Assembly: GCA_017610205.1 (NCBI GenBank)
Contig: JAFCCL010000002.1
Location: forward strand, 1-64,000
Direction: 5' to 3'
From: Candidatus Iainarchaeum sp.
Lineage (GTDB): Archaea; Iainarchaeota; Iainarchaeia; Iainarchaeales; GCA-2688035
DNA: 64,000 bases
The stretch's first letter is position 1. Each line of letters starts with the position of its first letter. Made by a program: the position numbers and the translations under genes. Shown here piece by piece: positions 1-64,000 of this stretch. Below the pieces are notes generated by a model, which made no database searches, was not told the origin of the DNA, and was given only the letters and a program-made list of their open reading frames with translations.

Positions 1-145
1 TTTTGCTTTGTTGCAAAATTTATGGCATCCTGTGCACTTATTGCAAAAGCCTGCGAACACAAAAAAAGCAAAGCTAATGCTATCAAAAACCTTTTGACCA
101 TTGAATAGTAATAAATGAAGCGGAATATATTAAGGTTGCGGTGAT

Positions 146-859
146 TTGTTAAAGGTAAAAATCGTTCTTGTAAGGCCTGTTTATGACGAGAATGTGGGTT
201 TGACTGCAAGAACCATGGCAAATTTTGGTTACAGGGAACTGGCACTTGTTGGCCCTGAATGTGATTGGAATAGCGGAAAGGCTAAGAGCAGGGCAATGCA
301 TGGCAAAAGCTTGTTGTTAAAAGCAAAGGAATTTGATTCAATTAAAGAGGCTGTAAAAGACTGCAGTTACGCTATTGCAACAAGTGCAAGAAAGGGCAAA
401 AACAGGAATTTTTTAAAACCTGTTGAAATTGCAGAAAGGTTTGGCAAAAGCAATGCAAAAATTGCTTTGGTTTTTGGTTCAGAACCAAGCGGTCTTTCAA
501 ACAGGGAAATTGCTGAATGTGATTTTGTTGCAAGCATTCCTGCATCTGCAAAATATCCCACTCTTAACCTAAGCCACGCTGTCTGCGTAATGCTCTACCA
601 GTTGTTTGCAGAAAGTGAAAAAAAGGCAGGAAATGGAAAAAAAGCAGGGTTTAAGAGTGCAAAACCCACAACCAAAAAAATTCTGGTCAAAATATTTGAA
701 AAAGATTTGAGCTTGCTTTCGTCAATTGATGACAAAAAGGCAGTGCTTGCCTCCTTTAAGGCACTTTGTTCAAGGTCTTTGCTTTCAGAAAAAGAGGCAA
801 AGGCACTAATTGCTTTTTTGTCAGAAACAGAAAAAAGTTTGAATAAAAAAGGGTTTTGA
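146..859 (+). CDS. TrmJ/SpoU-family tRNA/rRNA methyltransferase
   Basis: ORF with IVLVRPVYDENVGLTARTMANFGYREL and ALVFGSEPSGLSNREI, typical SPOUT TrmJ motifs; TTG start. Confidence 0.85.
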   Translation: MLKVKIVLVRPVYDENVGLTARTMANFGYRELALVGPECDWNSGKAKSRAMHGKSLLLKAKEFDSIKEAVKDCSYAIATSARKGKNRNFLKPVEIAERFGKSNAKIALVFGSEPSGLSNREIAECDFVASIPASAKYPTLNLSHAVCVMLYQLFAESEKKAGNGKKAGFKSAKPTTKKILVKIFEKDLSLLSSIDDKKAVLASFKALCSRSLLSEKEAKALIAFLSETEKSLNKKGF

Positions 860-930
860 TGAAAAAGAGTTTTGATGAAAAATAGCGAAACTGTTAATAA
901 CTTTGAAAAACAAGTTTTTATTGATAAAAT

Positions 931-1347
931 ATGGCTATGGCTATTCCAATTCGCGCATTGCAGAGAAGGATGAGTTGGGGCAAGATTGGGGGAAAAGCAA
1001 GGGAACAAGCACGAAAGGCTGTTCAAAAATATGCACAGTATAGAAAAGGAAGGCAGCAGGTAAGGGAAATTGGAGCCCTTAAAAAATTTCTGAAAATTCC
1101 AACACCAAGCTTAAAGGCACATATTGAAATGCTGGCAAAAGAGCTGGAAAATGCAGGAAAAACCAAAAACGACATTTTTGAAATTGTTATAAATGATTTG
1201 AACAAAATGAAACAACTTGCAACGCAGACAAATACTGGCTCCGATGTTATAAACAAGGCATTGTTAGGCAATGGATTTAAAAGCCAGAAAATGACTGTTT
1301 CGGCAGTAATTAAGCGAATGGAACAAAGGGCTGAAACAGGACAATAA
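931..1347 (+). CDS. hypothetical protein
   Basis: 138-aa ORF, co-oriented with neighbours. Confidence 0.55.
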   Translation: MAMAIPIRALQRRMSWGKIGGKAREQARKAVQKYAQYRKGRQQVREIGALKKFLKIPTPSLKAHIEMLAKELENAGKTKNDIFEIVINDLNKMKQLATQTNTGSDVINKALLGNGFKSQKMTVSAVIKRMEQRAETGQ

Positions 1348-1424
1348 ATTATTTTAACTTAAATTTGAGTATTATTGCAAAGGCTTAAATAGGTGGATTG
1401 CCTTTTTTATTTAAAGGGGTTAAA

Positions 1425-1991
1425 ATGGGTGAAAAGGCGCTTTTTTCGTTTCTAAAAAAGGTTACTCTTGCTTTTGAAAAACAGGACATTTTTGGATTGA
1501 AGGAAATTGCAAACCAGGCTATTGAAAATGCTTCTTTGGCAAATGACAAAAGGCTTGCAAACCTTGCTCTTGTAGCCTATTGTTTGCATAAGATGAGCAG
1601 CAAGCAGCATATTGTAAGAGACGGCAGATGGCCTGAAATAAAGCACGATATTTTGTTTGATTTGAAAAAGGCTGCAAAAAGCCTTGAAGACACTGACCTT
1701 GAAGGATTTGACCACTGGATTGGCGGAGTAATTGGTTCAGTAAAGCAGGCTGATGAAAAAATTGGAAACTATGTGCAGAATCTTTTTGAAAAAGCAAAAA
1801 TAAAATATGCAAGCACTGCTTACAGCATGGGTTTGAGTTTGGGGCAGTCTGCTGCCTTGACTGGAACTGACAAAAAAGATTTGCTTCGTTATATTGGAGT
1901 TACAAGACTTGCTGACAGGGAAGCCGTTACACTTGACATTGGAAAAAGGTTGCGTAGTCTTAAAAGAAAGATGGGTGTGAAAAAGAAATGA
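1425..1991 (+). CDS. hypothetical archaeal protein, helical, basic C-terminus
   Basis: ORF 1398..1991; Met at 1425 (MGEKALF) is the likelier start; 4-nt overlap with next gene. Confidence 0.6.
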   Translation: MGEKALFSFLKKVTLAFEKQDIFGLKEIANQAIENASLANDKRLANLALVAYCLHKMSSKQHIVRDGRWPEIKHDILFDLKKAAKSLEDTDLEGFDHWIGGVIGSVKQADEKIGNYVQNLFEKAKIKYASTAYSMGLSLGQSAALTGTDKKDLLRYIGVTRLADREAVTLDIGKRLRSLKRKMGVKKK

Positions 1992-2659
1992 ATGTAATTT
2001 TTGATGCATCTACCCTTATTTCAATAAGCCAAACCTGCCTTGTGAACCTTTTAGGTGGATTAAAGCAGAAAATGAATGCAGAGTTTATAGTTCCAAAGGC
2101 TGTGTTTTACGAGGCAGTGCAAAGGCCTATTTCAATCAAAAGGTTTGAGTTGAATGCAATTAGAATAAAAAAAGTAATTGAAGAAAACGGCTTCAAAATA
2201 GTTGCTTCCAAAGACCAAGGACTTTTTGACGAAATTGCAGGAATTGCAAATGCCTGTTTTTTTATAAAGGGAAAGCCAATAAAGCTTTTGCAAAGGGGAG
2301 AAATTGAAGCCCTTGCACTTGTGAAAGAATTGGGAGCAGGAGCTCTTGCAATTGACGAAAGGACTACAAGAATGCTTTTTGAGGCACCAGAGCATTTGAG
2401 AAAAATATTGCAGACAAGGAGAAGAATTGAAATTAAGGCAGACAGGTCAAATGTAAGAGCTTTGGAGTTAATGTTTCCGGGGATTACAATAGTTAGAAGT
2501 GTTGAGCTGATTGCTTTGGCTGAAGAAATGGGATTGCTTGAAAAGGAATTGCCAAAAGGAGAGCAAAGCCTTGAAGCAGCATTGTTTGCAGCAAAGTATT
2601 CCGGCTGTGCTGTTTCTGCAAGGGAAATTAATATGTTCTTGCATGGAAAAAAATGGTAA
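1988..2659 (+). CDS. PIN-domain-like protein
   Basis: N-terminal MNVIFDASTLISIS and ALAIDERTTRML, PIN-like acidic motifs; overlaps upstream gene by 4 nt. Confidence 0.6.
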   Translation: MNVIFDASTLISISQTCLVNLLGGLKQKMNAEFIVPKAVFYEAVQRPISIKRFELNAIRIKKVIEENGFKIVASKDQGLFDEIAGIANACFFIKGKPIKLLQRGEIEALALVKELGAGALAIDERTTRMLFEAPEHLRKILQTRRRIEIKADRSNVRALELMFPGITIVRSVELIALAEEMGLLEKELPKGEQSLEAALFAAKYSGCAVSAREINMFLHGKKW

Positions 2660-2749
2660 AAAATTACGTGAAAAAAAGTGGTGAAAAAAAAATGAATGTT
2701 GAAAAAATTGGCGAAGTAAATTAAAGAAATTAGTGAAGGGATTAAAAAA

Positions 2750-3220
2750 ATGGATGTTAAAGAAATTGACGAAAAAGATTACGGCGAAATAATTGGACTT
2801 ATTAAGTCAGAATTTCCTTACGTGGAATTTGACGAGGAAAAAATCAGGGAAAGAATTGAAAGCAGCAAAATTTTTCTCTTCAAGGCAATTGAAGGAAAAA
2901 AGATTTTGGGTTTTGTTGAACTGGAACTTTTGGAAGGAAGTGTTGCAAGAATAAATGGTTTAACTGTAAAACCAGAATTCAGAAACAATGGAGTTGCCAA
3001 AAAGCTTTTGGATTACTCAATTAAGTTTTTGAAAGAGAAAAAAATTGCAAGGGTTCTTTTGCTTGTAAAGGAAAAAAATGCAGCAGCAAAAAAGATATAC
3101 AAGGAATTCGGATTTGGGTTTATTGGAATGTACCACAGGGAACTTGACAGCGAAGTTGTTGAAGAAATGGAACTTGATTTGGCACCAGAGGACAAAAAGG
3201 ATTTAAGCTACGTTGGGTAA
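2750..3220 (+). CDS. GNAT N-acetyltransferase
   Basis: LTVKPEFRNNGVAKKLLDYSI and NAAAKKIYKEFGFGFIGMY motifs. Confidence 0.85.
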   Translation: MDVKEIDEKDYGEIIGLIKSEFPYVEFDEEKIRERIESSKIFLFKAIEGKKILGFVELELLEGSVARINGLTVKPEFRNNGVAKKLLDYSIKFLKEKKIARVLLLVKEKNAAAKKIYKEFGFGFIGMYHRELDSEVVEEMELDLAPEDKKDLSYVG

Positions 3221-3244
3221 GCTGGATTGACAGGCGTGGTTGAA

Positions 3245-4681
3245 TTAGTAGGCTTTTCCAAACCAGGCTTTTATTGATGTTTCCTTTCCGCATTTAATGC
3301 ATTTTAGCTTTTGGCTTTTTTGATTAAATGGAATGCATCTGCTTGTTGCAGTTGTTTCGTCCTTTATGGCTTCCTCGCATGCTGAAGTGTTGCAGAAGGG
3401 TGCAAGGATTAGCTTTCTTTCAGACAGTGCCTTTTTGAATTCCTGCCAGGTTTTGACTTCGGCGGAATTTTCTTTGAGAAATTTTTTGGCATTTTTAAAA
3501 AGGTCATTGTGCATTTCTTCAATTGCCTGCGTTGCCTTTTTTGCAAGATTTGATTCTTTTACAAATTCTTTTTTGCCGTTGTCTCTTCTTACCAAAACAA
3601 CCTGTTTTTTGTCAAGGTCTTTTGGACCGATTTCAATTCTTAAAGGAATTCCTTTGAGTTCCCATTCATTAAACTTCCATCCGGCAGAGTAAGATTCACG
3701 GTCGTCAACAAAAGCGTTTAATGAGGAAAGGTTTTTTTCGAGCTCTTTTGCTTTTTTCAAAACTTTTGCTTTTGTTTTGTCAAAAAGAATCGGAACAATT
3801 ACTGCTTTGGTTTTTGCAAGTTTTGGCGGAACCACCATTCCTTTATCATCACCATGTACCATTACAACTGCTCCAATAAGCCTTGTTGAAAAACCCCAGC
3901 TGTTTTGCCAGGGGGTTTTTTTGCTGCCTTTTTCGTCAAGGTATTCAATGCCAAAGCCTTTTGCAAAGCCTTGTCCCAAATTGTGGGTTGTTCCCATTTG
4001 CAGTGCTTTGCCGTCTGGCATTAGTGATTCCAAAGTAAATGTTTTCTTTGCTCCTGCAAACCGCTCTGATTCAGTTTTCTCTCCAAGAATAACAGGAATT
4101 GCAAGTTGTTCCTCGCAAAGAAGCCTGTATTCTTCCAAAATCTTTAAAGCTTCGCCTTCAGCTTCCTTTTCTGTTTCGTAAACACAGTGACCTTCCTGCC
4201 ACAAGAATTCCCTGGTTCTGAGAAAGAGTTTGCATTGCTTTACCTCCCAGCGTAGAACATTGCACCATTGGTTTAAGCGCAGGGGAAGGTCACGCCAGGA
4301 GCGAACCCACTTTGCATAACTTGCATACATTATTGTTTCGCTTGTTGGCCTTATTGCAACCTTTTCTTCAACATCTTTGCCGTCACTTTCAATCCAAGCA
4401 AGTTCTGGTTCAAAACCCTCAGCGTGTTCTGCTTCTTTTTCAAAAAAGCTTTTTGGAATAAGCAGTGGAAAATAAGCATTTTTCACACCCAATTTTGATA
4501 TTCTTGAATCAAAATAGGTTTTAATATTTTCCCAAATTGCGTAAGCGTTTGGTCTAACAATCATAAAACCACGAACAGGAGCATAGTCTGCAAGCTCTGC
4601 TTTTTGTACAACCTGATTGTACCATTCGGAAAAATTTCCTTTTTTTGTTTCTGTCAAACCCTGTTGCTTTTCTTCAACCAT
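3245..4681 (-). CDS. proS: prolyl-tRNA synthetase (archaeal/eukaryal type)
   Basis: RPTSETIMYASYAKWVRSWRDLPLRLNQWCNVLRWE, FLWQEGH; likely start MVEEKQQ at 4681. Confidence 0.92.
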   Translation of the reverse strand: MVEEKQQGLTETKKGNFSEWYNQVVQKAELADYAPVRGFMIVRPNAYAIWENIKTYFDSRISKLGVKNAYFPLLIPKSFFEKEAEHAEGFEPELAWIESDGKDVEEKVAIRPTSETIMYASYAKWVRSWRDLPLRLNQWCNVLRWEVKQCKLFLRTREFLWQEGHCVYETEKEAEGEALKILEEYRLLCEEQLAIPVILGEKTESERFAGAKKTFTLESLMPDGKALQMGTTHNLGQGFAKGFGIEYLDEKGSKKTPWQNSWGFSTRLIGAVVMVHGDDKGMVVPPKLAKTKAVIVPILFDKTKAKVLKKAKELEKNLSSLNAFVDDRESYSAGWKFNEWELKGIPLRIEIGPKDLDKKQVVLVRRDNGKKEFVKESNLAKKATQAIEEMHNDLFKNAKKFLKENSAEVKTWQEFKKALSERKLILAPFCNTSACEEAIKDETTATSRCIPFNQKSQKLKCIKCGKETSIKAWFGKAY

Positions 4682-4722
4682 AAAAAAACACTCTTGTAAG
4701 AAATTGCATTGCAAAAAGCTTT

Positions 4723-5865
4723 TTATTTCTTGTTTTGCCATTTTTCCTCTGGAAACCTGTGTCTTCTCTTGCTATCCCTTATAAAGTCGGCAATTTTTGA
4801 CAAAGCATCCTTGTCCATTCTTTTTTTGGCCTCATAATCAGGCAATGTTTTTATGGGGGGTCGTTCTCTTTCAATTATTTCCTTTTCGTTTAAAAAATAT
4901 TCACTTGGCTTTCCTTCCTCTTCCCTTATTTCAGGAAACCTAAAAACCGAACAAAATTTGTTTAGAAACTCTACTTTTTCTCTTTCAGAAAGCCTTTTTG
5001 CAAAAACCTGCATTATGCTAAAGGCCTGCCTTCCCAAAGCAGATGTTTCCCTGTTTGTGTGTTCTACTTCTCCTAAATCAATTTGAGCCATGCTGTCTAA
5101 GCCAAACTTTCTTGAAATGTCAATTAAGTGACCTATTTCAACTCCGTAACCTACAAAGAAGGGAATTTTTTCAAGCAATTTTCTTCGCCCTGCTGCCTGG
5201 CCGCATAAGGGCTGGATAAAACCGGTTAATTCAGGATAGTAAAGATTCATAAAAGGCCTTACTCCAATTTCAGTTGTTCTGCCTCCACCGTATGAAATGG
5301 TTTTGCCTTTGAATTTAATTGCCCGCCTGTAAAAGCCTCTGGCATAACCTAGCTTTTTTTGTTCAAGCAATGGACCTGCCAAACCGTAAATAAATTTTGG
5401 ATGAATGTTTGTAATGTCTGCATCAACCCAGCAGATTATGTCGCCCCGCAGTACATGAAGGCTTTTCCAAAGGTTTTCTCCCTTTCCGTAAAATGCTCCA
5501 AATTCACGCAGGTGCCTTTTGCTTTCAATTATTTTTGCACCTGCTTTTTCTGCAACTGCAACGGTGTTGTCAGTGCTGCTTGAGTCAATTATTGCAATTT
5601 CGTCCACAAAATGTTTTTTGTTATACAATGCCTCCTTGATTGTAGAAATTACGTGGCCAACATTTTCTTCCTCGTTCAGGGTTGGAATGCCAACACTTAT
5701 TTTTAGATTTTGCTGTTTCTTTAATTCAATTAGCCTGTCAATGTCTTCAAACTGCGAATGGTGCAGTGTATTTTTGTTAAACCAGGAAAGAACGCTTGTG
5801 TCACAAGCCTTTGACTGCTTTTTTCTCCTGACCTTTTTTGCGGTTTTTTTTACTTTTTCAACCAT
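4723..5865 (-). CDS. family 2 glycosyltransferase (glucosyl-3-phosphoglycerate synthase-like)
   Basis: ISVGIPTLNEEENVGHVI, IIDSSSTDNTVAVAEKAGA, ICWVDADITNIHPKF; start trimmed to MVEKV because the ORF track start lies in the tRNA. Confidence 0.75.
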   Translation of the reverse strand: MVEKVKKTAKKVRRKKQSKACDTSVLSWFNKNTLHHSQFEDIDRLIELKKQQNLKISVGIPTLNEEENVGHVISTIKEALYNKKHFVDEIAIIDSSSTDNTVAVAEKAGAKIIESKRHLREFGAFYGKGENLWKSLHVLRGDIICWVDADITNIHPKFIYGLAGPLLEQKKLGYARGFYRRAIKFKGKTISYGGGRTTEIGVRPFMNLYYPELTGFIQPLCGQAAGRRKLLEKIPFFVGYGVEIGHLIDISRKFGLDSMAQIDLGEVEHTNRETSALGRQAFSIMQVFAKRLSEREKVEFLNKFCSVFRFPEIREEEGKPSEYFLNEKEIIERERPPIKTLPDYEAKKRMDKDALSKIADFIRDSKRRHRFPEEKWQNKK

Positions 5866-5918
5866 ATTAATCATGCAAACCAAATCCAATAAAGCTGCAA
5901 ACTTGTTAATTAATGTAT

Positions 5919-5991
5919 TGGGAAGTAGAGGATTTGAACCCCTGTCGGAGGACCCCCAGTCCACAATGCTACCAAACTACACCAACCCCCC
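5919..5991 (-). tRNA. tRNA-Pro(GGG)
   Basis: Cloverleaf folded by eye; acceptor GGGGGGT/ACTTCCC (with G-U pairs), loop CTGGGGG, T-loop TTCAAAT. Confidence 0.85.
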
Positions 5992-6053
5992 AATTGCTAC
6001 AATTTAATTGTGTGGAAAAGCTTTTAAAAAATGCAAAAAAAAGAAAAAGAAAG

Positions 6054-6126
6054 TGGGACCGAGAGGATTTGAACCCCTGCCGCAGCGTCCCAAACGCAGA
6101 ATCCTACCAGACTAGACTACGGTCCC
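6054..6126 (-). tRNA. tRNA-Pro(TGG)
   Basis: Acceptor GGGACCG/CGGTCCC, loop TTTGGGA (anticodon TGG), T-arm AGGGG TTCAAAT CCTCT. Confidence 0.88.
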
Positions 6127-6569
6127 AAAAAAGCACAGTATGTTTCTAAAGAAATTATGACTAAAAAGCTTTAAAAAAACTCTCTTTTTAGCAAAAATTC
6201 CCTTCAAACAATTTTCACCGGAAATCAATCCACTTGAATTTTTCACCGGAAACCTCGTCTCTTTCCTTTTGTTTTTAAACGCGTTAAACAAGATTATTTC
6301 AATTGATTAAAAAAAATTGGAGAGTGATGTTAATGAGAGCTTTTAGAGTGTGCAGGTTTGTTGAAGCCTATGGAAGCAAAGAAATTGTCAGGCCCTTGAT
6401 TTAGCTGGGTTTTTTTATTTTTATTGCTTGGCAGGGCAAATGTAGGCAAATTGCCTGCACCTGCCGGCGTTACAATTAAAAGCAAGTGTCAGCGAGTGAA
6501 TTCGGTTGCCGAAAGGCAATCGTAATCGCGCCTCGCATAAAGGCAAAGGAGGTGGAAAAAAAGAAAATG

Positions 6570-6596
6570 GCCAGAGTGACCAAGTAAGCTACTACC
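6570..6596 (+). pseudogene. truncated tRNA copy
   Basis: GCCAGAG+TGACCAAGTAAGCTACTACC equals 6648..6654 joined to 6676..6695 of the downstream tRNA (21-nt internal deletion). Confidence 0.65.
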
Positions 6597-6639
6597 AATA
6601 TATGTTAGTGGTTCAAAGTTTTTAATTGTTTTGGTGGCG

Positions 6640-6726
6640 GGTGACGTGCCAGAGCGGTTGAATGGACTTGGCTTATGACCAAGTAAGCTACTACCGGCTT
6701 CGAGGGTTCGAATCCCTCCGTCACCG
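6640..6726 (+). tRNA. class II (long variable arm) tRNA, apparent anticodon TAT; Ser/Leu-like
   Basis: Acceptor GGTGACG/CGTCACC, discriminator G, anticodon arm CTTGG-CTTATGA-CCAAG, V-arm AAGC..GCTT, T-arm GAGGG TTCGAAT CCCTC; 87 nt. Confidence 0.75.
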
Positions 6727-6795
6727 GCGGATTGTGTTAGGAAGCTTAACCATTCATCTATCACAATCCCTAAAAAATTCAAAGGAGGTGGAAAA

Positions 6796-7071
6796 ATGAG
6801 TTTACCAATAAAAAAGTTTGCTGTTGGAGGAATACAGGTTGCAGTATGGAAGAATGAAGGAAAGGAAGGAAGAAACTATTACAGTGTTTCTTTTGACAAA
6901 AGATACAAGGACAAGAATGATGAGTGGAAAAGCAGCAGTTCTTTGAAAGCAAACGACATTCCAAAAGCTGTTTTGGCTTTGGAAAAGGCATATGAGTTCA
7001 TTTCATTAAAGGAACCAGAGCAAACAGAAAACAAGGAACAGGAAAAGACGCTTGCGGCAGCAATGGCATAA
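6796..7071 (+). CDS. small hypothetical protein, possibly PC4-like ssDNA-binding
   Basis: 91 aa with strong SD (AAAGGAGGTGGAAAAATG); AVWKNE..YYSVSFDKRYKD..EWKSSSSLKANDIPKAVLALEKAYEF pattern. Confidence 0.6.
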   Translation: MSLPIKKFAVGGIQVAVWKNEGKEGRNYYSVSFDKRYKDKNDEWKSSSSLKANDIPKAVLALEKAYEFISLKEPEQTENKEQEKTLAAAMA

Positions 7072-7155
7072 TTGCATTGCCAAGGCTTTGACGAAATTGT
7101 CTTTTCAAAACAGTGGCGAAAGGTTTATAACTTTCCAAAAGAATTAAATTATTGA

Positions 7156-7431
7156 ATGAGAAGGCATTTGAAGAAAGTAAGGAAATCCATTATTACAAAG
7201 GAAGAGCTTATAGCCGACGCAATTTTTCTTCTTGTACCTGCATTTCTTTCATTTTTTATAATTTTAATGTTTGACATTCACCACAGCTTTTATGAGTGGC
7301 CAATGCAGCTTAAATTCATTTTTACAACACCGTTTCCATATCTTTTGTTTGTGCCAATTGGAGCAATAATGGGCTTTTTTGTAATAAAGCTTATTTTGTT
7401 TGGCTTTAAGGAAGAAGAAGAAAAAGCCTAG
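7156..7431 (+). CDS. small membrane protein
   Basis: 91 aa, two hydrophobic segments. Confidence 0.55.
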   Translation: MRRHLKKVRKSIITKEELIADAIFLLVPAFLSFFIILMFDIHHSFYEWPMQLKFIFTTPFPYLLFVPIGAIMGFFVIKLILFGFKEEEEKA

Positions 7432-7984
7432 GTCTCTTTTTTAGAAAACAAAAGTGTTGAAACAATTAGCCCAAGAATTGAAAGGGCAAGCATTACAAGG
7501 AACAGGAATCTGAATCCAAAAAATTCTGCCAAAAAGCCGCCTACAGCTGCTGAAATTCCTACCAAAAGGTAATTCATTGACTCCCAAAGACCCCACTCTG
7601 AGACAAACTTTCCCTTGTCCAAATGTTTGGAATAAAGGCCGTCATATGCAGGCTCCCCCCAATAGCTGTTGCAATTCCAAAAATCGCTTGAACAGCAAAA
7701 AGGTCAAGCAGATCTTGAATTAAAAGATAACCCAAAAAACCAAAACAACCTAGAGCATAACCCACTACCACAAACTGTTCCTTGTACTTGACATGATCCT
7801 CCCACCTGCTTATAAAAAAAATTAGAACTCCAGCAGAAATAGCAAAAACAGAATAGGCAGTTCCTGCTGTCAAAAGGTCTCCGCCAATCTGTTCAACAAA
7901 AACAGCATAAATTGGACCAAACAGCCCTCCAGCTAGTATGGACAATCCTGAAGCTAAAAGAAGTATTTTCAAAGCCTTTTGCAT
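7428..7984 (-). pseudogene. MFS-type transporter fragment, frameshifted
   Basis: ORFs 7574..7984 and 7428..7622 join if the C6 run at 7655..7660 (G6 on coding strand) is changed by one base: ..ATAIGG|EPAYDGLYSKHLDKGKFVSEWG.. Confidence 0.75.
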
Positions 7985-8020
7985 AGAGGAAATACTGGTT
8001 CTTCATATTTATAGTTTTTG

Positions 8021-8161
8021 GTAAGTATTTAGTCTGCTTCATTTTTTTATTCGTTTTTTTAGGATTTTGAATTATTTAATTTACAATTTTACGTTAAACA
8101 AATTTTTTCTGCTTAAATATTTCAAAAAAATAACCACCTGACAACCCAACTAAATACTTAC
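8021..8161. mobile_element. MITE-like element with 13-bp terminal inverted repeats
   Basis: GTAAGTATTTAGT at 8021..8033 and ACTAAATACTTAC at 8149..8161; CCAACTAAATACTTACA also at 34694..34710. Confidence 0.5.
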
Positions 8162-8225
8162 AGTTTTTGATTTCAACCCATCCTGCAAAAGGATTATATT
8201 TGAGAAAATTCTTATAGAATACTGA

Positions 8226-10109
8226 ATGAAATTCAAGGTTTTGGCAGAGTCTTTTGACAGGGTTGAAAAGGTAAGCAAGCGGCTTGAAATGACTGATTTT
8301 CTTGCAGAGCTTTTTGAAAAAAGCAATGCTGACGAAATTGCACGCGTGATATACCTTTGCCAGGGCCAGCTTGCCCCTCCATACAAGGATGTTGAAATTG
8401 GAATGGGAGAAAATTATGCTGAGGAGGCAATTGCAAAGGCAGCTGGTTATACCAAAGCAGAGGTTGAAAAAGAATTTAAGAAAAGAGGAGATTTGGGCCT
8501 TGTAGCAGAAGAATTTTTGAAGAAAAAAAAGCAACAGTCACTTTTCAGTGCAGAACTTACTGTTGAAAAGGTTTTCAAAAATTTGATGAAAATTGCAACA
8601 ACGGAGGGAAGCGGAAGCCAGCAGCTTAAAATAAAGCTTTTAGCCGAGCTTTTAAACAGCGCCTCTCCTGTTGAAGCCCGCTACCTTATCAGAATTCCTT
8701 TGGGAAGTTTGAGGCTTGGAATAGGCGATCCAACAATAATGGACGCCTTTGCCATAAACCTTTTGGCAGAAGCACAAAAGGACAAAGAGCTTGTGAAAAC
8801 TGTTGAAAAAAAGCTAAAGGGGAAAAAAAGCGGGGAAAAAAATGCTGAAAAAAAATTAAATGAAAAAAGAAAAAAGAAAAGAACAGAAGAGCTTGACAAA
8901 AAGCTAAGGCTTGCAGTAAGAGAAAAAATTGAAGACAAGTACAATGTCCACAGTGATTTGGGAGACCTTGCAGAAACCCTGAAAAGGAACGGAATTAAGG
9001 GACTGGAAAAAATTAAAATAGAACCAGGCATTCCACTAAGGCCAACGTTGGCAGAAAGACTGCCAACAGCAGAAGAAATAATTAAAAAGTTGGGAAAGTG
9101 TGCTGTTGAAGCAAAATATGATGGATTTAGATTAGCAATTCACAAAAATGAAACAAAGGTAACAATTTTTAGCAGAAGACAGGAAGACGTTACCGAAATG
9201 TTTCCGGAAATTGTAAAAGCAGTAAAAGACATAAAAGCAAACGAAGCAATTTTTGAAGGAGAAGCCCTTGCATTCAACGAAGAAACACAGGAATATTGCC
9301 CTTTTCAAATAACAATCCAGCGAAAAAGAAAATATGACATTGACAAAATGGCCAAAGAATTTCCACTAACATTGTTTTCATTTGACCTGCTTTACGCAAA
9401 CGGAAAAAACCTAATGGGTTTGCCTTTTAAGAAAAGGCGCGAAAGGCTTGGAAAGATAATTGGAAAGAACAAAACAATTATTTTAACAGATGCAATTGTT
9501 ACAGATTCTGCCAAAGAACTTGAAGAATACTTTGACAAAAGCGTTGGAAAAGGGCTTGAAGGAATTATTGCAAAGGACCTGAATGCAAAATATATTGCAG
9601 GCGCAAGAAAATTTTCATGGATTAAGCTAAAGCGAAGCTATAAAGGCGAGTTAGGAGATACTATTGATACAGTAATTGTTGGATTTTTTAAAGGAAAAGG
9701 CAAAAGAACACAATTTGGATTGGGAGGATTGCTAACTGCAGTATATGACAAAAAAAGCGATTCATTCAAGTCAATTGCAAAAATTGGAACAGGAATGAGT
9801 GAAGAAATGCTTGAAAATCTTTGCAAAATTCTTTCAAAAATCAAATCAGAAAAAAAACCGGCAAGGGTTGAATCTGAAATAAAACCAGATATCTGGGTTG
9901 AACCAAAATATGTTATTGAAGTTAATGCAGATGAAATCACAAAAAGCCCTATTCACACAGCAGGAAAGGCAAAGGGCAAAGAAGGGCTTGCACTGCGCTT
10001 TCCAAGAATGATTAAGCTCAGGCAGGATAAAAAACCAGAACAGGCTACAACAGTTAAAGAAATTGAACAAATGTTCAAAAAACAAAGGCATGTAAGTACA
10101 GGTGCATAA
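8226..10109 (+). CDS. lig: ATP-dependent DNA ligase
   Basis: Adenylation motif AVEAKYDGFRLAIHK, EGIIAKDLNAKYIAGARKFSWIKLKRSY. Confidence 0.93.
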   Translation: MKFKVLAESFDRVEKVSKRLEMTDFLAELFEKSNADEIARVIYLCQGQLAPPYKDVEIGMGENYAEEAIAKAAGYTKAEVEKEFKKRGDLGLVAEEFLKKKKQQSLFSAELTVEKVFKNLMKIATTEGSGSQQLKIKLLAELLNSASPVEARYLIRIPLGSLRLGIGDPTIMDAFAINLLAEAQKDKELVKTVEKKLKGKKSGEKNAEKKLNEKRKKKRTEELDKKLRLAVREKIEDKYNVHSDLGDLAETLKRNGIKGLEKIKIEPGIPLRPTLAERLPTAEEIIKKLGKCAVEAKYDGFRLAIHKNETKVTIFSRRQEDVTEMFPEIVKAVKDIKANEAIFEGEALAFNEETQEYCPFQITIQRKRKYDIDKMAKEFPLTLFSFDLLYANGKNLMGLPFKKRRERLGKIIGKNKTIILTDAIVTDSAKELEEYFDKSVGKGLEGIIAKDLNAKYIAGARKFSWIKLKRSYKGELGDTIDTVIVGFFKGKGKRTQFGLGGLLTAVYDKKSDSFKSIAKIGTGMSEEMLENLCKILSKIKSEKKPARVESEIKPDIWVEPKYVIEVNADEITKSPIHTAGKAKGKEGLALRFPRMIKLRQDKKPEQATTVKEIEQMFKKQRHVSTGA

Positions 10110-10111
10110 AA

Positions 10112-10348
10112 ATGAGTTTTGTATCAAAAACAAGCGGAAATTTTTTCAAAATTCTTATAACAATTGCAGGGCTTGCCCTTGTTTTTTATGTCCTAATTGA
10201 ATTCAGATTGTGGAGCGCTGGTTGGACTGATTACTTTCTAAAAAGAGGCGGATTTGAAAAAATAATTTTTGTAAGCCTTATTGTTGCAGGCATAAGCACA
10301 GTAGTGCTTTGGCTATTCAAATGGCACCTGAGGCTGCAAGCAAGGTGA
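10112..10348 (+). CDS. small membrane protein
   Basis: 78 aa with two hydrophobic segments; tightly spaced in operon. Confidence 0.55.
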   Translation: MSFVSKTSGNFFKILITIAGLALVFYVLIEFRLWSAGWTDYFLKRGGFEKIIFVSLIVAGISTVVLWLFKWHLRLQAR

Positions 10349-10352
10349 AAAA

Positions 10353-11477
10353 ATGGACAGGGCAATGAAATTATTGGTTTACTCAGTGGCTTCCATACTA
10401 CTATTGTCAGTTCTGGCCCTTGTTATTTTTCCAATGCTTTTTCCAACAGGAAACACCCTTGCAATTTTTGGAAAGAATCTTGAAGCAGCAGAAACAGGGC
10501 TTGGAGTTGGATTTACCAGCGAAATCGAGGTAAAGCAAGGGGATGGATTTGGCGGAGAAACATTTGATTCACTGGGAAGAAATATTGTGTTTCAATGCAA
10601 TAATGCAACGCTTTGCTGCCCGCAAGGAAAAGAATGCGATTCCGTTATTGAGTGGGACAGCAAACTAATCAAATTTAACAAAACAAAAATTATATCAACA
10701 ACAACAAGATGCGATAAAGAATACGAAATTTACACTTGTACAATTTACTTTGGAGAACGACCAGCTCAAATTGAAATAGATTCATTAAAGAGCCCTAAAG
10801 AAGTTGACCTTGGAAAAGAGGTTCCTGTTTTTGAGATATCTTTTTCAAATACAGGAGGCATTAAAGCAATTCAAACCGCGGTTGAAATAGAGGTTTTTAG
10901 AAGATATCTTGAAGATGGACAGTGGATTGAAAAAAGAATTGAAAGCGCTTCAACAATTGAAAATTTTGGCAGCCTTGAAGTTGGTAAAACTTCGAAACAA
11001 AAAATTTACTTAAACCTTAATGAAAACGGCTTATTCAAAGCAAGAGTTAAGGCTTCAGGACTTGAAGCAGGATTTGACGAAAAAATAGTGGAGTTTAATG
11101 CAATAGGTGCAAACACAGAGTGTGTTGCAAGTTACTGTGAAGAACAAAGCATGGTTGAAGAAAATTGCATTACCAGATGCCATTGTGACAGCTGCCTTTT
11201 TGGAAGCAATTGCAGCGAAAAACTGCTTCAGGCAGACAATATTACACTTGGTCTTATACCGGAAATTGATTTAAAAGATGGAACGCAAACAGTTCTTGGA
11301 AGCAATATTATTGACTTTAAAGTGTCTGAAATGTATTGTCAAGAAATAATTCCCAATCCAAACACCACTATTCCAGATAATACAATCCCGAATCCTGATA
11401 ATCTCGACATTTATGGTAACAATCCACCAAGCAACCCTATAAACAACCCAGCAGACCCATCAGATGTAGACAGTTAA
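10353..11477 (+). CDS. membrane-anchored hypothetical protein
   Basis: N-terminal TM, beta-rich ectodomain, Cys cluster, Pro/Asn-rich tail. Confidence 0.55.
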   Translation: MDRAMKLLVYSVASILLLSVLALVIFPMLFPTGNTLAIFGKNLEAAETGLGVGFTSEIEVKQGDGFGGETFDSLGRNIVFQCNNATLCCPQGKECDSVIEWDSKLIKFNKTKIISTTTRCDKEYEIYTCTIYFGERPAQIEIDSLKSPKEVDLGKEVPVFEISFSNTGGIKAIQTAVEIEVFRRYLEDGQWIEKRIESASTIENFGSLEVGKTSKQKIYLNLNENGLFKARVKASGLEAGFDEKIVEFNAIGANTECVASYCEEQSMVEENCITRCHCDSCLFGSNCSEKLLQADNITLGLIPEIDLKDGTQTVLGSNIIDFKVSEMYCQEIIPNPNTTIPDNTIPNPDNLDIYGNNPPSNPINNPADPSDVDS

Positions 11478-11482
11478 CAAAA

Positions 11483-12385
11483 TCAGGCTTTTCCTTTTGC
11501 ACCAAACAACGCAAGCTTGTGCTCGCAAACCTTTTGAGTTAAATCCTGTGCATTCAACAAAGCACCCCTTGAATCAAAATTCTTTGGGGTTTTTGAAAAA
11601 AATTCCCTCATTCCTGCTGTAAAAGCAAGCCTTAAATCAGTGTCAATGTTTATTTTGGCAACACCAAGCTTTATTGCCTTTCTCAAATCACTTTCAGAAA
11701 CACCTTTTGCTTTTGAAATTTTTGCCCCAAAACGATTGCACTTTTGAACCAGCTCTTTTGGAACAGAAGATGCACCATGCAAAACCAGTGGAACTGAAAC
11801 AAGCTCATTAATTTCTTTTAACCTGGAAAAATCAAGCTTTGACCTTTCCTTAAATTTGAAAGCACCATGCGAGGTACCTATTGCAACAGCCAAGCTGTCA
11901 CAATTTGTTTTTTCAACAAAAAGTTTTGCCTCGTCAGGATCTGTTAAATGCCTGTCACTTGAACCAAGCCTTTTAAGAGCACCAAGTTCTGCTTCAACAG
12001 AACAGCCCTTTCTTTTTGCCATTGAAACAACCCTTTTTGTAATTTCAATATTCTTCTTCAAAGAATATTTGCTTGCGTCAACCATTACGCTTTTGAAGCC
12101 AATATCAATACAGTTTTTAATCAAAGGCAAATGCTTGCCATGATCAAGATGAATGCAAACAGGAATTTTTGCCCTTCTTTCAAGCTCTTGCACAATTCCA
12201 AAAATGTTTTCAAGACCAGCATATCTTATAGTAGTTTCAGTAATCTGAATCATTAAAGGAGCCCTTGCCTTTTCAGCAGCCTGAAAAATTGCCTTGCTTA
12301 CCTCAAGATTAACTGTATTAAAAGAAGGAAGGGCATAACAACCTTTTAGACCCTTTGATAACAATGGCTTTGCTTGCTTAAACAT
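11483..12385 (-). CDS. class II fructose-bisphosphate/ketose-bisphosphate aldolase
   Basis: YALPSFNTVNLE, IPVCIHLDHGKH, FKSVMVDAS, VEAELGAL, LVLHGASS, KINIDTDLRLAF. Confidence 0.9.
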   Translation of the reverse strand: MFKQAKPLLSKGLKGCYALPSFNTVNLEVSKAIFQAAEKARAPLMIQITETTIRYAGLENIFGIVQELERRAKIPVCIHLDHGKHLPLIKNCIDIGFKSVMVDASKYSLKKNIEITKRVVSMAKRKGCSVEAELGALKRLGSSDRHLTDPDEAKLFVEKTNCDSLAVAIGTSHGAFKFKERSKLDFSRLKEINELVSVPLVLHGASSVPKELVQKCNRFGAKISKAKGVSESDLRKAIKLGVAKINIDTDLRLAFTAGMREFFSKTPKNFDSRGALLNAQDLTQKVCEHKLALFGAKGKA

Positions 12386-12454
12386 TATACCGCCTGAAAA
12401 AAACTAACCGATTAATATAAATTGCTTCTTTTATATTAATTTATTGGATTTAAC

Positions 12455-13780
12455 ATGACTAAAAACATTGATTCTTTTCTAAAAAAACACAGCCTAAAAG
12501 AAGGCGACGTAGTTGAAATAACCGAAAAAAAAGGCAATTCAATAAAGGGAACAATCATTCCCTCAAAGGAAAAAATTCTTGCCCTAAAGCTTGAAAACGG
12601 ATACAATGCAGGAATTTCACTGGAAAAAATCAAAAATGCGAAAAAAATTGGCTCAGGAAAAAAGGTTGGAAAGGCAAAAACTGTTGAAATAAAAAATAAC
12701 CCAAAACTTCCGACAATAAGCATTTTGCACACAGGAGGCACAATTGCCTCAAGAGTAGATTACAAAACAGGCGGAGTTTATGCAGCATTTGAAGCAAAAG
12801 ACCTGTTTACAATGTTTCCAGAGCTTGCCAAAATAGCAAATTTTAATTCAAGACTTGTAACAAATATTATGAGCGAAGACATTACATTTAAAGATTACAA
12901 AACCATTGCAAAAGCCGTTGCAGAAGAAATAAAAAAAGGCACAAAAGGAATAATCATTGGGCACGGAACAGACACTCTTGCATTAACAGCAACAGCCCTT
13001 GCATTCATGTTTGAAAACCTGCCGGTTCCTGTTTTGCTTGTCGGAGCACAAAGAAGCAGCGACAGAGGAAGTTCCGATGCAGCAATGAATTTAACCTGCG
13101 CAGCAAACTTTATTGCAAAAAGCAATTTTGCAGGGATTGCAATCTGCATGCACCACAGGGATTCAGACAACGAATGTGCAATTTTGCCAGCATGCAAGAC
13201 AAGAAAGCTCCACACAAGCAGGAGAGATGCATTCAAAGCAGTAAACGACACTCCAATTGCACTAGTTGAATACAAAACAGGAAACATTAAATTTTTGAAA
13301 AAAAACTACGAAAAAGCCGGCAAAAGCAGGAAATTTTCATTAAAAGACAATTTTGAAGAAAGAACAGGCTTGCTGAAAACATATACAAACATGCTGCCAG
13401 AAGCATTTGAATTCTTCCAAAAAAACAAATACAATGGATTTGTATTAGAGGCAACAGGAATTGGCCAGGCTCCCACAAACACAAAAGAACACGAAAAAAA
13501 TTATGAGGCATTAAAAAAATTCATAAAAGGCGGAGGAATTATTGCACTAACCTCTCAATGCATTTTTGGAAGAGTTCACCCTACAATTTACACAAACTGC
13601 AGAAGGCTTGCAAACATTGGAATAATTTTTTGCGAAGACATGCTTACAGAAACCGCCTTTATCAAGCTTGCATGGCTGCTTGGAAATTACCCGGCAGAAG
13701 AAGCAAAAAAACTCATGGTGCAAAACCTGCGCGGAGAAATAAGCGCTTGCACTGAAATTGACAGTTTTGAAATAGAATGA
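12455..13780 (+). CDS. gatD: Glu-tRNA(Gln) amidotransferase subunit D
   Basis: Asparaginase-type ILHTGGTIASRVDYKTGGVYA, GIIIGHGTDTLALTATAL. Confidence 0.92.
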   Translation: MTKNIDSFLKKHSLKEGDVVEITEKKGNSIKGTIIPSKEKILALKLENGYNAGISLEKIKNAKKIGSGKKVGKAKTVEIKNNPKLPTISILHTGGTIASRVDYKTGGVYAAFEAKDLFTMFPELAKIANFNSRLVTNIMSEDITFKDYKTIAKAVAEEIKKGTKGIIIGHGTDTLALTATALAFMFENLPVPVLLVGAQRSSDRGSSDAAMNLTCAANFIAKSNFAGIAICMHHRDSDNECAILPACKTRKLHTSRRDAFKAVNDTPIALVEYKTGNIKFLKKNYEKAGKSRKFSLKDNFEERTGLLKTYTNMLPEAFEFFQKNKYNGFVLEATGIGQAPTNTKEHEKNYEALKKFIKGGGIIALTSQCIFGRVHPTIYTNCRRLANIGIIFCEDMLTETAFIKLAWLLGNYPAEEAKKLMVQNLRGEISACTEIDSFEIE

Positions 13781-13821
13781 ATTTTTAGAAGCAAATGCTT
13801 GCTTTGAAATAAAATGGTTTT

Positions 13822-15435
13822 TTAAAAACCAAAGGTTGTTGACAAAGAAATATTGTGCGCGTGATCGCTTATTCTTTCAAGGTTTCTGATTAATTCGGCA
13901 AACACAACATTTGCCTTTGCATTGCATTTCTTGCTATCCATTCGCTCAAAATTGTTTTGTTCAAACTGATTCTGCAAACCATCAATTTCTGCTTCAAGCA
14001 AAGAAACCTTTTCGGCTATTTTTACATTCCCTGAGACCATAACATTTAATGACTTGTTAAAGCAGTCCCTTGTTTTTCTAAACATTACGACAAACTCGCG
14101 CATGGCATGAGCTGAAAGAACAATTTTTTCTTTTATCTTCCTTTCAGCAAGCTCTCCAATGTTGTTTGCATGGTCTGAAACCCTTTCAATATCAGAAATA
14201 ATATGTGTCAATGAAGCAACCCTTTTTGCCTGCTTTTTACTAAGCTCACATCGAGTAATCTTGACTAAGAATGCCTCAATTGCATTGTCCAATTCATCAA
14301 CTGCATCCTCCTGCTTTTCAACAGTCTTAACAAGTTTTAGGTCGTTTGATTCAAAAGCCTTGACAGCATTGTCCAATGAAGACAAAGCCATACTGCCCAT
14401 TCTCTCAGCCTCTTTTTCAGCAAGGCTTATTGCAATAGCTGGTGTTCTAAGGGTACGTTTGTCAAGAAACTTTACACCCCTTTCAATTTTTGGCTCTTCC
14501 CCAGGAAGAAACTTTTTAACAGCCATAATCAGCAAGCCAATGAATGGGAAGAACATCAAGGCAAAAGCAAAGTTGAAAATTGTGTGGGCATTTGCAATTT
14601 GTCTTGGAACACTGGAAGCAGTAAGTGAAAGAACAGGAATAAGCAATGGCAAAAGCGGAAAGATTATTAGAACGCCGGCAACATTGAAAATAAGGTGTGC
14701 AAAGGCAGCCCTTTTAGCAGAAAGCCTTGCTCCAATCGAAGCAATCATGACCGTTACGCATGTTCCGATGTTAGCAGCAAGTATAATTGGAAGGGCAACC
14801 GGCAGTCCTATAAGCCCCTGCATTGACATGGCAATAACCAATGCAACTGTTGCACTGCTACTTTGGATTACGGCAGTGAAAACCAATCCAACCAAAAGGC
14901 CAAGTATTGGGTATACTCCAAATTCCTGCACTATCTCCATAAAAAGAGCGGATTCTTTTAGAGGAGCAACAGCAACCCCCATCATTTCCATTCCGAGAAA
15001 AAGCAATCCAAATCCAAGAATTACTTCACCTGTAAGTTTTTGCTTATAGTTTTTGCCGGCAAAGAAAAGAAGAAAACCAAAAGCAATAATTGGCATTGCA
15101 AAAGCCCCTATTTTGAATGCAATCAATTGCGCCGTAATAGTTGTCCCAATGTTTGCCCCGATTATTACAGGAACAGCCTGTGTCAATGTCAAAAGCCCGG
15201 CATTAATTAACCCAATTACAGTGACTGTTGTTACACTACTGCTTTGCACCACCGCAGTAATTCCTGCTCCTACGGCAATGCCTTTCCATCTCTTGCCGGT
15301 AATCTTTTCCAAAATGGTTTTGAGCCTGTCACCGGCAATCTTTTGCAAAGAGGTACTCAGCAAAAGCAAGCCGTACAAAAACAGGGCAAGGCCTCCAACC
15401 ATGCCAAAAACAATAGGAATAATGTCCATTAGCAA
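13822..15435 (-). CDS. Na/Pi cotransporter family protein with C-terminal PhoU-like domain
   Basis: Duplicated TAVVQSSSVTTVTVIGLINAG / TAVIQSSSATVALVIAM motifs; PhoU-like C-terminus. Confidence 0.9.
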   Translation of the reverse strand: MLMDIIPIVFGMVGGLALFLYGLLLLSTSLQKIAGDRLKTILEKITGKRWKGIAVGAGITAVVQSSSVTTVTVIGLINAGLLTLTQAVPVIIGANIGTTITAQLIAFKIGAFAMPIIAFGFLLFFAGKNYKQKLTGEVILGFGLLFLGMEMMGVAVAPLKESALFMEIVQEFGVYPILGLLVGLVFTAVIQSSSATVALVIAMSMQGLIGLPVALPIILAANIGTCVTVMIASIGARLSAKRAAFAHLIFNVAGVLIIFPLLPLLIPVLSLTASSVPRQIANAHTIFNFAFALMFFPFIGLLIMAVKKFLPGEEPKIERGVKFLDKRTLRTPAIAISLAEKEAERMGSMALSSLDNAVKAFESNDLKLVKTVEKQEDAVDELDNAIEAFLVKITRCELSKKQAKRVASLTHIISDIERVSDHANNIGELAERKIKEKIVLSAHAMREFVVMFRKTRDCFNKSLNVMVSGNVKIAEKVSLLEAEIDGLQNQFEQNNFERMDSKKCNAKANVVFAELIRNLERISDHAHNISLSTTFGF

Positions 15436-15510
15436 CCCTCTCTTGAATAAAATTGGATGGGAAGTAATTAAAAAACTAAGTTGTTAAATTAAATGGAGAT
15501 TTGAAAAAAA

Positions 15511-16041
15511 ATGAAGGAAGTTCATTTAGAGAAAGCAGTTCGTCTAATTTACCCAAGAATTACTGTTCTGGTTACAACACAAAATGCACAAGGAAAACCA
15601 AACGCTGCGCCCTACTCCTGGATGGCACCGGTTTCTTTTACACCTCCAATGCTATACATTGGAATTCAGAGAAAGGAAACCCTTACAATAAAAAACATGC
15701 GCAAAACAAAGGAATTTGTGGTAAATATTGTAACCAAAAACTGGGCTAAAAAAGCAGTTGCCTGCGAAGCAAAGATTGAAGACAAGGTTGAAAAAAGCGG
15801 AATAACATTAAGGGAAAGCAAAAAAGTTAGGGCACCAACAGTTTCAGAGGCAAAAATCGTTTTGGAATGCAAACTGCACGAAATAATTGAAACAGACAAA
15901 GCAGACCGCTTTTTGGTAATTGGAGAAATAGTGTACGCAGAAAATGATGAAACAATCAGCAATGAAGAAATTGCAATGCACATCTCAGGAGAAGAATTTG
16001 TAAGCCCAGGGCAAAGTTATGCAGTTAAGAGAAAGAAATAA
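15511..16041 (+). CDS. flavin reductase family protein
   Basis: LVTTQNAQGKPNAAPYSWMAPVSFTPPMLYIGIQ. Confidence 0.85.
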   Translation: MKEVHLEKAVRLIYPRITVLVTTQNAQGKPNAAPYSWMAPVSFTPPMLYIGIQRKETLTIKNMRKTKEFVVNIVTKNWAKKAVACEAKIEDKVEKSGITLRESKKVRAPTVSEAKIVLECKLHEIIETDKADRFLVIGEIVYAENDETISNEEIAMHISGEEFVSPGQSYAVKRKK

Positions 16042-16085
16042 AAAGTATTGAAACAAATTTATAATAAAATAGCAATGTGGTGACA

Positions 16086-16211
16086 ATGTCAAGGGCACGT
16101 AGAAAAAAGAGCTTTCTTCCAGGAAGATTAAAAGTCCCAAAAGGAAAAAAGGCGAGAAGAACCAAAACTACCCTATCAAGAATTCAAAGCAGAAGAGATC
16201 AAGCCAAATAA
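16086..16211 (+). CDS. very basic 41-aa small protein
   Basis: Read from sequence: MSRARRKKSFLPGRLKVPKGKKARRTKTTLSRIQSRRDQAK*. Confidence 0.4.
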   Translation: MSRARRKKSFLPGRLKVPKGKKARRTKTTLSRIQSRRDQAK

Positions 16212-16492
16212 ACCCACCTTTAAAATTACTTTTCCTGTTAAGAGAAAGAAATAAAATAAGAAACCGTGCACAAAGAGCTCGACCAGTAGGCGGTAATGCC
16301 CAAACAGCTGGTGGAACCCAAAAGAAAACACAGGCAAAACCGAAAGAAAGACTAACTGACACAGAAATTAGAAATGCAGCAATAGATGCATATGCAACGA
16401 AGCACAATGTATCAAGGAATGTAGCAAAACAGAGATTGGAAATAACATGCAAATAATTCCCTTTAAATCACTTTTTCTGCTTTTTTTTTGTT

Positions 16493-17023
16493 ATGAAAGT
16501 GCTTGCAGTCAACGGTTCGCACCGCAAAGGCAATACTGAAACCCTGCTTAAGCGCATCTTGGACGGCGCTGCCTCCAAGGGAGCGCAGATTGAGCTGATT
16601 AACCTTATGGATAAGAATGTTGAAAACTGCAAGGCATGCATGGGCTGCGAGGAAAAAGGTACTTGTAACATTACAGATGACTTTCCAAAGATATTTGAAA
16701 AAATGGCCAACACAGATGTCCTTGTGCTTGGCTCACCAAATTATTTTAACAATGTAAGCGCGGTGATGAAAAACTTCATTGACAGGATGAACGCACACTG
16801 GAAAGACCCTCGCTTGGAAGGCAAAAAGGTTGTTTTAGTAATGCCAGGAGGGCAAGGAAAGGAAAGCAGGGAAAAGGGAATGGATGCATTTGAGCAATTT
16901 CCAAAAATCTGCAAAATGCAGGTTGTTGAAAGAATTTCACCACAACTTGATTTGCCTAAGGAAGCCCAAAAAAGCCAGAAATTAATGCAGGAATGCTTTG
17001 GGTTAGGGAAAAGAATTGCTTAG
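16493..17023 (+). CDS. flavodoxin-like NAD(P)H-dependent FMN reductase
   Basis: VLAVNGSHRKGNTETLL, VLGSPNYFNNVSAVMKNFIDR. Confidence 0.88.
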   Translation: MKVLAVNGSHRKGNTETLLKRILDGAASKGAQIELINLMDKNVENCKACMGCEEKGTCNITDDFPKIFEKMANTDVLVLGSPNYFNNVSAVMKNFIDRMNAHWKDPRLEGKKVVLVMPGGQGKESREKGMDAFEQFPKICKMQVVERISPQLDLPKEAQKSQKLMQECFGLGKRIA

Positions 17024-17053
17024 GTATAATTCCCTTAAAAAGCTTTTTTCTGC

Positions 17054-18946
17054 TTGAATAGAATGGTTTGCATGAGCGAATGGGAAAAATTGGGCTTAAA
17101 AGCAGGGTTGGAATGCCACCAACAGCTTAACACAGGAAAGCTGTTCTGCAGATGTCCCTCCATGCTAAGAGAAGACAAGCCAGATATCAAAGTAAAAAGA
17201 TACCTCAGGCCTGTTGCATCAGAGTTGGGAGAATTTGACAAAGCAGCATTGGAAGCATTCAGCAAAGGTCTTTCATACAATTACGAAGCATACCATGACA
17301 GCAACTGCGAAATAGAACTCGATGATGAACCACCACAGCCAGCTGACAAAGAAGCACTTGAAACAACTCTTAAAGCAGCTTTGATGACAAAAAGCAATAT
17401 TTTGGACGAATTGTTTGTAATGCGTAAGCTAGTAATTGACGGCTCGAACACAGCCGGATTTCAAAGAACAATGCTTGTTGCCCTCGGAGGAGAAATTGAA
17501 TTAAGCAACAAAAAAGTAGGAATTCTAACAATTGCATTGGAAGAAGATGCAGCAAGACCAATGGAAAGAAAGGAACTTGAAATAATTTACAGGCTTGACA
17601 GACTGGGCATTCCACTAATTGAACTGGCAACCGCACCTGATTTGAAAACGCCTGAAGAGGTAAAGGAATGTGCGAAAAAAATAGGCGAGCTTTTTAGGAG
17701 AACCTGCAAGGCAAAAAGGGGCTTGGGAACAATAAGGCAGGATGTAAACATTTCAATCAGGGAAGGTGCAAGGGTTGAAATAAAAGGCGTGCAAGAGCTC
17801 GGCATGATTGACGAATATGTAAGGCGGGAAGTGCAAAGGCAAAAGGCATTAATTGAAATAAGGGAAGAAATGAAAAAAAGAAAAATTGTAAAAAAAGATT
17901 TTGCAGAAGTTGAAATTGCCAGCCTTTCCCAAATTTTTGCAGAAACAGAATGCAAGTTTTTGAAAGGAAAACAGGTTTTTGGAATAAAATTGCACAAAAT
18001 GAAGGACATTTTAGGAAAAGAAATTCAGCCAGAAAAGAGATTTGGAACAGAACTAGCTGGCTATGTAAAAGCAAAAGCAGGTTTAAAGGGAATTCTGCAT
18101 TCTGACGAATTGCCTGCTTACGGCGTGAACGAAAGGGAAGTGGAACATGTAAGGCACAAATGCAACTGCATAATGAATGATGCCTTTGTAATTGTACAAG
18201 CTGAAGAAAAAAAGGCAGAAAAAGCTATTGAAACAGTGCTTGAAAGATGCAAACAGGCATTGGTTGGAGTGCCTGAGGAAACAAGGAATGCTTTGGAAGA
18301 AGGCAATACTGAATACAGCAGGCCATTACCAGGAGCTGCAAGAATGTATCCTGAAACAGACATTGAACCAGTAAACATTAACGTGGAAGAAGTTGCAAAA
18401 ATTGCAAAACAACTTCCTTTAACAGTAAAAGAAAGAGAAAGGATTTACGATGCAAAAGCCCTTTCAGGAAAGTTAATTGATGGAATGAAACTAAGCAATT
18501 ATGCGTGCTTTTTTGAAAAGCTTTTGGAAAAAGGGATTACTGCAACCACTGCTGCCTCTTTGCTTCTTGACGGAATTACTCAATTGAGAAGGGAAGGCGT
18601 GAAAAACATTGGAAACGAAATGATTGAAACAGCATTATTGCTTGAAAAAGAGAAAAAAATTTCAAAAGACATTTTGCTTGATTTCCTGCGGGAGTGGAGT
18701 AAAAGCCCTGAATCAAAACCGGAAGAAATTCTGAAGGAAATGAATGTGGAAAGAGCAGATGAAAGCGAACTGCAAAAAGTGATTGCAAAAATAGTTGAAA
18801 AAAACAAAGAAATTGTGGAAGCAAAAGGTGAAAGGGCAATTGGGGCACTGATGGGAAACGCAATGAAAGAACTTAAGGGAAAGGCAGACGGTTCAACAAT
18901 AAGCAGGCTGCTAAAAGAAGAAATTGCAAAAAAAACAAAAAAATAA
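17054..18946 (+). CDS. gatE: Glu-tRNA(Gln) amidotransferase subunit E
   Basis: LKAGLECHQQLNTGKLFCRCPS, IRQDVNISIREGARVEIKGVQEL, GatB/Yqey-like tail. Confidence 0.93.
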   Translation: MNRMVCMSEWEKLGLKAGLECHQQLNTGKLFCRCPSMLREDKPDIKVKRYLRPVASELGEFDKAALEAFSKGLSYNYEAYHDSNCEIELDDEPPQPADKEALETTLKAALMTKSNILDELFVMRKLVIDGSNTAGFQRTMLVALGGEIELSNKKVGILTIALEEDAARPMERKELEIIYRLDRLGIPLIELATAPDLKTPEEVKECAKKIGELFRRTCKAKRGLGTIRQDVNISIREGARVEIKGVQELGMIDEYVRREVQRQKALIEIREEMKKRKIVKKDFAEVEIASLSQIFAETECKFLKGKQVFGIKLHKMKDILGKEIQPEKRFGTELAGYVKAKAGLKGILHSDELPAYGVNEREVEHVRHKCNCIMNDAFVIVQAEEKKAEKAIETVLERCKQALVGVPEETRNALEEGNTEYSRPLPGAARMYPETDIEPVNINVEEVAKIAKQLPLTVKERERIYDAKALSGKLIDGMKLSNYACFFEKLLEKGITATTAASLLLDGITQLRREGVKNIGNEMIETALLLEKEKKISKDILLDFLREWSKSPESKPEEILKEMNVERADESELQKVIAKIVEKNKEIVEAKGERAIGALMGNAMKELKGKADGSTISRLLKEEIAKKTKK

Positions 18947-18957
18947 AGGCAACTTGT

Positions 18958-19012
18958 TTTCAATAATCAAAAAAATAACCTCCTATTTAAGTACTAATAG
19001 CCATTTATTGCC
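18958..19012. repeat. imperfect direct repeat copy A flanking the TA-like module
   Basis: TTTCAATAAT..ATAACCTCC.ATT..AG.AC.AATA..C.ATTTATT shared with 19711..19765. Confidence 0.5.
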
Positions 19013-19055
19013 CCGCCAGCCAAAACCCTTAAAAATTCTTATCATATAAATATAT

Positions 19056-19328
19056 ATGATTGATATGAGAGCTAGAACAACTGTTTTGCACTACCCAAGA
19101 TTGGATACGGTTCTAATGGTGGAGGATGCAATAAAGAATGCACCAGACTACCCTACAAGAACAAAGCTCTGGAAGAGTCTGCCAAGAAAAGTGATGTACC
19201 AAACGTTCAAAACAGTGATTGATTATTTGATTGCTTCAAGAAAAGTGATTCTCACTAAAGATGACAAACTCATGTGGATTTTTGCGGATTCACCAAAAGC
19301 AAGAAAGTTAATTGAAGAGAGCATGTAA
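19056..19328 (+). CDS. small DNA-binding-like protein, putative antitoxin partner
   Basis: 90 aa directly upstream of a RelE-like remnant. Confidence 0.45.
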   Translation: MIDMRARTTVLHYPRLDTVLMVEDAIKNAPDYPTRTKLWKSLPRKVMYQTFKTVIDYLIASRKVILTKDDKLMWIFADSPKARKLIEESM

Positions 19329-19333
19329 GCCTA

Positions 19334-19677
19334 ATGCAGGAAATCAAATACAGCAAGGAATTCAATAAGGACTATGTCAAACTGCTAACAAAGCAGACAA
19401 AGGAAACAGGGAAGCCGAATATTTACTGGAATTAATAAGCAAGGCTACTGCAAGGCTAGCGGAAAATTGTGAAGCAGGCAAAAAAGTCCAAAGAAAACAA
19501 TGGACAAAAGAATAAATTCAAAAATATGACATCAAAAACCTCTGGAAATACAATCTTGATTCTTACTGGCGAATGACCTACACAATAACAGGAACCCAAG
19601 TAGACATCTTCCTAATCTACTTAGAATATATGACCCACAAGGATTACGACCGAAAATTCAAATACAAGAGAGGGTAA
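19334..19677 (+). pseudogene. RelE/ParE-like toxin remnant
   Basis: MQEIKYSKEFNKDYVKLL, then shifted frame KADKGNREAEYLLELISK...RKQWTKE*IQKYDIKNLWKYNLDSYWRMTYTITG..YMTHKDYDRKFKYKRG*; one frameshift and one in-frame TAA. Confidence 0.65.
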
Positions 19678-19710
19678 AAAAAAACTTATCGAAAATAGTA
19701 AGCAAAACAT

Positions 19711-19765
19711 TTTCAATAATTGATTTTATAACCTCCGATTAAAGCACCAATAACTATTTATTCCA
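19711..19765. repeat. imperfect direct repeat copy B
   Basis: see 18958..19012. Confidence 0.5.
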
Positions 19766-19787
19766 CAAACTAGTTGTAATAATTGTT

Positions 19788-20795
19788 ATGGAATGGACAA
19801 AGCTAAAGCAAAAGTATGACAAAAAATGTGCTCTTTCCTGGATAAGGACTTTTTCAGACCAGTGCATTGAAGCAGTATACTATGCCAAAAGGTTCAAGCC
19901 AAAGAAAAGAAAAATTGAAAAAATTGTAGCATGCGGAATGGGTGGCTCAGGAATAGGAGCAGGCATTCTAAGAAACCTGCTCAAAGACGAATTAGAAGTT
20001 CCGTTTGAATCATTTAACAGCTACGAACTGCCTGAATACGTTGACTCAAAAACACTGGTGTTATGTATTTCGTTTTCAGGAAACACAGAAGAAACACTTT
20101 CCTGTTTCAAGCAAGCCAAAAAGAAAAGAGCCTACGTTGTCAGCCTCACAACAAATGGAAAGCTTAAAAAAATGGCAAAAAATGATTTGGTTTTAATTCC
20201 TGAAAGAGCACCACAACCAAGAATGGCAATAGCATATCTTTGCCTTACAATGCTTATCATTCTGGAAAAACTTAAATTGGTGGAAAAAAAAGACAGTGAA
20301 TTAGGAGAAGCTGTTTTTCTTCTCAAAAAAGAGCAACAAAACCTTGAACAAAAAGCAAAAGAACTCGCAGTCAAAATGAAGGGAAAAATGCCAATAATTT
20401 ACGCTGCAGAAGAACTTCAAACCATTGCCTACAGGTTTAGAACAGAAATTAATGAAAATGCAAAACAATTTGCATTAAGTCATTTTTTGCCTGAACAAAA
20501 CCACAATGAAATAAGCTCAAGTTTTGGCTTAAGTAGGGAAAGCTGTGAAATCTTTCTCTTAAGACATGATAGTGAAAACAAACGGGTTGCAAAACGCTTC
20601 AAAATTCTCAAAAAAATCATGGGCAAAAACTTCAACATTACGGAAATAAACCTAAAGGGAAAATCGCTTATGGCAACAACATTTTACACACTGCAACTTG
20701 CAGCACTAACAGCATACTATTTAGCCCTGCTTAATCACGTTGACCCACAACCAGTGCCATCAATAAGCATTCTCAAAAAAGCGCTGAAAAAATAG
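19788..20795 (+). CDS. bifunctional phosphoglucose/phosphomannose isomerase (SIS domain)
   Basis: VACGMGGSGIGAGILRNLL, LVLCISFSGNTEETLSC, ENAKQFALSHFLPEQNHNE. Confidence 0.9.
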   Translation: MEWTKLKQKYDKKCALSWIRTFSDQCIEAVYYAKRFKPKKRKIEKIVACGMGGSGIGAGILRNLLKDELEVPFESFNSYELPEYVDSKTLVLCISFSGNTEETLSCFKQAKKKRAYVVSLTTNGKLKKMAKNDLVLIPERAPQPRMAIAYLCLTMLIILEKLKLVEKKDSELGEAVFLLKKEQQNLEQKAKELAVKMKGKMPIIYAAEELQTIAYRFRTEINENAKQFALSHFLPEQNHNEISSSFGLSRESCEIFLLRHDSENKRVAKRFKILKKIMGKNFNITEINLKGKSLMATTFYTLQLAALTAYYLALLNHVDPQPVPSISILKKALKK

Positions 20796-21943
20796 CTCTC
20801 CTGGTATAGTACAACGACTTTTGCCCATAGTGAATCCAAGCGTTTATTCTGTAAAAATATTTCTTAGGTAATTGTAATTTCTTGAAAATTGTTCTTCGCC
20901 CTAATCCCCCACCATGTAATTTTATTACTTTTTCATATAGTTCCCATTCGTGTTTTAACCAAACAGATTTTTGCAGAAATATTTCAACAAAATTTGCAAA
21001 TTTTATTTGTTTTTCTTCAGCGTATTTAAATGGAAGCTCTTTGAATAAGCGAAGGATGTTCGGAGCATGTGAATCTATAGAAAAATAAAGCTTCATTGAA
21101 CGCTCTCCACTTTTTTTAATTGTTCGACATTTTTCTGAAGAAATAGGAGATGAAGAAATTCCAAATTCTTTAAGCAAGGTTTTAATCTGAGACAAAAAAA
21201 TTCGCAAGTCTTTTTCTTTTCGTTCAATCTTGTGCAAACCAAATTGAGAGCAAGAAAATGCATTCTTTACTCTAAGATAAGGACACTGTAATTCATTTCC
21301 AAAAAGAACGCTCAGAAAAGCACGCTTTGTATCTTTAGTGCTATTCATAACCCATCCAGGAACTTTCGTGGAAATAGAAACTTTATCGCCAGCAGGAACA
21401 CCAGCTAGATAAAACAATCTTGTAAGAGAAGTATTATTTATATATAAACGCCAACAAAAACCCAAAGGCGTGGATTTGATTATGTTGCCATTTTTTATTT
21501 TTGTTATTGTCGAAGTTGTAGAATCATAAACTAACTTTGAATTAACACCATAAAACCTATTTAATTGAATAGAAATATTTTCCAAATCTTTTTTTTTGTC
21601 TATACAAAATAAGCAACCCCAACTGCTTACTTAAGTGCCCATCACCAAATAAGAAAGCAGCCAAGTCAGTAAATAGAATAAATTCATTTGCAAGATTTTC
21701 TTTTAAAGGCATCAACTTTATTGATTTAAGAAAAGTAAGTGCTCTAATAGCTGTAGGCATTTGTTTTCCTTGAAGCCAGTTACAAACAGTTTTTGGTGAG
21801 CAGTTAAGTTGTTTTGCTATTTTAGAAAAATTTTTGATTTGTTTATGCAATTCACATGCAACAAGGTATTTCTCTGCCATCCTGTAATTGTATTTACCAA
21901 ATGACACAAGGAATGTTTCTTCATCAACAATAGTTTCTTCCAT
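20773..21943 (-). pseudogene. free-standing HTH-LAGLIDADG endonuclease-like gene, frameshifted
   Basis: ORF 21557..22036 carries HTH (NFSKIAKQLNCSPKTVCNWLQGK) and LAAFLFGDGHL; continues in ORF 20773..21585 through an A9 run. Confidence 0.65.
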
Positions 21944-22148
21944 GGCAAAATCTTGTTTTTTCTTTTTAAACCGCTTTGTATAGTCCAGGTTTCCGGGGAT
22001 CATGGCAAACACCATATGAAAACTATGCCAAGACAAAAACCCGTATAATACGTGTACAATTCTGTACTCTTTCAGTTAAAACCAAGCATTTCCAACGCTA
22101 TTGGCGGAACCATAAGAAGAAATAAAGGAAGGGTCATCCACTTCAAGC

Positions 22149-22253
22149 TCATTGCGAAGACCTCTTCTTTATATTTTGCAATATTTCTTTAAGAGAAACC
22201 CCGTAACTAAATGGGTTTCCTTTTGTTTCTGAAAGTTTTTGAGAAAAACTCAT
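22149..22253 (-). CDS. 34-aa small ORF with strong SD
   Basis: GGAGGTGATATAATG start; MSFSQKLSETKGNPFSYGVSLKEILQNIKKRSSQ*. Confidence 0.35.
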   Translation of the reverse strand: MSFSQKLSETKGNPFSYGVSLKEILQNIKKRSSQ

Positions 22254-22426
22254 TATATCACCTCCAATTTAGAATGAATTTTTTCGTGGTTTTCTTACGA
22301 ATTTTGGAGATATTAAACTCTTTCCGCCAGAAGTCGGAATTTATTCGTGGAAAGATTTAAATCGAGAAAATTCGAGTCCTAAGAAAAAATTCTTTTAGTG
22401 GAGGTGATGAGAGCTCTATAGAAGAA

Positions 22427-22630
22427 CTACATCATTTTGCGACTTGATTTGCGTGTTTGACGCAAGCATTTCTTATGCCAATACTGTCCCATCCACTTTT
22501 TTTCGGTTCCTGTTCCGCCACAAAAAGAACATGCTTCAGTATACTTGCCTTCAGGCTGCGCCTCTTCAGTCTCTTTCTTTTGCTTTTCAAGCTCTTCCTT
22601 TTTTCCCTTTAGTTTGTCAAGAAAACCCAT
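22427..22630 (-). CDS. small zinc-ribbon-like protein
   Basis: MGFLDKLKGKKEELEK...CSFCGGTGTEKKWMGQYWHKKC; start trimmed out of the tRNA. Confidence 0.6.
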   Translation of the reverse strand: MGFLDKLKGKKEELEKQKKETEEAQPEGKYTEACSFCGGTGTEKKWMGQYWHKKCLRQTRKSSRKMM

Positions 22631-22633
22631 GAT

Positions 22634-22706
22634 TAGCCCCGCAGAGATTCGAACTCTGGTCCCAGGCTCCAAAGGCCTGTATCCTTGGCCACTAGACGAC
22701 GGGGCT
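22634..22706 (-). tRNA. tRNA-Gln(TTG)
   Basis: AGCCCCG/CGGGGCT acceptor, CAGGC-CTTTGGA-GCCTG anticodon arm, T-loop TTCGAAT. Confidence 0.92.
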
Positions 22707-22764
22707 ATTCCGAATTTATTGTCCCGTCGTCTTCTTTTTTCGCAAACCTTTTTCCAAAAGGTTT

Positions 22765-22781
22765 ACTAGACGACGGGGCTA
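22765..22781. repeat. 17-bp duplicate of the tRNA-Gln 5' end
   Basis: ACTAGACGACGGGGCTA identical to 22691..22707. Confidence 0.75.
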
Positions 22782-22883
22782 GTACCTAAGAAAATTTAGA
22801 GAAGAAGGTATTTTAAATTTGATAATTAGGTTTTTTACTAACAATTTCGCTGCTTTTAAAGGAAAAAACAAGGCAATATCTTT

Positions 22884-23291
22884 ATGAGAGTAAAAAATCC
22901 AGGCATTGCAGTGACTTTGCTCATTGCATTGCTGTTTTTAGTACCTTTCAGCACAGCTAGTGAAAGCGTAATTCCCTATGTCAGAATAGACACTCCACAG
23001 AACTAACAATCAGTTACAGGCACTACAACAATAAAATTTATTGTCGAAGGAAAAGAGCTTCATGACCCAAGTCTTTCAATTGAGGGGGAAAACATGGGTT
23101 TTGCTATTCCATTGGCAGGTATAGTTTCAGAGCCTCTTGGAGGAGATGGAATCCAACAAATGCAGTGCCAATATGACTGGAACACAAAAGATTTTGAAGA
23201 ACAAAATGTAACAATCAACGCCTTTGTTTATGAAGGGGAAACAGTCTTGAATGACAAAGTAGGGGTTTACGTTTCTAGTGAATGTGCTTAA
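22884..23291 (+). pseudogene. secreted/membrane-anchored hypothetical protein with in-frame TAA
   Basis: MRVKNPGIAVTLLIALLFLVPFSTASESVIPYVRIDTPQN*QSVTGTTTIKFIVEGKEL..., TAA at 23004..23006, same frame as ORF 23094..23291. Confidence 0.6.
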
Positions 23292-23396
23292 AAAAACAAA
23301 TTTGTGCTTTTAGGAATATTGGCTTTTCGCAATACGGCTACTTACCCAAAGAAATACCTTTAAATTAGTTCCCAATTCTAAATTAATTCACTTAAA

Positions 23397-23471
23397 GGAT
23401 GAGTAGCACAGTCTGGTTAGTGCACCCGCCTGATAAGCGGGAGGTCCCAGGTTCAAATCCTGGCTCATCCA
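23397..23471 (+). tRNA. tRNA-Ile(GAT)
   Basis: GGATGAG/CTCATCC acceptor, CCCGC-CTGATAA-GCGGG anticodon arm, CCAGG TTCAAAT CCTGG. Confidence 0.93.
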
Positions 23472-23510
23472 ATCCCCTAATTTTTTATACTCTGAAAACG
23501 CAATTATATT

Positions 23511-23819
23511 ATGGACCCTATGGAAATAAAGTTTACAATTCTTGCCGTCTTTTTGATTACGCATTTTACTGCGTTTTACAAAAAATGGTATTACACAAGA
23601 CCGCAGATTGATACAATTACACATTTTTTAGGAGGGCTTGCTGTTGGTGCATTTATTAAGGACTGGAGTATTGCAATTGCTTTGATAATTGTGTGGGAGT
23701 TCCTGGAAATGCTAATGGTAAGCAAGTATTGGAGGGCTTTTAGGGAAACGCCTTTTAACAAAGTGCAGGATGCTCTTTTTGGTTTGCTTGGATTCTTTAT
23801 AGCAGTTAATGTGTTTTAA
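23511..23819 (+). CDS. small membrane protein
   Basis: 102-aa hydrophobic ORF. Confidence 0.6.
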   Translation: MDPMEIKFTILAVFLITHFTAFYKKWYYTRPQIDTITHFLGGLAVGAFIKDWSIAIALIIVWEFLEMLMVSKYWRAFRETPFNKVQDALFGLLGFFIAVNVF

Positions 23820-23821
23820 GT

Positions 23822-24373
23822 CTACTTTTCAGGCAACTGCATTTCGTCCCAGATGTCCACAAAGCTGTCAACCATTTCGTCCAAAAAGCTTTTCTTGTAA
23901 CTGCTTAAAAGGGCTGAAATATTGTCAGCATCCTTGATGTAAAAAAAGGTTTTTCTTCCAACGCGCCTTTTTTCAACAAGATTTCCCTGAACAAGCTTTA
24001 CCATATGCCAGCTTATAGTACTTGGACTCAAACCAACCGCTGCTGCAATTTTTTCATTGTTTGCCCTTTTTTTGGTTAAAAGGAAAAGAATTATTTTTCT
24101 AAGGCTTGGCTGTCTCAAAAGCCCTATTGTAGCCTGGTTTTCTCCAAGCTGAGGGCCCCTTGTGCTGTAATACCTGACAAACTTGCCGTTTTTTTCAGAT
24201 TTAATCAAATGCCTTTTTAATAAAAAGTCAATATGGTATTGCAGGCTTCCTGTAGCAATTTTTGTGCGCCTTTGCAGTTCTCTGAAATGCAAACCAGGGC
24301 TTTTGTTTATTGCCCTGTAAATTTTGTTCCTTGCTCCAAGAGCAAGAGCTTCACTTAATTGTTCGTCCCGCAT
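23822..24373 (-). CDS. winged-helix transcriptional regulator (two wHTH)
   Basis: LHFRELQRRTKIATGSLQYHIDFL and NEKIAAAVGLSPSTISWHMVKL. Confidence 0.75.
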   Translation of the reverse strand: MRDEQLSEALALGARNKIYRAINKSPGLHFRELQRRTKIATGSLQYHIDFLLKRHLIKSEKNGKFVRYYSTRGPQLGENQATIGLLRQPSLRKIILFLLTKKRANNEKIAAAVGLSPSTISWHMVKLVQGNLVEKRRVGRKTFFYIKDADNISALLSSYKKSFLDEMVDSFVDIWDEMQLPEK

Positions 24374-24394
24374 GGCACCAAAAACTCCTACTGT

Positions 24395-24697
24395 TTACTT
24401 CTTAAAGATTGCCAGGAAAAGGCAGACTAAAATTCCCAATTCAAAAACATTGTTTGCTGCCCTGTGGAAAAAATACCCAGGACTAAAAAACAAGTCAATT
24501 ACATTCAAAGTCCATTTTGCCGCAAACAAAAAGAACGCCAGGGTTACAAACAGGAGTCGCCTGCTCCTTGTACGTCTGTATGCAAGAACTGAAATTGCAA
24601 AAAGCACAAGGGTGAGCACAAAAATAATTATGCTTGTAAAAAAATCAAAAGCAACTGCTTGATTTGTAACAGGTCTAAGAATATCCCAAAAAGCCAT
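24395..24697 (-). CDS. small membrane protein
   Basis: 100-aa hydrophobic ORF. Confidence 0.5.
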   Translation of the reverse strand: MAFWDILRPVTNQAVAFDFFTSIIIFVLTLVLFAISVLAYRRTRSRRLLFVTLAFFLFAAKWTLNVIDLFFSPGYFFHRAANNVFELGILVCLFLAIFKK

Positions 24698-24764
24698 CAG
24701 AAAACCTCCATTTTATTTAAATAATATTAAACCAAAAAGGATTTAAAAAGAAAAATTAAGGAAA

Positions 24765-24862
24765 GGCAACCAACCATGAGGTGAAACCCTTTACAAAAAT
24801 AAACAGGTTGCCTCCCTTTGGGGGGTGATACAATTGTAGGAGGTAATTGTCTCACGTAATAA
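24765..24862. ncRNA. candidate structured RNA locus
   Basis: AGGCAACC...GGTTGCCT stem plus ACAATT-GTAGGAGGT-AATTGT hairpin in a non-coding interval. Confidence 0.3.
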
Positions 24863-24976
24863 TATTCGCCTCTGGTTTATAAAGAGATTTTGGTACAAAA
24901 AAACAATAGTGCAAAAATCGAAGCCGGACGCATACTAGCAATAAAATGGTAGCAGGGGTTGATTTAAGGAATTGTA

Positions 24977-25378
24977 TTATTTGATAGAAACAAGTAATTT
25001 TCTGATTCTTGGGCCATCAAACTCTGCAAACATCGCGCCTTCCCATACTCCAAGCAAGAGCTTTCCGTCCTTTACAATAATCGTTCTACTGTTTCCAATT
25101 ACTGCTGACTTGATATGAGAATCCGAATTCCCTTCCAGGTGAGTATATTCCGGTGCATTTGCAGGTACCATCTTATTCAGTTTTGCAAGAACATCTTTTT
25201 GGACCGAGGGATCTGCATTCTCAGTAATTATTACTGCAGCAGTTGTGTGAGGAGAATAAACAACACAAATTCCTTCCTTGATTCCGCTTTTAGAAACAAT
25301 GTCCTGCACTTTGTCAGTTAAGTCAATTAGTTCAATTCTCTTCTTACTCTTTATTGAAATTTCTTTTATCAAACTCAT
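24977..25378 (-). CDS. YjbQ family (UPF0047) protein
   Basis: GICVVYSPHTTAAVIITENADPSVQKD. Confidence 0.9.
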   Translation of the reverse strand: MSLIKEISIKSKKRIELIDLTDKVQDIVSKSGIKEGICVVYSPHTTAAVIITENADPSVQKDVLAKLNKMVPANAPEYTHLEGNSDSHIKSAVIGNSRTIIVKDGKLLLGVWEGAMFAEFDGPRIRKLLVSIK

Positions 25379-26784
25379 TCACCCTTGATTCTTTTCAAAA
25401 TAATGTTTTGAACCTCTTTTGGGTTTGCCTTTGCTCTTGTCAGGCGCATTACCTGACCTACAATGAAATTGAGACTTTTTTGCTTGCCTCTTTTTAAATC
25501 AGCAACAGCTGCCTTGTTTTCTGCCATTGCTTTTTCAACAGCTTTTTCAATTTCTCCTTTGTTTAAATCCATTGCAAGCCCTTGACCGTCAATAAACTTT
25601 GTTGGCTTTACTCCTTTTGTAAGATAAACAATTATTGCATCCTTTGCAACCTTTTCTGTTATTTTGCCAGAGGAACGCAGTGAAAGCATAGAGGATATTT
25701 CTTTAGAATCAAGTTCAAGAGAATCAATATCAAGCTCGCTTCTGTTTACTACAGCCATTAGTTCCCTTGTAAGAAAATTGGCTGCAAGATTTGCATCCGT
25801 GTCTTTTGCAACCTGTTCAAACAAATTGCCCAAAGCAAAATTTCCTGCAAGAACCTTGGAAGTGTATTCATCCAAGCCAAATGCTTCAGTAAATCTTTTT
25901 GATTTTGCACCATGCAATTCAGGAAGCTTGTTGCGCATTTCGTCTATTTCGCTTTTTTTAAGCCTGAAGGCTGTTAAATCCGATTCAAAAATATAACCGT
26001 AATCGGCTTCTGTTTCCTTACTTCTTGTTGCCCTAGTGGTTCCCTTTTCTTCATCAAAGGCTCTTGTTTCCATTGCAATTTCCTTGTCTTCAAGCAAAAC
26101 ATGTTTTTGCCTTGCTACCTCAAAAGCAAGTGCTTTTTCAACGCCTTTTTTGCCAGAAACATTTTTCACTTCAACCCGGTTGTTTCCATAAACACTTACA
26201 TTGCAGTCTGCCTTCAAAGTTCCTGTTGTTGGAGAAAAAACTTTGAGATATGAAAGAATTATAGTTAGCTGGTCAAGGAAATCACGTGCTTCCTCAGGGG
26301 TTTCCATATCAGGGTCTGTAACAATTTCAACAAGAGGAATTCCTGAACGGTTGTAGTCAACAAGGCAAAAATTGCTTGAGCCCATTCCCTCAGTGTGGAC
26401 TAATGCAGCAGGATCTTCCTCCAAATGAACTCTGGTAATTCCAACTTTTTTGCCATTACTTAGCATAATGTGCCCTTTTTCTCCTACAGGAATTTCATAC
26501 TGGGTTATTTGAAAATTTTTTGACATGTCAGGATAAAAATATGTTTTTCTGCTGAAGAAAAATTCCTGATTAATTTCACAATCTAGTGCAAGAGCAACCT
26601 TCATTGCATAATCCAAAGCTTTTGCATTTAACACCGGCTTAGTGCCAGGATGCCCTAAGCAAATTGGACAGCATGCAGAATTTGGCTCTTCTGCAGTTGT
26701 TTTGCAGCCACAAAAAAGCTTGCTGTCTGTATTAAGCTGCACATGACATTCAAGACCAATCATTGTGCCTTTTTCTTTGCTCAT
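25375..26784 (-). CDS. gatB: Asp/Glu-tRNA amidotransferase subunit B
   Basis: MIGLECHVQLNTDSKLFCGC, YNRSGIPLVEIVTDPDM, GTLKADCNVSVYG. Confidence 0.95.
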   Translation of the reverse strand: MSKEKGTMIGLECHVQLNTDSKLFCGCKTTAEEPNSACCPICLGHPGTKPVLNAKALDYAMKVALALDCEINQEFFFSRKTYFYPDMSKNFQITQYEIPVGEKGHIMLSNGKKVGITRVHLEEDPAALVHTEGMGSSNFCLVDYNRSGIPLVEIVTDPDMETPEEARDFLDQLTIILSYLKVFSPTTGTLKADCNVSVYGNNRVEVKNVSGKKGVEKALAFEVARQKHVLLEDKEIAMETRAFDEEKGTTRATRSKETEADYGYIFESDLTAFRLKKSEIDEMRNKLPELHGAKSKRFTEAFGLDEYTSKVLAGNFALGNLFEQVAKDTDANLAANFLTRELMAVVNRSELDIDSLELDSKEISSMLSLRSSGKITEKVAKDAIIVYLTKGVKPTKFIDGQGLAMDLNKGEIEKAVEKAMAENKAAVADLKRGKQKSLNFIVGQVMRLTRAKANPKEVQNIILKRIKGE

Positions 26785-27543
26785 TTAGACATTCACCTGC
26801 ATTAAGTCTTTTGCCAAAAGGATTTCTCCCTTGAAATCCTTGGACACCATTAACTTGAAGTCTTTGTCCTCGTCTTGTGGATCAATGTGTGTTAACATAA
26901 CTGTATTTACTTTAGCCCTTGAAGCAATCCTGGCAAATTGCATAGCATTAAGATGATTAGGTGTTTCCTTTTCTGCATGATTGCACTCTGCTATCATAAG
27001 ATCTGCTCCCTTAGACAATTCAACAAGGTTTTCGTTTTGAGCAGTATCTCCAGCAAACACAATTGACTTGTTGTCTGCTTCAAAACGGAAGGCAGTACTA
27101 CTTGACTCGTGCACCATTGGTTTTGTTATTAGTGAAAAATTAGTAAATTTCTTTGAAGCAAATGAATCAAGCTCTGAAACATTTAATTTGAACAAAGGAT
27201 TTTTCAAGACAGGATAAGCGGTTAGAAGTTTTTTTATAAAATCTTCAAATCCTGGTCCACCAAAAACATCTACTTGAGTTGGGTTTGATAGTTTAGAGAA
27301 AATTGAGACTTTTTTTGCAAAAAGGAATGCCGTCAAGTCGTTTACATGGTCTATGTGTTCAAAATGAGTAAAGAAAAGTTTGTTTACTTTCGTGTAGTCA
27401 ATGCCTACCTTTTGCAGGTTCTTAAAGCAGCCAAAGCCAAGATCAATTACAATTGTTTCGTTTGGTAATTGCAACGCAAAGCCAGCTGCAGATTTATCAG
27501 GTCCAGAGATTGCTGTCCCGCTTCCCAAAACAGTTAATTTCAT
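26785..27543 (-). CDS. MBL-fold metal-dependent hydrolase (RNase Z-like)
   Basis: MKLTVLGSGTAISGPDKSAAG, FFTHFEHIDHVNDL, IAECNHAE. Confidence 0.8.
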   Translation of the reverse strand: MKLTVLGSGTAISGPDKSAAGFALQLPNETIVIDLGFGCFKNLQKVGIDYTKVNKLFFTHFEHIDHVNDLTAFLFAKKVSIFSKLSNPTQVDVFGGPGFEDFIKKLLTAYPVLKNPLFKLNVSELDSFASKKFTNFSLITKPMVHESSSTAFRFEADNKSIVFAGDTAQNENLVELSKGADLMIAECNHAEKETPNHLNAMQFARIASRAKVNTVMLTHIDPQDEDKDFKLMVSKDFKGEILLAKDLMQVNV

Positions 27544-28316
27544 TTGTTCAGCTCCTTTATGATTTGTGAATGTAGTTTGCCGTTGGTTGCAACAATTTCC
27601 CTGTCTCTGTAAATGTGAAAGGTTTTGCCTTTGAAGTCTGTTATTTTGCCTCCTGCTTCCTGAAGAATGATTGCACCTGCAGCCCAGTCCCATGGATGCA
27701 TTCCGAATTCAATGTATGCATCCATGCGACCTGCTGCAATATAGGCAAGCCTTATGGCAGCAGAACCAGTTATTCTGATAGTGCCCATTATTTTCAGAAG
27801 CCTTTTGAAGTAGATAGAATGTTTTTTTCTAAGACCTTTCCTGTTTGAGATTGGAACATCAAAAATTGTGTCCTTAAAATTCTTTATTTTGGAAACATGA
27901 ATTCTTTTCCCGTTCAAAAAAGCGCCTTTTCCTTTCTCTGCATAGAAAAGCTCTTTTGTGATTGGAACATAAATCACGCCAAGAACTGGGTTTCTATCCC
28001 TAACAAGACCAATGGAAACAGCAAACAATGGAAGCCCTCTATGAAAGTTGGCTGTTCCATCCAACGGGTCAACAAGCCATGCTTTGTCCCTTGCTTTGTG
28101 AACCTTGTCTTCCTCTGCAAAGAATTTGGCCTTTGGAAAATCTTTTAGAATTATTTTCTTGATTTTTTTCTGGGCCTGCAAATCTGCTTCTGTAACAATT
28201 CCCAAAGCAGGACTTTTCAATCTAACATAGTGAAGCTTTCCGTAATGACTCAGAATTATCTTTCCAGCTGCCTTTGCTGCCTTTATAGCAACTTTTAGTT
28301 CCTTGCTTTGACTCAT
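27540..28316 (-). CDS. inositol monophosphatase family protein
   Basis: WLVDPLDGTANFHRGLPLFAVSIGL, HPWDWAAGAIILQEAGG. Confidence 0.9.
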   Translation of the reverse strand: MSQSKELKVAIKAAKAAGKIILSHYGKLHYVRLKSPALGIVTEADLQAQKKIKKIILKDFPKAKFFAEEDKVHKARDKAWLVDPLDGTANFHRGLPLFAVSIGLVRDRNPVLGVIYVPITKELFYAEKGKGAFLNGKRIHVSKIKNFKDTIFDVPISNRKGLRKKHSIYFKRLLKIMGTIRITGSAAIRLAYIAAGRMDAYIEFGMHPWDWAAGAIILQEAGGKITDFKGKTFHIYRDREIVATNGKLHSQIIKELNK

Positions 28317-29075
28317 TTACCCAACACCCCCAATGATTTTTTCATGCAACAACCCGTTTGATGAAATTGCGGTTGAAATGTAAGGTCCTGTTTTGCCTTG
28401 AAAGTCTGTAAGTGTGCCACCAGATTCTTCAACAATAACGGTTGCTGCCGCACAATCCCAAGGATGAGTTCTTGCTGCAAGAGAAAAGTCCAATCTGCCT
28501 GATGCAACCATTGCAAAGTCAGTTATGCCTCCAAAGCTCTGTGAATTAAGCGTTTGGTTAAACACTTTGCTATAAATTGCGCAGTATTGCTTCAGAGAGC
28601 AATAGTCTGAATGCATTTCAAAACTTCCGCTGCTTCCATCCAATTCCTTTTTTTTCGAAACCTTGATTTTTTTGCCATTCAAAAAGCTACCTTTTCCCTT
28701 TTCTGCTTTAAGAAGTTCATTAAAGTAAGGGAGAAAAATTACACCGGTAGTTATTTTTCCTTTTTTTTCCAGAGCAATTGACACACCAAAGGTTGGAAGC
28801 CCTGTCATATAACTGTGTGTTCCGTCAAGAGGGTCTATTATCCATTTGCATTGGCTTGAATTTTTGCTTTTGCCACTTTCCTCTGACAAAAAACTGTGGG
28901 AAGGAAAATTTTTTCTAATATGATTTATTATGATTTTTTCACTTTTCAAATCAACATCTGTGGCAAAATTCTTTGGACCTTTTTTCTTGAGCTTGTGTTT
29001 GTAAAACAATTTTTCCAATTGAAGTTTGCCTGCCATTTTTGCAGCCTTTATTGCAACATCTAATTCTTTGCTCAT
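28317..29075 (-). CDS. inositol monophosphatase family protein, second paralog
   Basis: WIIDPLDGTHSYMTGLPTFGVSIAL, HPWDCAAATVIVEESGG. Confidence 0.9.
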   Translation of the reverse strand: MSKELDVAIKAAKMAGKLQLEKLFYKHKLKKKGPKNFATDVDLKSEKIIINHIRKNFPSHSFLSEESGKSKNSSQCKWIIDPLDGTHSYMTGLPTFGVSIALEKKGKITTGVIFLPYFNELLKAEKGKGSFLNGKKIKVSKKKELDGSSGSFEMHSDYCSLKQYCAIYSKVFNQTLNSQSFGGITDFAMVASGRLDFSLAARTHPWDCAAATVIVEESGGTLTDFQGKTGPYISTAISSNGLLHEKIIGGVG

Positions 29076-30505
29076 TTCAATCCCTCCGCTGCCTTTGCTG
29101 CTTGCACCATTTTCTTTTCCTGCAGGTGGTCTGCTGTAATCATTAATCCAACAGGCAGTTTGTTGTGTTCTCCTGCTTTAACAGAAGCGTGAGGAAGCCC
29201 TGCCAAATTTGCTGGAACAGTGCAAAGGTCCATTGCATACTGTTGCAGTGGAGAAAGCTTGTTAATTTCAGAAAATGTTGGTGCAACAAGCGGCATTGTT
29301 GGATTTACAAGAACATCAAGGTTTTCAAAAGCTTGTCTGAATTCTTTTATTAGTTTTGTCCTTACCTTCATTGCCTTTAAGTAATAAGCGTCCCTGAAGC
29401 CGGACATTCTTGCAAATGTTCCAAGCAAAATACGCCTTTTTGCTTCTGTTCCAAAACCCTGTGAACGAATTTTTGAAAAGTATTCGTTAAAATTTCCCTC
29501 CAGCTTTCCATGCAGTCCGTAACGCATTCCACAAAAGCGTGCAAGATTTGTACTTGCCTCTGTTGTTGAGGCAAGATAGTAAGCTGCAATTCCATATTTT
29601 GCATTTAGTGGAAGGGAAATTTCTTCAACTGTTGCACCTTCTTCTTCAAGTTTGTCAATTGCTTTCATGCACTCTTTTTGAACTTTTTCTTCACAGGCTT
29701 TGAAGAATTCTTTTACAACCCCTATCCTTAAATCGTTGGAGGGGTTTGCATTTGCCAAATCCTGTGCTTCCGCTTTTAGAGAGGTACTATCATTCATATC
29801 ATAGCCAGAAATTACTTCAAGAAGCAAGGCTGCATCAGCAGTTGTTTTTCCCAAGCTACCGATTTTGTCCAAAGAATTTGCATAATCAATTAATCCATAC
29901 CTGCTTACCCGCCCATAAGTTGGAGTCAATCCTGCAACCCCGCAGAATGATGCAGGAGAGGCAATACTTCCACCAGTACTTTGACCAAGACTTGCATGTG
30001 CCAGGCTTGTTAGTGCCGTAAAGCCAGCACTTCCGCCTGAACTGCCGCCACAGCATCTTTTTGGGTCAATTGGATTTAGTGGCTTTTCAAAGTCAACGCC
30101 AACATTGTTTGAAAATGTTCCAAAGCCAAATTCGTCCTGTGCTGTTTTGCCAATTATTATTGCACCTTCTGCTTTTGCTTTTGCAACAGCTGTTGCGTCA
30201 AATAATGGCAAATAACCTGTAAGAATTTTGCTTCCTGCCCTTGATTCAAAATTTTTTACGCAAATGCAGTCTTTTACTGTTATTGGAACTCCCAGGAGTT
30301 TGCCTTTGTGCTGTCCTGTTTTTATCCCTGCGTCAATTTCTTTTGCATGCTGTAGGGCTGATTTTTTTGCAATTAAATTAAAGTGGTGAAATTTTGAATT
30401 GCTTTTTTCTGCTTCTTCAAGAATTTTTTCAGTGTGCTCTGCTATGGAAATGTTGCCTCTTTTGACTTCTTTGACAAATTCGTGCAATTCAAGGGCTTTT
30501 TTCAT
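29072..30505 (-). CDS. gatA: Asp/Glu-tRNA amidotransferase subunit A
   Basis: Amidase signature GGSSGGSAGFTALTSLAHASLGQSTGGSIASPASFCG. Confidence 0.95.
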   Translation of the reverse strand: MKKALELHEFVKEVKRGNISIAEHTEKILEEAEKSNSKFHHFNLIAKKSALQHAKEIDAGIKTGQHKGKLLGVPITVKDCICVKNFESRAGSKILTGYLPLFDATAVAKAKAEGAIIIGKTAQDEFGFGTFSNNVGVDFEKPLNPIDPKRCCGGSSGGSAGFTALTSLAHASLGQSTGGSIASPASFCGVAGLTPTYGRVSRYGLIDYANSLDKIGSLGKTTADAALLLEVISGYDMNDSTSLKAEAQDLANANPSNDLRIGVVKEFFKACEEKVQKECMKAIDKLEEEGATVEEISLPLNAKYGIAAYYLASTTEASTNLARFCGMRYGLHGKLEGNFNEYFSKIRSQGFGTEAKRRILLGTFARMSGFRDAYYLKAMKVRTKLIKEFRQAFENLDVLVNPTMPLVAPTFSEINKLSPLQQYAMDLCTVPANLAGLPHASVKAGEHNKLPVGLMITADHLQEKKMVQAAKAAEGLK

Positions 30506-30509
30506 TGCA

Positions 30510-30800
30510 TCACATTACCTTCGGGCCCATAAAATAGCCATCTTTCTTGTTTTTTGTGTTTTTTAAGGCCTGTTCCTGGCTTAGGCATTTTTCAACAACA
30601 TCATGCCTTGCCACGTTTTCGAGAGGTATTGGTTGAAAGCTTGGCTTTTCGTCCTTTACATCAATTGTGTCAAGCCTGTCAAAAGCTTTGAGAATTTCCT
30701 GCAATTGGGGAAGGAATTCTTCAATTTCCTTTTCTGAAAGATTCAGGCGTGCATTTTCTGCAACCCTTAAAAGAAGCTTTTTGTCAACCTTTTCAGTCAT
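30510..30800 (-). CDS. gatC: Asp/Glu-tRNA amidotransferase subunit C
   Basis: VAENARLNLSEKEIEEFLPQLQEILKAFDRLDTIDV, adjacent to gatA. Confidence 0.9.
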   Translation of the reverse strand: MTEKVDKKLLLRVAENARLNLSEKEIEEFLPQLQEILKAFDRLDTIDVKDEKPSFQPIPLENVARHDVVEKCLSQEQALKNTKNKKDGYFMGPKVM

Positions 30801-30858
30801 TTAAACCCCACAATATAGAAGAGTAAAAGGAATTTAAATGGAATTATTGCTTTTTTTA

Positions 30859-32637
30859 CTATGGCAAGACCTTTTCAATATCAAGCTTTAGCCCAAGTTC
30901 TTTCAACTGCTTTTCTGAAACTTCACTTGGAGCGTTGTCCATTAAGGAAATTGTTGCCTTGTTTTTTGGAAAAGCAATTACTTCACGAATACTGTCCTCG
31001 TTGGCCATTAGGGCAACAACTCTGTCAAGACCCAAGGCAATTCCGCCGTGTGGCGGAGCGCCGTATTTGAATGCAGTTAGCAGGAATTCAAACTTTGATT
31101 CAGCTTCCTCTTTTGAAATTCCCAATGCCTTGAATATTTTTTCCTGAATTTCTCTTTGATGAATTCTAATGCTTCCGCCGCCAATTTCCACACCGTTCAA
31201 AACAATGTCATAGGCTTTTGCCTTGGCTTTCTCCGGAGAAGAGTCAAGCAATTTCAAATCCTCATCTTTTGGAGAAGTAAAAGGATGGTGCATTGCCTGC
31301 CACCTTTGCTCCTCGTCAGACCAGTCAAGCAGAGGGAAATCATAAACCCAAAGGAAATTCCACTTCTTCAAATCAATTAGGTTAAGCTTTTGCCCAACAG
31401 CAAGACGAACATAACCAAGAGAATTGCAGGCGGTTTCCCAGGAATCTGCAACAAGCAGAATTAAATCCCCTTTCTTTGACTTTGTTTTGGAAAGCAATGC
31501 CTTTACTGTTTTTTCTGGCAGGAATTTGGCAATCTGGCTTTCAATTCCCTCGCCTTTAACCCAAACACTCATTAATCCTTTTGCCTTGTAAAGTTTTGCA
31601 ATTTCAGTAAGCTTGTCAACATCTTTCTTTGACAGTTTTTCGCAGCCTTTTTCAATCTTCAAAGCCTTTATTGAACCATTTGCTTCAATCACTGAATTAA
31701 AAATTCCAAAATCCGTTCCAGACATTTCATTTGTTACATCAGCAAGCTCCATCTCAAAGCGAGTGTCAGGCTTGTCTGAACCAAACCTGTTCATTGCATC
31801 ATCAAAAGATATTCTTGAGAAAGGAGTTTTAACAGAAACATTCAAAGACTTTTTGAAAACAAAAGCCATTGCCTCTTCCATTATTTTAAAAATATCCTCC
31901 TGTTCAACAAAGGACATTTCTACATCAACCTGTGTAAATTCAAGCTGCCTGTCTGCCCTCAAATCCTCGTCCCTAAAACATTTTACAATTTGAAAGTATC
32001 GGTCAAAACCTGAAACCATTAGAATTTGCTTGAAAAGCTGCGGGCTCTGGGGCAATGCAAAGAATTTTCCTTGGTGGACACGGCTTGGAACAAGAAAATC
32101 CCTTGCGCCCTCTGGCGTGCTTTTTGCAAGAATAGGAGTTTCAATTTCCAAAAAGCCTTCATTGTCAAAAAAATCACGGAATGCCTTGATTGCCTTGTGC
32201 CTCAAAATAAGATTTTGCTGTAGTTCTGGCCGCCTCAAATCCAGAAACCTGTACTTTAACCTTTGTTCCTCTCCTGCAAGAAGATGCTTGTCAAGCTCTA
32301 TTGGCAAAGGCGTTGCAGCAGGATTTAAGATTTCAAGCTTTGTTGCGCTTACCTCTACCTTGCCTGTTTCGATTGCCTTGTTCTCTGTCCCCTTTGGCCT
32401 TTTTCCAACCTTTCCCTCAATCTGGACAACAAATTCCTTTCCAAGTTTGCCTGCTTCCCTATGGGCTTCTTTGCCACCCTTTGGGTTAAATACTACCTGC
32501 GTTGTCCCATACCGGTCCCTTAAATCAATAAAAATCAGGCTTCCGTGGTCTCTTCTTTTTGAAACCCAGCCCTGCAAAATTGCCTTTTTGCCAATGAATT
32601 TTTCAGTTAACTCTCCGCAAGTATGTGTTCTCTTCAT
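30859..32637 (-). CDS. aspS: aspartyl-tRNA synthetase, bacterial type
   Basis: GWVSKRRDHGSLIFIDLRDRYGTTQVVFNP, ARDFLVPSRVHQGKFFALPQSPQLFKQ, GAD-type insertion; start trimmed to MKRTHTC. Confidence 0.93.
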   Translation of the reverse strand: MKRTHTCGELTEKFIGKKAILQGWVSKRRDHGSLIFIDLRDRYGTTQVVFNPKGGKEAHREAGKLGKEFVVQIEGKVGKRPKGTENKAIETGKVEVSATKLEILNPAATPLPIELDKHLLAGEEQRLKYRFLDLRRPELQQNLILRHKAIKAFRDFFDNEGFLEIETPILAKSTPEGARDFLVPSRVHQGKFFALPQSPQLFKQILMVSGFDRYFQIVKCFRDEDLRADRQLEFTQVDVEMSFVEQEDIFKIMEEAMAFVFKKSLNVSVKTPFSRISFDDAMNRFGSDKPDTRFEMELADVTNEMSGTDFGIFNSVIEANGSIKALKIEKGCEKLSKKDVDKLTEIAKLYKAKGLMSVWVKGEGIESQIAKFLPEKTVKALLSKTKSKKGDLILLVADSWETACNSLGYVRLAVGQKLNLIDLKKWNFLWVYDFPLLDWSDEEQRWQAMHHPFTSPKDEDLKLLDSSPEKAKAKAYDIVLNGVEIGGGSIRIHQREIQEKIFKALGISKEEAESKFEFLLTAFKYGAPPHGGIALGLDRVVALMANEDSIREVIAFPKNKATISLMDNAPSEVSEKQLKELGLKLDIEKVLP

Positions 32638-32686
32638 AAAAAAAACCACTTGAATTAAGAAAAAATGGTAAAAAACGGTTATAAAG

Positions 32687-33391
32687 CTAATTGTTTCCCT
32701 TTGCAAAACAACAATTGGTTTTCAAAAAACATCCGCTGCAATTCGGCTTCTTTTTGCAAAAGCGCTTTCCATGTTCCACCAAGAGAGCGTGGAATTCATT
32801 AAAGAGCTGTGTATTCTTAGGCAGCTGTGATTCAAAAAAAGCCTTGACTTCCACATAATCGGTTGTTGGCAGTTTGAAAAAGCGCTTAGCAAAGCGCGTT
32901 GTGTAGGCGTCAACAACAAAGGCTGGCTTTTCTGCCGCGTAGAGAATGATGTCGTCCGCTGTTTCATTGCCTATTCCGTGCAGGGAGAGGAGTTCAAGGC
33001 GCAGCTCTGCAATGGGTTTGGAGAACATTTTGTTAATGCTGTAATTATAATTGTTTTTTAGGTATTGAGAGAATAGTTTCAGCCTTTTTGCTTTTTGGTT
33101 GAAGTAACCACTTGGTTTTACAAGCTTTGCAATGGTTTCCTGCCTTGAGCTTGCAATTTTTTCACAGGAAAGCAAGCCTGCTTTGCTCAGGTTTTCCAGT
33201 GCTTTCATTACATTTTCCCAATCAGTGTTTTGCGTCAGGATTGCGCCGATGCAAATTTCTAACTTTTGTTTTTCGGTTAAGTGTTTGCGCTTCTTGTAAG
33301 TTGGCGTAATTTCTCCCGCATCTGTTACTGGCCACCACAATTGTTCACCAAATTGCTTGAGCAGTGCCTTGTATAATTCAATTGGCTTCAT
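32687..33391 (-). CDS. endonuclease III-like HhH-GPD DNA repair protein with Fe-S motif
   Basis: AILTQNTDWENV, LLSLHGIGNETADDIILYA, C-terminal Cys cluster. Confidence 0.85.
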   Translation of the reverse strand: MKPIELYKALLKQFGEQLWWPVTDAGEITPTYKKRKHLTEKQKLEICIGAILTQNTDWENVMKALENLSKAGLLSCEKIASSRQETIAKLVKPSGYFNQKAKRLKLFSQYLKNNYNYSINKMFSKPIAELRLELLSLHGIGNETADDIILYAAEKPAFVVDAYTTRFAKRFFKLPTTDYVEVKAFFESQLPKNTQLFNEFHALLVEHGKRFCKKKPNCSGCFLKTNCCFAKGNN

Positions 33392-33393
33392 AG

Positions 33394-33491
33394 AAAGATA
33401 GAATTAACGAAATGCTTTTAGTAGAGCAGGCAAAGCGGTACTGCAAAAAGCAGCTACCAGAATGTAGAGGCTGTCTGGTGAAACAAGAGTA
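33394..33491 (+). pseudogene. C-terminal endonuclease III-like Fe-S fragment
   Basis: KDRINEMLLVEQAKRYCKKQLPECRGCLVKQE*, C-x6-C-x2-C, resembles ALLVEHGKRFCKKKPNCSGCFLK of the neighbouring intact gene. Confidence 0.5.
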
Positions 33492-33502
33492 ACAGTTTAA
33501 AT

Positions 33503-34639
33503 TTATCCTGTTAGCTGGTTAGTGAGGCTGTCATGCAGTATCTGATAGTATTGTTGGTTGCAGTGTTTGCTGATCATGTATAGGGATGCTTGCATGGCGT
33601 AGCTTTGCATGTGGTCGTTGCTACGGTTTTGTTGGCTGATTTTGCGTTTTAGGACTTCGTGTCTTAGGTCTCGTTCTGCTCTGTTGTTTGTGGGGTCAAC
33701 GTACTCGTATTGTAGGAAGGTGAACCACTTGCCTTGCTGTTTAAGGATGTATTTTTTGAGGTGCAGGGCGTTTTTTCCAAACCATTTGTTTTGTCGCCTG
33801 TTTTTTTCTCCTAATAGAGTCAGGAGTTCTGTGTCGTATTTTTGTCTGAGTTCTTTGGAACATTCGTTTTCGCGTTTGTCTTTTTTTGCTTGGCCGAACA
33901 CTTGCATGATTTTTTTTACAAGCGTTTCATAGTCTCTTTTTTCTTTTTTTGTCTTGAAGTAGTGCTTGGGTTTTTTGGCTAGTCTTGATAGGTGACTCCA
34001 GCACTTCTACTGTTGTTTGCTGGTTTTATTGTATACTGCGAGCGCGTCTGAGATTGTGACGCAGTCTTTGTCAAGTTTTAGGGAGCGTGCTGTTTTTGTG
34101 TTTCTTTTCAGGGTTATTTTGAAGTAAACCGTTTGTGCAATGCTCGCAACCCACAGCCAGTTGAGTTTTCCGTTTTTTCGCCAACCTATTTCATCACGAT
34201 GCACGAACAAGGCCTTTTGTATTTCCTCTTCAAGCTTTTTGTAATCCTCTTTCAAGTAATCTTTGAGTCTCTGTAGGGTATTGCTTACTGTTGCAGGCGA
34301 GATATCAAGACTGAAGATTGTTAAGGATAGTTCGCTTATGCGCCTGCCTGACATGTTGAAGCCAGTGAACAGGACTGATATGAGGATTGCTGTGTTCAGG
34401 TCAAACTTGCTGCCAGGCAAAGCGTCAGGCAGTTTTGGAACAACTTCTTTTTTGCAGCCCAGGCAGTAGTATGCCCAGATTTTGTTGAGAATACGTTCAA
34501 ATGTTGGAAACTTGATGTGGATTGTCGTGCGAAAATATTTCTTCTTTTTCTTTGTTATTCTTGTTCCTCCACAGCAAGGGCAACGTTTCGCAGTGATATC
34601 TCTTTCTTTGTTGTGGACTTTCGGTCGGGAGTTGCGCAT
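33503..34639 (-). mobile_element. IS66-like transposase interrupted by an in-frame TAG
   Basis: ORFs 34007..34639 and 33503..33907 are in the same frame, separated by TAG at 34007..34009; zinc-finger N-terminus, GWRKNGKLNWLWVA, DPTNNRAERDLRHEVLKRKISQQNRS. Confidence 0.8.
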
Positions 34640-34750
34640 GAAACGAAAAAGGGCTATCTGCTATTTGAGACTTTCGGTTGCGCAAAAATCAGGCCAACTA
34701 AATACTTACAAAAAACGATTAAAAGCTTAAGTGTTAGAAATCAAGTAATT

Positions 34751-35533
34751 CTAATCTCTGTTTTTTGGAGTTAGTTCAAAAAGATAAACGTTTGCAACCC
34801 AGTTCTTTCCTTTCTTAAAAATTCTTGTTTTGCCTCTTTCATTCAATGAACGAAAAAAGGTTTCATTTTCTGGCACAAACTCTTTAGTAGATATGTTTTC
34901 AAAGGCAACAAGCCTTGCATTGTAATGAAAAAGAATTTTCCTTATTGTAGAAGCATAGTCAGTAGCAGTGTAAACAGGTAAAAAAATGCGGGTATCTTTG
35001 TGCAGGTGATTTTTTGCAAGCTCAAGAAATTTTAAAACATGCTTATTTCCAAGCTTGCCTCCATCAATGGTTTTTGAAAGCTTTGAACCAACTGATTTAA
35101 GGTAGGAATTAGGAACAATTTCCTGCGGAAGATTTGCAATTATTACATCAAACTTTTCATTAACGCCTGCAAAATATTTTCCCTTATGCAAGGAAAGTTT
35201 TACGTTATTAAGCACTGCATTTTTTTCAGCAACAGCTATTGCATCAGCACTTGTATCAGTTGCTGAAACAATGCCCCCTTTTTTTGCTGCAAAGATTGCA
35301 AGAATTCCGGAACCTGTTCCTACATCAACAACTTTTTCGCCTGGAAAAATTGTTATGTTTCCAACTATAAAAGAAGCACAGCAAGAAGGCGGAAAAATAT
35401 CCGGAGTTACCTTTGTCAAAATTTCAAGGCCCCAAAAAGAATATTTTCGAAGTTCTGGTTCCTTGACAAAATGGCTTTTTTGCCTGTTTCTTGCAAAGCC
35501 AATGCTAGCAGGCACTAAATCGTCTTCAACCAT
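34751..35533 (-). CDS. SAM-dependent methyltransferase (PrmC-like)
   Basis: VVDVGTGSGILAIFAAKKG, FDVIIANLPQE; start MVEDDLV favoured but uncertain. Confidence 0.75.
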   Translation of the reverse strand: MVEDDLVPASIGFARNRQKSHFVKEPELRKYSFWGLEILTKVTPDIFPPSCCASFIVGNITIFPGEKVVDVGTGSGILAIFAAKKGGIVSATDTSADAIAVAEKNAVLNNVKLSLHKGKYFAGVNEKFDVIIANLPQEIVPNSYLKSVGSKLSKTIDGGKLGNKHVLKFLELAKNHLHKDTRIFLPVYTATDYASTIRKILFHYNARLVAFENISTKEFVPENETFFRSLNERGKTRIFKKGKNWVANVYLFELTPKNRD

Positions 35534-35626
35534 ATAAATACTGCAAATAAGATGTTTATCAAAACAATGGCGGGTTTTTTTGACAAAAAGTAGGTATTTT
35601 ATTGTTTTCGCCATAAAAGTTAAAAT

Positions 35627-36598
35627 ATGGGCAATTTTAAGCTTTTGGATAAGGACAGGGAAATATTATTTGAATTAAGCCTTAACAGCAGGGCAAGCCT
35701 TACAGAGCTTGCAAGAAGAACAGGAATGTCAAAGCAGGCATTAAGCTACAGGCTTTCTCTTCTTGAAAAAAATAGGGTAATTCTTGGATACTATGCAATA
35801 ACAAATATTTATCTTCTTGGAATGACCCACTACAGGGTTTTTATAAAGTATGAAAATATGAGTTCAGAAAAGGAACAGGAGCTTGCCAAGCATCTTATGG
35901 CAAATCCAAAAATTACGTGGATTGCATATCTTGACGGCAACCTTGATTTAGTATATCTTGTCTGGGCAAAAAACATACAGGAATTTGAAAAAGTTTACGA
36001 TGAAGTAAACGACAAATTTGGCGCATTCTTTCAGGAAAAACAGTTTTCAATAGCAACAAAAATAGAGTATATGAAATACAGGTTTTTGTCGGACAAAAAA
36101 GGCGGGAAAAACATAATATTTGGGGGAACAATTGGAAACATAGTATTTGACAGTCTTGACAAAAAAATTCTTAAAAGGCTTAACATCAACTGCAGGGAAT
36201 CCCTTGTTGAAATTTCACAGGCCTGCAATTCAAACCCAAAAACAGTAAGGGCAAGAATAGATGCGATGGAAAAAAAAGATGTAATTGCGGGATATAATGT
36301 AAAAATAAATCATAAAAAGCTTGGATTTACTCACAGAAAAATTTACCTTAAGTTAAACAATGTTTCCAAAGAAAAAATCAACGAGCTTTTGTCATATCTA
36401 AGAGGCCTGAAAAGCATAATCTATCTTATCAAGCCAATAGGCAATTACGACTTTGAATTTGAAATGATGACAAAATCAAACGAAGAATTCCACAACACAA
36501 TTAAGGAACTGAGAACAAAGTTTGCTAAAAATATTAAAAATCACAGTTCAGTAATAATCTACGCAGAGCCAAAATCCGGGCAGATGAAAGAATTTTAA
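35627..36598 (+). CDS. Lrp/AsnC-family transcriptional regulator
   Basis: Two HTH segments: SLTELARRTGMSKQALSYRLSLLEK and SLVEISQACNSNPKTVRARIDAMEK. Confidence 0.85.
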   Translation: MGNFKLLDKDREILFELSLNSRASLTELARRTGMSKQALSYRLSLLEKNRVILGYYAITNIYLLGMTHYRVFIKYENMSSEKEQELAKHLMANPKITWIAYLDGNLDLVYLVWAKNIQEFEKVYDEVNDKFGAFFQEKQFSIATKIEYMKYRFLSDKKGGKNIIFGGTIGNIVFDSLDKKILKRLNINCRESLVEISQACNSNPKTVRARIDAMEKKDVIAGYNVKINHKKLGFTHRKIYLKLNNVSKEKINELLSYLRGLKSIIYLIKPIGNYDFEFEMMTKSNEEFHNTIKELRTKFAKNIKNHSSVIIYAEPKSGQMKEF

Positions 36599-36619
36599 AC
36601 AAGATTAACTTATACATAA

Positions 36620-37237
36620 TTATTTCTTTCCTTCCCATTCGTCTAAAAATTCTTTTACAAATTGCTCTGTAAATTCATACCTGTGCTTTGCAATGTTTTG
36701 AGCTGTTTTGGTGTGAAATTGGTTTGGGTTAATTTTGAGAATTTTTTCACGAAAATGGTTGATTCCTGAAGGAAGTCCTATTTTTACAGGGCTGTGCAAG
36801 GATCTGTTGCGTTTTCCACCGTATGAAAACGCCCTTGCAATGCCTATTGCGCCCAAGGTGTCAAGCCTGTCGGCGTCCTGCAAAACCTTTCCTTCAAGTG
36901 TTTTTGGCACAAGACCTTTTCTAAAGCGGTGAACTAAAATGCAGTAAACCACAGGAAGTATTTTAATTTTATCAAAATTTGTTTCAAGAAGAATTTTTTC
37001 AGCGTCTTTTGCACCGTGCTCTGCATGGCATTCAACTTCTCCACAGGACTCTTTTTTTCTTGCAATGTCATGCAATAAAGCGGCTGTTTGAACAATTTCC
37101 AAATCAGCACCTTCCTTTTCCGCAATTAGGGTAGCAAGCCTGAAGACGCGTTCTGTGTGATCAAAGCTGTGACATCCGCCTTTTCCAAAAAAAGGCAATA
37201 TTTTTTTCCTAAGCATTTCCAAAAAGTTTTTGTCCAT
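36620..37237 (-). CDS. HD-domain phosphohydrolase
   Basis: HSFDHTERVFRLA, AALLHDIARKKE, DADRLDTLGAIGIARAF. Confidence 0.88.
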   Translation of the reverse strand: MDKNFLEMLRKKILPFFGKGGCHSFDHTERVFRLATLIAEKEGADLEIVQTAALLHDIARKKESCGEVECHAEHGAKDAEKILLETNFDKIKILPVVYCILVHRFRKGLVPKTLEGKVLQDADRLDTLGAIGIARAFSYGGKRNRSLHSPVKIGLPSGINHFREKILKINPNQFHTKTAQNIAKHRYEFTEQFVKEFLDEWEGKK

Positions 37238-37249
37238 ATTATTTCACTT

Positions 37250-38230
37250 TTATGCATACTCCGCAATCGTTTTTTGTCCTTTTTCCCCAAGGGGCCTTGC
37301 TGCTATGCCAAGCCTTCTTTGCACATAGGACGCCAGTTCTCGTTCACTTCCGTGCATTGTTACCACAAGCTTTGGCTCTGACTGCTTTGCGTAATCCAAA
37401 AGCTGCTGGAAGTCTGCGTGGTCGCTTAGTGGAAAAACTTCGTTAAAGCCGTTTCTGAAATTCCAACCAGTTGCCATTCCTGAAAAGATTTTTTTATGGA
37501 TTGAAAATTCAAGAACCTGCAAAAGGTTGTGATTAACAAGTGATGGAGGCATTATCAGAACAGAACTTTCATTAAGGTTGTGGTCAAGCTTTATGAAATT
37601 GCCAAGCTTTGTGCCGTGCTTTTCGTAAACCTTGTTGTTGTCATAAACAGAGTCGTGCACTAGTGGAACAAGGTCGGTGTATTCGTTTACTACTTTGGTA
37701 AGCTCTTGTGCTTTTCCAAGAGAATAGCCTGCAAGAACAACAAAACCCTGTTTGCTTTTTTCTTTTACAAAATTTCCAATCTTTTGGTAAACCTCTTCGC
37801 GGGCGGGAAAAGAAAAACAGGGCTTTCCAAAAGTGCTTTCAAGCACAAGAACATCACATTTTAAAGGCAGTGCCCCTTTTTGAATAATGCTGTCCTGGAC
37901 CTTGAAGTCGTTGGTTACTGCAATTGTTTTGGTTCCTTCAACCAAAACCTGTGCGCTTCCAAGAATGTGGCCTGAGTTGTGAAGGGAAATTGTTGAATCT
38001 CCAAACGAAAGTTTTTTGCCAAATTTTAATTGGGAAAAGTTTGCTTCCTTTTTGTACCTGCTTTTAATTATTGCCTCTGTTTCAGGCGTACAAACATATT
38101 CTGTGACCTTATTTGTGGCAACGTGGTCTGAGTGACCGTGTGAAATTACGGCTTTTTCTGCCTTGCAGCTTGCCTTTGCGTCAATTGGAACGTTTCCTGC
38201 AAAAAGGGCTTTGTTTGAGCGAATTTGCAT
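37250..38230 (-). CDS. MBL-fold nuclease (CPSF/Artemis-like)
   Basis: AVISHGHSDHV, HNSGHILGSAQVLVE, FPLSDHADFQQLLDY. Confidence 0.85.
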   Translation of the reverse strand: MQIRSNKALFAGNVPIDAKASCKAEKAVISHGHSDHVATNKVTEYVCTPETEAIIKSRYKKEANFSQLKFGKKLSFGDSTISLHNSGHILGSAQVLVEGTKTIAVTNDFKVQDSIIQKGALPLKCDVLVLESTFGKPCFSFPAREEVYQKIGNFVKEKSKQGFVVLAGYSLGKAQELTKVVNEYTDLVPLVHDSVYDNNKVYEKHGTKLGNFIKLDHNLNESSVLIMPPSLVNHNLLQVLEFSIHKKIFSGMATGWNFRNGFNEVFPLSDHADFQQLLDYAKQSEPKLVVTMHGSERELASYVQRRLGIAARPLGEKGQKTIAEYA

Positions 38231-38299
38231 TGTGATAATAAATAGGGCTTATTGAAATAAAAACCTTGTTAGGTGTTTGTTGGTTTTTTTGAAAAATTC

Positions 38300-38385
38300 A
38301 TGCTATTGAGTGAAACGAAATAGCATATTATCGCACCAGCTTGTTGCGCTGCGCGCAACGCCGTTTCCGGCACGGAAACAAGGCG
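38300..38385. other. three consecutive hairpins, partly GC-rich
   Basis: ATGCTATT..AATAGCAT (38300..38326); TTGCGC-TGC-GCGCAA (38344..38358); CGCC-GTTTCCG-GCA-CGGAAAC-AA-GGCG (38359..38385). Confidence 0.55.
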
Positions 38386-38442
38386 TGACGGCTAGGGGAA
38401 ATTATTAAAACCAAGTTTGATGTAATTATAGTGTTGTTTTTT

Positions 38443-39573
38443 ATGACTGGTTCGGAAAAACTTGCAGGGGAAATAGGCGAAAAAATAAACACATTGCAGG
38501 CAAACTTGAGCAGGCGACCGTGGAGAAATTCCGGCAGAACTGTTTTTGCAAATTCTTTGGATGAAAGCATTGAAAACCTGCAGGATATTAACAAGCTGTT
38601 TGAAGGGGTTGCCGAAAATATTGAAAAAAATCCAAAGGAAGGAAGCCCCAATCTTCGGCCTTTTTTGAAAGAGCTTGAAAAGCTTTTGGCAATGCTTGAA
38701 AAAAATTTGAGGTTTGAAAAGCAAAAGAAAAGCAACGCAAAAACTGTGAATGAACTTGAGCAAGAGGAAACACCGGAACTTTATGCAGACCTTGAGCAAA
38801 GAATTCTTGGAATACTTTTAAAGGCAAGATATTCCCTTGAAAGAACATCAATTTTTTTGAGAAGACAGGGATTTACACCGTTAACTGGCACTGGGACAGC
38901 AAAGCAGGTAATGCAGGTCCTTGAAAGAAAGGAAGACGAGCTTCAAAACCTTAGAGAAAAATATGAGGACATCAGGAAAAAAAGCTATCTGGGATATTTT
39001 GAAGAAGACAGTGTTGCAGATTTGGAACAGGAACTTGGCGATTTGGGAAGAAAAATGACTTTGGGTGCTGACGAGGTTGGAAAAACAGTTGCATTTCACA
39101 AAAATCAGATGGAATATGTTGAAAATAGTTATGCTGAATTAAAGCAAAAAATTGATTCGTTGGAAGAATTCTTTTTTGCTTACAGTGAAAAGTCCGGAGA
39201 ACTTATAAAAAATTTGAAAAAAGAACGCGATTATGCAAAAAGCATTGTTTTAGATGTAGAACACGAAACTTTGCAGCTTCGCAATTCTTACACAAACGAG
39301 CTTTTGGGAATGCAGGAAAGCAGGCTTTCAGCAAAAGCAGAGGCTGAAAAAAAGTTTGAAGCAGAATTGAAAAAACTACACAAAGAGGTTTCGGAAAAAT
39401 CTGATTTGCTTATTCATTTTAAGAAAATAGCAGAAGACAAACTCAAAAAAGAGCACGATTTGGAAGAAAAAGTAAAAAAGCTTTCAATGCTTTTGAAAAC
39501 CAAGGAAAAACACGAAACAGTAAAAAGGCAACTGCTTAAAAAAAAGCAAAGAAAGGGAAAGAAAAAAAAGTAA
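38443..39573 (+). CDS. coiled-coil hypothetical protein
   Basis: Long charged heptad-like ORF; start MTGSEKLAGE. Confidence 0.6.
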   Translation: MTGSEKLAGEIGEKINTLQANLSRRPWRNSGRTVFANSLDESIENLQDINKLFEGVAENIEKNPKEGSPNLRPFLKELEKLLAMLEKNLRFEKQKKSNAKTVNELEQEETPELYADLEQRILGILLKARYSLERTSIFLRRQGFTPLTGTGTAKQVMQVLERKEDELQNLREKYEDIRKKSYLGYFEEDSVADLEQELGDLGRKMTLGADEVGKTVAFHKNQMEYVENSYAELKQKIDSLEEFFFAYSEKSGELIKNLKKERDYAKSIVLDVEHETLQLRNSYTNELLGMQESRLSAKAEAEKKFEAELKKLHKEVSEKSDLLIHFKKIAEDKLKKEHDLEEKVKKLSMLLKTKEKHETVKRQLLKKKQRKGKKKK

Positions 39574-39604
39574 TTCATTTTAGCATTAAAACCATTTTTG
39601 GATA

Positions 39605-40033
39605 CTACAATGAAAAACCGTCATCTTCCTGTTCTTTTGGAGCAAAAGAACCCGGCTTAAACAGTCTGTGAATTATTAATTCAGACCATTTGCTGGCAAG
39701 CTTTTCTTTCTCCAATTCAAGGCTGCTTTGGTTTAAATGCTCAAATTCTTTTTCTTCAATTACTTTGACAATTTTTACCTTGCCTCTTGTTTCAATTTCA
39801 ATAAGCTTGTTTAAAAGCGCCTGAATTTTGAAATCAAGTTCGTCGTATAAAACAAAAACAAACACAAAATCTGCTTCGTTTTCAATTTCATGCACTGTAG
39901 CAGGAATGTCTTCAGGAAAGGGAACAAAAATGGCGTCAAGTTCTAAATCAGCAATTTGGCCTGCAAGCTTTTCTTCAAGTTCTGGAAAAAAGTTTATTCC
40001 GGTTTTTGAATCCGATATAAGAAAAATGTGCAT
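39605..40033 (-). CDS. hypothetical protein
   Basis: 142-aa ORF starting MHIFLISDSKTGINFFPELEEKLAG. Confidence 0.5.
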   Translation of the reverse strand: MHIFLISDSKTGINFFPELEEKLAGQIADLELDAIFVPFPEDIPATVHEIENEADFVFVFVLYDELDFKIQALLNKLIEIETRGKVKIVKVIEEKEFEHLNQSSLELEKEKLASKWSELIIHRLFKPGSFAPKEQEDDGFSL

Positions 40034-40084
40034 TCAAATATAATACTGTGCAAAACTATTTTAGGGTTTGTGTTCAATATTTAA

Positions 40085-40783
40085 TTGATGGGAAAAAATT
40101 TGGTTGGAAAAATTTCCATAGTAACCACTGCTTTTAATGAGGAAAAAAACATTGCCCCAATGCACAAAAAAATAAAGGAAGCAATGAAAGGAATCAATTA
40201 TGAAATAATTGCAGTTGATGACGGAAGCACTGATGGAACATTGAAGGAATTGAAGAAAATAAATGACCCTTTGCTTAGAATAATAAAATTTGAAAAACGC
40301 ACAGGAAAAGATTTTGCTTTATACAAAGGAATACAAAAATCAAACGGGACAATAATTGCCACAATTGATGCTGACTTGCAGGATGAACCAAGGGACATTC
40401 CTTTAATGATTAAGTTGCTCGGAAAAAACTGTGACTGTGTTTTTGGATGGCGTTTTGAAAGAAAGGATGGTTTTGTAAAGAGAAATTTTTCAAGTGTTGG
40501 AAACTTTTTGAACAATTTGCTGCTTGAGGTGAATTTGCATGATAACGGTTGTCCGGTAAAAGTGTTCAAAAAGAAATGTGTTGCAAAAGTGAAGTATTTT
40601 GAAAACTTTCACAGGTTTATTCCCTTAATGATAAAAACGCAGAGGTTTAAAATAAAAGAATTTAAAGTAAAGCATCATCCAAGAATACACGGAGTTTCAA
40701 AATATGGAGTGCACAACAGAATAGTTGGAAACATTAAAACATTCCTAAAAGTTAAGTTTGGATACAATGAATTGTTGGAATGA
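40085..40783 (+). CDS. family 2 glycosyltransferase (dolichol-phosphate-sugar synthase-like)
   Basis: ISIVTTAFNEEKNIAPMHKKI, IIAVDDGSTDGTLKEL, IATIDADLQDEPRDIP. Confidence 0.88.
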   Translation: MMGKNLVGKISIVTTAFNEEKNIAPMHKKIKEAMKGINYEIIAVDDGSTDGTLKELKKINDPLLRIIKFEKRTGKDFALYKGIQKSNGTIIATIDADLQDEPRDIPLMIKLLGKNCDCVFGWRFERKDGFVKRNFSSVGNFLNNLLLEVNLHDNGCPVKVFKKKCVAKVKYFENFHRFIPLMIKTQRFKIKEFKVKHHPRIHGVSKYGVHNRIVGNIKTFLKVKFGYNELLE

Positions 40784-40811
40784 AACTGAAGCTTTTTCAA
40801 GAACAATTAAT

Positions 40812-42368
40812 TCAGATTGGAAAACAATTAAACAAAGCAAAAGAAGAATTATTGTAAACAAGCAAGTCAGACCATTGACTGACCCCGCCAGTATTACGAG
40901 TAACAAAGTAATCAGCATTATAATCTTTGCACAGAGACAAGTATTTTTCTCTGGACAGTGAATCAAAATTGCATTCCCTGCCAATAAATAACGCAGAAGA
41001 TTTGAATTCAATTACATTGCACAAAGCAAGTAATCGATTGAACCACTCATCCTGTATTACGCTTCCTCTCCCAACTGGATTGGTTTTAGCCTCAACAACC
41101 ACACTTCTCTCAGAGTATAGCCTAAATCCACGCAGATAAGGCGGGGTCAAAAACAAGCTATTCTTTGGTGTGTTTAACCTTGCATAGTTTGCAATATCAG
41201 TAAAGTTGTTTGCCCTAGGTTCAATCCCAGGTTGATTAAAATCAGGAACTGAAAATAGGCCGAGTGCAAAAAAAACAGCAAGGGAAAACAGAAGTAGCCT
41301 GCATAGTTCAGAGAATTCAATTGAGTTTTTGCTTACAGTGAATTTTATGCCGGTAATCAGATTAAATAAGGCAATTGAAAGTAGAATAACAAATGAGATT
41401 GTTAAAAAAACATCAACCCTTATGAGATACAAAAACAGTACAAATTCTATTGGGGCAAGGATTGTGAAAATCAAACCAAGTGCAATGATTGCCAGCAGGA
41501 CATAATTCCAGTAGCAAAATTCTTTCTTTGATTTGGTTGTTATTAATAGAACTATGACAAAAAACGCAAATACAAAGTAGGCGAGAATTTCTTCAATTTT
41601 TGGAAAGAAATGGAATGGAACATTGAACATAATCAATTCTGTTATGCTATACTGTGGAATGGGCTGGGAAAAGGGAGTGAATGTTAGGATAAGCGACAAC
41701 AACGCAGGCAGTATAATTAGAACATAAACAAGTATGGATTTTTTCAGAAGTTTGAAATTTTTTTGTAAAAAAAGACCGGGAAGCATTGCAAGAAATACAA
41801 AAAAGCTAATCTGGCCATGGACATAAAACAAAAGACTGCAAACAGTAAAAGAAAGCAAATATCTCTTTTTCAGCATTAAGTAAAGACAAAGCAATGCAAT
41901 CGGCACAGCAATAAAATAAGGGACCAGAGCAGTGGTAATTACGGAAAAATTTGAGAGGGTTGGAAAGTTTCTTGCAAGCAACAACAGCAAACAAGCCAAC
42001 AAGCCGATGTGCTTTTTTGCTGTTAATTCAAACGAAATTTTGTAAACAAAATAAAATATGAAAAAAGTTATGGCAGTAAATGCAAAAAAGTAAATGTAGG
42101 AAATTGGAACAAACGTGATTTTTGAAACAATAAAAAGCATGAGGTGAGGAAGCATCTTCACTGCAGGAGGGTTAATAATCTGCATATCAAAATCTTTTTG
42201 GTAAAGCTCGTTATCAAAAAAATGCAGAACGGCAGGAAGTTGTGTGGATTGGTCCGAAGAATAAAAATGATATCCTGAAAAAACAAAGACAGACACCAAA
42301 GTAAGGGCAATCAAAAAAATAATTGGAAGATTGTCAACCGATTTTGATAAACTAAGCAACTGGTTCAA
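40812..42368 (-). CDS. multi-pass membrane protein, likely glycosyltransferase-related
   Basis: Multiple TM segments; overlaps GT39-like gene by 4 nt. Confidence 0.6.
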   Translation of the reverse strand: MNQLLSLSKSVDNLPIIFLIALTLVSVFVFSGYHFYSSDQSTQLPAVLHFFDNELYQKDFDMQIINPPAVKMLPHLMLFIVSKITFVPISYIYFFAFTAITFFIFYFVYKISFELTAKKHIGLLACLLLLLARNFPTLSNFSVITTALVPYFIAVPIALLCLYLMLKKRYLLSFTVCSLLFYVHGQISFFVFLAMLPGLFLQKNFKLLKKSILVYVLIILPALLSLILTFTPFSQPIPQYSITELIMFNVPFHFFPKIEEILAYFVFAFFVIVLLITTKSKKEFCYWNYVLLAIIALGLIFTILAPIEFVLFLYLIRVDVFLTISFVILLSIALFNLITGIKFTVSKNSIEFSELCRLLLFSLAVFFALGLFSVPDFNQPGIEPRANNFTDIANYARLNTPKNSLFLTPPYLRGFRLYSERSVVVEAKTNPVGRGSVIQDEWFNRLLALCNVIEFKSSALFIGRECNFDSLSREKYLSLCKDYNADYFVTRNTGGVSQWSDLLVYNNSSFALFNCFPI

Positions 42369-43822
42369 TTCGAAGCTCCCTCCCTAATATCAACTACCCT
42401 AACGGTTGGATTGCTAAAGCCAAAGCTCTTGTAAGACGGATTAATTTCCTTAACAGGGTAATTGTTGAACAATTCTAAATACTTTTCATTGGCTGCATAC
42501 ACTAGTGTATCTTGTCCGCTTAAGCCTGCGCCAAAAGCATATTCTTTATACACAAAACTGGTTGCAACAATATAGCTAACATTATCATCCAGTTCTTTCA
42601 CTAAATTAAGATAATCCGAGCTCCCAAAGCCCTGTCTTGGCAAAGCATACCAGCCCCATTTTGCTTTTCCAGGCAATGTTTCAAGATATTCTTTTGCCTG
42701 CGCTCTTGTGTCATTGTTAAGGCTATAATCCAGTTGAATTGTTTCAGCAAGCGGAATTGCCAACGAGATTAGTATCAGCAACACTGTAAGAATTTTCCAC
42801 TTTTTAGGCAAAAAAGACTTAATTGCCAAAATTCCCTTGTAAGAAAAGTAAATCAACAGCGGAATAATTGGAATCACATAGCGCATGAAATCAGGAAATG
42901 GCTTGCTTGGAGAAAACTCTATTGAAAAATAAAACAGCAACGTGTATACTATGAGGATTTTGTCCTGCCACCCTGTTTTTTTCCACTTGAAGAATGCAAA
43001 GCCAATGAAAAACAAGGCAAGCAATGTTAACAGCAGGGTCATTCCAGGAATAATGCTTTGGGTTAAATGGAATGCGAAAAAATTGTCAATTGCATAAATT
43101 TTCAAATTGTGACCGACTAAGGCGTGGTTTGTTTCAAAGCCAATTCCTTTCCAAAAAATTCCAAAGTCATAGAGTAGCGGGTAATTTACAACTACGAAAA
43201 CAATCAGGGAAATTGCAACAGAAAAAAAGATTTTTTTGAAGTAATTTAAATTTTTTATTGACTGAACAAACAGGGGAGAAATTAAATAAATTAGAATAAG
43301 CAATGCTCCCATGTATTTAGAGGACAGAGCCAAACCAGTTGCAAGGCCAAGAAGCAAAAGAGAGCGGTTATCAGTTCGCTTTACAAACCGCATAAAAAGA
43401 AGGAGGGAAAGTAAAGCAAAAAACGTGAAAATTATATCCTCTTTGAGGTAATGGGAATGAACCACCAGTATAGGGGATATTGCAACTGCAAGGGCAACAA
43501 TTAAGGAATACTTTTTGTTCAAAGTAAGCCGTGAAACAAAGTAGGACAAAAAAACAATCAATGCTCCAAAAATTGCCGTGGAAATCCTGCCAAGAAAAAC
43601 AATATCTTGGGATCGTGTAAAATCAGACAAAAAATTTCCTGCCCTGACCACTTGAAGCATTAAAATCGGGTGATGAAAATCCTGCTCAAAGTTCTTAACA
43701 AACCTGACTTTTTTTAGTTCGTCAATATGATAACCAAGAGGAAAATCAATGTTGTATAAATTAAGCAAGAGGGAAAACAAAATTATTGCCAACAAGGCAA
43801 TTGCCACAAATTTTCTCCGCAT
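42365..43822 (-). CDS. GT39/ArnT-like membrane glycosyltransferase
   Basis: LGYHIDELKKVRFVKNF, VVHSHYLKEDIIFTFFALLSLLLFMRF. Confidence 0.75.
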   Translation of the reverse strand: MRRKFVAIALLAIILFSLLLNLYNIDFPLGYHIDELKKVRFVKNFEQDFHHPILMLQVVRAGNFLSDFTRSQDIVFLGRISTAIFGALIVFLSYFVSRLTLNKKYSLIVALAVAISPILVVHSHYLKEDIIFTFFALLSLLLFMRFVKRTDNRSLLLLGLATGLALSSKYMGALLILIYLISPLFVQSIKNLNYFKKIFFSVAISLIVFVVVNYPLLYDFGIFWKGIGFETNHALVGHNLKIYAIDNFFAFHLTQSIIPGMTLLLTLLALFFIGFAFFKWKKTGWQDKILIVYTLLFYFSIEFSPSKPFPDFMRYVIPIIPLLIYFSYKGILAIKSFLPKKWKILTVLLILISLAIPLAETIQLDYSLNNDTRAQAKEYLETLPGKAKWGWYALPRQGFGSSDYLNLVKELDDNVSYIVATSFVYKEYAFGAGLSGQDTLVYAANEKYLELFNNYPVKEINPSYKSFGFSNPTVRVVDIREGASN

Positions 43823-43939
43823 AACTTATATTACCATTAACCCCTTTTAAAGAATATTAGTATTGGAAGCAAACATACACTACCCAAAGCAAGTAATGAA
43901 CTCAAAATCTGTTTAAACAAAAGAATTAAATTAGGAAAA

Positions 43940-44347
43940 ATGAACTATATTAGTATGTTTAGACAAAAAAAAGTGAAAAAAATAAGTGTTACAACAACAC
44001 ACTACAAGGGACCTGAACAAAGGCAAAAAGGTTCTAACAGAAGAATCGGAAAAGAAAGAAGAAATTTTCTTAGAAGGAGAGAGAAACCAGAAAGACTGCT
44101 TCTAAAAAGGGACATTGGTTTTGGAAAAACAATTTCCGGAAAATTTTGGCTGGAAATGCAGGAATTAAAAAAAACACCTGGAAAGGAACGCAAATTGTTT
44201 ACAACCAAAAAAAGAGGGGATTACGTAGTGTTCAGGGACGGGAATTTTTACATTTTTACCGACAGACGTTTCCAAGGAAAAAGACGCGAAAAAGAGAGAA
44301 GAAGCAACAAGGGAAAGAAGACAAAAGTAATCAAGAAAGGGAAATGA
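43940..44347 (+). CDS. highly basic hypothetical protein
   Basis: 135-aa Arg/Lys-rich ORF. Confidence 0.4.
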   Translation: MNYISMFRQKKVKKISVTTTHYKGPEQRQKGSNRRIGKERRNFLRRREKPERLLLKRDIGFGKTISGKFWLEMQELKKTPGKERKLFTTKKRGDYVVFRDGNFYIFTDRRFQGKRREKERRSNKGKKTKVIKKGK

Positions 44348-44415
44348 AACCCCTGCAAAAGCTATTTAAATAAGGTTCAATTTAGTTAATACAAACAGTT
44401 TTGGAAAAGATTATT

Positions 44416-45936
44416 ATGCCAGGCTTTGACAAATTTGATGACCCTTCATACAGCGGGAATGTAGAGTTTGAAGATGAAAGTCCAATTGGACAGGTAACAG
44501 GAATAATAGCACCGTTTAAGAAATTCCTGCCGCATATAATTGCACTGGTAGTAATTGTAGTAATTGCATTCCTTGCATACGACTTTTTTATTGGCAGCAT
44601 GCTTTCAGTTACATTAACAATAAAAGACACAGAAGGAAAAATGTTGAACGAAAACAGCATTAAGCTTTATGTCGAAGGACAGGACTCGCCTATATTCACA
44701 GACTCCGATTCTTCAATTTACGATATACAACTCAAACCAGGAACCTACAGATATATTGTTGCAGTAGATGGCTACGATACAGCAAAAAACTCTTTCACCG
44801 TAAGCGCTGAAGACAAAGAGCCAGTAATTGAAGTAAAAAAAGACCTTGATATCGACATAATCAACTTTGAACAAAACTTTCCTGAAAAACTCTACGCAGG
44901 AAGCACAAATACTTTTTTTATAACACTAAAAAACAATTCAGACAATATTGCAGAAAATGTCAGCCTTGAAGCAGAAAACGACATTGAGAAATGGGCAAAT
45001 ACAACAATTGGCACAATTCAGCCAAATTCAACAAAAGAGGTTGAAATTGAAATCACTGTTCCACAAAATGCAGAAGTAGGCGATGAAGATGAAGGAGACC
45101 AAAAAAATGCGGTTGTCAGGATAAAATATACAACAAATAAAAGCAACGCAGATTTTATTCTTTACCCAAATCCAGCAGTCAAAATGGACCTTGATGAGGC
45201 ATCATTTGGTGCAAAGGCCGGAGAAAAAGACCAGGACACAATAGGAATTGAAAACAACAACAAATTCCCAATAGGAGATTTGACACTTACCATTGAAATA
45301 ACAAGCGCCACAAAAAATTCCGCAAGCGAAGTAAAGCAATGGTTCCAGTTTACAGAGGTTGCAAACCAGACAAATCCACAGAAAATTGAAATAACACGCA
45401 TTGAAGCAAGAGGAGATGTTGAAAAAGAACTACAGGTAATCATTCCAACAACAGCCCAAAAAGAAGACGACATAAAAGGAAACATTGTTCTAAACGCACC
45501 ATACCTTTCAAAACCAATAAAAAGAACACTAACTCTTGACATTAAAGAAGGCGCAGATTATGGCCTGGCTATTTCAACAAGAAGCCCTATTGACATTGAA
45601 TGGGATGAAACAATTGGAAATTATGAAGAAAAAATTATTGACATTAAAGTAAAAAACACAGGAAAAATTGACCTTGAAAACATTGTTCTTTCAGTATCAA
45701 ACAAAGTAATATGCGATTCTGATTGGCTTACTTTAATAGACTATCAAATTAATACTCTTCCAGAAGGAGCAACAGAGGAACTAAAAGCAAAGGCAAGCTC
45801 ACCAATTGCAGTTAGAGGAAGGGAAGAATCAAAACACTGCAACCTGCATTACAGATATGATGACCCAACAATGCCAGGCATTTATGTTGAAAAAGACTTT
45901 ACAAATTTCATTGAAATAGTGCCAAAAGCAAATTAA
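44416..45936 (+). CDS. membrane-anchored protein with Ig-like/CARDB-like repeats
   Basis: N-terminal TM, repeated beta domains with LKNNSDNIAENVSLEA and VKNTGKIDLENIVLSVS. Confidence 0.65.
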   Translation: MPGFDKFDDPSYSGNVEFEDESPIGQVTGIIAPFKKFLPHIIALVVIVVIAFLAYDFFIGSMLSVTLTIKDTEGKMLNENSIKLYVEGQDSPIFTDSDSSIYDIQLKPGTYRYIVAVDGYDTAKNSFTVSAEDKEPVIEVKKDLDIDIINFEQNFPEKLYAGSTNTFFITLKNNSDNIAENVSLEAENDIEKWANTTIGTIQPNSTKEVEIEITVPQNAEVGDEDEGDQKNAVVRIKYTTNKSNADFILYPNPAVKMDLDEASFGAKAGEKDQDTIGIENNNKFPIGDLTLTIEITSATKNSASEVKQWFQFTEVANQTNPQKIEITRIEARGDVEKELQVIIPTTAQKEDDIKGNIVLNAPYLSKPIKRTLTLDIKEGADYGLAISTRSPIDIEWDETIGNYEEKIIDIKVKNTGKIDLENIVLSVSNKVICDSDWLTLIDYQINTLPEGATEELKAKASSPIAVRGREESKHCNLHYRYDDPTMPGIYVEKDFTNFIEIVPKAN

Positions 45937-45965
45937 TTAAAAAATAATTTTAACAAGCAAATTAA

Positions 45966-46370
45966 TTAAAGGGTATTTTTAACAAGCTCTTTAAGGCTTT
46001 CAGGAGCCTCAAAATCCTTTGACAAAAACTCGTCCTTGCCAATCCATTTGCTGCTTGCAATGCTTTCATTGCTTTTATGCGGCAAAATCACGCTTGCATC
46101 AGAAGCAGCATTGCATTTGAAAACAGTGCAAACCGCAAGGTTTCCGTCACTAACCCTGTTAAACCAATAAACACCAAGTGGTTTATCCACTTCAACATCA
46201 AGAGCAGTTTCTTCCTTTACCTCACGGCAAAGGGTCTGCATTGGCTCTTCACCATCCTCAACCTTTCCACCAGGCAAATCCCAGAGCTTTTTCCTGCCAA
46301 TTTCAAGCTCCAAGGCAAGAAACTTGCCATCCCTAACAATAAGGGCCTTCATTGCAGCTATTGCAGTCAT
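45966..46370 (-). CDS. NUDIX hydrolase
   Basis: Nudix box GGKVEDGEEPMQTLCREVKEETALDV. Confidence 0.9.
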   Translation of the reverse strand: MTAIAAMKALIVRDGKFLALELEIGRKKLWDLPGGKVEDGEEPMQTLCREVKEETALDVEVDKPLGVYWFNRVSDGNLAVCTVFKCNAASDASVILPHKSNESIASSKWIGKDEFLSKDFEAPESLKELVKNTL

Positions 46371-46448
46371 AAGAAAAAAATTAGGGAAAGGAATGTTTAA
46401 AAAGGAAACTAAAAGGGGAGCATATAAAAAGGCTTGCAGGCAAAGAAT

Positions 46449-46520
46449 AGCCCCGGGAGAGATTTGAACTCTCGACCCCCACTTTACGAGAGTGGTGCTC
46501 TACCACTGAGCTACCGGGGC
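46449..46520 (-). tRNA. tRNA-Thr(CGT)
   Basis: GCCCCGG/CCGGGGC acceptor, CCACT-CTCGTAA-AGTGG anticodon arm. Confidence 0.93.
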
Positions 46521-46575
46521 AATAAATGATTACTAGGAACATATGCTTTTAAATATTTTTATAGTATACGATATT

Positions 46576-48168
46576 ATGAATAATAATTTTAATCTATTTT
46601 CACTCAATTCACGTGTAGATGTTCACCCACGAACTTGGATTTGCATAGGGGGAAAGGAATTACCAACATTTGTAAGAAAACTAGAAAAAGAAGTTATTGA
46701 AAAACAAGGGTTAACAAGAGAGAACCTAAGTAGGGAGTTGGCTAGGAGTTTAAACTGTTCCCATACTAGTTTTAAACAGTTGTTTCAAGAGAAGAGAGCT
46801 TTTTATCCACTCCCTTTCATCCTTAAACTTAGCAAACTTGCACAGAATAAAAAAATTTTAAAAAAAATTAATTCAGAAACCACATTTTTGAAAGTTAATT
46901 CTGCCTCAGCAAAACCTCTAAAAGTATGCAAAAAATTAAACATCAACTTAGCTAAACTAATTGGTTCTTTTATGGCAGATGGAAGCTTGAGTATTCAAAT
47001 CATCTTTTCTGCAAGAGAAAAAAGAAAACTTAAACCTATTGTAGAAACTCTGCTAAAAAACAGCCAAAGGTTTTCTCTAAATTACTCCAAGAAGAGAAAC
47101 GAACACTATCTAAACATAACAAAAAATAAAAATAACATCAATCTCATTGATTCACTGCAAACAAAACGTCTAACGAATATACAAAGCCATTACGCGATTG
47201 AATTAAGTGATGCCTACAAAGACAATGTCCTTTTCTTTAAAAATTTAGTTATAAATGAGTTTGGAGTAAACCCCAACAAATTTTACAAAAAAGAGAATAT
47301 GTGGCGTGTAACTTTTTCTAACAAGATAGTGGCAAGGTTTCTTGAAAAGTTCTTTGAAATTTGGCCTGGCAAAAAGTCTGACGACGCATTTGAACCAGCG
47401 ATAATCAAAAAAGCCCATCTGAAGATGAGAAAAGCTTTTGCTCTTGGCTTACTCACATTTGACGGTTGTATTACAAAACAGGGTAAAATGTGCTATAGTT
47501 CAAATAGCAAAACTCTAATTGAAGCTTTAGCAGATATATGGAAAAGAGACGGCATAGAATACGGAAGAAGTAAGACTAAAAGAGGAGATTACACCATAAA
47601 TGCATATTTAACAAATGATAAGAAAAAACTACTTCAATATTTTGAGCCAAATACCCAAAAATGGAAATTGATTCATTGGTTAGAAGGCGATTTAACTAAG
47701 AAACCTGTTATCAAAGAAACAACGGTAACAAAAATTTCTGAGGAAAAGATATTTAATCTGCTTCGTAGGAAAAAAAACTGTGATATTATATATCTTACAA
47801 AATTTTTTGGATGCAAACAATCAACTGCGAGGTACTATCTAAAAACACTAAAAAAACAAAAAAGAATTGTTCTTAGCAGAAACATAAAATCCATCAATCC
47901 AAAAAACGTAAGTGAAAAAACTATGGTTTTAGTGAATAAGAAATGGCATAAAAAACTATTTAACGGGATAAAAAAGAGGTTTGTTTATGATAAAGAGTTT
48001 GCAACCAGCTTAGACATACCTAAAGCAACACTTTCTGCATGGAAACTGAGAAAAAACCATATCCCACTTCACCGTTTGGAAACAATGTGTAAAACCTTAA
48101 ATTTAGATTTTCAAAAATTTTGCAATAATTTAGTAGAAGAAGACAGAGAAATTGCTGCAATAAACTAA
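46576..48168 (+). CDS. free-standing HTH-LAGLIDADG endonuclease-like protein (intact)
   Basis: LAKLIGSFMADGSLS and FALGLLTFDGCIT motifs; HTH-like N- and C-termini; starts 56 nt from the tRNA-Thr 5' end. Confidence 0.75.
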   Translation: MNNNFNLFSLNSRVDVHPRTWICIGGKELPTFVRKLEKEVIEKQGLTRENLSRELARSLNCSHTSFKQLFQEKRAFYPLPFILKLSKLAQNKKILKKINSETTFLKVNSASAKPLKVCKKLNINLAKLIGSFMADGSLSIQIIFSAREKRKLKPIVETLLKNSQRFSLNYSKKRNEHYLNITKNKNNINLIDSLQTKRLTNIQSHYAIELSDAYKDNVLFFKNLVINEFGVNPNKFYKKENMWRVTFSNKIVARFLEKFFEIWPGKKSDDAFEPAIIKKAHLKMRKAFALGLLTFDGCITKQGKMCYSSNSKTLIEALADIWKRDGIEYGRSKTKRGDYTINAYLTNDKKKLLQYFEPNTQKWKLIHWLEGDLTKKPVIKETTVTKISEEKIFNLLRRKKNCDIIYLTKFFGCKQSTARYYLKTLKKQKRIVLSRNIKSINPKNVSEKTMVLVNKKWHKKLFNGIKKRFVYDKEFATSLDIPKATLSAWKLRKNHIPLHRLETMCKTLNLDFQKFCNNLVEEDREIAAIN

Positions 48169-49652
48169 GGCTTATCAGTAAACTCTTTTCTAATCTTTCT
48201 TAAAAAAGATGGCAACTCAGGTATTTTGACTCTAACTTGCTTCATTGAATCTCTATACCGATATGTCACAGTATCATCATCTTTAGTTTGGTAATCAACT
48301 GTAATTCCTCCAAAAACCCCAACTTCATCTGCTCGCGAATACCTTTTCCCAATGCTTCCTTTTTCGTCGTAAAGAGCATCAAACTCTTCATCCAATAAAT
48401 TCACAAATATCTTTTTTGCAATTTCACTTAACCCATCTTTCTTAACTAGAGGATAAACACCCACATCATAGGGTGCAATTTTTGCAGGAAGCTTTAGATA
48501 AATTCTTTCCTCAGACCCGCGCTTTTCCTTCCTAAAAACAAGATCCAAGGTAACATAAAAGCTTCTGTCAATTCCTGCCGAAAGCTCAAACACATGCGGA
48601 ATGAATTCCTTTCCGTCTTCCTTGACTGCAAGCTTTTGCTTGCTTTCCTTTTGATGCCCTTTCAGGTCATAATCTGTCCGATAATTACAGGCAACAAGCT
48701 CAATCCAGCCCAAATCTGTTTCAATTTCAAAATCCCATGTTTCCCTTGCATAAAATGCCTTTTCGTCCTTGTCAAGCTCCCTAAAACGCATTTTTGAAAC
48801 AGGAATTCCAAAAGATTCGTACAATTGCTGGTTTCTTGCAAGATAGTATGCAACAAGCTTTCCTGAAACAAGCTTTTTCTTCACAGCATCCTTGCACGAA
48901 ATTGGTTTTGTTTTCTTTCCCAAAAGCATTAGGTTAAGATTGTAATTTTCCACTTCTGCAAAATTTGGAATTTCATCAATCTTGTCAGGGTTGAAGAAAA
49001 CCTCAACTTCCATCTGACCTATTTCACGTTCCCTAATCAAACTGTTTCTTGGAGAAATTTCGTTCCTAAAACTTTTTCCAGCCTGAGCAATTCCAATTGG
49101 AAGCTGGTGCCGCATTGTCTTGTAAAGCCTTGAAAAGTCCAAAAAAATGCTTTGACAGGTTTCAGGCCGTAGATAACACGATGAATCGCCTGTTGCCCCA
49201 ATGTCAACCTTTATCATCATATTAAACTTTTTTACAGTTGCAAAATTGCTTCCCCCGCATTTTGGACACTTTACTGAATGTTTTTTTATCAGCTTATCTA
49301 ACTCAGTAGTGCTCAAGCTTTCAGGAACAATGCCCTTTGAATGAACTTCAATAAGCTTGTCTGCCCTATGAAGTGAATTGCATTTACTGCATTGTACTAT
49401 TGGGTCATTAAAATTTTGAATGTGCCCCGAAGCCCTAAAAACTGGTTCTGGCAAAATCTGCGAGCCAAAGATTTCAAACATTGATTCCTTTTCAACCAAT
49501 TGCTTTCTCCACAAATTAATTATCTTGCGCCTTATTGTTTCACCATCCGGCCCAAAGTCAAAAAAACCAGACGGGCTTCCGGCATAAATTCCAGCACTTG
49601 GAAAAAAAAGGCTTCTCCTCAAAGCCAGGTTTGCAATCTCTTCTTTTGGCAT
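48165..49652 (-). CDS. glyS: glycyl-tRNA synthetase (archaeal/eukaryal type)
   Basis: RRSLFFPSAGIYAGSPSGFFDFGPDG, LRPETCQSIFLDFSRLY, FELSAGIDRSFYVTLD. Confidence 0.93.
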   Translation of the reverse strand: MPKEEIANLALRRSLFFPSAGIYAGSPSGFFDFGPDGETIRRKIINLWRKQLVEKESMFEIFGSQILPEPVFRASGHIQNFNDPIVQCSKCNSLHRADKLIEVHSKGIVPESLSTTELDKLIKKHSVKCPKCGGSNFATVKKFNMMIKVDIGATGDSSCYLRPETCQSIFLDFSRLYKTMRHQLPIGIAQAGKSFRNEISPRNSLIREREIGQMEVEVFFNPDKIDEIPNFAEVENYNLNLMLLGKKTKPISCKDAVKKKLVSGKLVAYYLARNQQLYESFGIPVSKMRFRELDKDEKAFYARETWDFEIETDLGWIELVACNYRTDYDLKGHQKESKQKLAVKEDGKEFIPHVFELSAGIDRSFYVTLDLVFRKEKRGSEERIYLKLPAKIAPYDVGVYPLVKKDGLSEIAKKIFVNLLDEEFDALYDEKGSIGKRYSRADEVGVFGGITVDYQTKDDDTVTYRYRDSMKQVRVKIPELPSFLRKIRKEFTDKP

Positions 49653-49733
49653 AATATACCAATTAAACTGGCAATTCCTTTTATAATTTTGCTATTTTTT
49701 CGCCTTTGCTTACTTTTTTAAGGACATAAACCA

Positions 49734-50552
49734 TTGTTTTATATTATGGCAAGAGATATATCACAATTAAGAAAACAACTAATTAACAGGGCAAAAAAGC
49801 AGGTTCAGGTAAGGTATTCTGAGAAAGACGTGCATATAATAAGGGCAATTTCCGTTTTGGGGGACCTTGACAACTCATTCAACCTCTTGGCAGAAAATGC
49901 CATTGAATGGTACGGAGGGCATTTCCCCGAACTGCATTCAATTATAAGAGACAACGAAACCTATTTGAGGATTGTAAAAGAAATTGGAGAAAAGGAAAAA
50001 ATTTCGGAAAAAAATATTTTAAAAATTTTGGGCGAAAGCGGAAAAGAAAAAAAGGTTGAAGAAAAGGCAAAAAAATCAATGGGCAGTCCCATTCAAAAAA
50101 AGACCCTTGAAGAGCTTCAATTACTTGCATCAAACGCTCTTGCGCTTAAAAGCGAAAGAAAAAAGCTTCAGGAATTTATTGAAAAAGAAATGGAAAAAAT
50201 TGCTCCAAATTTTTCAAAAATTGCAGGAGGAGTGCTTGGAGCAAGGCTTATGGCAAACGCAGGAGGCCTGAAACAGCTTGCAATGGTTCCTGCGTCAACA
50301 ATGCAATTGCTTGGAGCAGAAAAGGCATTGTTTAGACATTTAAAAAACAAAAAAAGCAAGGGACCAAAATACGGCTTTATTTACGGGCACACTCTTGTAA
50401 AACAGGTTCCTGGCAAAAACAAGGGAAAGGCTGCAAGAAGCCTTGCATCAAAACTTGCACTTGCCGCAAGAGCAGATTATTTTGGAAACAAAAAGGACGT
50501 GTCAAAAGAAATGCTTGCAGACCTTGAAAAAAGGGCAGCTGAATTAAAGTAA
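49734..50552 (+). CDS. nop5: Nop5/Nop56-58 C/D box sRNP protein
   Basis: MARDISQLRKQLINRAKKQVQVRY, WYGGHFPEL, LMANAGGLKQLAMVPASTMQLLGAEKALFRHLK; just upstream of fibrillarin. Confidence 0.92.
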   Translation: MFYIMARDISQLRKQLINRAKKQVQVRYSEKDVHIIRAISVLGDLDNSFNLLAENAIEWYGGHFPELHSIIRDNETYLRIVKEIGEKEKISEKNILKILGESGKEKKVEEKAKKSMGSPIQKKTLEELQLLASNALALKSERKKLQEFIEKEMEKIAPNFSKIAGGVLGARLMANAGGLKQLAMVPASTMQLLGAEKALFRHLKNKKSKGPKYGFIYGHTLVKQVPGKNKGKAARSLASKLALAARADYFGNKKDVSKEMLADLEKRAAELK

Positions 50553-50575
50553 ATGTATAAGAAAGTGGAATTAGA

Positions 50576-51250
50576 GTGGTGTTTGTTTTGGAAGAAATTT
50601 TTCCCGAAGTTTTTGAACACGAAAACAAAATCTTTACAAAAAACCTTGTGCCAGGCGTAAAGGTTTACGGCGAAAGGCTTTTGAAAATTGACAATGTTGA
50701 ATACAGGCAATGGGATTTTTTCAGAAGCAAGCTTGCAGCAGCAATAAAAAACGGGCTTACCGAAATGCCAATAAGAAAAGGCTCAACTGTTTTATACCTT
50801 GGAGCAGCAGAGGGAACAACCTTAAGCCATGTAAGCGACATCATTGGCGAAACAGGACTTGCTTTTGGTGTAGATATAAGTGAACGGGTAATGCGAAAAT
50901 TTATTGGAATGTGCGAACAGAGAAAAAATGTAATGCCAGTAATAGAAGATGCAAGAAAGCCCTGGACCTACAAAGCATTTCTTGAAGGAAAAAAAGTAGA
51001 CCTGTTGTTTCAGGATGTAGCACAATCCGACCAGTCAAGAATTTTTTTAAAAAACACAGAATACTTTCTTGAAAAAGGCAGTGCAGGAATGCTGGTAGTT
51101 AAGGCAAAAAGCATTTCACAGCAAAGCGATGTAGGAAGCGTTTTTGGAAAAGAACTCGGAGCACTAACAGAACAATTCAAAATAAAGCAGGTTGTAAACC
51201 TAAAGCCGTTTGAAAAAGACCACGTGCTTGCATTGTGCAAAAAACTCTAG
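50576..51250 (+). CDS. flpA: fibrillarin-like rRNA/tRNA 2'-O-methyltransferase
   Basis: YRQWDFFRSKLAAAI, VLYLGAAEGTTLSHVSDIIG, LLFQDVAQSDQ. Confidence 0.95.
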   Translation: MVFVLEEIFPEVFEHENKIFTKNLVPGVKVYGERLLKIDNVEYRQWDFFRSKLAAAIKNGLTEMPIRKGSTVLYLGAAEGTTLSHVSDIIGETGLAFGVDISERVMRKFIGMCEQRKNVMPVIEDARKPWTYKAFLEGKKVDLLFQDVAQSDQSRIFLKNTEYFLEKGSAGMLVVKAKSISQQSDVGSVFGKELGALTEQFKIKQVVNLKPFEKDHVLALCKKL

Positions 51251-51826
51251 GTGAATGTTATGAAAACCGAGGCAAGACGACAATTTATTCACTTTTTGTT
51301 TGGCTCTTTCTTTATAGCGTTGATTGCAGTATTTGGAATTGAACAAAGCTTTTTTGTTCTGGCAGCATGCTTTGGGGCAGGCATTTTGATTTCGTTTCTT
51401 TTAAAGAACGGAGTAAAAATTCCTTTGCTTTTGCACATTGTTCAAAAGGTTGAACGGGATTATGAAAAGCACCTGCCTGGCAAGGGAGCATTGCTTTTTT
51501 TCCTTGCAGCCATAATCACCATTGTTTTATTTCAGGAAAAAGCAATTGTTTTAGGTGCATTGGGAGTAGCAGTTTTTGGTGACGCTGCAAGCACTGTTTT
51601 TGGGTTAAAGTTTGGAAAGCACAGAATTGCAGGAAAAAAAACACTGGAAGGCACTTTTGGTGGAATTGCAGCAAGCCTTTTTTTCCTATTATTTCTGTTT
51701 CAATGGCCTATTGCACTTGCAGCAGCAGTTATTGGAATGCTCGCAGAGTTACTGCCATTTGACGACAATTTTACCATTCCAATAGCAGCAGGGTTTATAC
51801 TGTCAATTTTGGTTGCATTGCTCTAA
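51251..51826 (+). CDS. diacylglycerol/polyprenol kinase-like membrane protein
   Basis: FGDAASTVFGLKFGKHRIAGKKTLEGTFGG. Confidence 0.85.
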   Translation: MNVMKTEARRQFIHFLFGSFFIALIAVFGIEQSFFVLAACFGAGILISFLLKNGVKIPLLLHIVQKVERDYEKHLPGKGALLFFLAAIITIVLFQEKAIVLGALGVAVFGDAASTVFGLKFGKHRIAGKKTLEGTFGGIAASLFFLLFLFQWPIALAAAVIGMLAELLPFDDNFTIPIAAGFILSILVALL

Positions 51827-52136
51827 AAAGGCTTTCACCGGAAATCCGCTCTCTTATGAAAGAGCTTTAAAAGGAAATTTCGAATTAGATACGATGACTC
51901 TAATTGAGCTACCAAATTATGTCTCCAAATTAAACGAAAAAATATTTATAGTAGGCTTTGACAAAATTCTCTTAGCCGAGCATAGAAAAACAGGAATTAC
52001 TTGTAAAGAAGCTGCTCGAAGATTAGAAACAACTCCAGCAACATATTCTCATTACCTGCACGGTCAAACCATTTGCTCGATAAAAATTTTAAAGAAGTTT
52101 TGTAAGTTGTACAATATAAATCTGTTTGATAGGATA

Positions 52137-52755
52137 GGGGGCTTCGCCCCCTATAACCCCCTTGCGCCTCGCTTCCCCGTCAAGCCCTCACTTGGGTTCG
52201 GGCTTGCCGTACCCCCGCTCGGCGCTTAAAACGCTGATATCAAAACAGTCCTGTCATCTATAACCTGCACATTGTGATGTTCCTGCTGGCTCAAAATATA
52301 ATCGTCTGCTTGTTCCATGTTCTGTATTCCTGTAGACTGATGATGTTCATAACCTGACCAGAAAGAACCACGAGGATATCGTTTCCTGAAACCAGGGTGA
52401 TTCTCAAACATCCTTTTTGCGCTTCTGGACTTCAACATTATCTCAGCAACCATGACACTATAACGCTTCGGAATATTCACCCTAAAATGAGAGTGATTGC
52501 CACCAAAACCAATCTCGCCAAACTCAAAGCCGTGAGCTTCAAACTCTCGAAAAGCAGCAATACAATTATCAATATGAGATTGCTTCCTGAAACACTGAAA
52601 AGCACACTTTGTTTTAAACATAAACGTAACCCAGTTGTTGCGAGTATCAACCTTTTCCTTTTTACAGCTAACGCTACTTAAAACATTCATCATAGTTAAT
52701 CGTCTCCTATCGCGCCATTTAAAGGACACCGCGTAAGCGGTGTCGCGCGCGATAG
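52137..52755 (-). mobile_element. IS200/IS605-type insertion sequence
   Basis: TnpA-like ORF bounded by hairpins GGGGGC-TTC-GCCCCC (52137..52151) and CTATCGCGC..GACACCGC-GTAA-GCGGTGTC..GCGCGATAG (52708..52755); exact ends uncertain. Confidence 0.75.
52226..52693 (-). CDS. tnpA: Y1 (HUH) transposase TnpA
   Basis: GGNHSHFRVNIPKRYSVMVAEIMLKSRSAKRMF, RYPRGSFWSGYEHHQSTG. Confidence 0.85.
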   Translation of the reverse strand: MMNVLSSVSCKKEKVDTRNNWVTFMFKTKCAFQCFRKQSHIDNCIAAFREFEAHGFEFGEIGFGGNHSHFRVNIPKRYSVMVAEIMLKSRSAKRMFENHPGFRKRYPRGSFWSGYEHHQSTGIQNMEQADDYILSQQEHHNVQVIDDRTVLISAF

Positions 52756-53157
52756 AAGAAAGAAAAAGATTCAAGGTTAAAAAAATAACGACTGCAGGTC
52801 TTTCAGACCACGCAGTATTTTCTCAAATAAAAATGCGTTAAAATGTTACTTGGCTGGATTGTACGATGCAGATGGCACTATCCCAAAAACTCCAAAAAAA
52901 GCCAAGCAACTCTTCATAGACACCACTTTAAAGGATAAAGGATTCATAGAAGAGATTAAAGCAGCTCTACAAAAGTTTGACATCGAAACTCTCAAAATCT
53001 ATAAACGCTGTTCTACATCATTATCCAAAAATAATCCTTCAATTACATGGGAATTACGATTAAGACGAAAAGGATTCATTTTAAAGTTTTTGCAGGAAAT
53101 AAGTTTTTATCATCCAGATAAAGCAAAACGCGCGAAAGTCGTTAGAAAACTTTTGAT

Positions 53158-53230
53158 GGATCCGTAGCCTAGAGGATAGGGCGACTGCCTCCTAAGCAGT
53201 AGATCGAGGGTTCGATTCCCTCCGGGTCCG
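53158..53230 (+). tRNA. tRNA-Arg(CCT)
   Basis: GGATCCG/CGGGTCC acceptor, ACTGC-CTCCTAA-GCAGT anticodon arm, GAGGG TTCGATT CCCTC. Confidence 0.93.
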
Positions 53231-53287
53231 CTTTTATTTTTCTTAAATAGAAAGATTATTAAATAAAAAAAAAACATTTTATAACAA

Positions 53288-53758
53288 ATGGCATTTGCTA
53301 TTCTTTATTCAAATGTATCTCTGGCAGTTGGATTGATTGTTCTGTTAGTTGGATTTGTATTGTCGCTTATCATATCGATTGCATCAATATTTGTATTGGA
53401 ACGAGTGTGTAAAAACCTCAAAAGAAGCACTATTGGAGTTTATGCAATTGTACTTTTAGCAATTCTTTTGTTTTTGACTACGGCACCGTTTGGATTTTAT
53501 TTAGGAGTCTTTCTTTTACCCCCAACTATTGTGAGTTTAAACAAGGCAGTAAAACTTGAAAAAATTCCTTTTTGGTTAAAATCTGGTTTAATTTCATTAG
53601 TACTTTCTTTTCTTAGCATATTAATTCCGCTACTTGGCACAGACTTAAGCAATTGGCAAAATTTTGCATACAGTATTGGACCAAGGTTACTGATAGTAGC
53701 CTATTGGACAATTTTGTTTGCTGTTTTAGGAAAGGTATTTGAAAAAAGAATGAAATAA
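53288..53758 (+). CDS. multi-pass membrane protein
   Basis: Hydrophobic 156-aa ORF. Confidence 0.6.
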   Translation: MAFAILYSNVSLAVGLIVLLVGFVLSLIISIASIFVLERVCKNLKRSTIGVYAIVLLAILLFLTTAPFGFYLGVFLLPPTIVSLNKAVKLEKIPFWLKSGLISLVLSFLSILIPLLGTDLSNWQNFAYSIGPRLLIVAYWTILFAVLGKVFEKRMK

Positions 53759-53889
53759 TAGTTGGCAGGAAATAGTTGATAAATCTGCTAAAATAAAAAT
53801 ACTCGGCAAAGACCTTAAAAAATCAGAAATTATAGGACAATTGACGAAAGCCTTTTAAGCCTGTTTTGTCTAATTCTTTTTGAAGGTTT

Positions 53890-54603
53890 ATGGTTGAAAA
53901 ACTAAGAAATACTATTGCAGGGGAAATCTGCCTAAGCAAGGATCCTGGCGGCAGCATGAAGAAATGGCGCGAAATTTTTGGAATTTCACAAACAGAACTT
54001 GCCAACAAGCTTCATATTACAAGCAGTACAATTTCAGATTACGAGGGCGGCAGGAGAAAAAGCCCAGGGATTGGAGTTGTGGCAAGATTTGTTGAAACCC
54101 TTATTGAAATTGATTCAGGAAGAGGCGGTAAAGTAGTAAAGCAGCTTGAAAAAGATTTTAAACCAGAAACAGAGGCTTTTGAAGCGCACGAATTCTTTTC
54201 AGCAATGAAAGGCGGCGAATTTATGAAAAAAATAAGCGGAACCTGTGTTGCAAATCCTTCAAAGTTGAAAGAAACACGAATTTATGGTTACAGCCTTATT
54301 GACAGCATGAAAGTAATTTTGGATGTGCCAGTTCACGAATATATGCGAATTTATGGAAAAACTCCTGAAAGGGCCTTGATTTTTAGATTTGTTGGAAACG
54401 GAAGAAGTCCAATGATTGCTGTTAAAATTGGAAGATTTAGCACAGATATGAAGCCGTCAATTGTTGTATTGCACGGCAAAATGGATACAAAAAATGTTGA
54501 CCCAATTGCAAGAAAGATTGCTGAATCAGAAAAGATTCCACTAATTGTAACACAAAAAAGTGTTGAAGAAATAAAAACAGAATTGAAAAAGTTTGAAAGC
54601 TGA
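53890..54603 (+). CDS. XRE-type HTH transcriptional regulator
   Basis: WREIFGISQTELANKLHITSSTISDYEGGRRKSPGIGVVARFVETLI. Confidence 0.85.
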   Translation: MVEKLRNTIAGEICLSKDPGGSMKKWREIFGISQTELANKLHITSSTISDYEGGRRKSPGIGVVARFVETLIEIDSGRGGKVVKQLEKDFKPETEAFEAHEFFSAMKGGEFMKKISGTCVANPSKLKETRIYGYSLIDSMKVILDVPVHEYMRIYGKTPERALIFRFVGNGRSPMIAVKIGRFSTDMKPSIVVLHGKMDTKNVDPIARKIAESEKIPLIVTQKSVEEIKTELKKFES

Positions 54604-54608
54604 AATTG

Positions 54609-55313
54609 CTATACCCTTACAAGAAAAGTAAACCTGTATTTTTCATTGCCTGATTTGTCAACACCGTTTAGTACGCTTGAACTCTTTGTTTCTGCATTAA
54701 ATTTGGCTTTCATTTGCCTTACTGCATTCTGAGCAGCCTTTTTGCTTCCAACTTTTAAATCAAAACCCTCTCTTTTTTCAGAAACGTCGATTACTGCAGC
54801 AAGGCTGTCTTTTGAATGCATTGCTTCAACAAAATCGATTAGTTTTGGAAGCAATTCCTTGAGTTTTTTTTTATCGCTATCTTTTGACCTTAGTTGAATT
54901 ATTGCTTCATGATACTGACTTGACAGACGCATGCAAGGGTCACATTGAACAAACTCTGGTTCAAGTAAGACTGTTTCTTCAAAGAAAAGGGAAACATCAT
55001 CAATTGTTCCTTTTACCAGAACCTTTGCAGAAAACACCCCTTTAGAGGCCTGTGAAACTTTTACATCCACTGCCTCATTTTCTAAATCTTTTACCTTTAC
55101 TTTTTTTTTAACAATCAAGGAAAGCTTTTCTTCGGTTGGCACAACCATTTTTCCAAAAAGCCTGGTTTTTCCGCATGTTCTGCATTGCTCAAAAGAAATA
55201 GTTTCAGGAATTTCAACAAGCTTGTGCTTTTTTAAAAAGCATTCTTCACAAAGCCCTTTGATAAAATGCCCTTTTTCCTTTCCGCACAAAGGGCAAAAAT
55301 TTTCATCTTTCAT
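54609..55313 (-). CDS. NMD3-related zinc-binding protein
   Basis: CPLCGKEKGHFIKGLCEECF, FEQCRTCGKTRLFGKMV, EFVQCDPCMRLSSQYHEAIIQLR. Confidence 0.88.
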   Translation of the reverse strand: MKDENFCPLCGKEKGHFIKGLCEECFLKKHKLVEIPETISFEQCRTCGKTRLFGKMVVPTEEKLSLIVKKKVKVKDLENEAVDVKVSQASKGVFSAKVLVKGTIDDVSLFFEETVLLEPEFVQCDPCMRLSSQYHEAIIQLRSKDSDKKKLKELLPKLIDFVEAMHSKDSLAAVIDVSEKREGFDLKVGSKKAAQNAVRQMKAKFNAETKSSSVLNGVDKSGNEKYRFTFLVRV

Positions 55314-55317
55314 TTAA

Positions 55318-56148
55318 TCATCTCTTAAAAAAGACCTTTTTTTCAAAGTGAAAGTAAAAAACTGCATTCAAAACATACTGGTATGTAACAAAAATTGCTA
55401 TAAGAAACCTTGTTATAATAAGCAGTGAAAAAAATACAAGTGTCAGTACTAAATTTGAAGACGGGTCAGAAAGCAGCACTTGGTTTGAGAAAAAAAAGCT
55501 TAGCCCTGATACAAGAATGGATATTATAATTGCCTTTAATACATCGCTTTTGTGTTTTAGAGAAGTTCTAACCATTTCATTTAATGTTTTTGAAATATTT
55601 AGCTTTTCAATACTGCTTACAGGATAGAGAAGATAGAACAAAAGCAGTATTACAAAGAATGCTATAAGCATCATAAAGGCAAAAATATAAAACATTAAAT
55701 CATTTCCTTTTTGCCAGAAATCCAGAGTAATAAATCCAAGCGGAACAGTTGTGCCAAAAAAAAGAATTGAAAAAATTACAACTGAAGAAAAAATTGTCCC
55801 AAAACGCTTTAGTACTACAAGAAATGACTGTCTAAAATTAACTTTTTTCTTTTTATAAAATTGTTCAATCATTACAGGATACATTGGATTTACCAAAACA
55901 TAGTCAATAAAATAAATTATTGGAGTGTAAACTATGAGAAAAATCAACTGCATTAAAAGCAATCTTAATTCTTCAGGGGTTTTGCTTAAAATTATTTCAG
56001 GAGACACCAGATTAAGGTTGATTAGCAGCATTGTGATAAGAATAATTATTGGAAGCATAAGAAATGAAATTAGTATTTTTGGAATAAAGAGCTTTGGGCA
56101 TTTTTTTAAGAGAATAAAACTGTCAACTAATACTCTTGCAAAGCTCAT
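55318..56148 (-). CDS. multi-pass membrane protein
   Basis: Hydrophobic 276-aa ORF. Confidence 0.65.
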   Translation of the reverse strand: MSFARVLVDSFILLKKCPKLFIPKILISFLMLPIIILITMLLINLNLVSPEIILSKTPEELRLLLMQLIFLIVYTPIIYFIDYVLVNPMYPVMIEQFYKKKKVNFRQSFLVVLKRFGTIFSSVVIFSILFFGTTVPLGFITLDFWQKGNDLMFYIFAFMMLIAFFVILLLFYLLYPVSSIEKLNISKTLNEMVRTSLKHKSDVLKAIIISILVSGLSFFFSNQVLLSDPSSNLVLTLVFFSLLIITRFLIAIFVTYQYVLNAVFYFHFEKKVFFKR

Positions 56149-56154
56149 TTTTTA

Positions 56155-57429
56155 TCAATCCAAAACAATTTTTTTACCAAGCTCAGGAACCAATGTTTCA
56201 ATGCCGGTATCTTCTTCAATTTTTTTCTTAAACACCTGTATTACTTCAGGGTCTCCGTGAACCAAAAGAACTTTTTCAGGACCCCAGTGTGAAATCGCTT
56301 TTATCATTTCCTGCTGTGAAGCATGTGCTGAAAAATCAAACTTTTCTACCTTTCCTTTAACTTCATAATTTTTTCCATCTATATCAATCTTCCCTGTTTC
56401 CATAAGCGTTCTTCCTGCTGTCCCCTCAACCTGATATCCTGTAAGAAAAACATTGCTTTTTTCGTCCTTGTAAATGGTTTTTAGATAATTCAATGCAGGC
56501 CCTCCTTGAAGCATTCCTGCAGTTGTAACAATAACACTTGGCTGCTTTAATGCCTTTTTTCTGTCCCCATTATTTCTTATCCAATGGGTTTTTTCCAAAG
56601 CCTTTTTTAAAAACCTTGGATTTTTAAGAAATTTGGGAAACATTGTTGTTGCCCTCGCAACCTTTTGACCCATTCCATCAAGATAAATTGGAGCATTTAT
56701 TTTATATCCATGCAATATATCAATTAATTCCTGGCTTCTTCCAACAGCAAAAGCAGGAACAAGAGCTGTTCCACCATTGTCAAGCGTATCCTGAACCTCT
56801 TCAATAAAAATTTTTTCACATTCCTTTCTTGGAGGATGATTTCTGTCACCATATGTTGATTCAATTGCAAGATAGTCAACATTTCCAACGTCAAGATCAG
56901 CTCCCTTAAAAAGCCTTGTTTCCTCAACTTTGAAGTCACCGGTGTAAAGGAAGTTTTTTTCTCCGATTGAAAGCTTTGGCATTGCAGAACCCAAAATATG
57001 CCCGGCATCAAAAAACTGCATTGAACAATTTTTGGTAATGTGCAAAACCCTTCGGTAATCAACAGGAAAAGTATATTTTGAAGCCTCTTCTATTTCATTT
57101 TTTGAAAAAGAAATGTCTTCTCCTTCAAGACCTGCAATTTTAATGGTATCAAACCACAATATTTTGCTTAGTTCCAAAGTGGGTGCCGACATATAGGAAA
57201 GAATGCTCGAATTTACAAAAAGATCGGGCAATGCACCACTGTGGTCAAGATGCGCATGGCTAATCACAACAGCGTCAAGGTTTGTTTCAACAGGCAAAGG
57301 ATACTCAGAACCTACGGGAGAAAGCTTTATGCCTCTGTCAAGAACAATCTTTTCGCCAAAATCGAGGAGGAAACTGCTTCGCCCTACTTCATTACAGCCA
57401 CCTAATCCGGTAAAAGATATGTTTGCCAT
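56155..57429 (-). CDS. MBL-fold/beta-CASP RNA exonuclease (CPSF-like)
   Basis: VISHAHLDHSGALPDL, FDAGHILGSAMPKL, AIESTYGDRNHPPR, VTTAGMLQGGPALNYL, FSAHASQQEMIKAI. Confidence 0.92.
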   Translation of the reverse strand: MANISFTGLGGCNEVGRSSFLLDFGEKIVLDRGIKLSPVGSEYPLPVETNLDAVVISHAHLDHSGALPDLFVNSSILSYMSAPTLELSKILWFDTIKIAGLEGEDISFSKNEIEEASKYTFPVDYRRVLHITKNCSMQFFDAGHILGSAMPKLSIGEKNFLYTGDFKVEETRLFKGADLDVGNVDYLAIESTYGDRNHPPRKECEKIFIEEVQDTLDNGGTALVPAFAVGRSQELIDILHGYKINAPIYLDGMGQKVARATTMFPKFLKNPRFLKKALEKTHWIRNNGDRKKALKQPSVIVTTAGMLQGGPALNYLKTIYKDEKSNVFLTGYQVEGTAGRTLMETGKIDIDGKNYEVKGKVEKFDFSAHASQQEMIKAISHWGPEKVLLVHGDPEVIQVFKKKIEEDTGIETLVPELGKKIVLD

Positions 57430-57454
57430 CCTAAATCATTCAAAAAAAGAGACG

Positions 57455-57649
57455 TTACTCTTTTACAACAATTGCTTTTTGCGGGCAGCTTGCTTCACAC
57501 GCCCTGCATTGAATGCAGGAATCAGGATCTTTTACAATCGACTTTCCGCCCTCTATTTCAAAAACATCTACAGGGCAAACATCCTTGCATGTTCCGCAAC
57601 CAGTACATTTTTTTTTGTCAACATAAGGTTTTTCAGCCAAATTAACCAC
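57455..57649 (-). CDS. 2x[4Fe-4S] ferredoxin
   Basis: CTGCGTCKDVCPVDVF and CIQCRACEASCPQKAI. Confidence 0.93.
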   Translation of the reverse strand: MVNLAEKPYVDKKKCTGCGTCKDVCPVDVFEIEGGKSIVKDPDSCIQCRACEASCPQKAIVVKE

Positions 57650-57655
57650 CTCGTT

Positions 57656-57874
57656 TTAATCCTTTTTTTCAATTGCTTTGTTCATTTCAGCCAACAATTT
57701 TTCAAGGGTTTCTTCACTCATCCGATGCGCTTTAGCACCCTGTTCAAGGGTTTCATATGCAGCAATATGGCAACCAGCACAATGCAAATCAAATTTTAGC
57801 ATTAGTGGAACTGTTTCAGGAAATTTTGCAACTACATCGCCTAAGGTCATATCCTTTGAAATCTTTTCAGCCAT
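57656..57874 (-). CDS. DUF1858-type redox-disulfide domain protein
   Basis: MTLGDVVAKFPETVPLMLKFDLHCAGCHIAAYETLEQGA. Confidence 0.85.
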   Translation of the reverse strand: MAEKISKDMTLGDVVAKFPETVPLMLKFDLHCAGCHIAAYETLEQGAKAHRMSEETLEKLLAEMNKAIEKKD

Positions 57875-57900
57875 GTTATGAAAAGAATGCAAAAAGTCTT

Positions 57901-58602
57901 TTAAATCCTCCTTACACCAACTTTGTCAAAAAAAGGCTTTAAGGTTTTTGCAAAATTTTCCAGCTCTTCAACAGAAAAAGAACCGGTCCCCTGCAATTTG
58001 GAATCAAGCAAATCAATATTTGAATTGAACTGCTGTAAGAAAAAAAGCTTGCTTCCCTTAAGCCATTGCCCAATTTCCAAAACATCCTGTTCTTGATGGA
58101 TTTTTGGAACAAGCGTGGTTCTAAATTCATAATCAATTCCTGATTTTCTTATTAGAGAAATACTTTCCTCAATTTTTTTCAAATCAACTTTTACTCCTGC
58201 TGCCGTTTCATATTCTTTTTTTGAAGATTTTATATCCATTGAAATGTAATCCAAAAGATTTTTTTTCAAAAGAATTTTTAGCATTTCCGGAACCGTGCCA
58301 TTTGTATCAAGTTTTGACAAAAATCCAAGAGCTTTTGTTTTTTCAAGAAACAAAGGCAGGTCTTTGTGCAGGGTTGGTTCTCCACCAGTAATGCAAACAC
58401 CGTCCAAAAAACCCTTGCGTTCTTTGAAGAAGTCAAAAACTTCAGCTTCAGTTATTTCAACACCTGTGTCTTCGTCAAAAACAAGCTGTTTGTTGTAACA
58501 AAAAGGGCACCTGAAATTACACTTTGGCAAAAAAAGAGTGCAGGCAACTTTGCCTGGAAAATCTATCAAAGTTGTTTTTTGAATTCCTTTGAAAATAATC
58601 AA
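57901..58602 (-). CDS. nrdG: anaerobic RNR activating protein, radical SAM
   Basis: KTTLIDFPGKVACTLFLPKCNFRCPFCYNKQLV, CITGGEPTL. Confidence 0.92.
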   Translation of the reverse strand: MIIFKGIQKTTLIDFPGKVACTLFLPKCNFRCPFCYNKQLVFDEDTGVEITEAEVFDFFKERKGFLDGVCITGGEPTLHKDLPLFLEKTKALGFLSKLDTNGTVPEMLKILLKKNLLDYISMDIKSSKKEYETAAGVKVDLKKIEESISLIRKSGIDYEFRTTLVPKIHQEQDVLEIGQWLKGSKLFFLQQFNSNIDLLDSKLQGTGSFSVEELENFAKTLKPFFDKVGVRRI

Positions 58603-58623
58603 GGTAATACCACCGTAATTTTA

Positions 58624-58770
58624 TTAATCACATTTTTCCAGGGCTTTTTTTGTATCATAGGTTTTTCTTTCAGCAAATTCTTCTTTCTTTCCGTCATTCC
58701 AATTGTTAACAGGGCGAAGATAACCAACAATTCTACTGTAAACTTCACACTGTGCATTACATTTTGACAT
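58624..58770 (-). CDS. stand-alone C-terminal glycyl-radical domain of class III RNR
   Basis: Read directly: MSKCNAQCEVYSRIVGYLRPVNNWNDGKKEEFAERKTYDTKKALEKCD*; SD AAGGAGGT upstream; overlaps nrdD end by 14 nt. Confidence 0.85.
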   Translation of the reverse strand: MSKCNAQCEVYSRIVGYLRPVNNWNDGKKEEFAERKTYDTKKALEKCD

Positions 58771-61700
58771 TTTTTTCAACCTCCTTTTTATCTGTTTTGT
58801 TTTCTTTCACTTCAACCGGGCAGGTAAAATGCTTGCCTTTTATATAGCCGTGTACAGGACAGATGCTGAATGTAGGACTTATTGTATAATAAGGCAGTTT
58901 AAATCCTTGTGCAATCTTTTTTACAAGCCTTGAACATGCTTCTCCTGATTCCATTGCCTCTCCTAAAAAGCCATGCAATACTGTTCCGCCAGTATATTTG
59001 CATTGCAATTCATCCTGATGCTTTAACACATCAAAAATGTCATCACTGTATCCAACAGGCAACTGCGTTGAATTGGTATAATATGGAACTTTTGTTCCTG
59101 CTGTTTTAATATCTGGATAATTCTTTCTGTCAATCTTTGCAAGCCTATAGCTTGATCCCTCTGCAGGCGTTGCTTCAAGATTAAAAATATGGTTTGTCTC
59201 AACTTGGAAGTCTGTTAACCTGTCCCGGAAAAAATCAAGCGTTTTTAAGGCAAACTTTTTTCCCTCGCTTGTTGCAAGCCCTGTTTCCATAAAGTTCAAA
59301 AGGAATTCGTCCATTCCAATAAGACCAATTGTGGAAAAATGATGATTGAGCTCGCCCAAATAGTGCTTGCTCCAGGGCAACAGCCCCTTTTCCATGTTCT
59401 TGTTAACCTCTTTTCTTTTTATCTCCAGGCTTTCTTTTGCAAGATAAAGCAAATTGTCAAGTTTTTCAAACAAATCTGATTCGTCTCTGCTCAAAAAACC
59501 AAGCTTTGGCATATTTATTGTAACAACACCAATGCTTCCGGTTTTTTCCCCAGAACCAAACAAACCGCCTGTCTTTAGCTTAAGCTCTTTAAGATTAAGC
59601 TGCAGCCTGCAGCACATTGATCTAACATCACTTGGCTTAAGGCTGCTGTTTATAAAATTTTGAAAATATGGAATGCCATATTTGGCAGTCATTTCAAAAA
59701 GGGCTTTTGCGTTTTCAGAATCCCAGTCAAATTCTTTTGTTATATTGTAGGTTGGAATTGGAAATGTAAAAACCCTTCCATTAGAATCCCCATTGGCCAT
59801 TACTTCTATAAAAGCCCTGTTAATCAAATCCATCTCAGGCTGGAAATCGGAATAAGTATCACTTTTAGATTCTTTGCCTCCAAGGACAATTGGAACATCC
59901 TGCATGTCTTCAGGAACAGTCCAGTCTATTGTAAGGTTTGTAAAAGGAACCTGGTTGCCCCACCTACTCGTTGCATTGATTGCAAAAATGAACTCCTGCA
60001 TGCTCTGCTTTACTCTTGCATAATCAAGCCTGTCATTCCTTACAAGCGGGGCAAGGTAAGTATCAAAGGAACTGAACGCCTGAGCTCCAGCCCACTCATT
60101 CTGCAAAGTCCCCATAAAATTTACTACTTGACCCAGTGCAGCATTAAAATGCTTTGCAGGCTTTGCACTAATTCGACCTGGAACACCGCCAAAACCCATT
60201 TCAAGCAATTGCCTTAACGACCAACCTGCGCAGTTGTGTGAAAGCATTCCATTGCATAGAAAAGTATGCGATTCTGTTGTTATGTCAAATACAAAAGGAG
60301 AATCGTTTTCAACTGTTTCAATTTTTCTTAGATGAGCAAATTTTTTAAAACAAGGCTCTTTTTGCGAGAACTTAAATTTGTTTTGAGTTACTTTAAGCGA
60401 TTGAGAAAACAGATATGCCTTTGTTTCAGGAATGAAAACAGAAAGAGAGTAAAGTTGTTTCTTAGACTTTATTATACGATTATTAAATTCTCTTTCGCCA
60501 AATGAATCAATTGTAGAAAGAGAAGAATTTATGCCACGAGATTGCAGCCAAAATTGCATTTGACCCAACAAGGTTTTTGAAGTTAATCTTACAACTGCCC
60601 TAGAAACCCATTTGTCATCAGTTCTAACAATACCGTCTCCATCTATTACTCCTGAAACCATTCCCCCAACACAATTGTCAGAATAGTTAATGAATTCTGC
60701 CGGAAGATTCTTATTTTCAGAATAAGCACGCATTTGACCAAACACAGTTCCAAGTTCAAAAGAAAGCTGGTTCAAATCAATTCTGACAACCAAAGTCCCT
60801 TGAAGAGATTGGTTCATTAAGACATTTCCAAAATCTACAACATTCCAATCACTGGTTTCCCTGTTTCTCAGAGCAGTAGAAAATCCGGTTGTTTTGCTTG
60901 CCAAATAGGCCAATAACTTGTGAGCTTCTACACTTTGAGAATTTAATTCAAATGCAAGATAATGATTGTCCTTAAAATAGCCTTCTGCAGCAAAAAATCC
61001 AATAAACCAACCATCTTCTTCATCCAAAGAAGAGCCATTGCCTTGTTTTAATGCAAACCCAGGAGTTACAGCATAATTACTCATAGTTAACTCTCCTGCA
61101 GCGGTTTCTTTTCTTTGGTCAGCAATCAATTCAATTGGTTTTTTAAAAGTGTTTTCACAACCCCTGCATTTATAGTAATCAAAACCGTTGCGATTGCTTC
61201 TATTTTTAAAAACATTTTTGCTTCCGCATGCATTGCATTTAAAAAACTCTTTCTCTTGATTCAAGGCAATAAAGGGATGGTCAGCGGTAACAATTAAATT
61301 GTAGCCGTTTGCCGAATTAATTGACAACAATGGTTTTTCCGTTTCATGCCTTAACACTCTTTTTAAATCAGTCCAGCCACCCTCATCCAAAACCTCAAAG
61401 TCATTAGTGTATTTAATTTCAAAACCGTTTTCTTCCACTATGTTTGAATCAACCAAATCAAACAACTGTTCCAAAGCCAAGCAAAAAAGCTTACTGGAAG
61501 CTTTTTCTCTCACAACAACTGTTTCATTTCTATAAAAAGAATAGCCTGAAAAAACACCGTTTCCCAAATCATGAATGTGAAAATCCGCATTTCTGTGCGC
61601 GTTTGAAATTTCTGCAGGGTAGATATTTCGCAAAGCATACTCGGCAATTACTGCAGCGCTTACATGAGCCTGCAATCCTGACAGAGAATAGGAGGCATTG

Positions 61701-62089
61701 CTGTTTTCAGAAACTCTCCAGTCACTTATTTGCACATAATCGTCAATAATCTTGTTTATTTTGCTCAAAAAGGCCTTACTGTCCCTCAAATTGCTTCTGT
61801 TTTGCCTGTAAAGAATGTAAGCTTTTGCGGTTTTTGCATGACCTGATTCAATTAGCTCTTTTTCAACAGCGTCGGAAACAGCTTCAATATCAACAGGTGC
61901 TGTTCCAAACTGTATTTTAAGCCTGTGAACTATTCTTTGAGTAAGTTCTTGTGCAACCTTTCTATCCTGTCCACCAACAGCCTTTGCAGCAGCAAAAATA
62001 GCGTCCTCTATCCTTTGTTCGTTAAAAGAAACAAGGCTTCCATCCCGTTTTTTCACATTTTCCAAAAATTTCTTTACCACTTGTATCAA
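58757..62089 (-). CDS. nrdD: anaerobic (class III) RNR large subunit with intein, lacking the glycyl-radical C-terminus
   Basis: N-terminal ATP-cone-like region, HIHDLG..SGY|intein|CAGWSLRQLLEMGFGG, C-terminal SICPVHGYIKGKHFTCPVE. Confidence 0.92.
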   Translation of the reverse strand: MIQVVKKFLENVKKRDGSLVSFNEQRIEDAIFAAAKAVGGQDRKVAQELTQRIVHRLKIQFGTAPVDIEAVSDAVEKELIESGHAKTAKAYILYRQNRSNLRDSKAFLSKINKIIDDYVQISDWRVSENSNASYSLSGLQAHVSAAVIAEYALRNIYPAEISNAHRNADFHIHDLGNGVFSGYSFYRNETVVVREKASSKLFCLALEQLFDLVDSNIVEENGFEIKYTNDFEVLDEGGWTDLKRVLRHETEKPLLSINSANGYNLIVTADHPFIALNQEKEFFKCNACGSKNVFKNRSNRNGFDYYKCRGCENTFKKPIELIADQRKETAAGELTMSNYAVTPGFALKQGNGSSLDEEDGWFIGFFAAEGYFKDNHYLAFELNSQSVEAHKLLAYLASKTTGFSTALRNRETSDWNVVDFGNVLMNQSLQGTLVVRIDLNQLSFELGTVFGQMRAYSENKNLPAEFINYSDNCVGGMVSGVIDGDGIVRTDDKWVSRAVVRLTSKTLLGQMQFWLQSRGINSSLSTIDSFGEREFNNRIIKSKKQLYSLSVFIPETKAYLFSQSLKVTQNKFKFSQKEPCFKKFAHLRKIETVENDSPFVFDITTESHTFLCNGMLSHNCAGWSLRQLLEMGFGGVPGRISAKPAKHFNAALGQVVNFMGTLQNEWAGAQAFSSFDTYLAPLVRNDRLDYARVKQSMQEFIFAINATSRWGNQVPFTNLTIDWTVPEDMQDVPIVLGGKESKSDTYSDFQPEMDLINRAFIEVMANGDSNGRVFTFPIPTYNITKEFDWDSENAKALFEMTAKYGIPYFQNFINSSLKPSDVRSMCCRLQLNLKELKLKTGGLFGSGEKTGSIGVVTINMPKLGFLSRDESDLFEKLDNLLYLAKESLEIKRKEVNKNMEKGLLPWSKHYLGELNHHFSTIGLIGMDEFLLNFMETGLATSEGKKFALKTLDFFRDRLTDFQVETNHIFNLEATPAEGSSYRLAKIDRKNYPDIKTAGTKVPYYTNSTQLPVGYSDDIFDVLKHQDELQCKYTGGTVLHGFLGEAMESGEACSRLVKKIAQGFKLPYYTISPTFSICPVHGYIKGKHFTCPVEVKENKTDKKEVEKNVKM
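60233..61540 (-). other. NrdD intein, 436 aa, with LAGLIDADG homing endonuclease
   Basis: Starts SFYRNETVVVRE, ends LCNGMLSHN|C; internal FIGFFAAEGYF and VSGVIDGDGIV; interrupts SGY/CAGWSLRQ. Confidence 0.85.
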
Positions 62090-62197
62090 CTCCGAATTCT
62101 AAAACCGTTTTTGCCAAATTTTTAGAAAAGCAAACCCTGGAAATAAATAAAGAACCTAAGCCTATATAAAGAATGATTATAGTTTAGTTTACGTTAG

Positions 62198-62458
62198 CTA
62201 ATCAAATTTTAAAAAGCCAAAAAATTCGCTTTCTAAACCACAACCCAAATTTTTTTGGCACAAAGTTTGATTTTTTAATTCAGCAAGAAAGCACCTATTC
62301 GGATTCCTTTTACAAACAGGAGAATATATGTTTAACTTGAGTAAGTTTTTAGTGCAACCGCCTGCCAAAAAACAAACAAAGCATATTTCAGGACTTTCTG
62401 CAGAGAAGCAGTTAACAGATTCAAGACCTTCACAACAAGGAATGTCGTCAAAAGCCAA
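62198..62458 (-). CDS. Cys-rich small protein
   Basis: 86-aa ORF with 10 Cys, in an otherwise Cys-poor neighbourhood. Confidence 0.5.
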   Translation of the reverse strand: MAFDDIPCCEGLESVNCFSAESPEICFVCFLAGGCTKNLLKLNIYSPVCKRNPNRCFLAELKNQTLCQKNLGCGLESEFFGFLKFD

Positions 62459-62546
62459 ATCGGCATTATAAAAGAAAAAAGAATAAGGGGCAAGATTATC
62501 TTTTTTCCTTCTGTCCCTTACAGTGTTATTATTTCCTCAAACTTAA

Positions 62547-63683
62547 TTATTCTACTTTTGCAATTTCTTGGTCTATAACCTTTTTGAGCTCAGAAAAAGA
62601 TACAGCCCCTGAAATTAATTGACCATTGATGTAATAAGCAGGAACACCACTAACACCTATAGATTGAGCTTCTTGTATATCCAGCTGAATGGCTTGTGCG
62701 TATTTCCCGCTATCTAAACAGGTATTGAATTGCTGTTGATTCAAACCCAAATCGATAGCCCACAGTTTGAAATTTTCTGTGTTTAAATTATCTCTGTTTT
62801 TATAAACAATATCGTGATATTCCCAAAATTTACCCTGTTCATGAGCACACTCTGCAGCCAAAGCAGTTGGAAGAGCCTGTGGGTGAAAGCTCAATGGAAA
62901 ATGTTTATAAACCAACTTAACCTTTCCTGTATCAATATACTGTTCTTTTAGGTTAGGATAAATAGGTTCCCACTCTGGGTTTTGTTGCTTCAATTGTTGA
63001 GAAACAGGAGTATCAACGCCTTCAGAAGCTCCACAGAAAGGGCATTCTACTTCTGAAAATTCGTAAATGGTAACAGGCGCATCTTCATTGCCTAGAATTG
63101 CATTATCGCCAACACTTAATTGCACAGGTGGGTTTTGTGGTGGCTGTTCCTGTAGCTGAACCTCTGGAATCGGCGCTTCCAAGTCAATTATCTGCCCTGC
63201 AATCATTGTTGTTCCATCTTTTGTAACATATACTCCACCGATTTGATTCTGATCATCTTTTGAAAGCTTGAATTCTACAAGGTAAAGCTCGTCATTAAAT
63301 TCTTCAAAAGTAGTAATTTCTACAACAATTTCTTGTAACTTAAAGTTTTCTTCAAGGTAGGCAAGAACTTTTGCTTCAAGCGCTGCCTCGTCAATTGCAC
63401 CCTGGCCTATGTTTCCTTCAGCCGGCAATGCAACCAAGCCAATTCCAATCCCAGGCAAGACAACCTGGCCGACAAGAATTCCAACAACAAGCCCAACAAT
63501 TGCCAACGCAGCAATTTTTGCGTTTAAAACGCCTGTAAGAGAATTTGATTCCTTGCCCTCTTCCCCTTGAGTCTCCTCAGGGGTTTCTTCCGGAGTTTCC
63601 TCAGGAGTTTCTTCCGGAGTTTCCTCAGGAGTTTCCTCAGGAGTTTCTTCGTCTTGCCTTTCAGCATCTTTTTTATCAACCAT
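62547..63683 (-). CDS. membrane-anchored DsbA/thioredoxin-fold oxidoreductase
   Basis: EFSEVECPFCGASEG (CxxC), GVSGVPAYYINGQLISGAVSFSELKKVID, single TM, EETP-repeat N-terminus. Confidence 0.9.
   Translation of the reverse strand: MVDKKDAERQDEETPEETPEETPEETPEETPEETPEETQGEEGKESNSLTGVLNAKIAALAIVGLVVGILVGQVVLPGIGIGLVALPAEGNIGQGAIDEAALEAKVLAYLEENFKLQEIVVEITTFEEFNDELYLVEFKLSKDDQNQIGGVYVTKDGTTMIAGQIIDLEAPIPEVQLQEQPPQNPPVQLSVGDNAILGNEDAPVTIYEFSEVECPFCGASEGVDTPVSQQLKQQNPEWEPIYPNLKEQYIDTGKVKLVYKHFPLSFHPQALPTALAAECAHEQGKFWEYHDIVYKNRDNLNTENFKLWAIDLGLNQQQFNTCLDSGKYAQAIQLDIQEAQSIGVSGVPAYYINGQLISGAVSFSELKKVIDQEIAKVE
63571..63650. repeat. 12-bp coding minisatellite (EETP repeats)
   Basis: Repeated GGAGTTTCCTCA / GGAGTTTCTTCC units. 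Confidence 0.8.
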
Positions 63684-63751
63684 ATAATAAAATTGATTAC
63701 AAAAGACTTAAAAAGCTTCTTTTATTGTGGGCAAGCATGATAAAAAAAAAT

Positions 63752-64000
63752 TCATGGCAATATAAAAACCAGGTCTTTCTCAGAGTCAATTTGCCTGAAT
63801 TCCCTAAAAAGTGTTTTTGCCTGCGAAAAATTTTTTGCCCTCTTAAAAAAAGAAATTGCAATTTTTCCGTTCTTTTTAACAACCCTGTCAATTTCACGTT
63901 TAGCAATTTCAAGATTTGAGTGGTGCAAAGCAGTAAGGCTAATTACTGAATCAAAGCAAGTGTCCCTGAAAGGAAGCTGCTCTGCCCTGGCAACTACCTT
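63752..64000 (-). CDS. SAM-dependent methyltransferase, partial (runs off window)
   Basis: Translated: KVVARAEQLPFRDTCFDSVISLTALHHSNLEIAKREIDRVVKKNGKIAISFFKRA..VFILP*. Confidence 0.75.
   Translation of the reverse strand, partial: KVVARAEQLPFRDTCFDSVISLTALHHSNLEIAKREIDRVVKKNGKIAISFFKRAKNFSQAKTLFREFRQIDSEKDLVFILP

Follow-up and report, generated by a model that had tools for sequence, protein, structure and literature searches.

A separate gene for the glycyl-radical domain of NrdD in Iainarchaeota and its recurrence in other archaea, bacteria and viral contigs

The nrdD locus in the window

The window (the whole stretch of DNA analysed, 64,000 nucleotides from Candidatus Iainarchaeum sp.) carries a class III RNR gene, nrdD, whose stop codon comes soon after the opening portion of the C-terminal zinc motif. 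It is followed by a small ORF encoding a glycyl-radical domain (GRD) and then by nrdG. The features of the locus, all on the minus strand, are as follows.

58757..62089, minus: nrdD large subunit (1110 aa), with ATP-cone, catalytic barrel and three of four probable zinc ligands, without glycyl-radical domain, interrupted by an intein
60233..61540, minus: intein in NrdD, about aa 184-619, between ...VFSGY and CAGWSLRQ, boundaries placed by alignment
59609..59614, minus: conserved Cys-Cys of the active site, in RSMCCRL, the CC being invariant across 34 NrdDs
58820..58861, minus: large-subunit portion of the zinc site, the first part, with C1077, H1080 and C1090 (CPVH...TC)
58780..58784, minus: GGAGG, the Shine-Dalgarno site that serves the small ORF, lying within the 3' end of nrdD
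58770..58776, minus: A7 run at the junction, its last A being the A of the small-ORF ATG; not conserved in relatives
58624..58770, minus: separate glycyl-radical subunit (48 aa), with Cys4 the probable fourth zinc ligand and radical Gly16 (58725-58723); under purifying selection
57901..58602, minus: nrdG, radical-SAM activase, directly downstream in the order nrdD-GRD-nrdG; Radical_SAM E 1.6e-23

The large ORF, which ends in CPVHGYIKGKHFTCPVEVKENKTDKKEVEKNVKM and a stop codon, has Pfam matches to an ATP-cone (aa 11-99, E 9e-21) and to NRDD (PF13597; aa 615-1092, E 1e-160), the latter covering model positions 53-526 of 562. The second ORF, read from the ATG at 58770 (MSKCNAQCEVYSRIVGYLRPVNNWNDGKKEEFAERKTYDTKKALEKCD), matches NRDD alone in the Pfam scan, over the last 37 positions of the model (526-562, E 6e-12), beginning exactly at the position where the match of the large ORF ends. 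It contains the glycyl-radical motif RVxGY in the form RIVGY and does not match the PFL-type Gly_radical family (PF01228). The two ORFs overlap by 14 nt in relative frame +1, and the GRD of this NrdD, with its own start and Shine-Dalgarno site, is not covalently part of the catalytic polypeptide. An earlier note on this DNA had proposed such a 48-aa ORF with GGAGG upstream, and the coordinates and the division of the Pfam match at position 526 bear it out. The genome has a single GRD, the partner of its own nrdD rather than a spare copy.

The locus resembles known class III NrdD/NrdG systems (PF13597, TIGR02487) in its full-scoring NrdD with ATP-cone, in the identity of the small ORF with the end of the model, and in the adjacent nrdG. 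It differs in that the GRD is separate, so that the enzyme would have one more subunit than described NrdDs. The intein, missing from the earlier account of the large ORF, is about 436 residues long and was recognized by intein-splicing and LAGLIDADG matches, those from Pfam lying under the cut-off. In one relative (G005), the NrdD reading frame extends to 1677 aa and so probably contains more than one intein. Downstream of nrdG (57455-57892, minus), inspection by eye gave a small ORF similar to DUF1858 and another that is ferredoxin-like.

Recurrence of the split

The same break is repeated in relatives, where a PF13597 search (covering 93 relatives; the phylum set comprises 87 genomes) gives one match up to about position 526 and a second, separate match from about 525 to 562. 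Those relatives that have the gene and bear a name belong to Candidatus Diapherotrites. Short, separate ORFs account for 44 of the 52 GRD hits in the host order (Diapherotrites/Iainarchaeota), for 57 of 114 in Nanoarchaeota and for 29 of 42 in Micrarchaeota, counts that include additional copies and, in a few cases, ORFs lying at the end of a contig. The contexts examined in the latter two groups are mostly nrdD-GRD-nrdG, an order found also in the split loci of Chloroflexota and Muiribacteriota and in those of Paracoccus, Cupriavidus, Bradyrhizobium and Aquabacterium. Finished genomes of cultured bacteria have the split as well: Cupriavidus necator H16, C. metallidurans, Paracoccus ferrooxidans, P. 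denitrificans, Bradyrhizobium ottawaense and Aquabacterium olei. Cases of apparently dispersed GRDs in three genomes (G003, G071 and G073) were rejected, the genes lying at contig ends rather than at separate loci.

Across 49 split loci from archaea and bacteria, the small ORF lies in relative frame 0, 1 or 2 in 9, 22 and 18 cases, respectively, and an SD-like site precedes it in 41. Junction gaps at loci with the right start range from -43 to +339 nt; one locus (L296) had a wrong automatic start (the annotated start is 2420), and its gap of -86 was excluded, its frame and SD entries being kept in the totals. The start region of the small ORF follows the consensus M-x(1-3)-C-x3-[CT]-E-[VI]-YSR, usually with GGAGGTG in front. 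The small ORF is under purifying selection, with pN/pS of 0.17-0.32 between the window and seven family members and 0.18 pooled over all pairs. The comparison of orthologs thus came out in favor of a conserved split with its own SD, and the proposal in the earlier note, that a class III RNR has undergone fission and its radical subunit is detachable, is supported by an arrangement kept in dozens of genomes. One GRD-like ORF (L335, G280:C74, 2988-3257, minus) carries Trp (VVWYY) where the radical glycine should be; left out of the functional GRDs, it is either a decayed copy or a sequence error.

In a FastTree phylogeny of 131 NrdDs, made with the GRD columns left out, the label split or fused changes at least 11 times, or 7 times counting strongly supported branches only. 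For some of these changes the tree leaves the direction undecided, and some placements are uncertain on account of long branches. Re-fusion is suggested by a fused genus (g25) nested within a clade of split genes. Split genes from proteobacteria make up a clade of their own, as does a family (f9) in which the break comes after the zinc finger rather than within it. The number of state changes and these separate clades indicate that fission at the GRD border has happened repeatedly, fission and fusion both recurring on this tree.

The pHG1 megaplasmid record of C. necator H16 shows the same kind of split, with a 676-aa NrdD, a 66-aa GRD and NrdG; it differs in that the break comes after a complete zinc site and in an independent lineage, and the accessible papers on it do not mention a radical subunit of its own. 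The large ORF alone has a computed mass of 76.2 kDa, reportedly the mass given for NrdD in the 1999 paper on this organism. PMC2864759, citing Siedow 1999, reports nrdDG of this strain to be essential for complete denitrification, and it is this C. necator literature that speaks for function of a split NrdD in vivo. In a paper on C. metallidurans, NrdDG is given as Rmet_5137 and Rmet_5139, and the gene skipped, Rmet_5138, would be the GRD.

Split RNR genes are known from phages: NrdA-a/NrdA-b of Aeh1 and the NrdD fragments of phiAS4 (PMC3653736), and the split genes of Jug phages (PMC12363816). In these too an RNR polypeptide is divided between ORFs, at least one being reported functional without re-joining. 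They are, however, breaks in single lineages, mostly attributed to homing endonucleases, introns or inteins, whereas the break in NrdD is conserved at the border of the radical domain and has no mobile element there. Searches of an open-access library gave no description of a stand-alone NrdD radical domain, though an earlier mention may exist outside it.

The joint between the two pieces

Ordinary NrdDs carry C-x2-[CH] ... C-x2-C ahead of the radical loop. Split loci are of two types. In one, the second CxxC is kept in the large subunit, and the extra Cys is missing from the small one; in the other, the large subunit has only the first Cys of the second pair, and the missing Cys is supplied by the small subunit. 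An automatic test of the 49 loci put the fourth ligand in the large subunit in 16, in the small one in 30, and left 3 unresolved. After reading by eye, it lies in the small subunit at 31 loci and in the large at 18, with none having it in both and none in neither. The calls by eye concern L025 and also L150 and L189, two of the 18, where the His of CPxEH was counted as a ligand. This complementarity has a Fisher p of 9e-14, a value that overstates its strength, since split loci are not independent; the pattern nevertheless extends over several fissions.

By sequence, the four-ligand site in the window has three ligands in the large subunit and one in the small, and we infer that in this lineage the joint itself may be a zinc site common to the two proteins. 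The earlier note had assigned to the small ORF the other Cys pair of the motif. One probable zinc Cys, residue 4, stands; relatives have either C or T at residue 8, and to speak of a pair was too strong.

For a fused relative, AlphaFold gave a model (pLDDT 86) that agrees with solved NrdDs and has an ordinary NrdD fold. The split point falls there at residues ~652-664 of 709, in the loop of the zinc finger that connects two strands, a block with pLDDT of 70-82; the model is uninformative on docking in trans. Structural papers present the GRD as a unit at the C terminus that includes a structural zinc site (PMC11226230) and that flips out when NrdG activates it (PMC12662201), properties that would suit a detachable piece.

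Extra and viral copies and a possible repair role

Some genomes have a GRD beyond the one that belongs to NrdD. In two of these (G033, with an unsplit NrdD, and G044, with a split one), the extra GRD stands in a cluster with genes for a FUR-family regulator and a rubrerythrin, in the order FUR - rubrerythrin - GRD, its ATG overlapping or adjoining the stop of the rubrerythrin-like gene. It is followed by a peroxiredoxin gene in G033 and by that of a CDGSH protein in G044. The only peroxiredoxin match and the only rubrerythrin above the cut-off in G033 are those that flank the extra GRD, and rubrerythrin and peroxiredoxin genes are few in genomes with stress-operon GRDs. A genome of another phylum (G093) combines a split NrdD, which has its own GRD, with a cluster 14 kb off in the order FUR - GRD - rubrerythrin - rubrerythrin; G170, also with a split NrdD, has GRD - glutaredoxin - AhpC - ferritin on another contig. 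Of about 11 archaeal extra copies, 3 are in stress operons, while about 8 others, in Nanoarchaeota, have no clear stress neighbors. The binomial probability of 3 of 11 by chance is ~0.001, assuming 2% per copy, an estimate from gene counts rather than a measured background.

Of the Nanoarchaeota copies, one (L337, G296, 2538-4042, minus) lies between a 4Fe-4S ferredoxin-like gene and a cupin, and a similar ferredoxin-cupin pair is near the spare GRD of G170 (L331). In a patescibacterial locus (L176, 6167-6451, plus), an unsplit nrdD is followed by a tandem extra GRD, with its own Cys-rich N-terminal part, and then by nrdG.

Among 80 viral contigs retrieved with a GRD profile, more than 50 have a GRD in a short ORF and no nrdD or nrdG within ~4 kb. 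In 44 whole viral records (7-100 kb) searched with the NrdD family, no further part of NrdD was found; three of the 44 hold two GRDs. The records may be fragments, in which case an NrdD could be encoded outside the sequenced portion. Neighboring genes, judged by eye, include ones that resemble those for a primase, a RecD-like ATPase, a sliding clamp and a ThyX. The annotated GenBank phages searched with the small ORF gave no stand-alone GRD (matches in MT835493 and an Oceanotoga phage were rejected as continuous NrdD frames), and no PHROG or NCBIfam family dedicated to such a GRD was found.

YfiD/GrcA of E. coli and Y06I of phage T4 serve as spare parts for pyruvate formate-lyase (PMC8683613; Wagner 2001 as cited in PMC11194802). 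The likeness lies in a small stand-alone GRD, found in cells and in viruses, proposed to complete a glycyl-radical enzyme in trans. The window GRD differs in belonging to the NrdD family rather than to the PFL type, and in being the only one, whereas YfiD/GrcA is a spare beside an intact enzyme, a state found here in G033 and L176. The analogy with YfiD had been drawn in the earlier note, and the extra GRDs in oxidative-stress operons and the orphan GRDs on viral contigs without NrdD lend it indirect support. The simplest reading of such copies is that they serve NrdD as spare parts, in the way that YfiD/GrcA and Y06I serve pyruvate formate-lyase.

NrdD is regarded as a single polypeptide, which oxygen destroys irreversibly by cutting it at the radical glycine. 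The locus in the window very probably encodes instead a class III RNR of two subunits, with a radical domain that docks in trans and can probably be replaced after oxygen damage. Assembly in trans is well supported; the repair role is putative. The large subunit would provide the ATP-cone, the catalytic barrel and most of the zinc finger, and the 48-aa subunit the rest of the finger, the radical glycine and the C-terminal tail. Judging from the DNA, translation of the small gene would start at a Shine-Dalgarno site of its own and be coupled to the nrdD end. The product would dock non-covalently by way of the zinc finger, and in this lineage the zinc site would be complete only with both proteins in place. 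By homology, it is on the small subunit that NrdG would generate the glycyl radical, which would then pass to the active-site cysteine, as in an ordinary NrdD. Since oxygen cuts at the radical glycine, a separate radical subunit could, with less certainty, be renewed without remaking the large one.

One might suspect that the real gene is a single continuous nrdD, broken by a sequencing or assembly error, since the frames would be continuous with one base less in the A7 run and the sequence comes from a metagenome-assembled genome. This is barely credible, however, with the split found in dozens of separately assembled genomes, most of them having an SD and no A7 run. Somewhat less remote, but still highly unlikely, is programmed frameshifting or slippage at the A-rich junction, giving a fused NrdD alone or alongside the separate piece. 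A run of A7 or A8 does stand at the junction in the genus of the window, where overlaps are mostly +1, but the slippery run is missing from most relatives, many pairs are parted by stop codons, and the SD is positioned for initiation at the ATG. The earlier note had held error or frameshift in reserve; three relative frames, gaps of up to 339 nt and split genes in finished genomes of cultured bacteria exclude it as a general explanation. Split ORFs and an intein could also suggest an NrdD in decay, in an archaeon using another RNR. That hardly fits catalytic and radical motifs kept in both ORFs, purifying selection on the small one and an intact nrdG next to it, and it deserves very little belief.

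A neutral fission is another matter. The halves may simply assemble, their separation bringing no advantage and serving neither repair nor exchange, and this is a real if somewhat doubtful possibility. It would explain the window's own case without a repair role, operon order and translational coupling would hold the halves together, and the state changes on the tree go both ways, including an apparent re-fusion inside a split clade. The repair role, moreover, is guilt by association, from 3 of about 11 archaeal extra copies. Against neutrality, the break recurs at nearly one place, and it is just the GRD piece of which extra copies turn up in oxidative-stress operons and on viral contigs.

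Perhaps, beyond the two-subunit enzyme of the window, stand-alone GRDs of all kinds (split subunits of many archaea and some bacteria, stress-operon spares and orphan phage genes) make up a general spare-part system for class III RNR, being exchanged onto oxygen-damaged NrdD so that synthesis of DNA precursors recovers once oxygen exposure is over and phages can repair the enzyme of their host. The chances of this wider proposal seem evenly balanced. If the radical subunit is indeed detachable, oxygen damage to NrdD would be local and repairable, there would be a natural two-piece system in which to study radical-domain docking and activation by NrdG, and orphan phage genes with no family of their own would gain a clear prediction. 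Cultured hosts with the split, such as C. necator H16 and P. denitrificans, make the idea testable now. Users of databases should be warned that the GRD piece is annotated either as "hypothetical protein" or, in some RefSeq entries, as a short second "nrdD".
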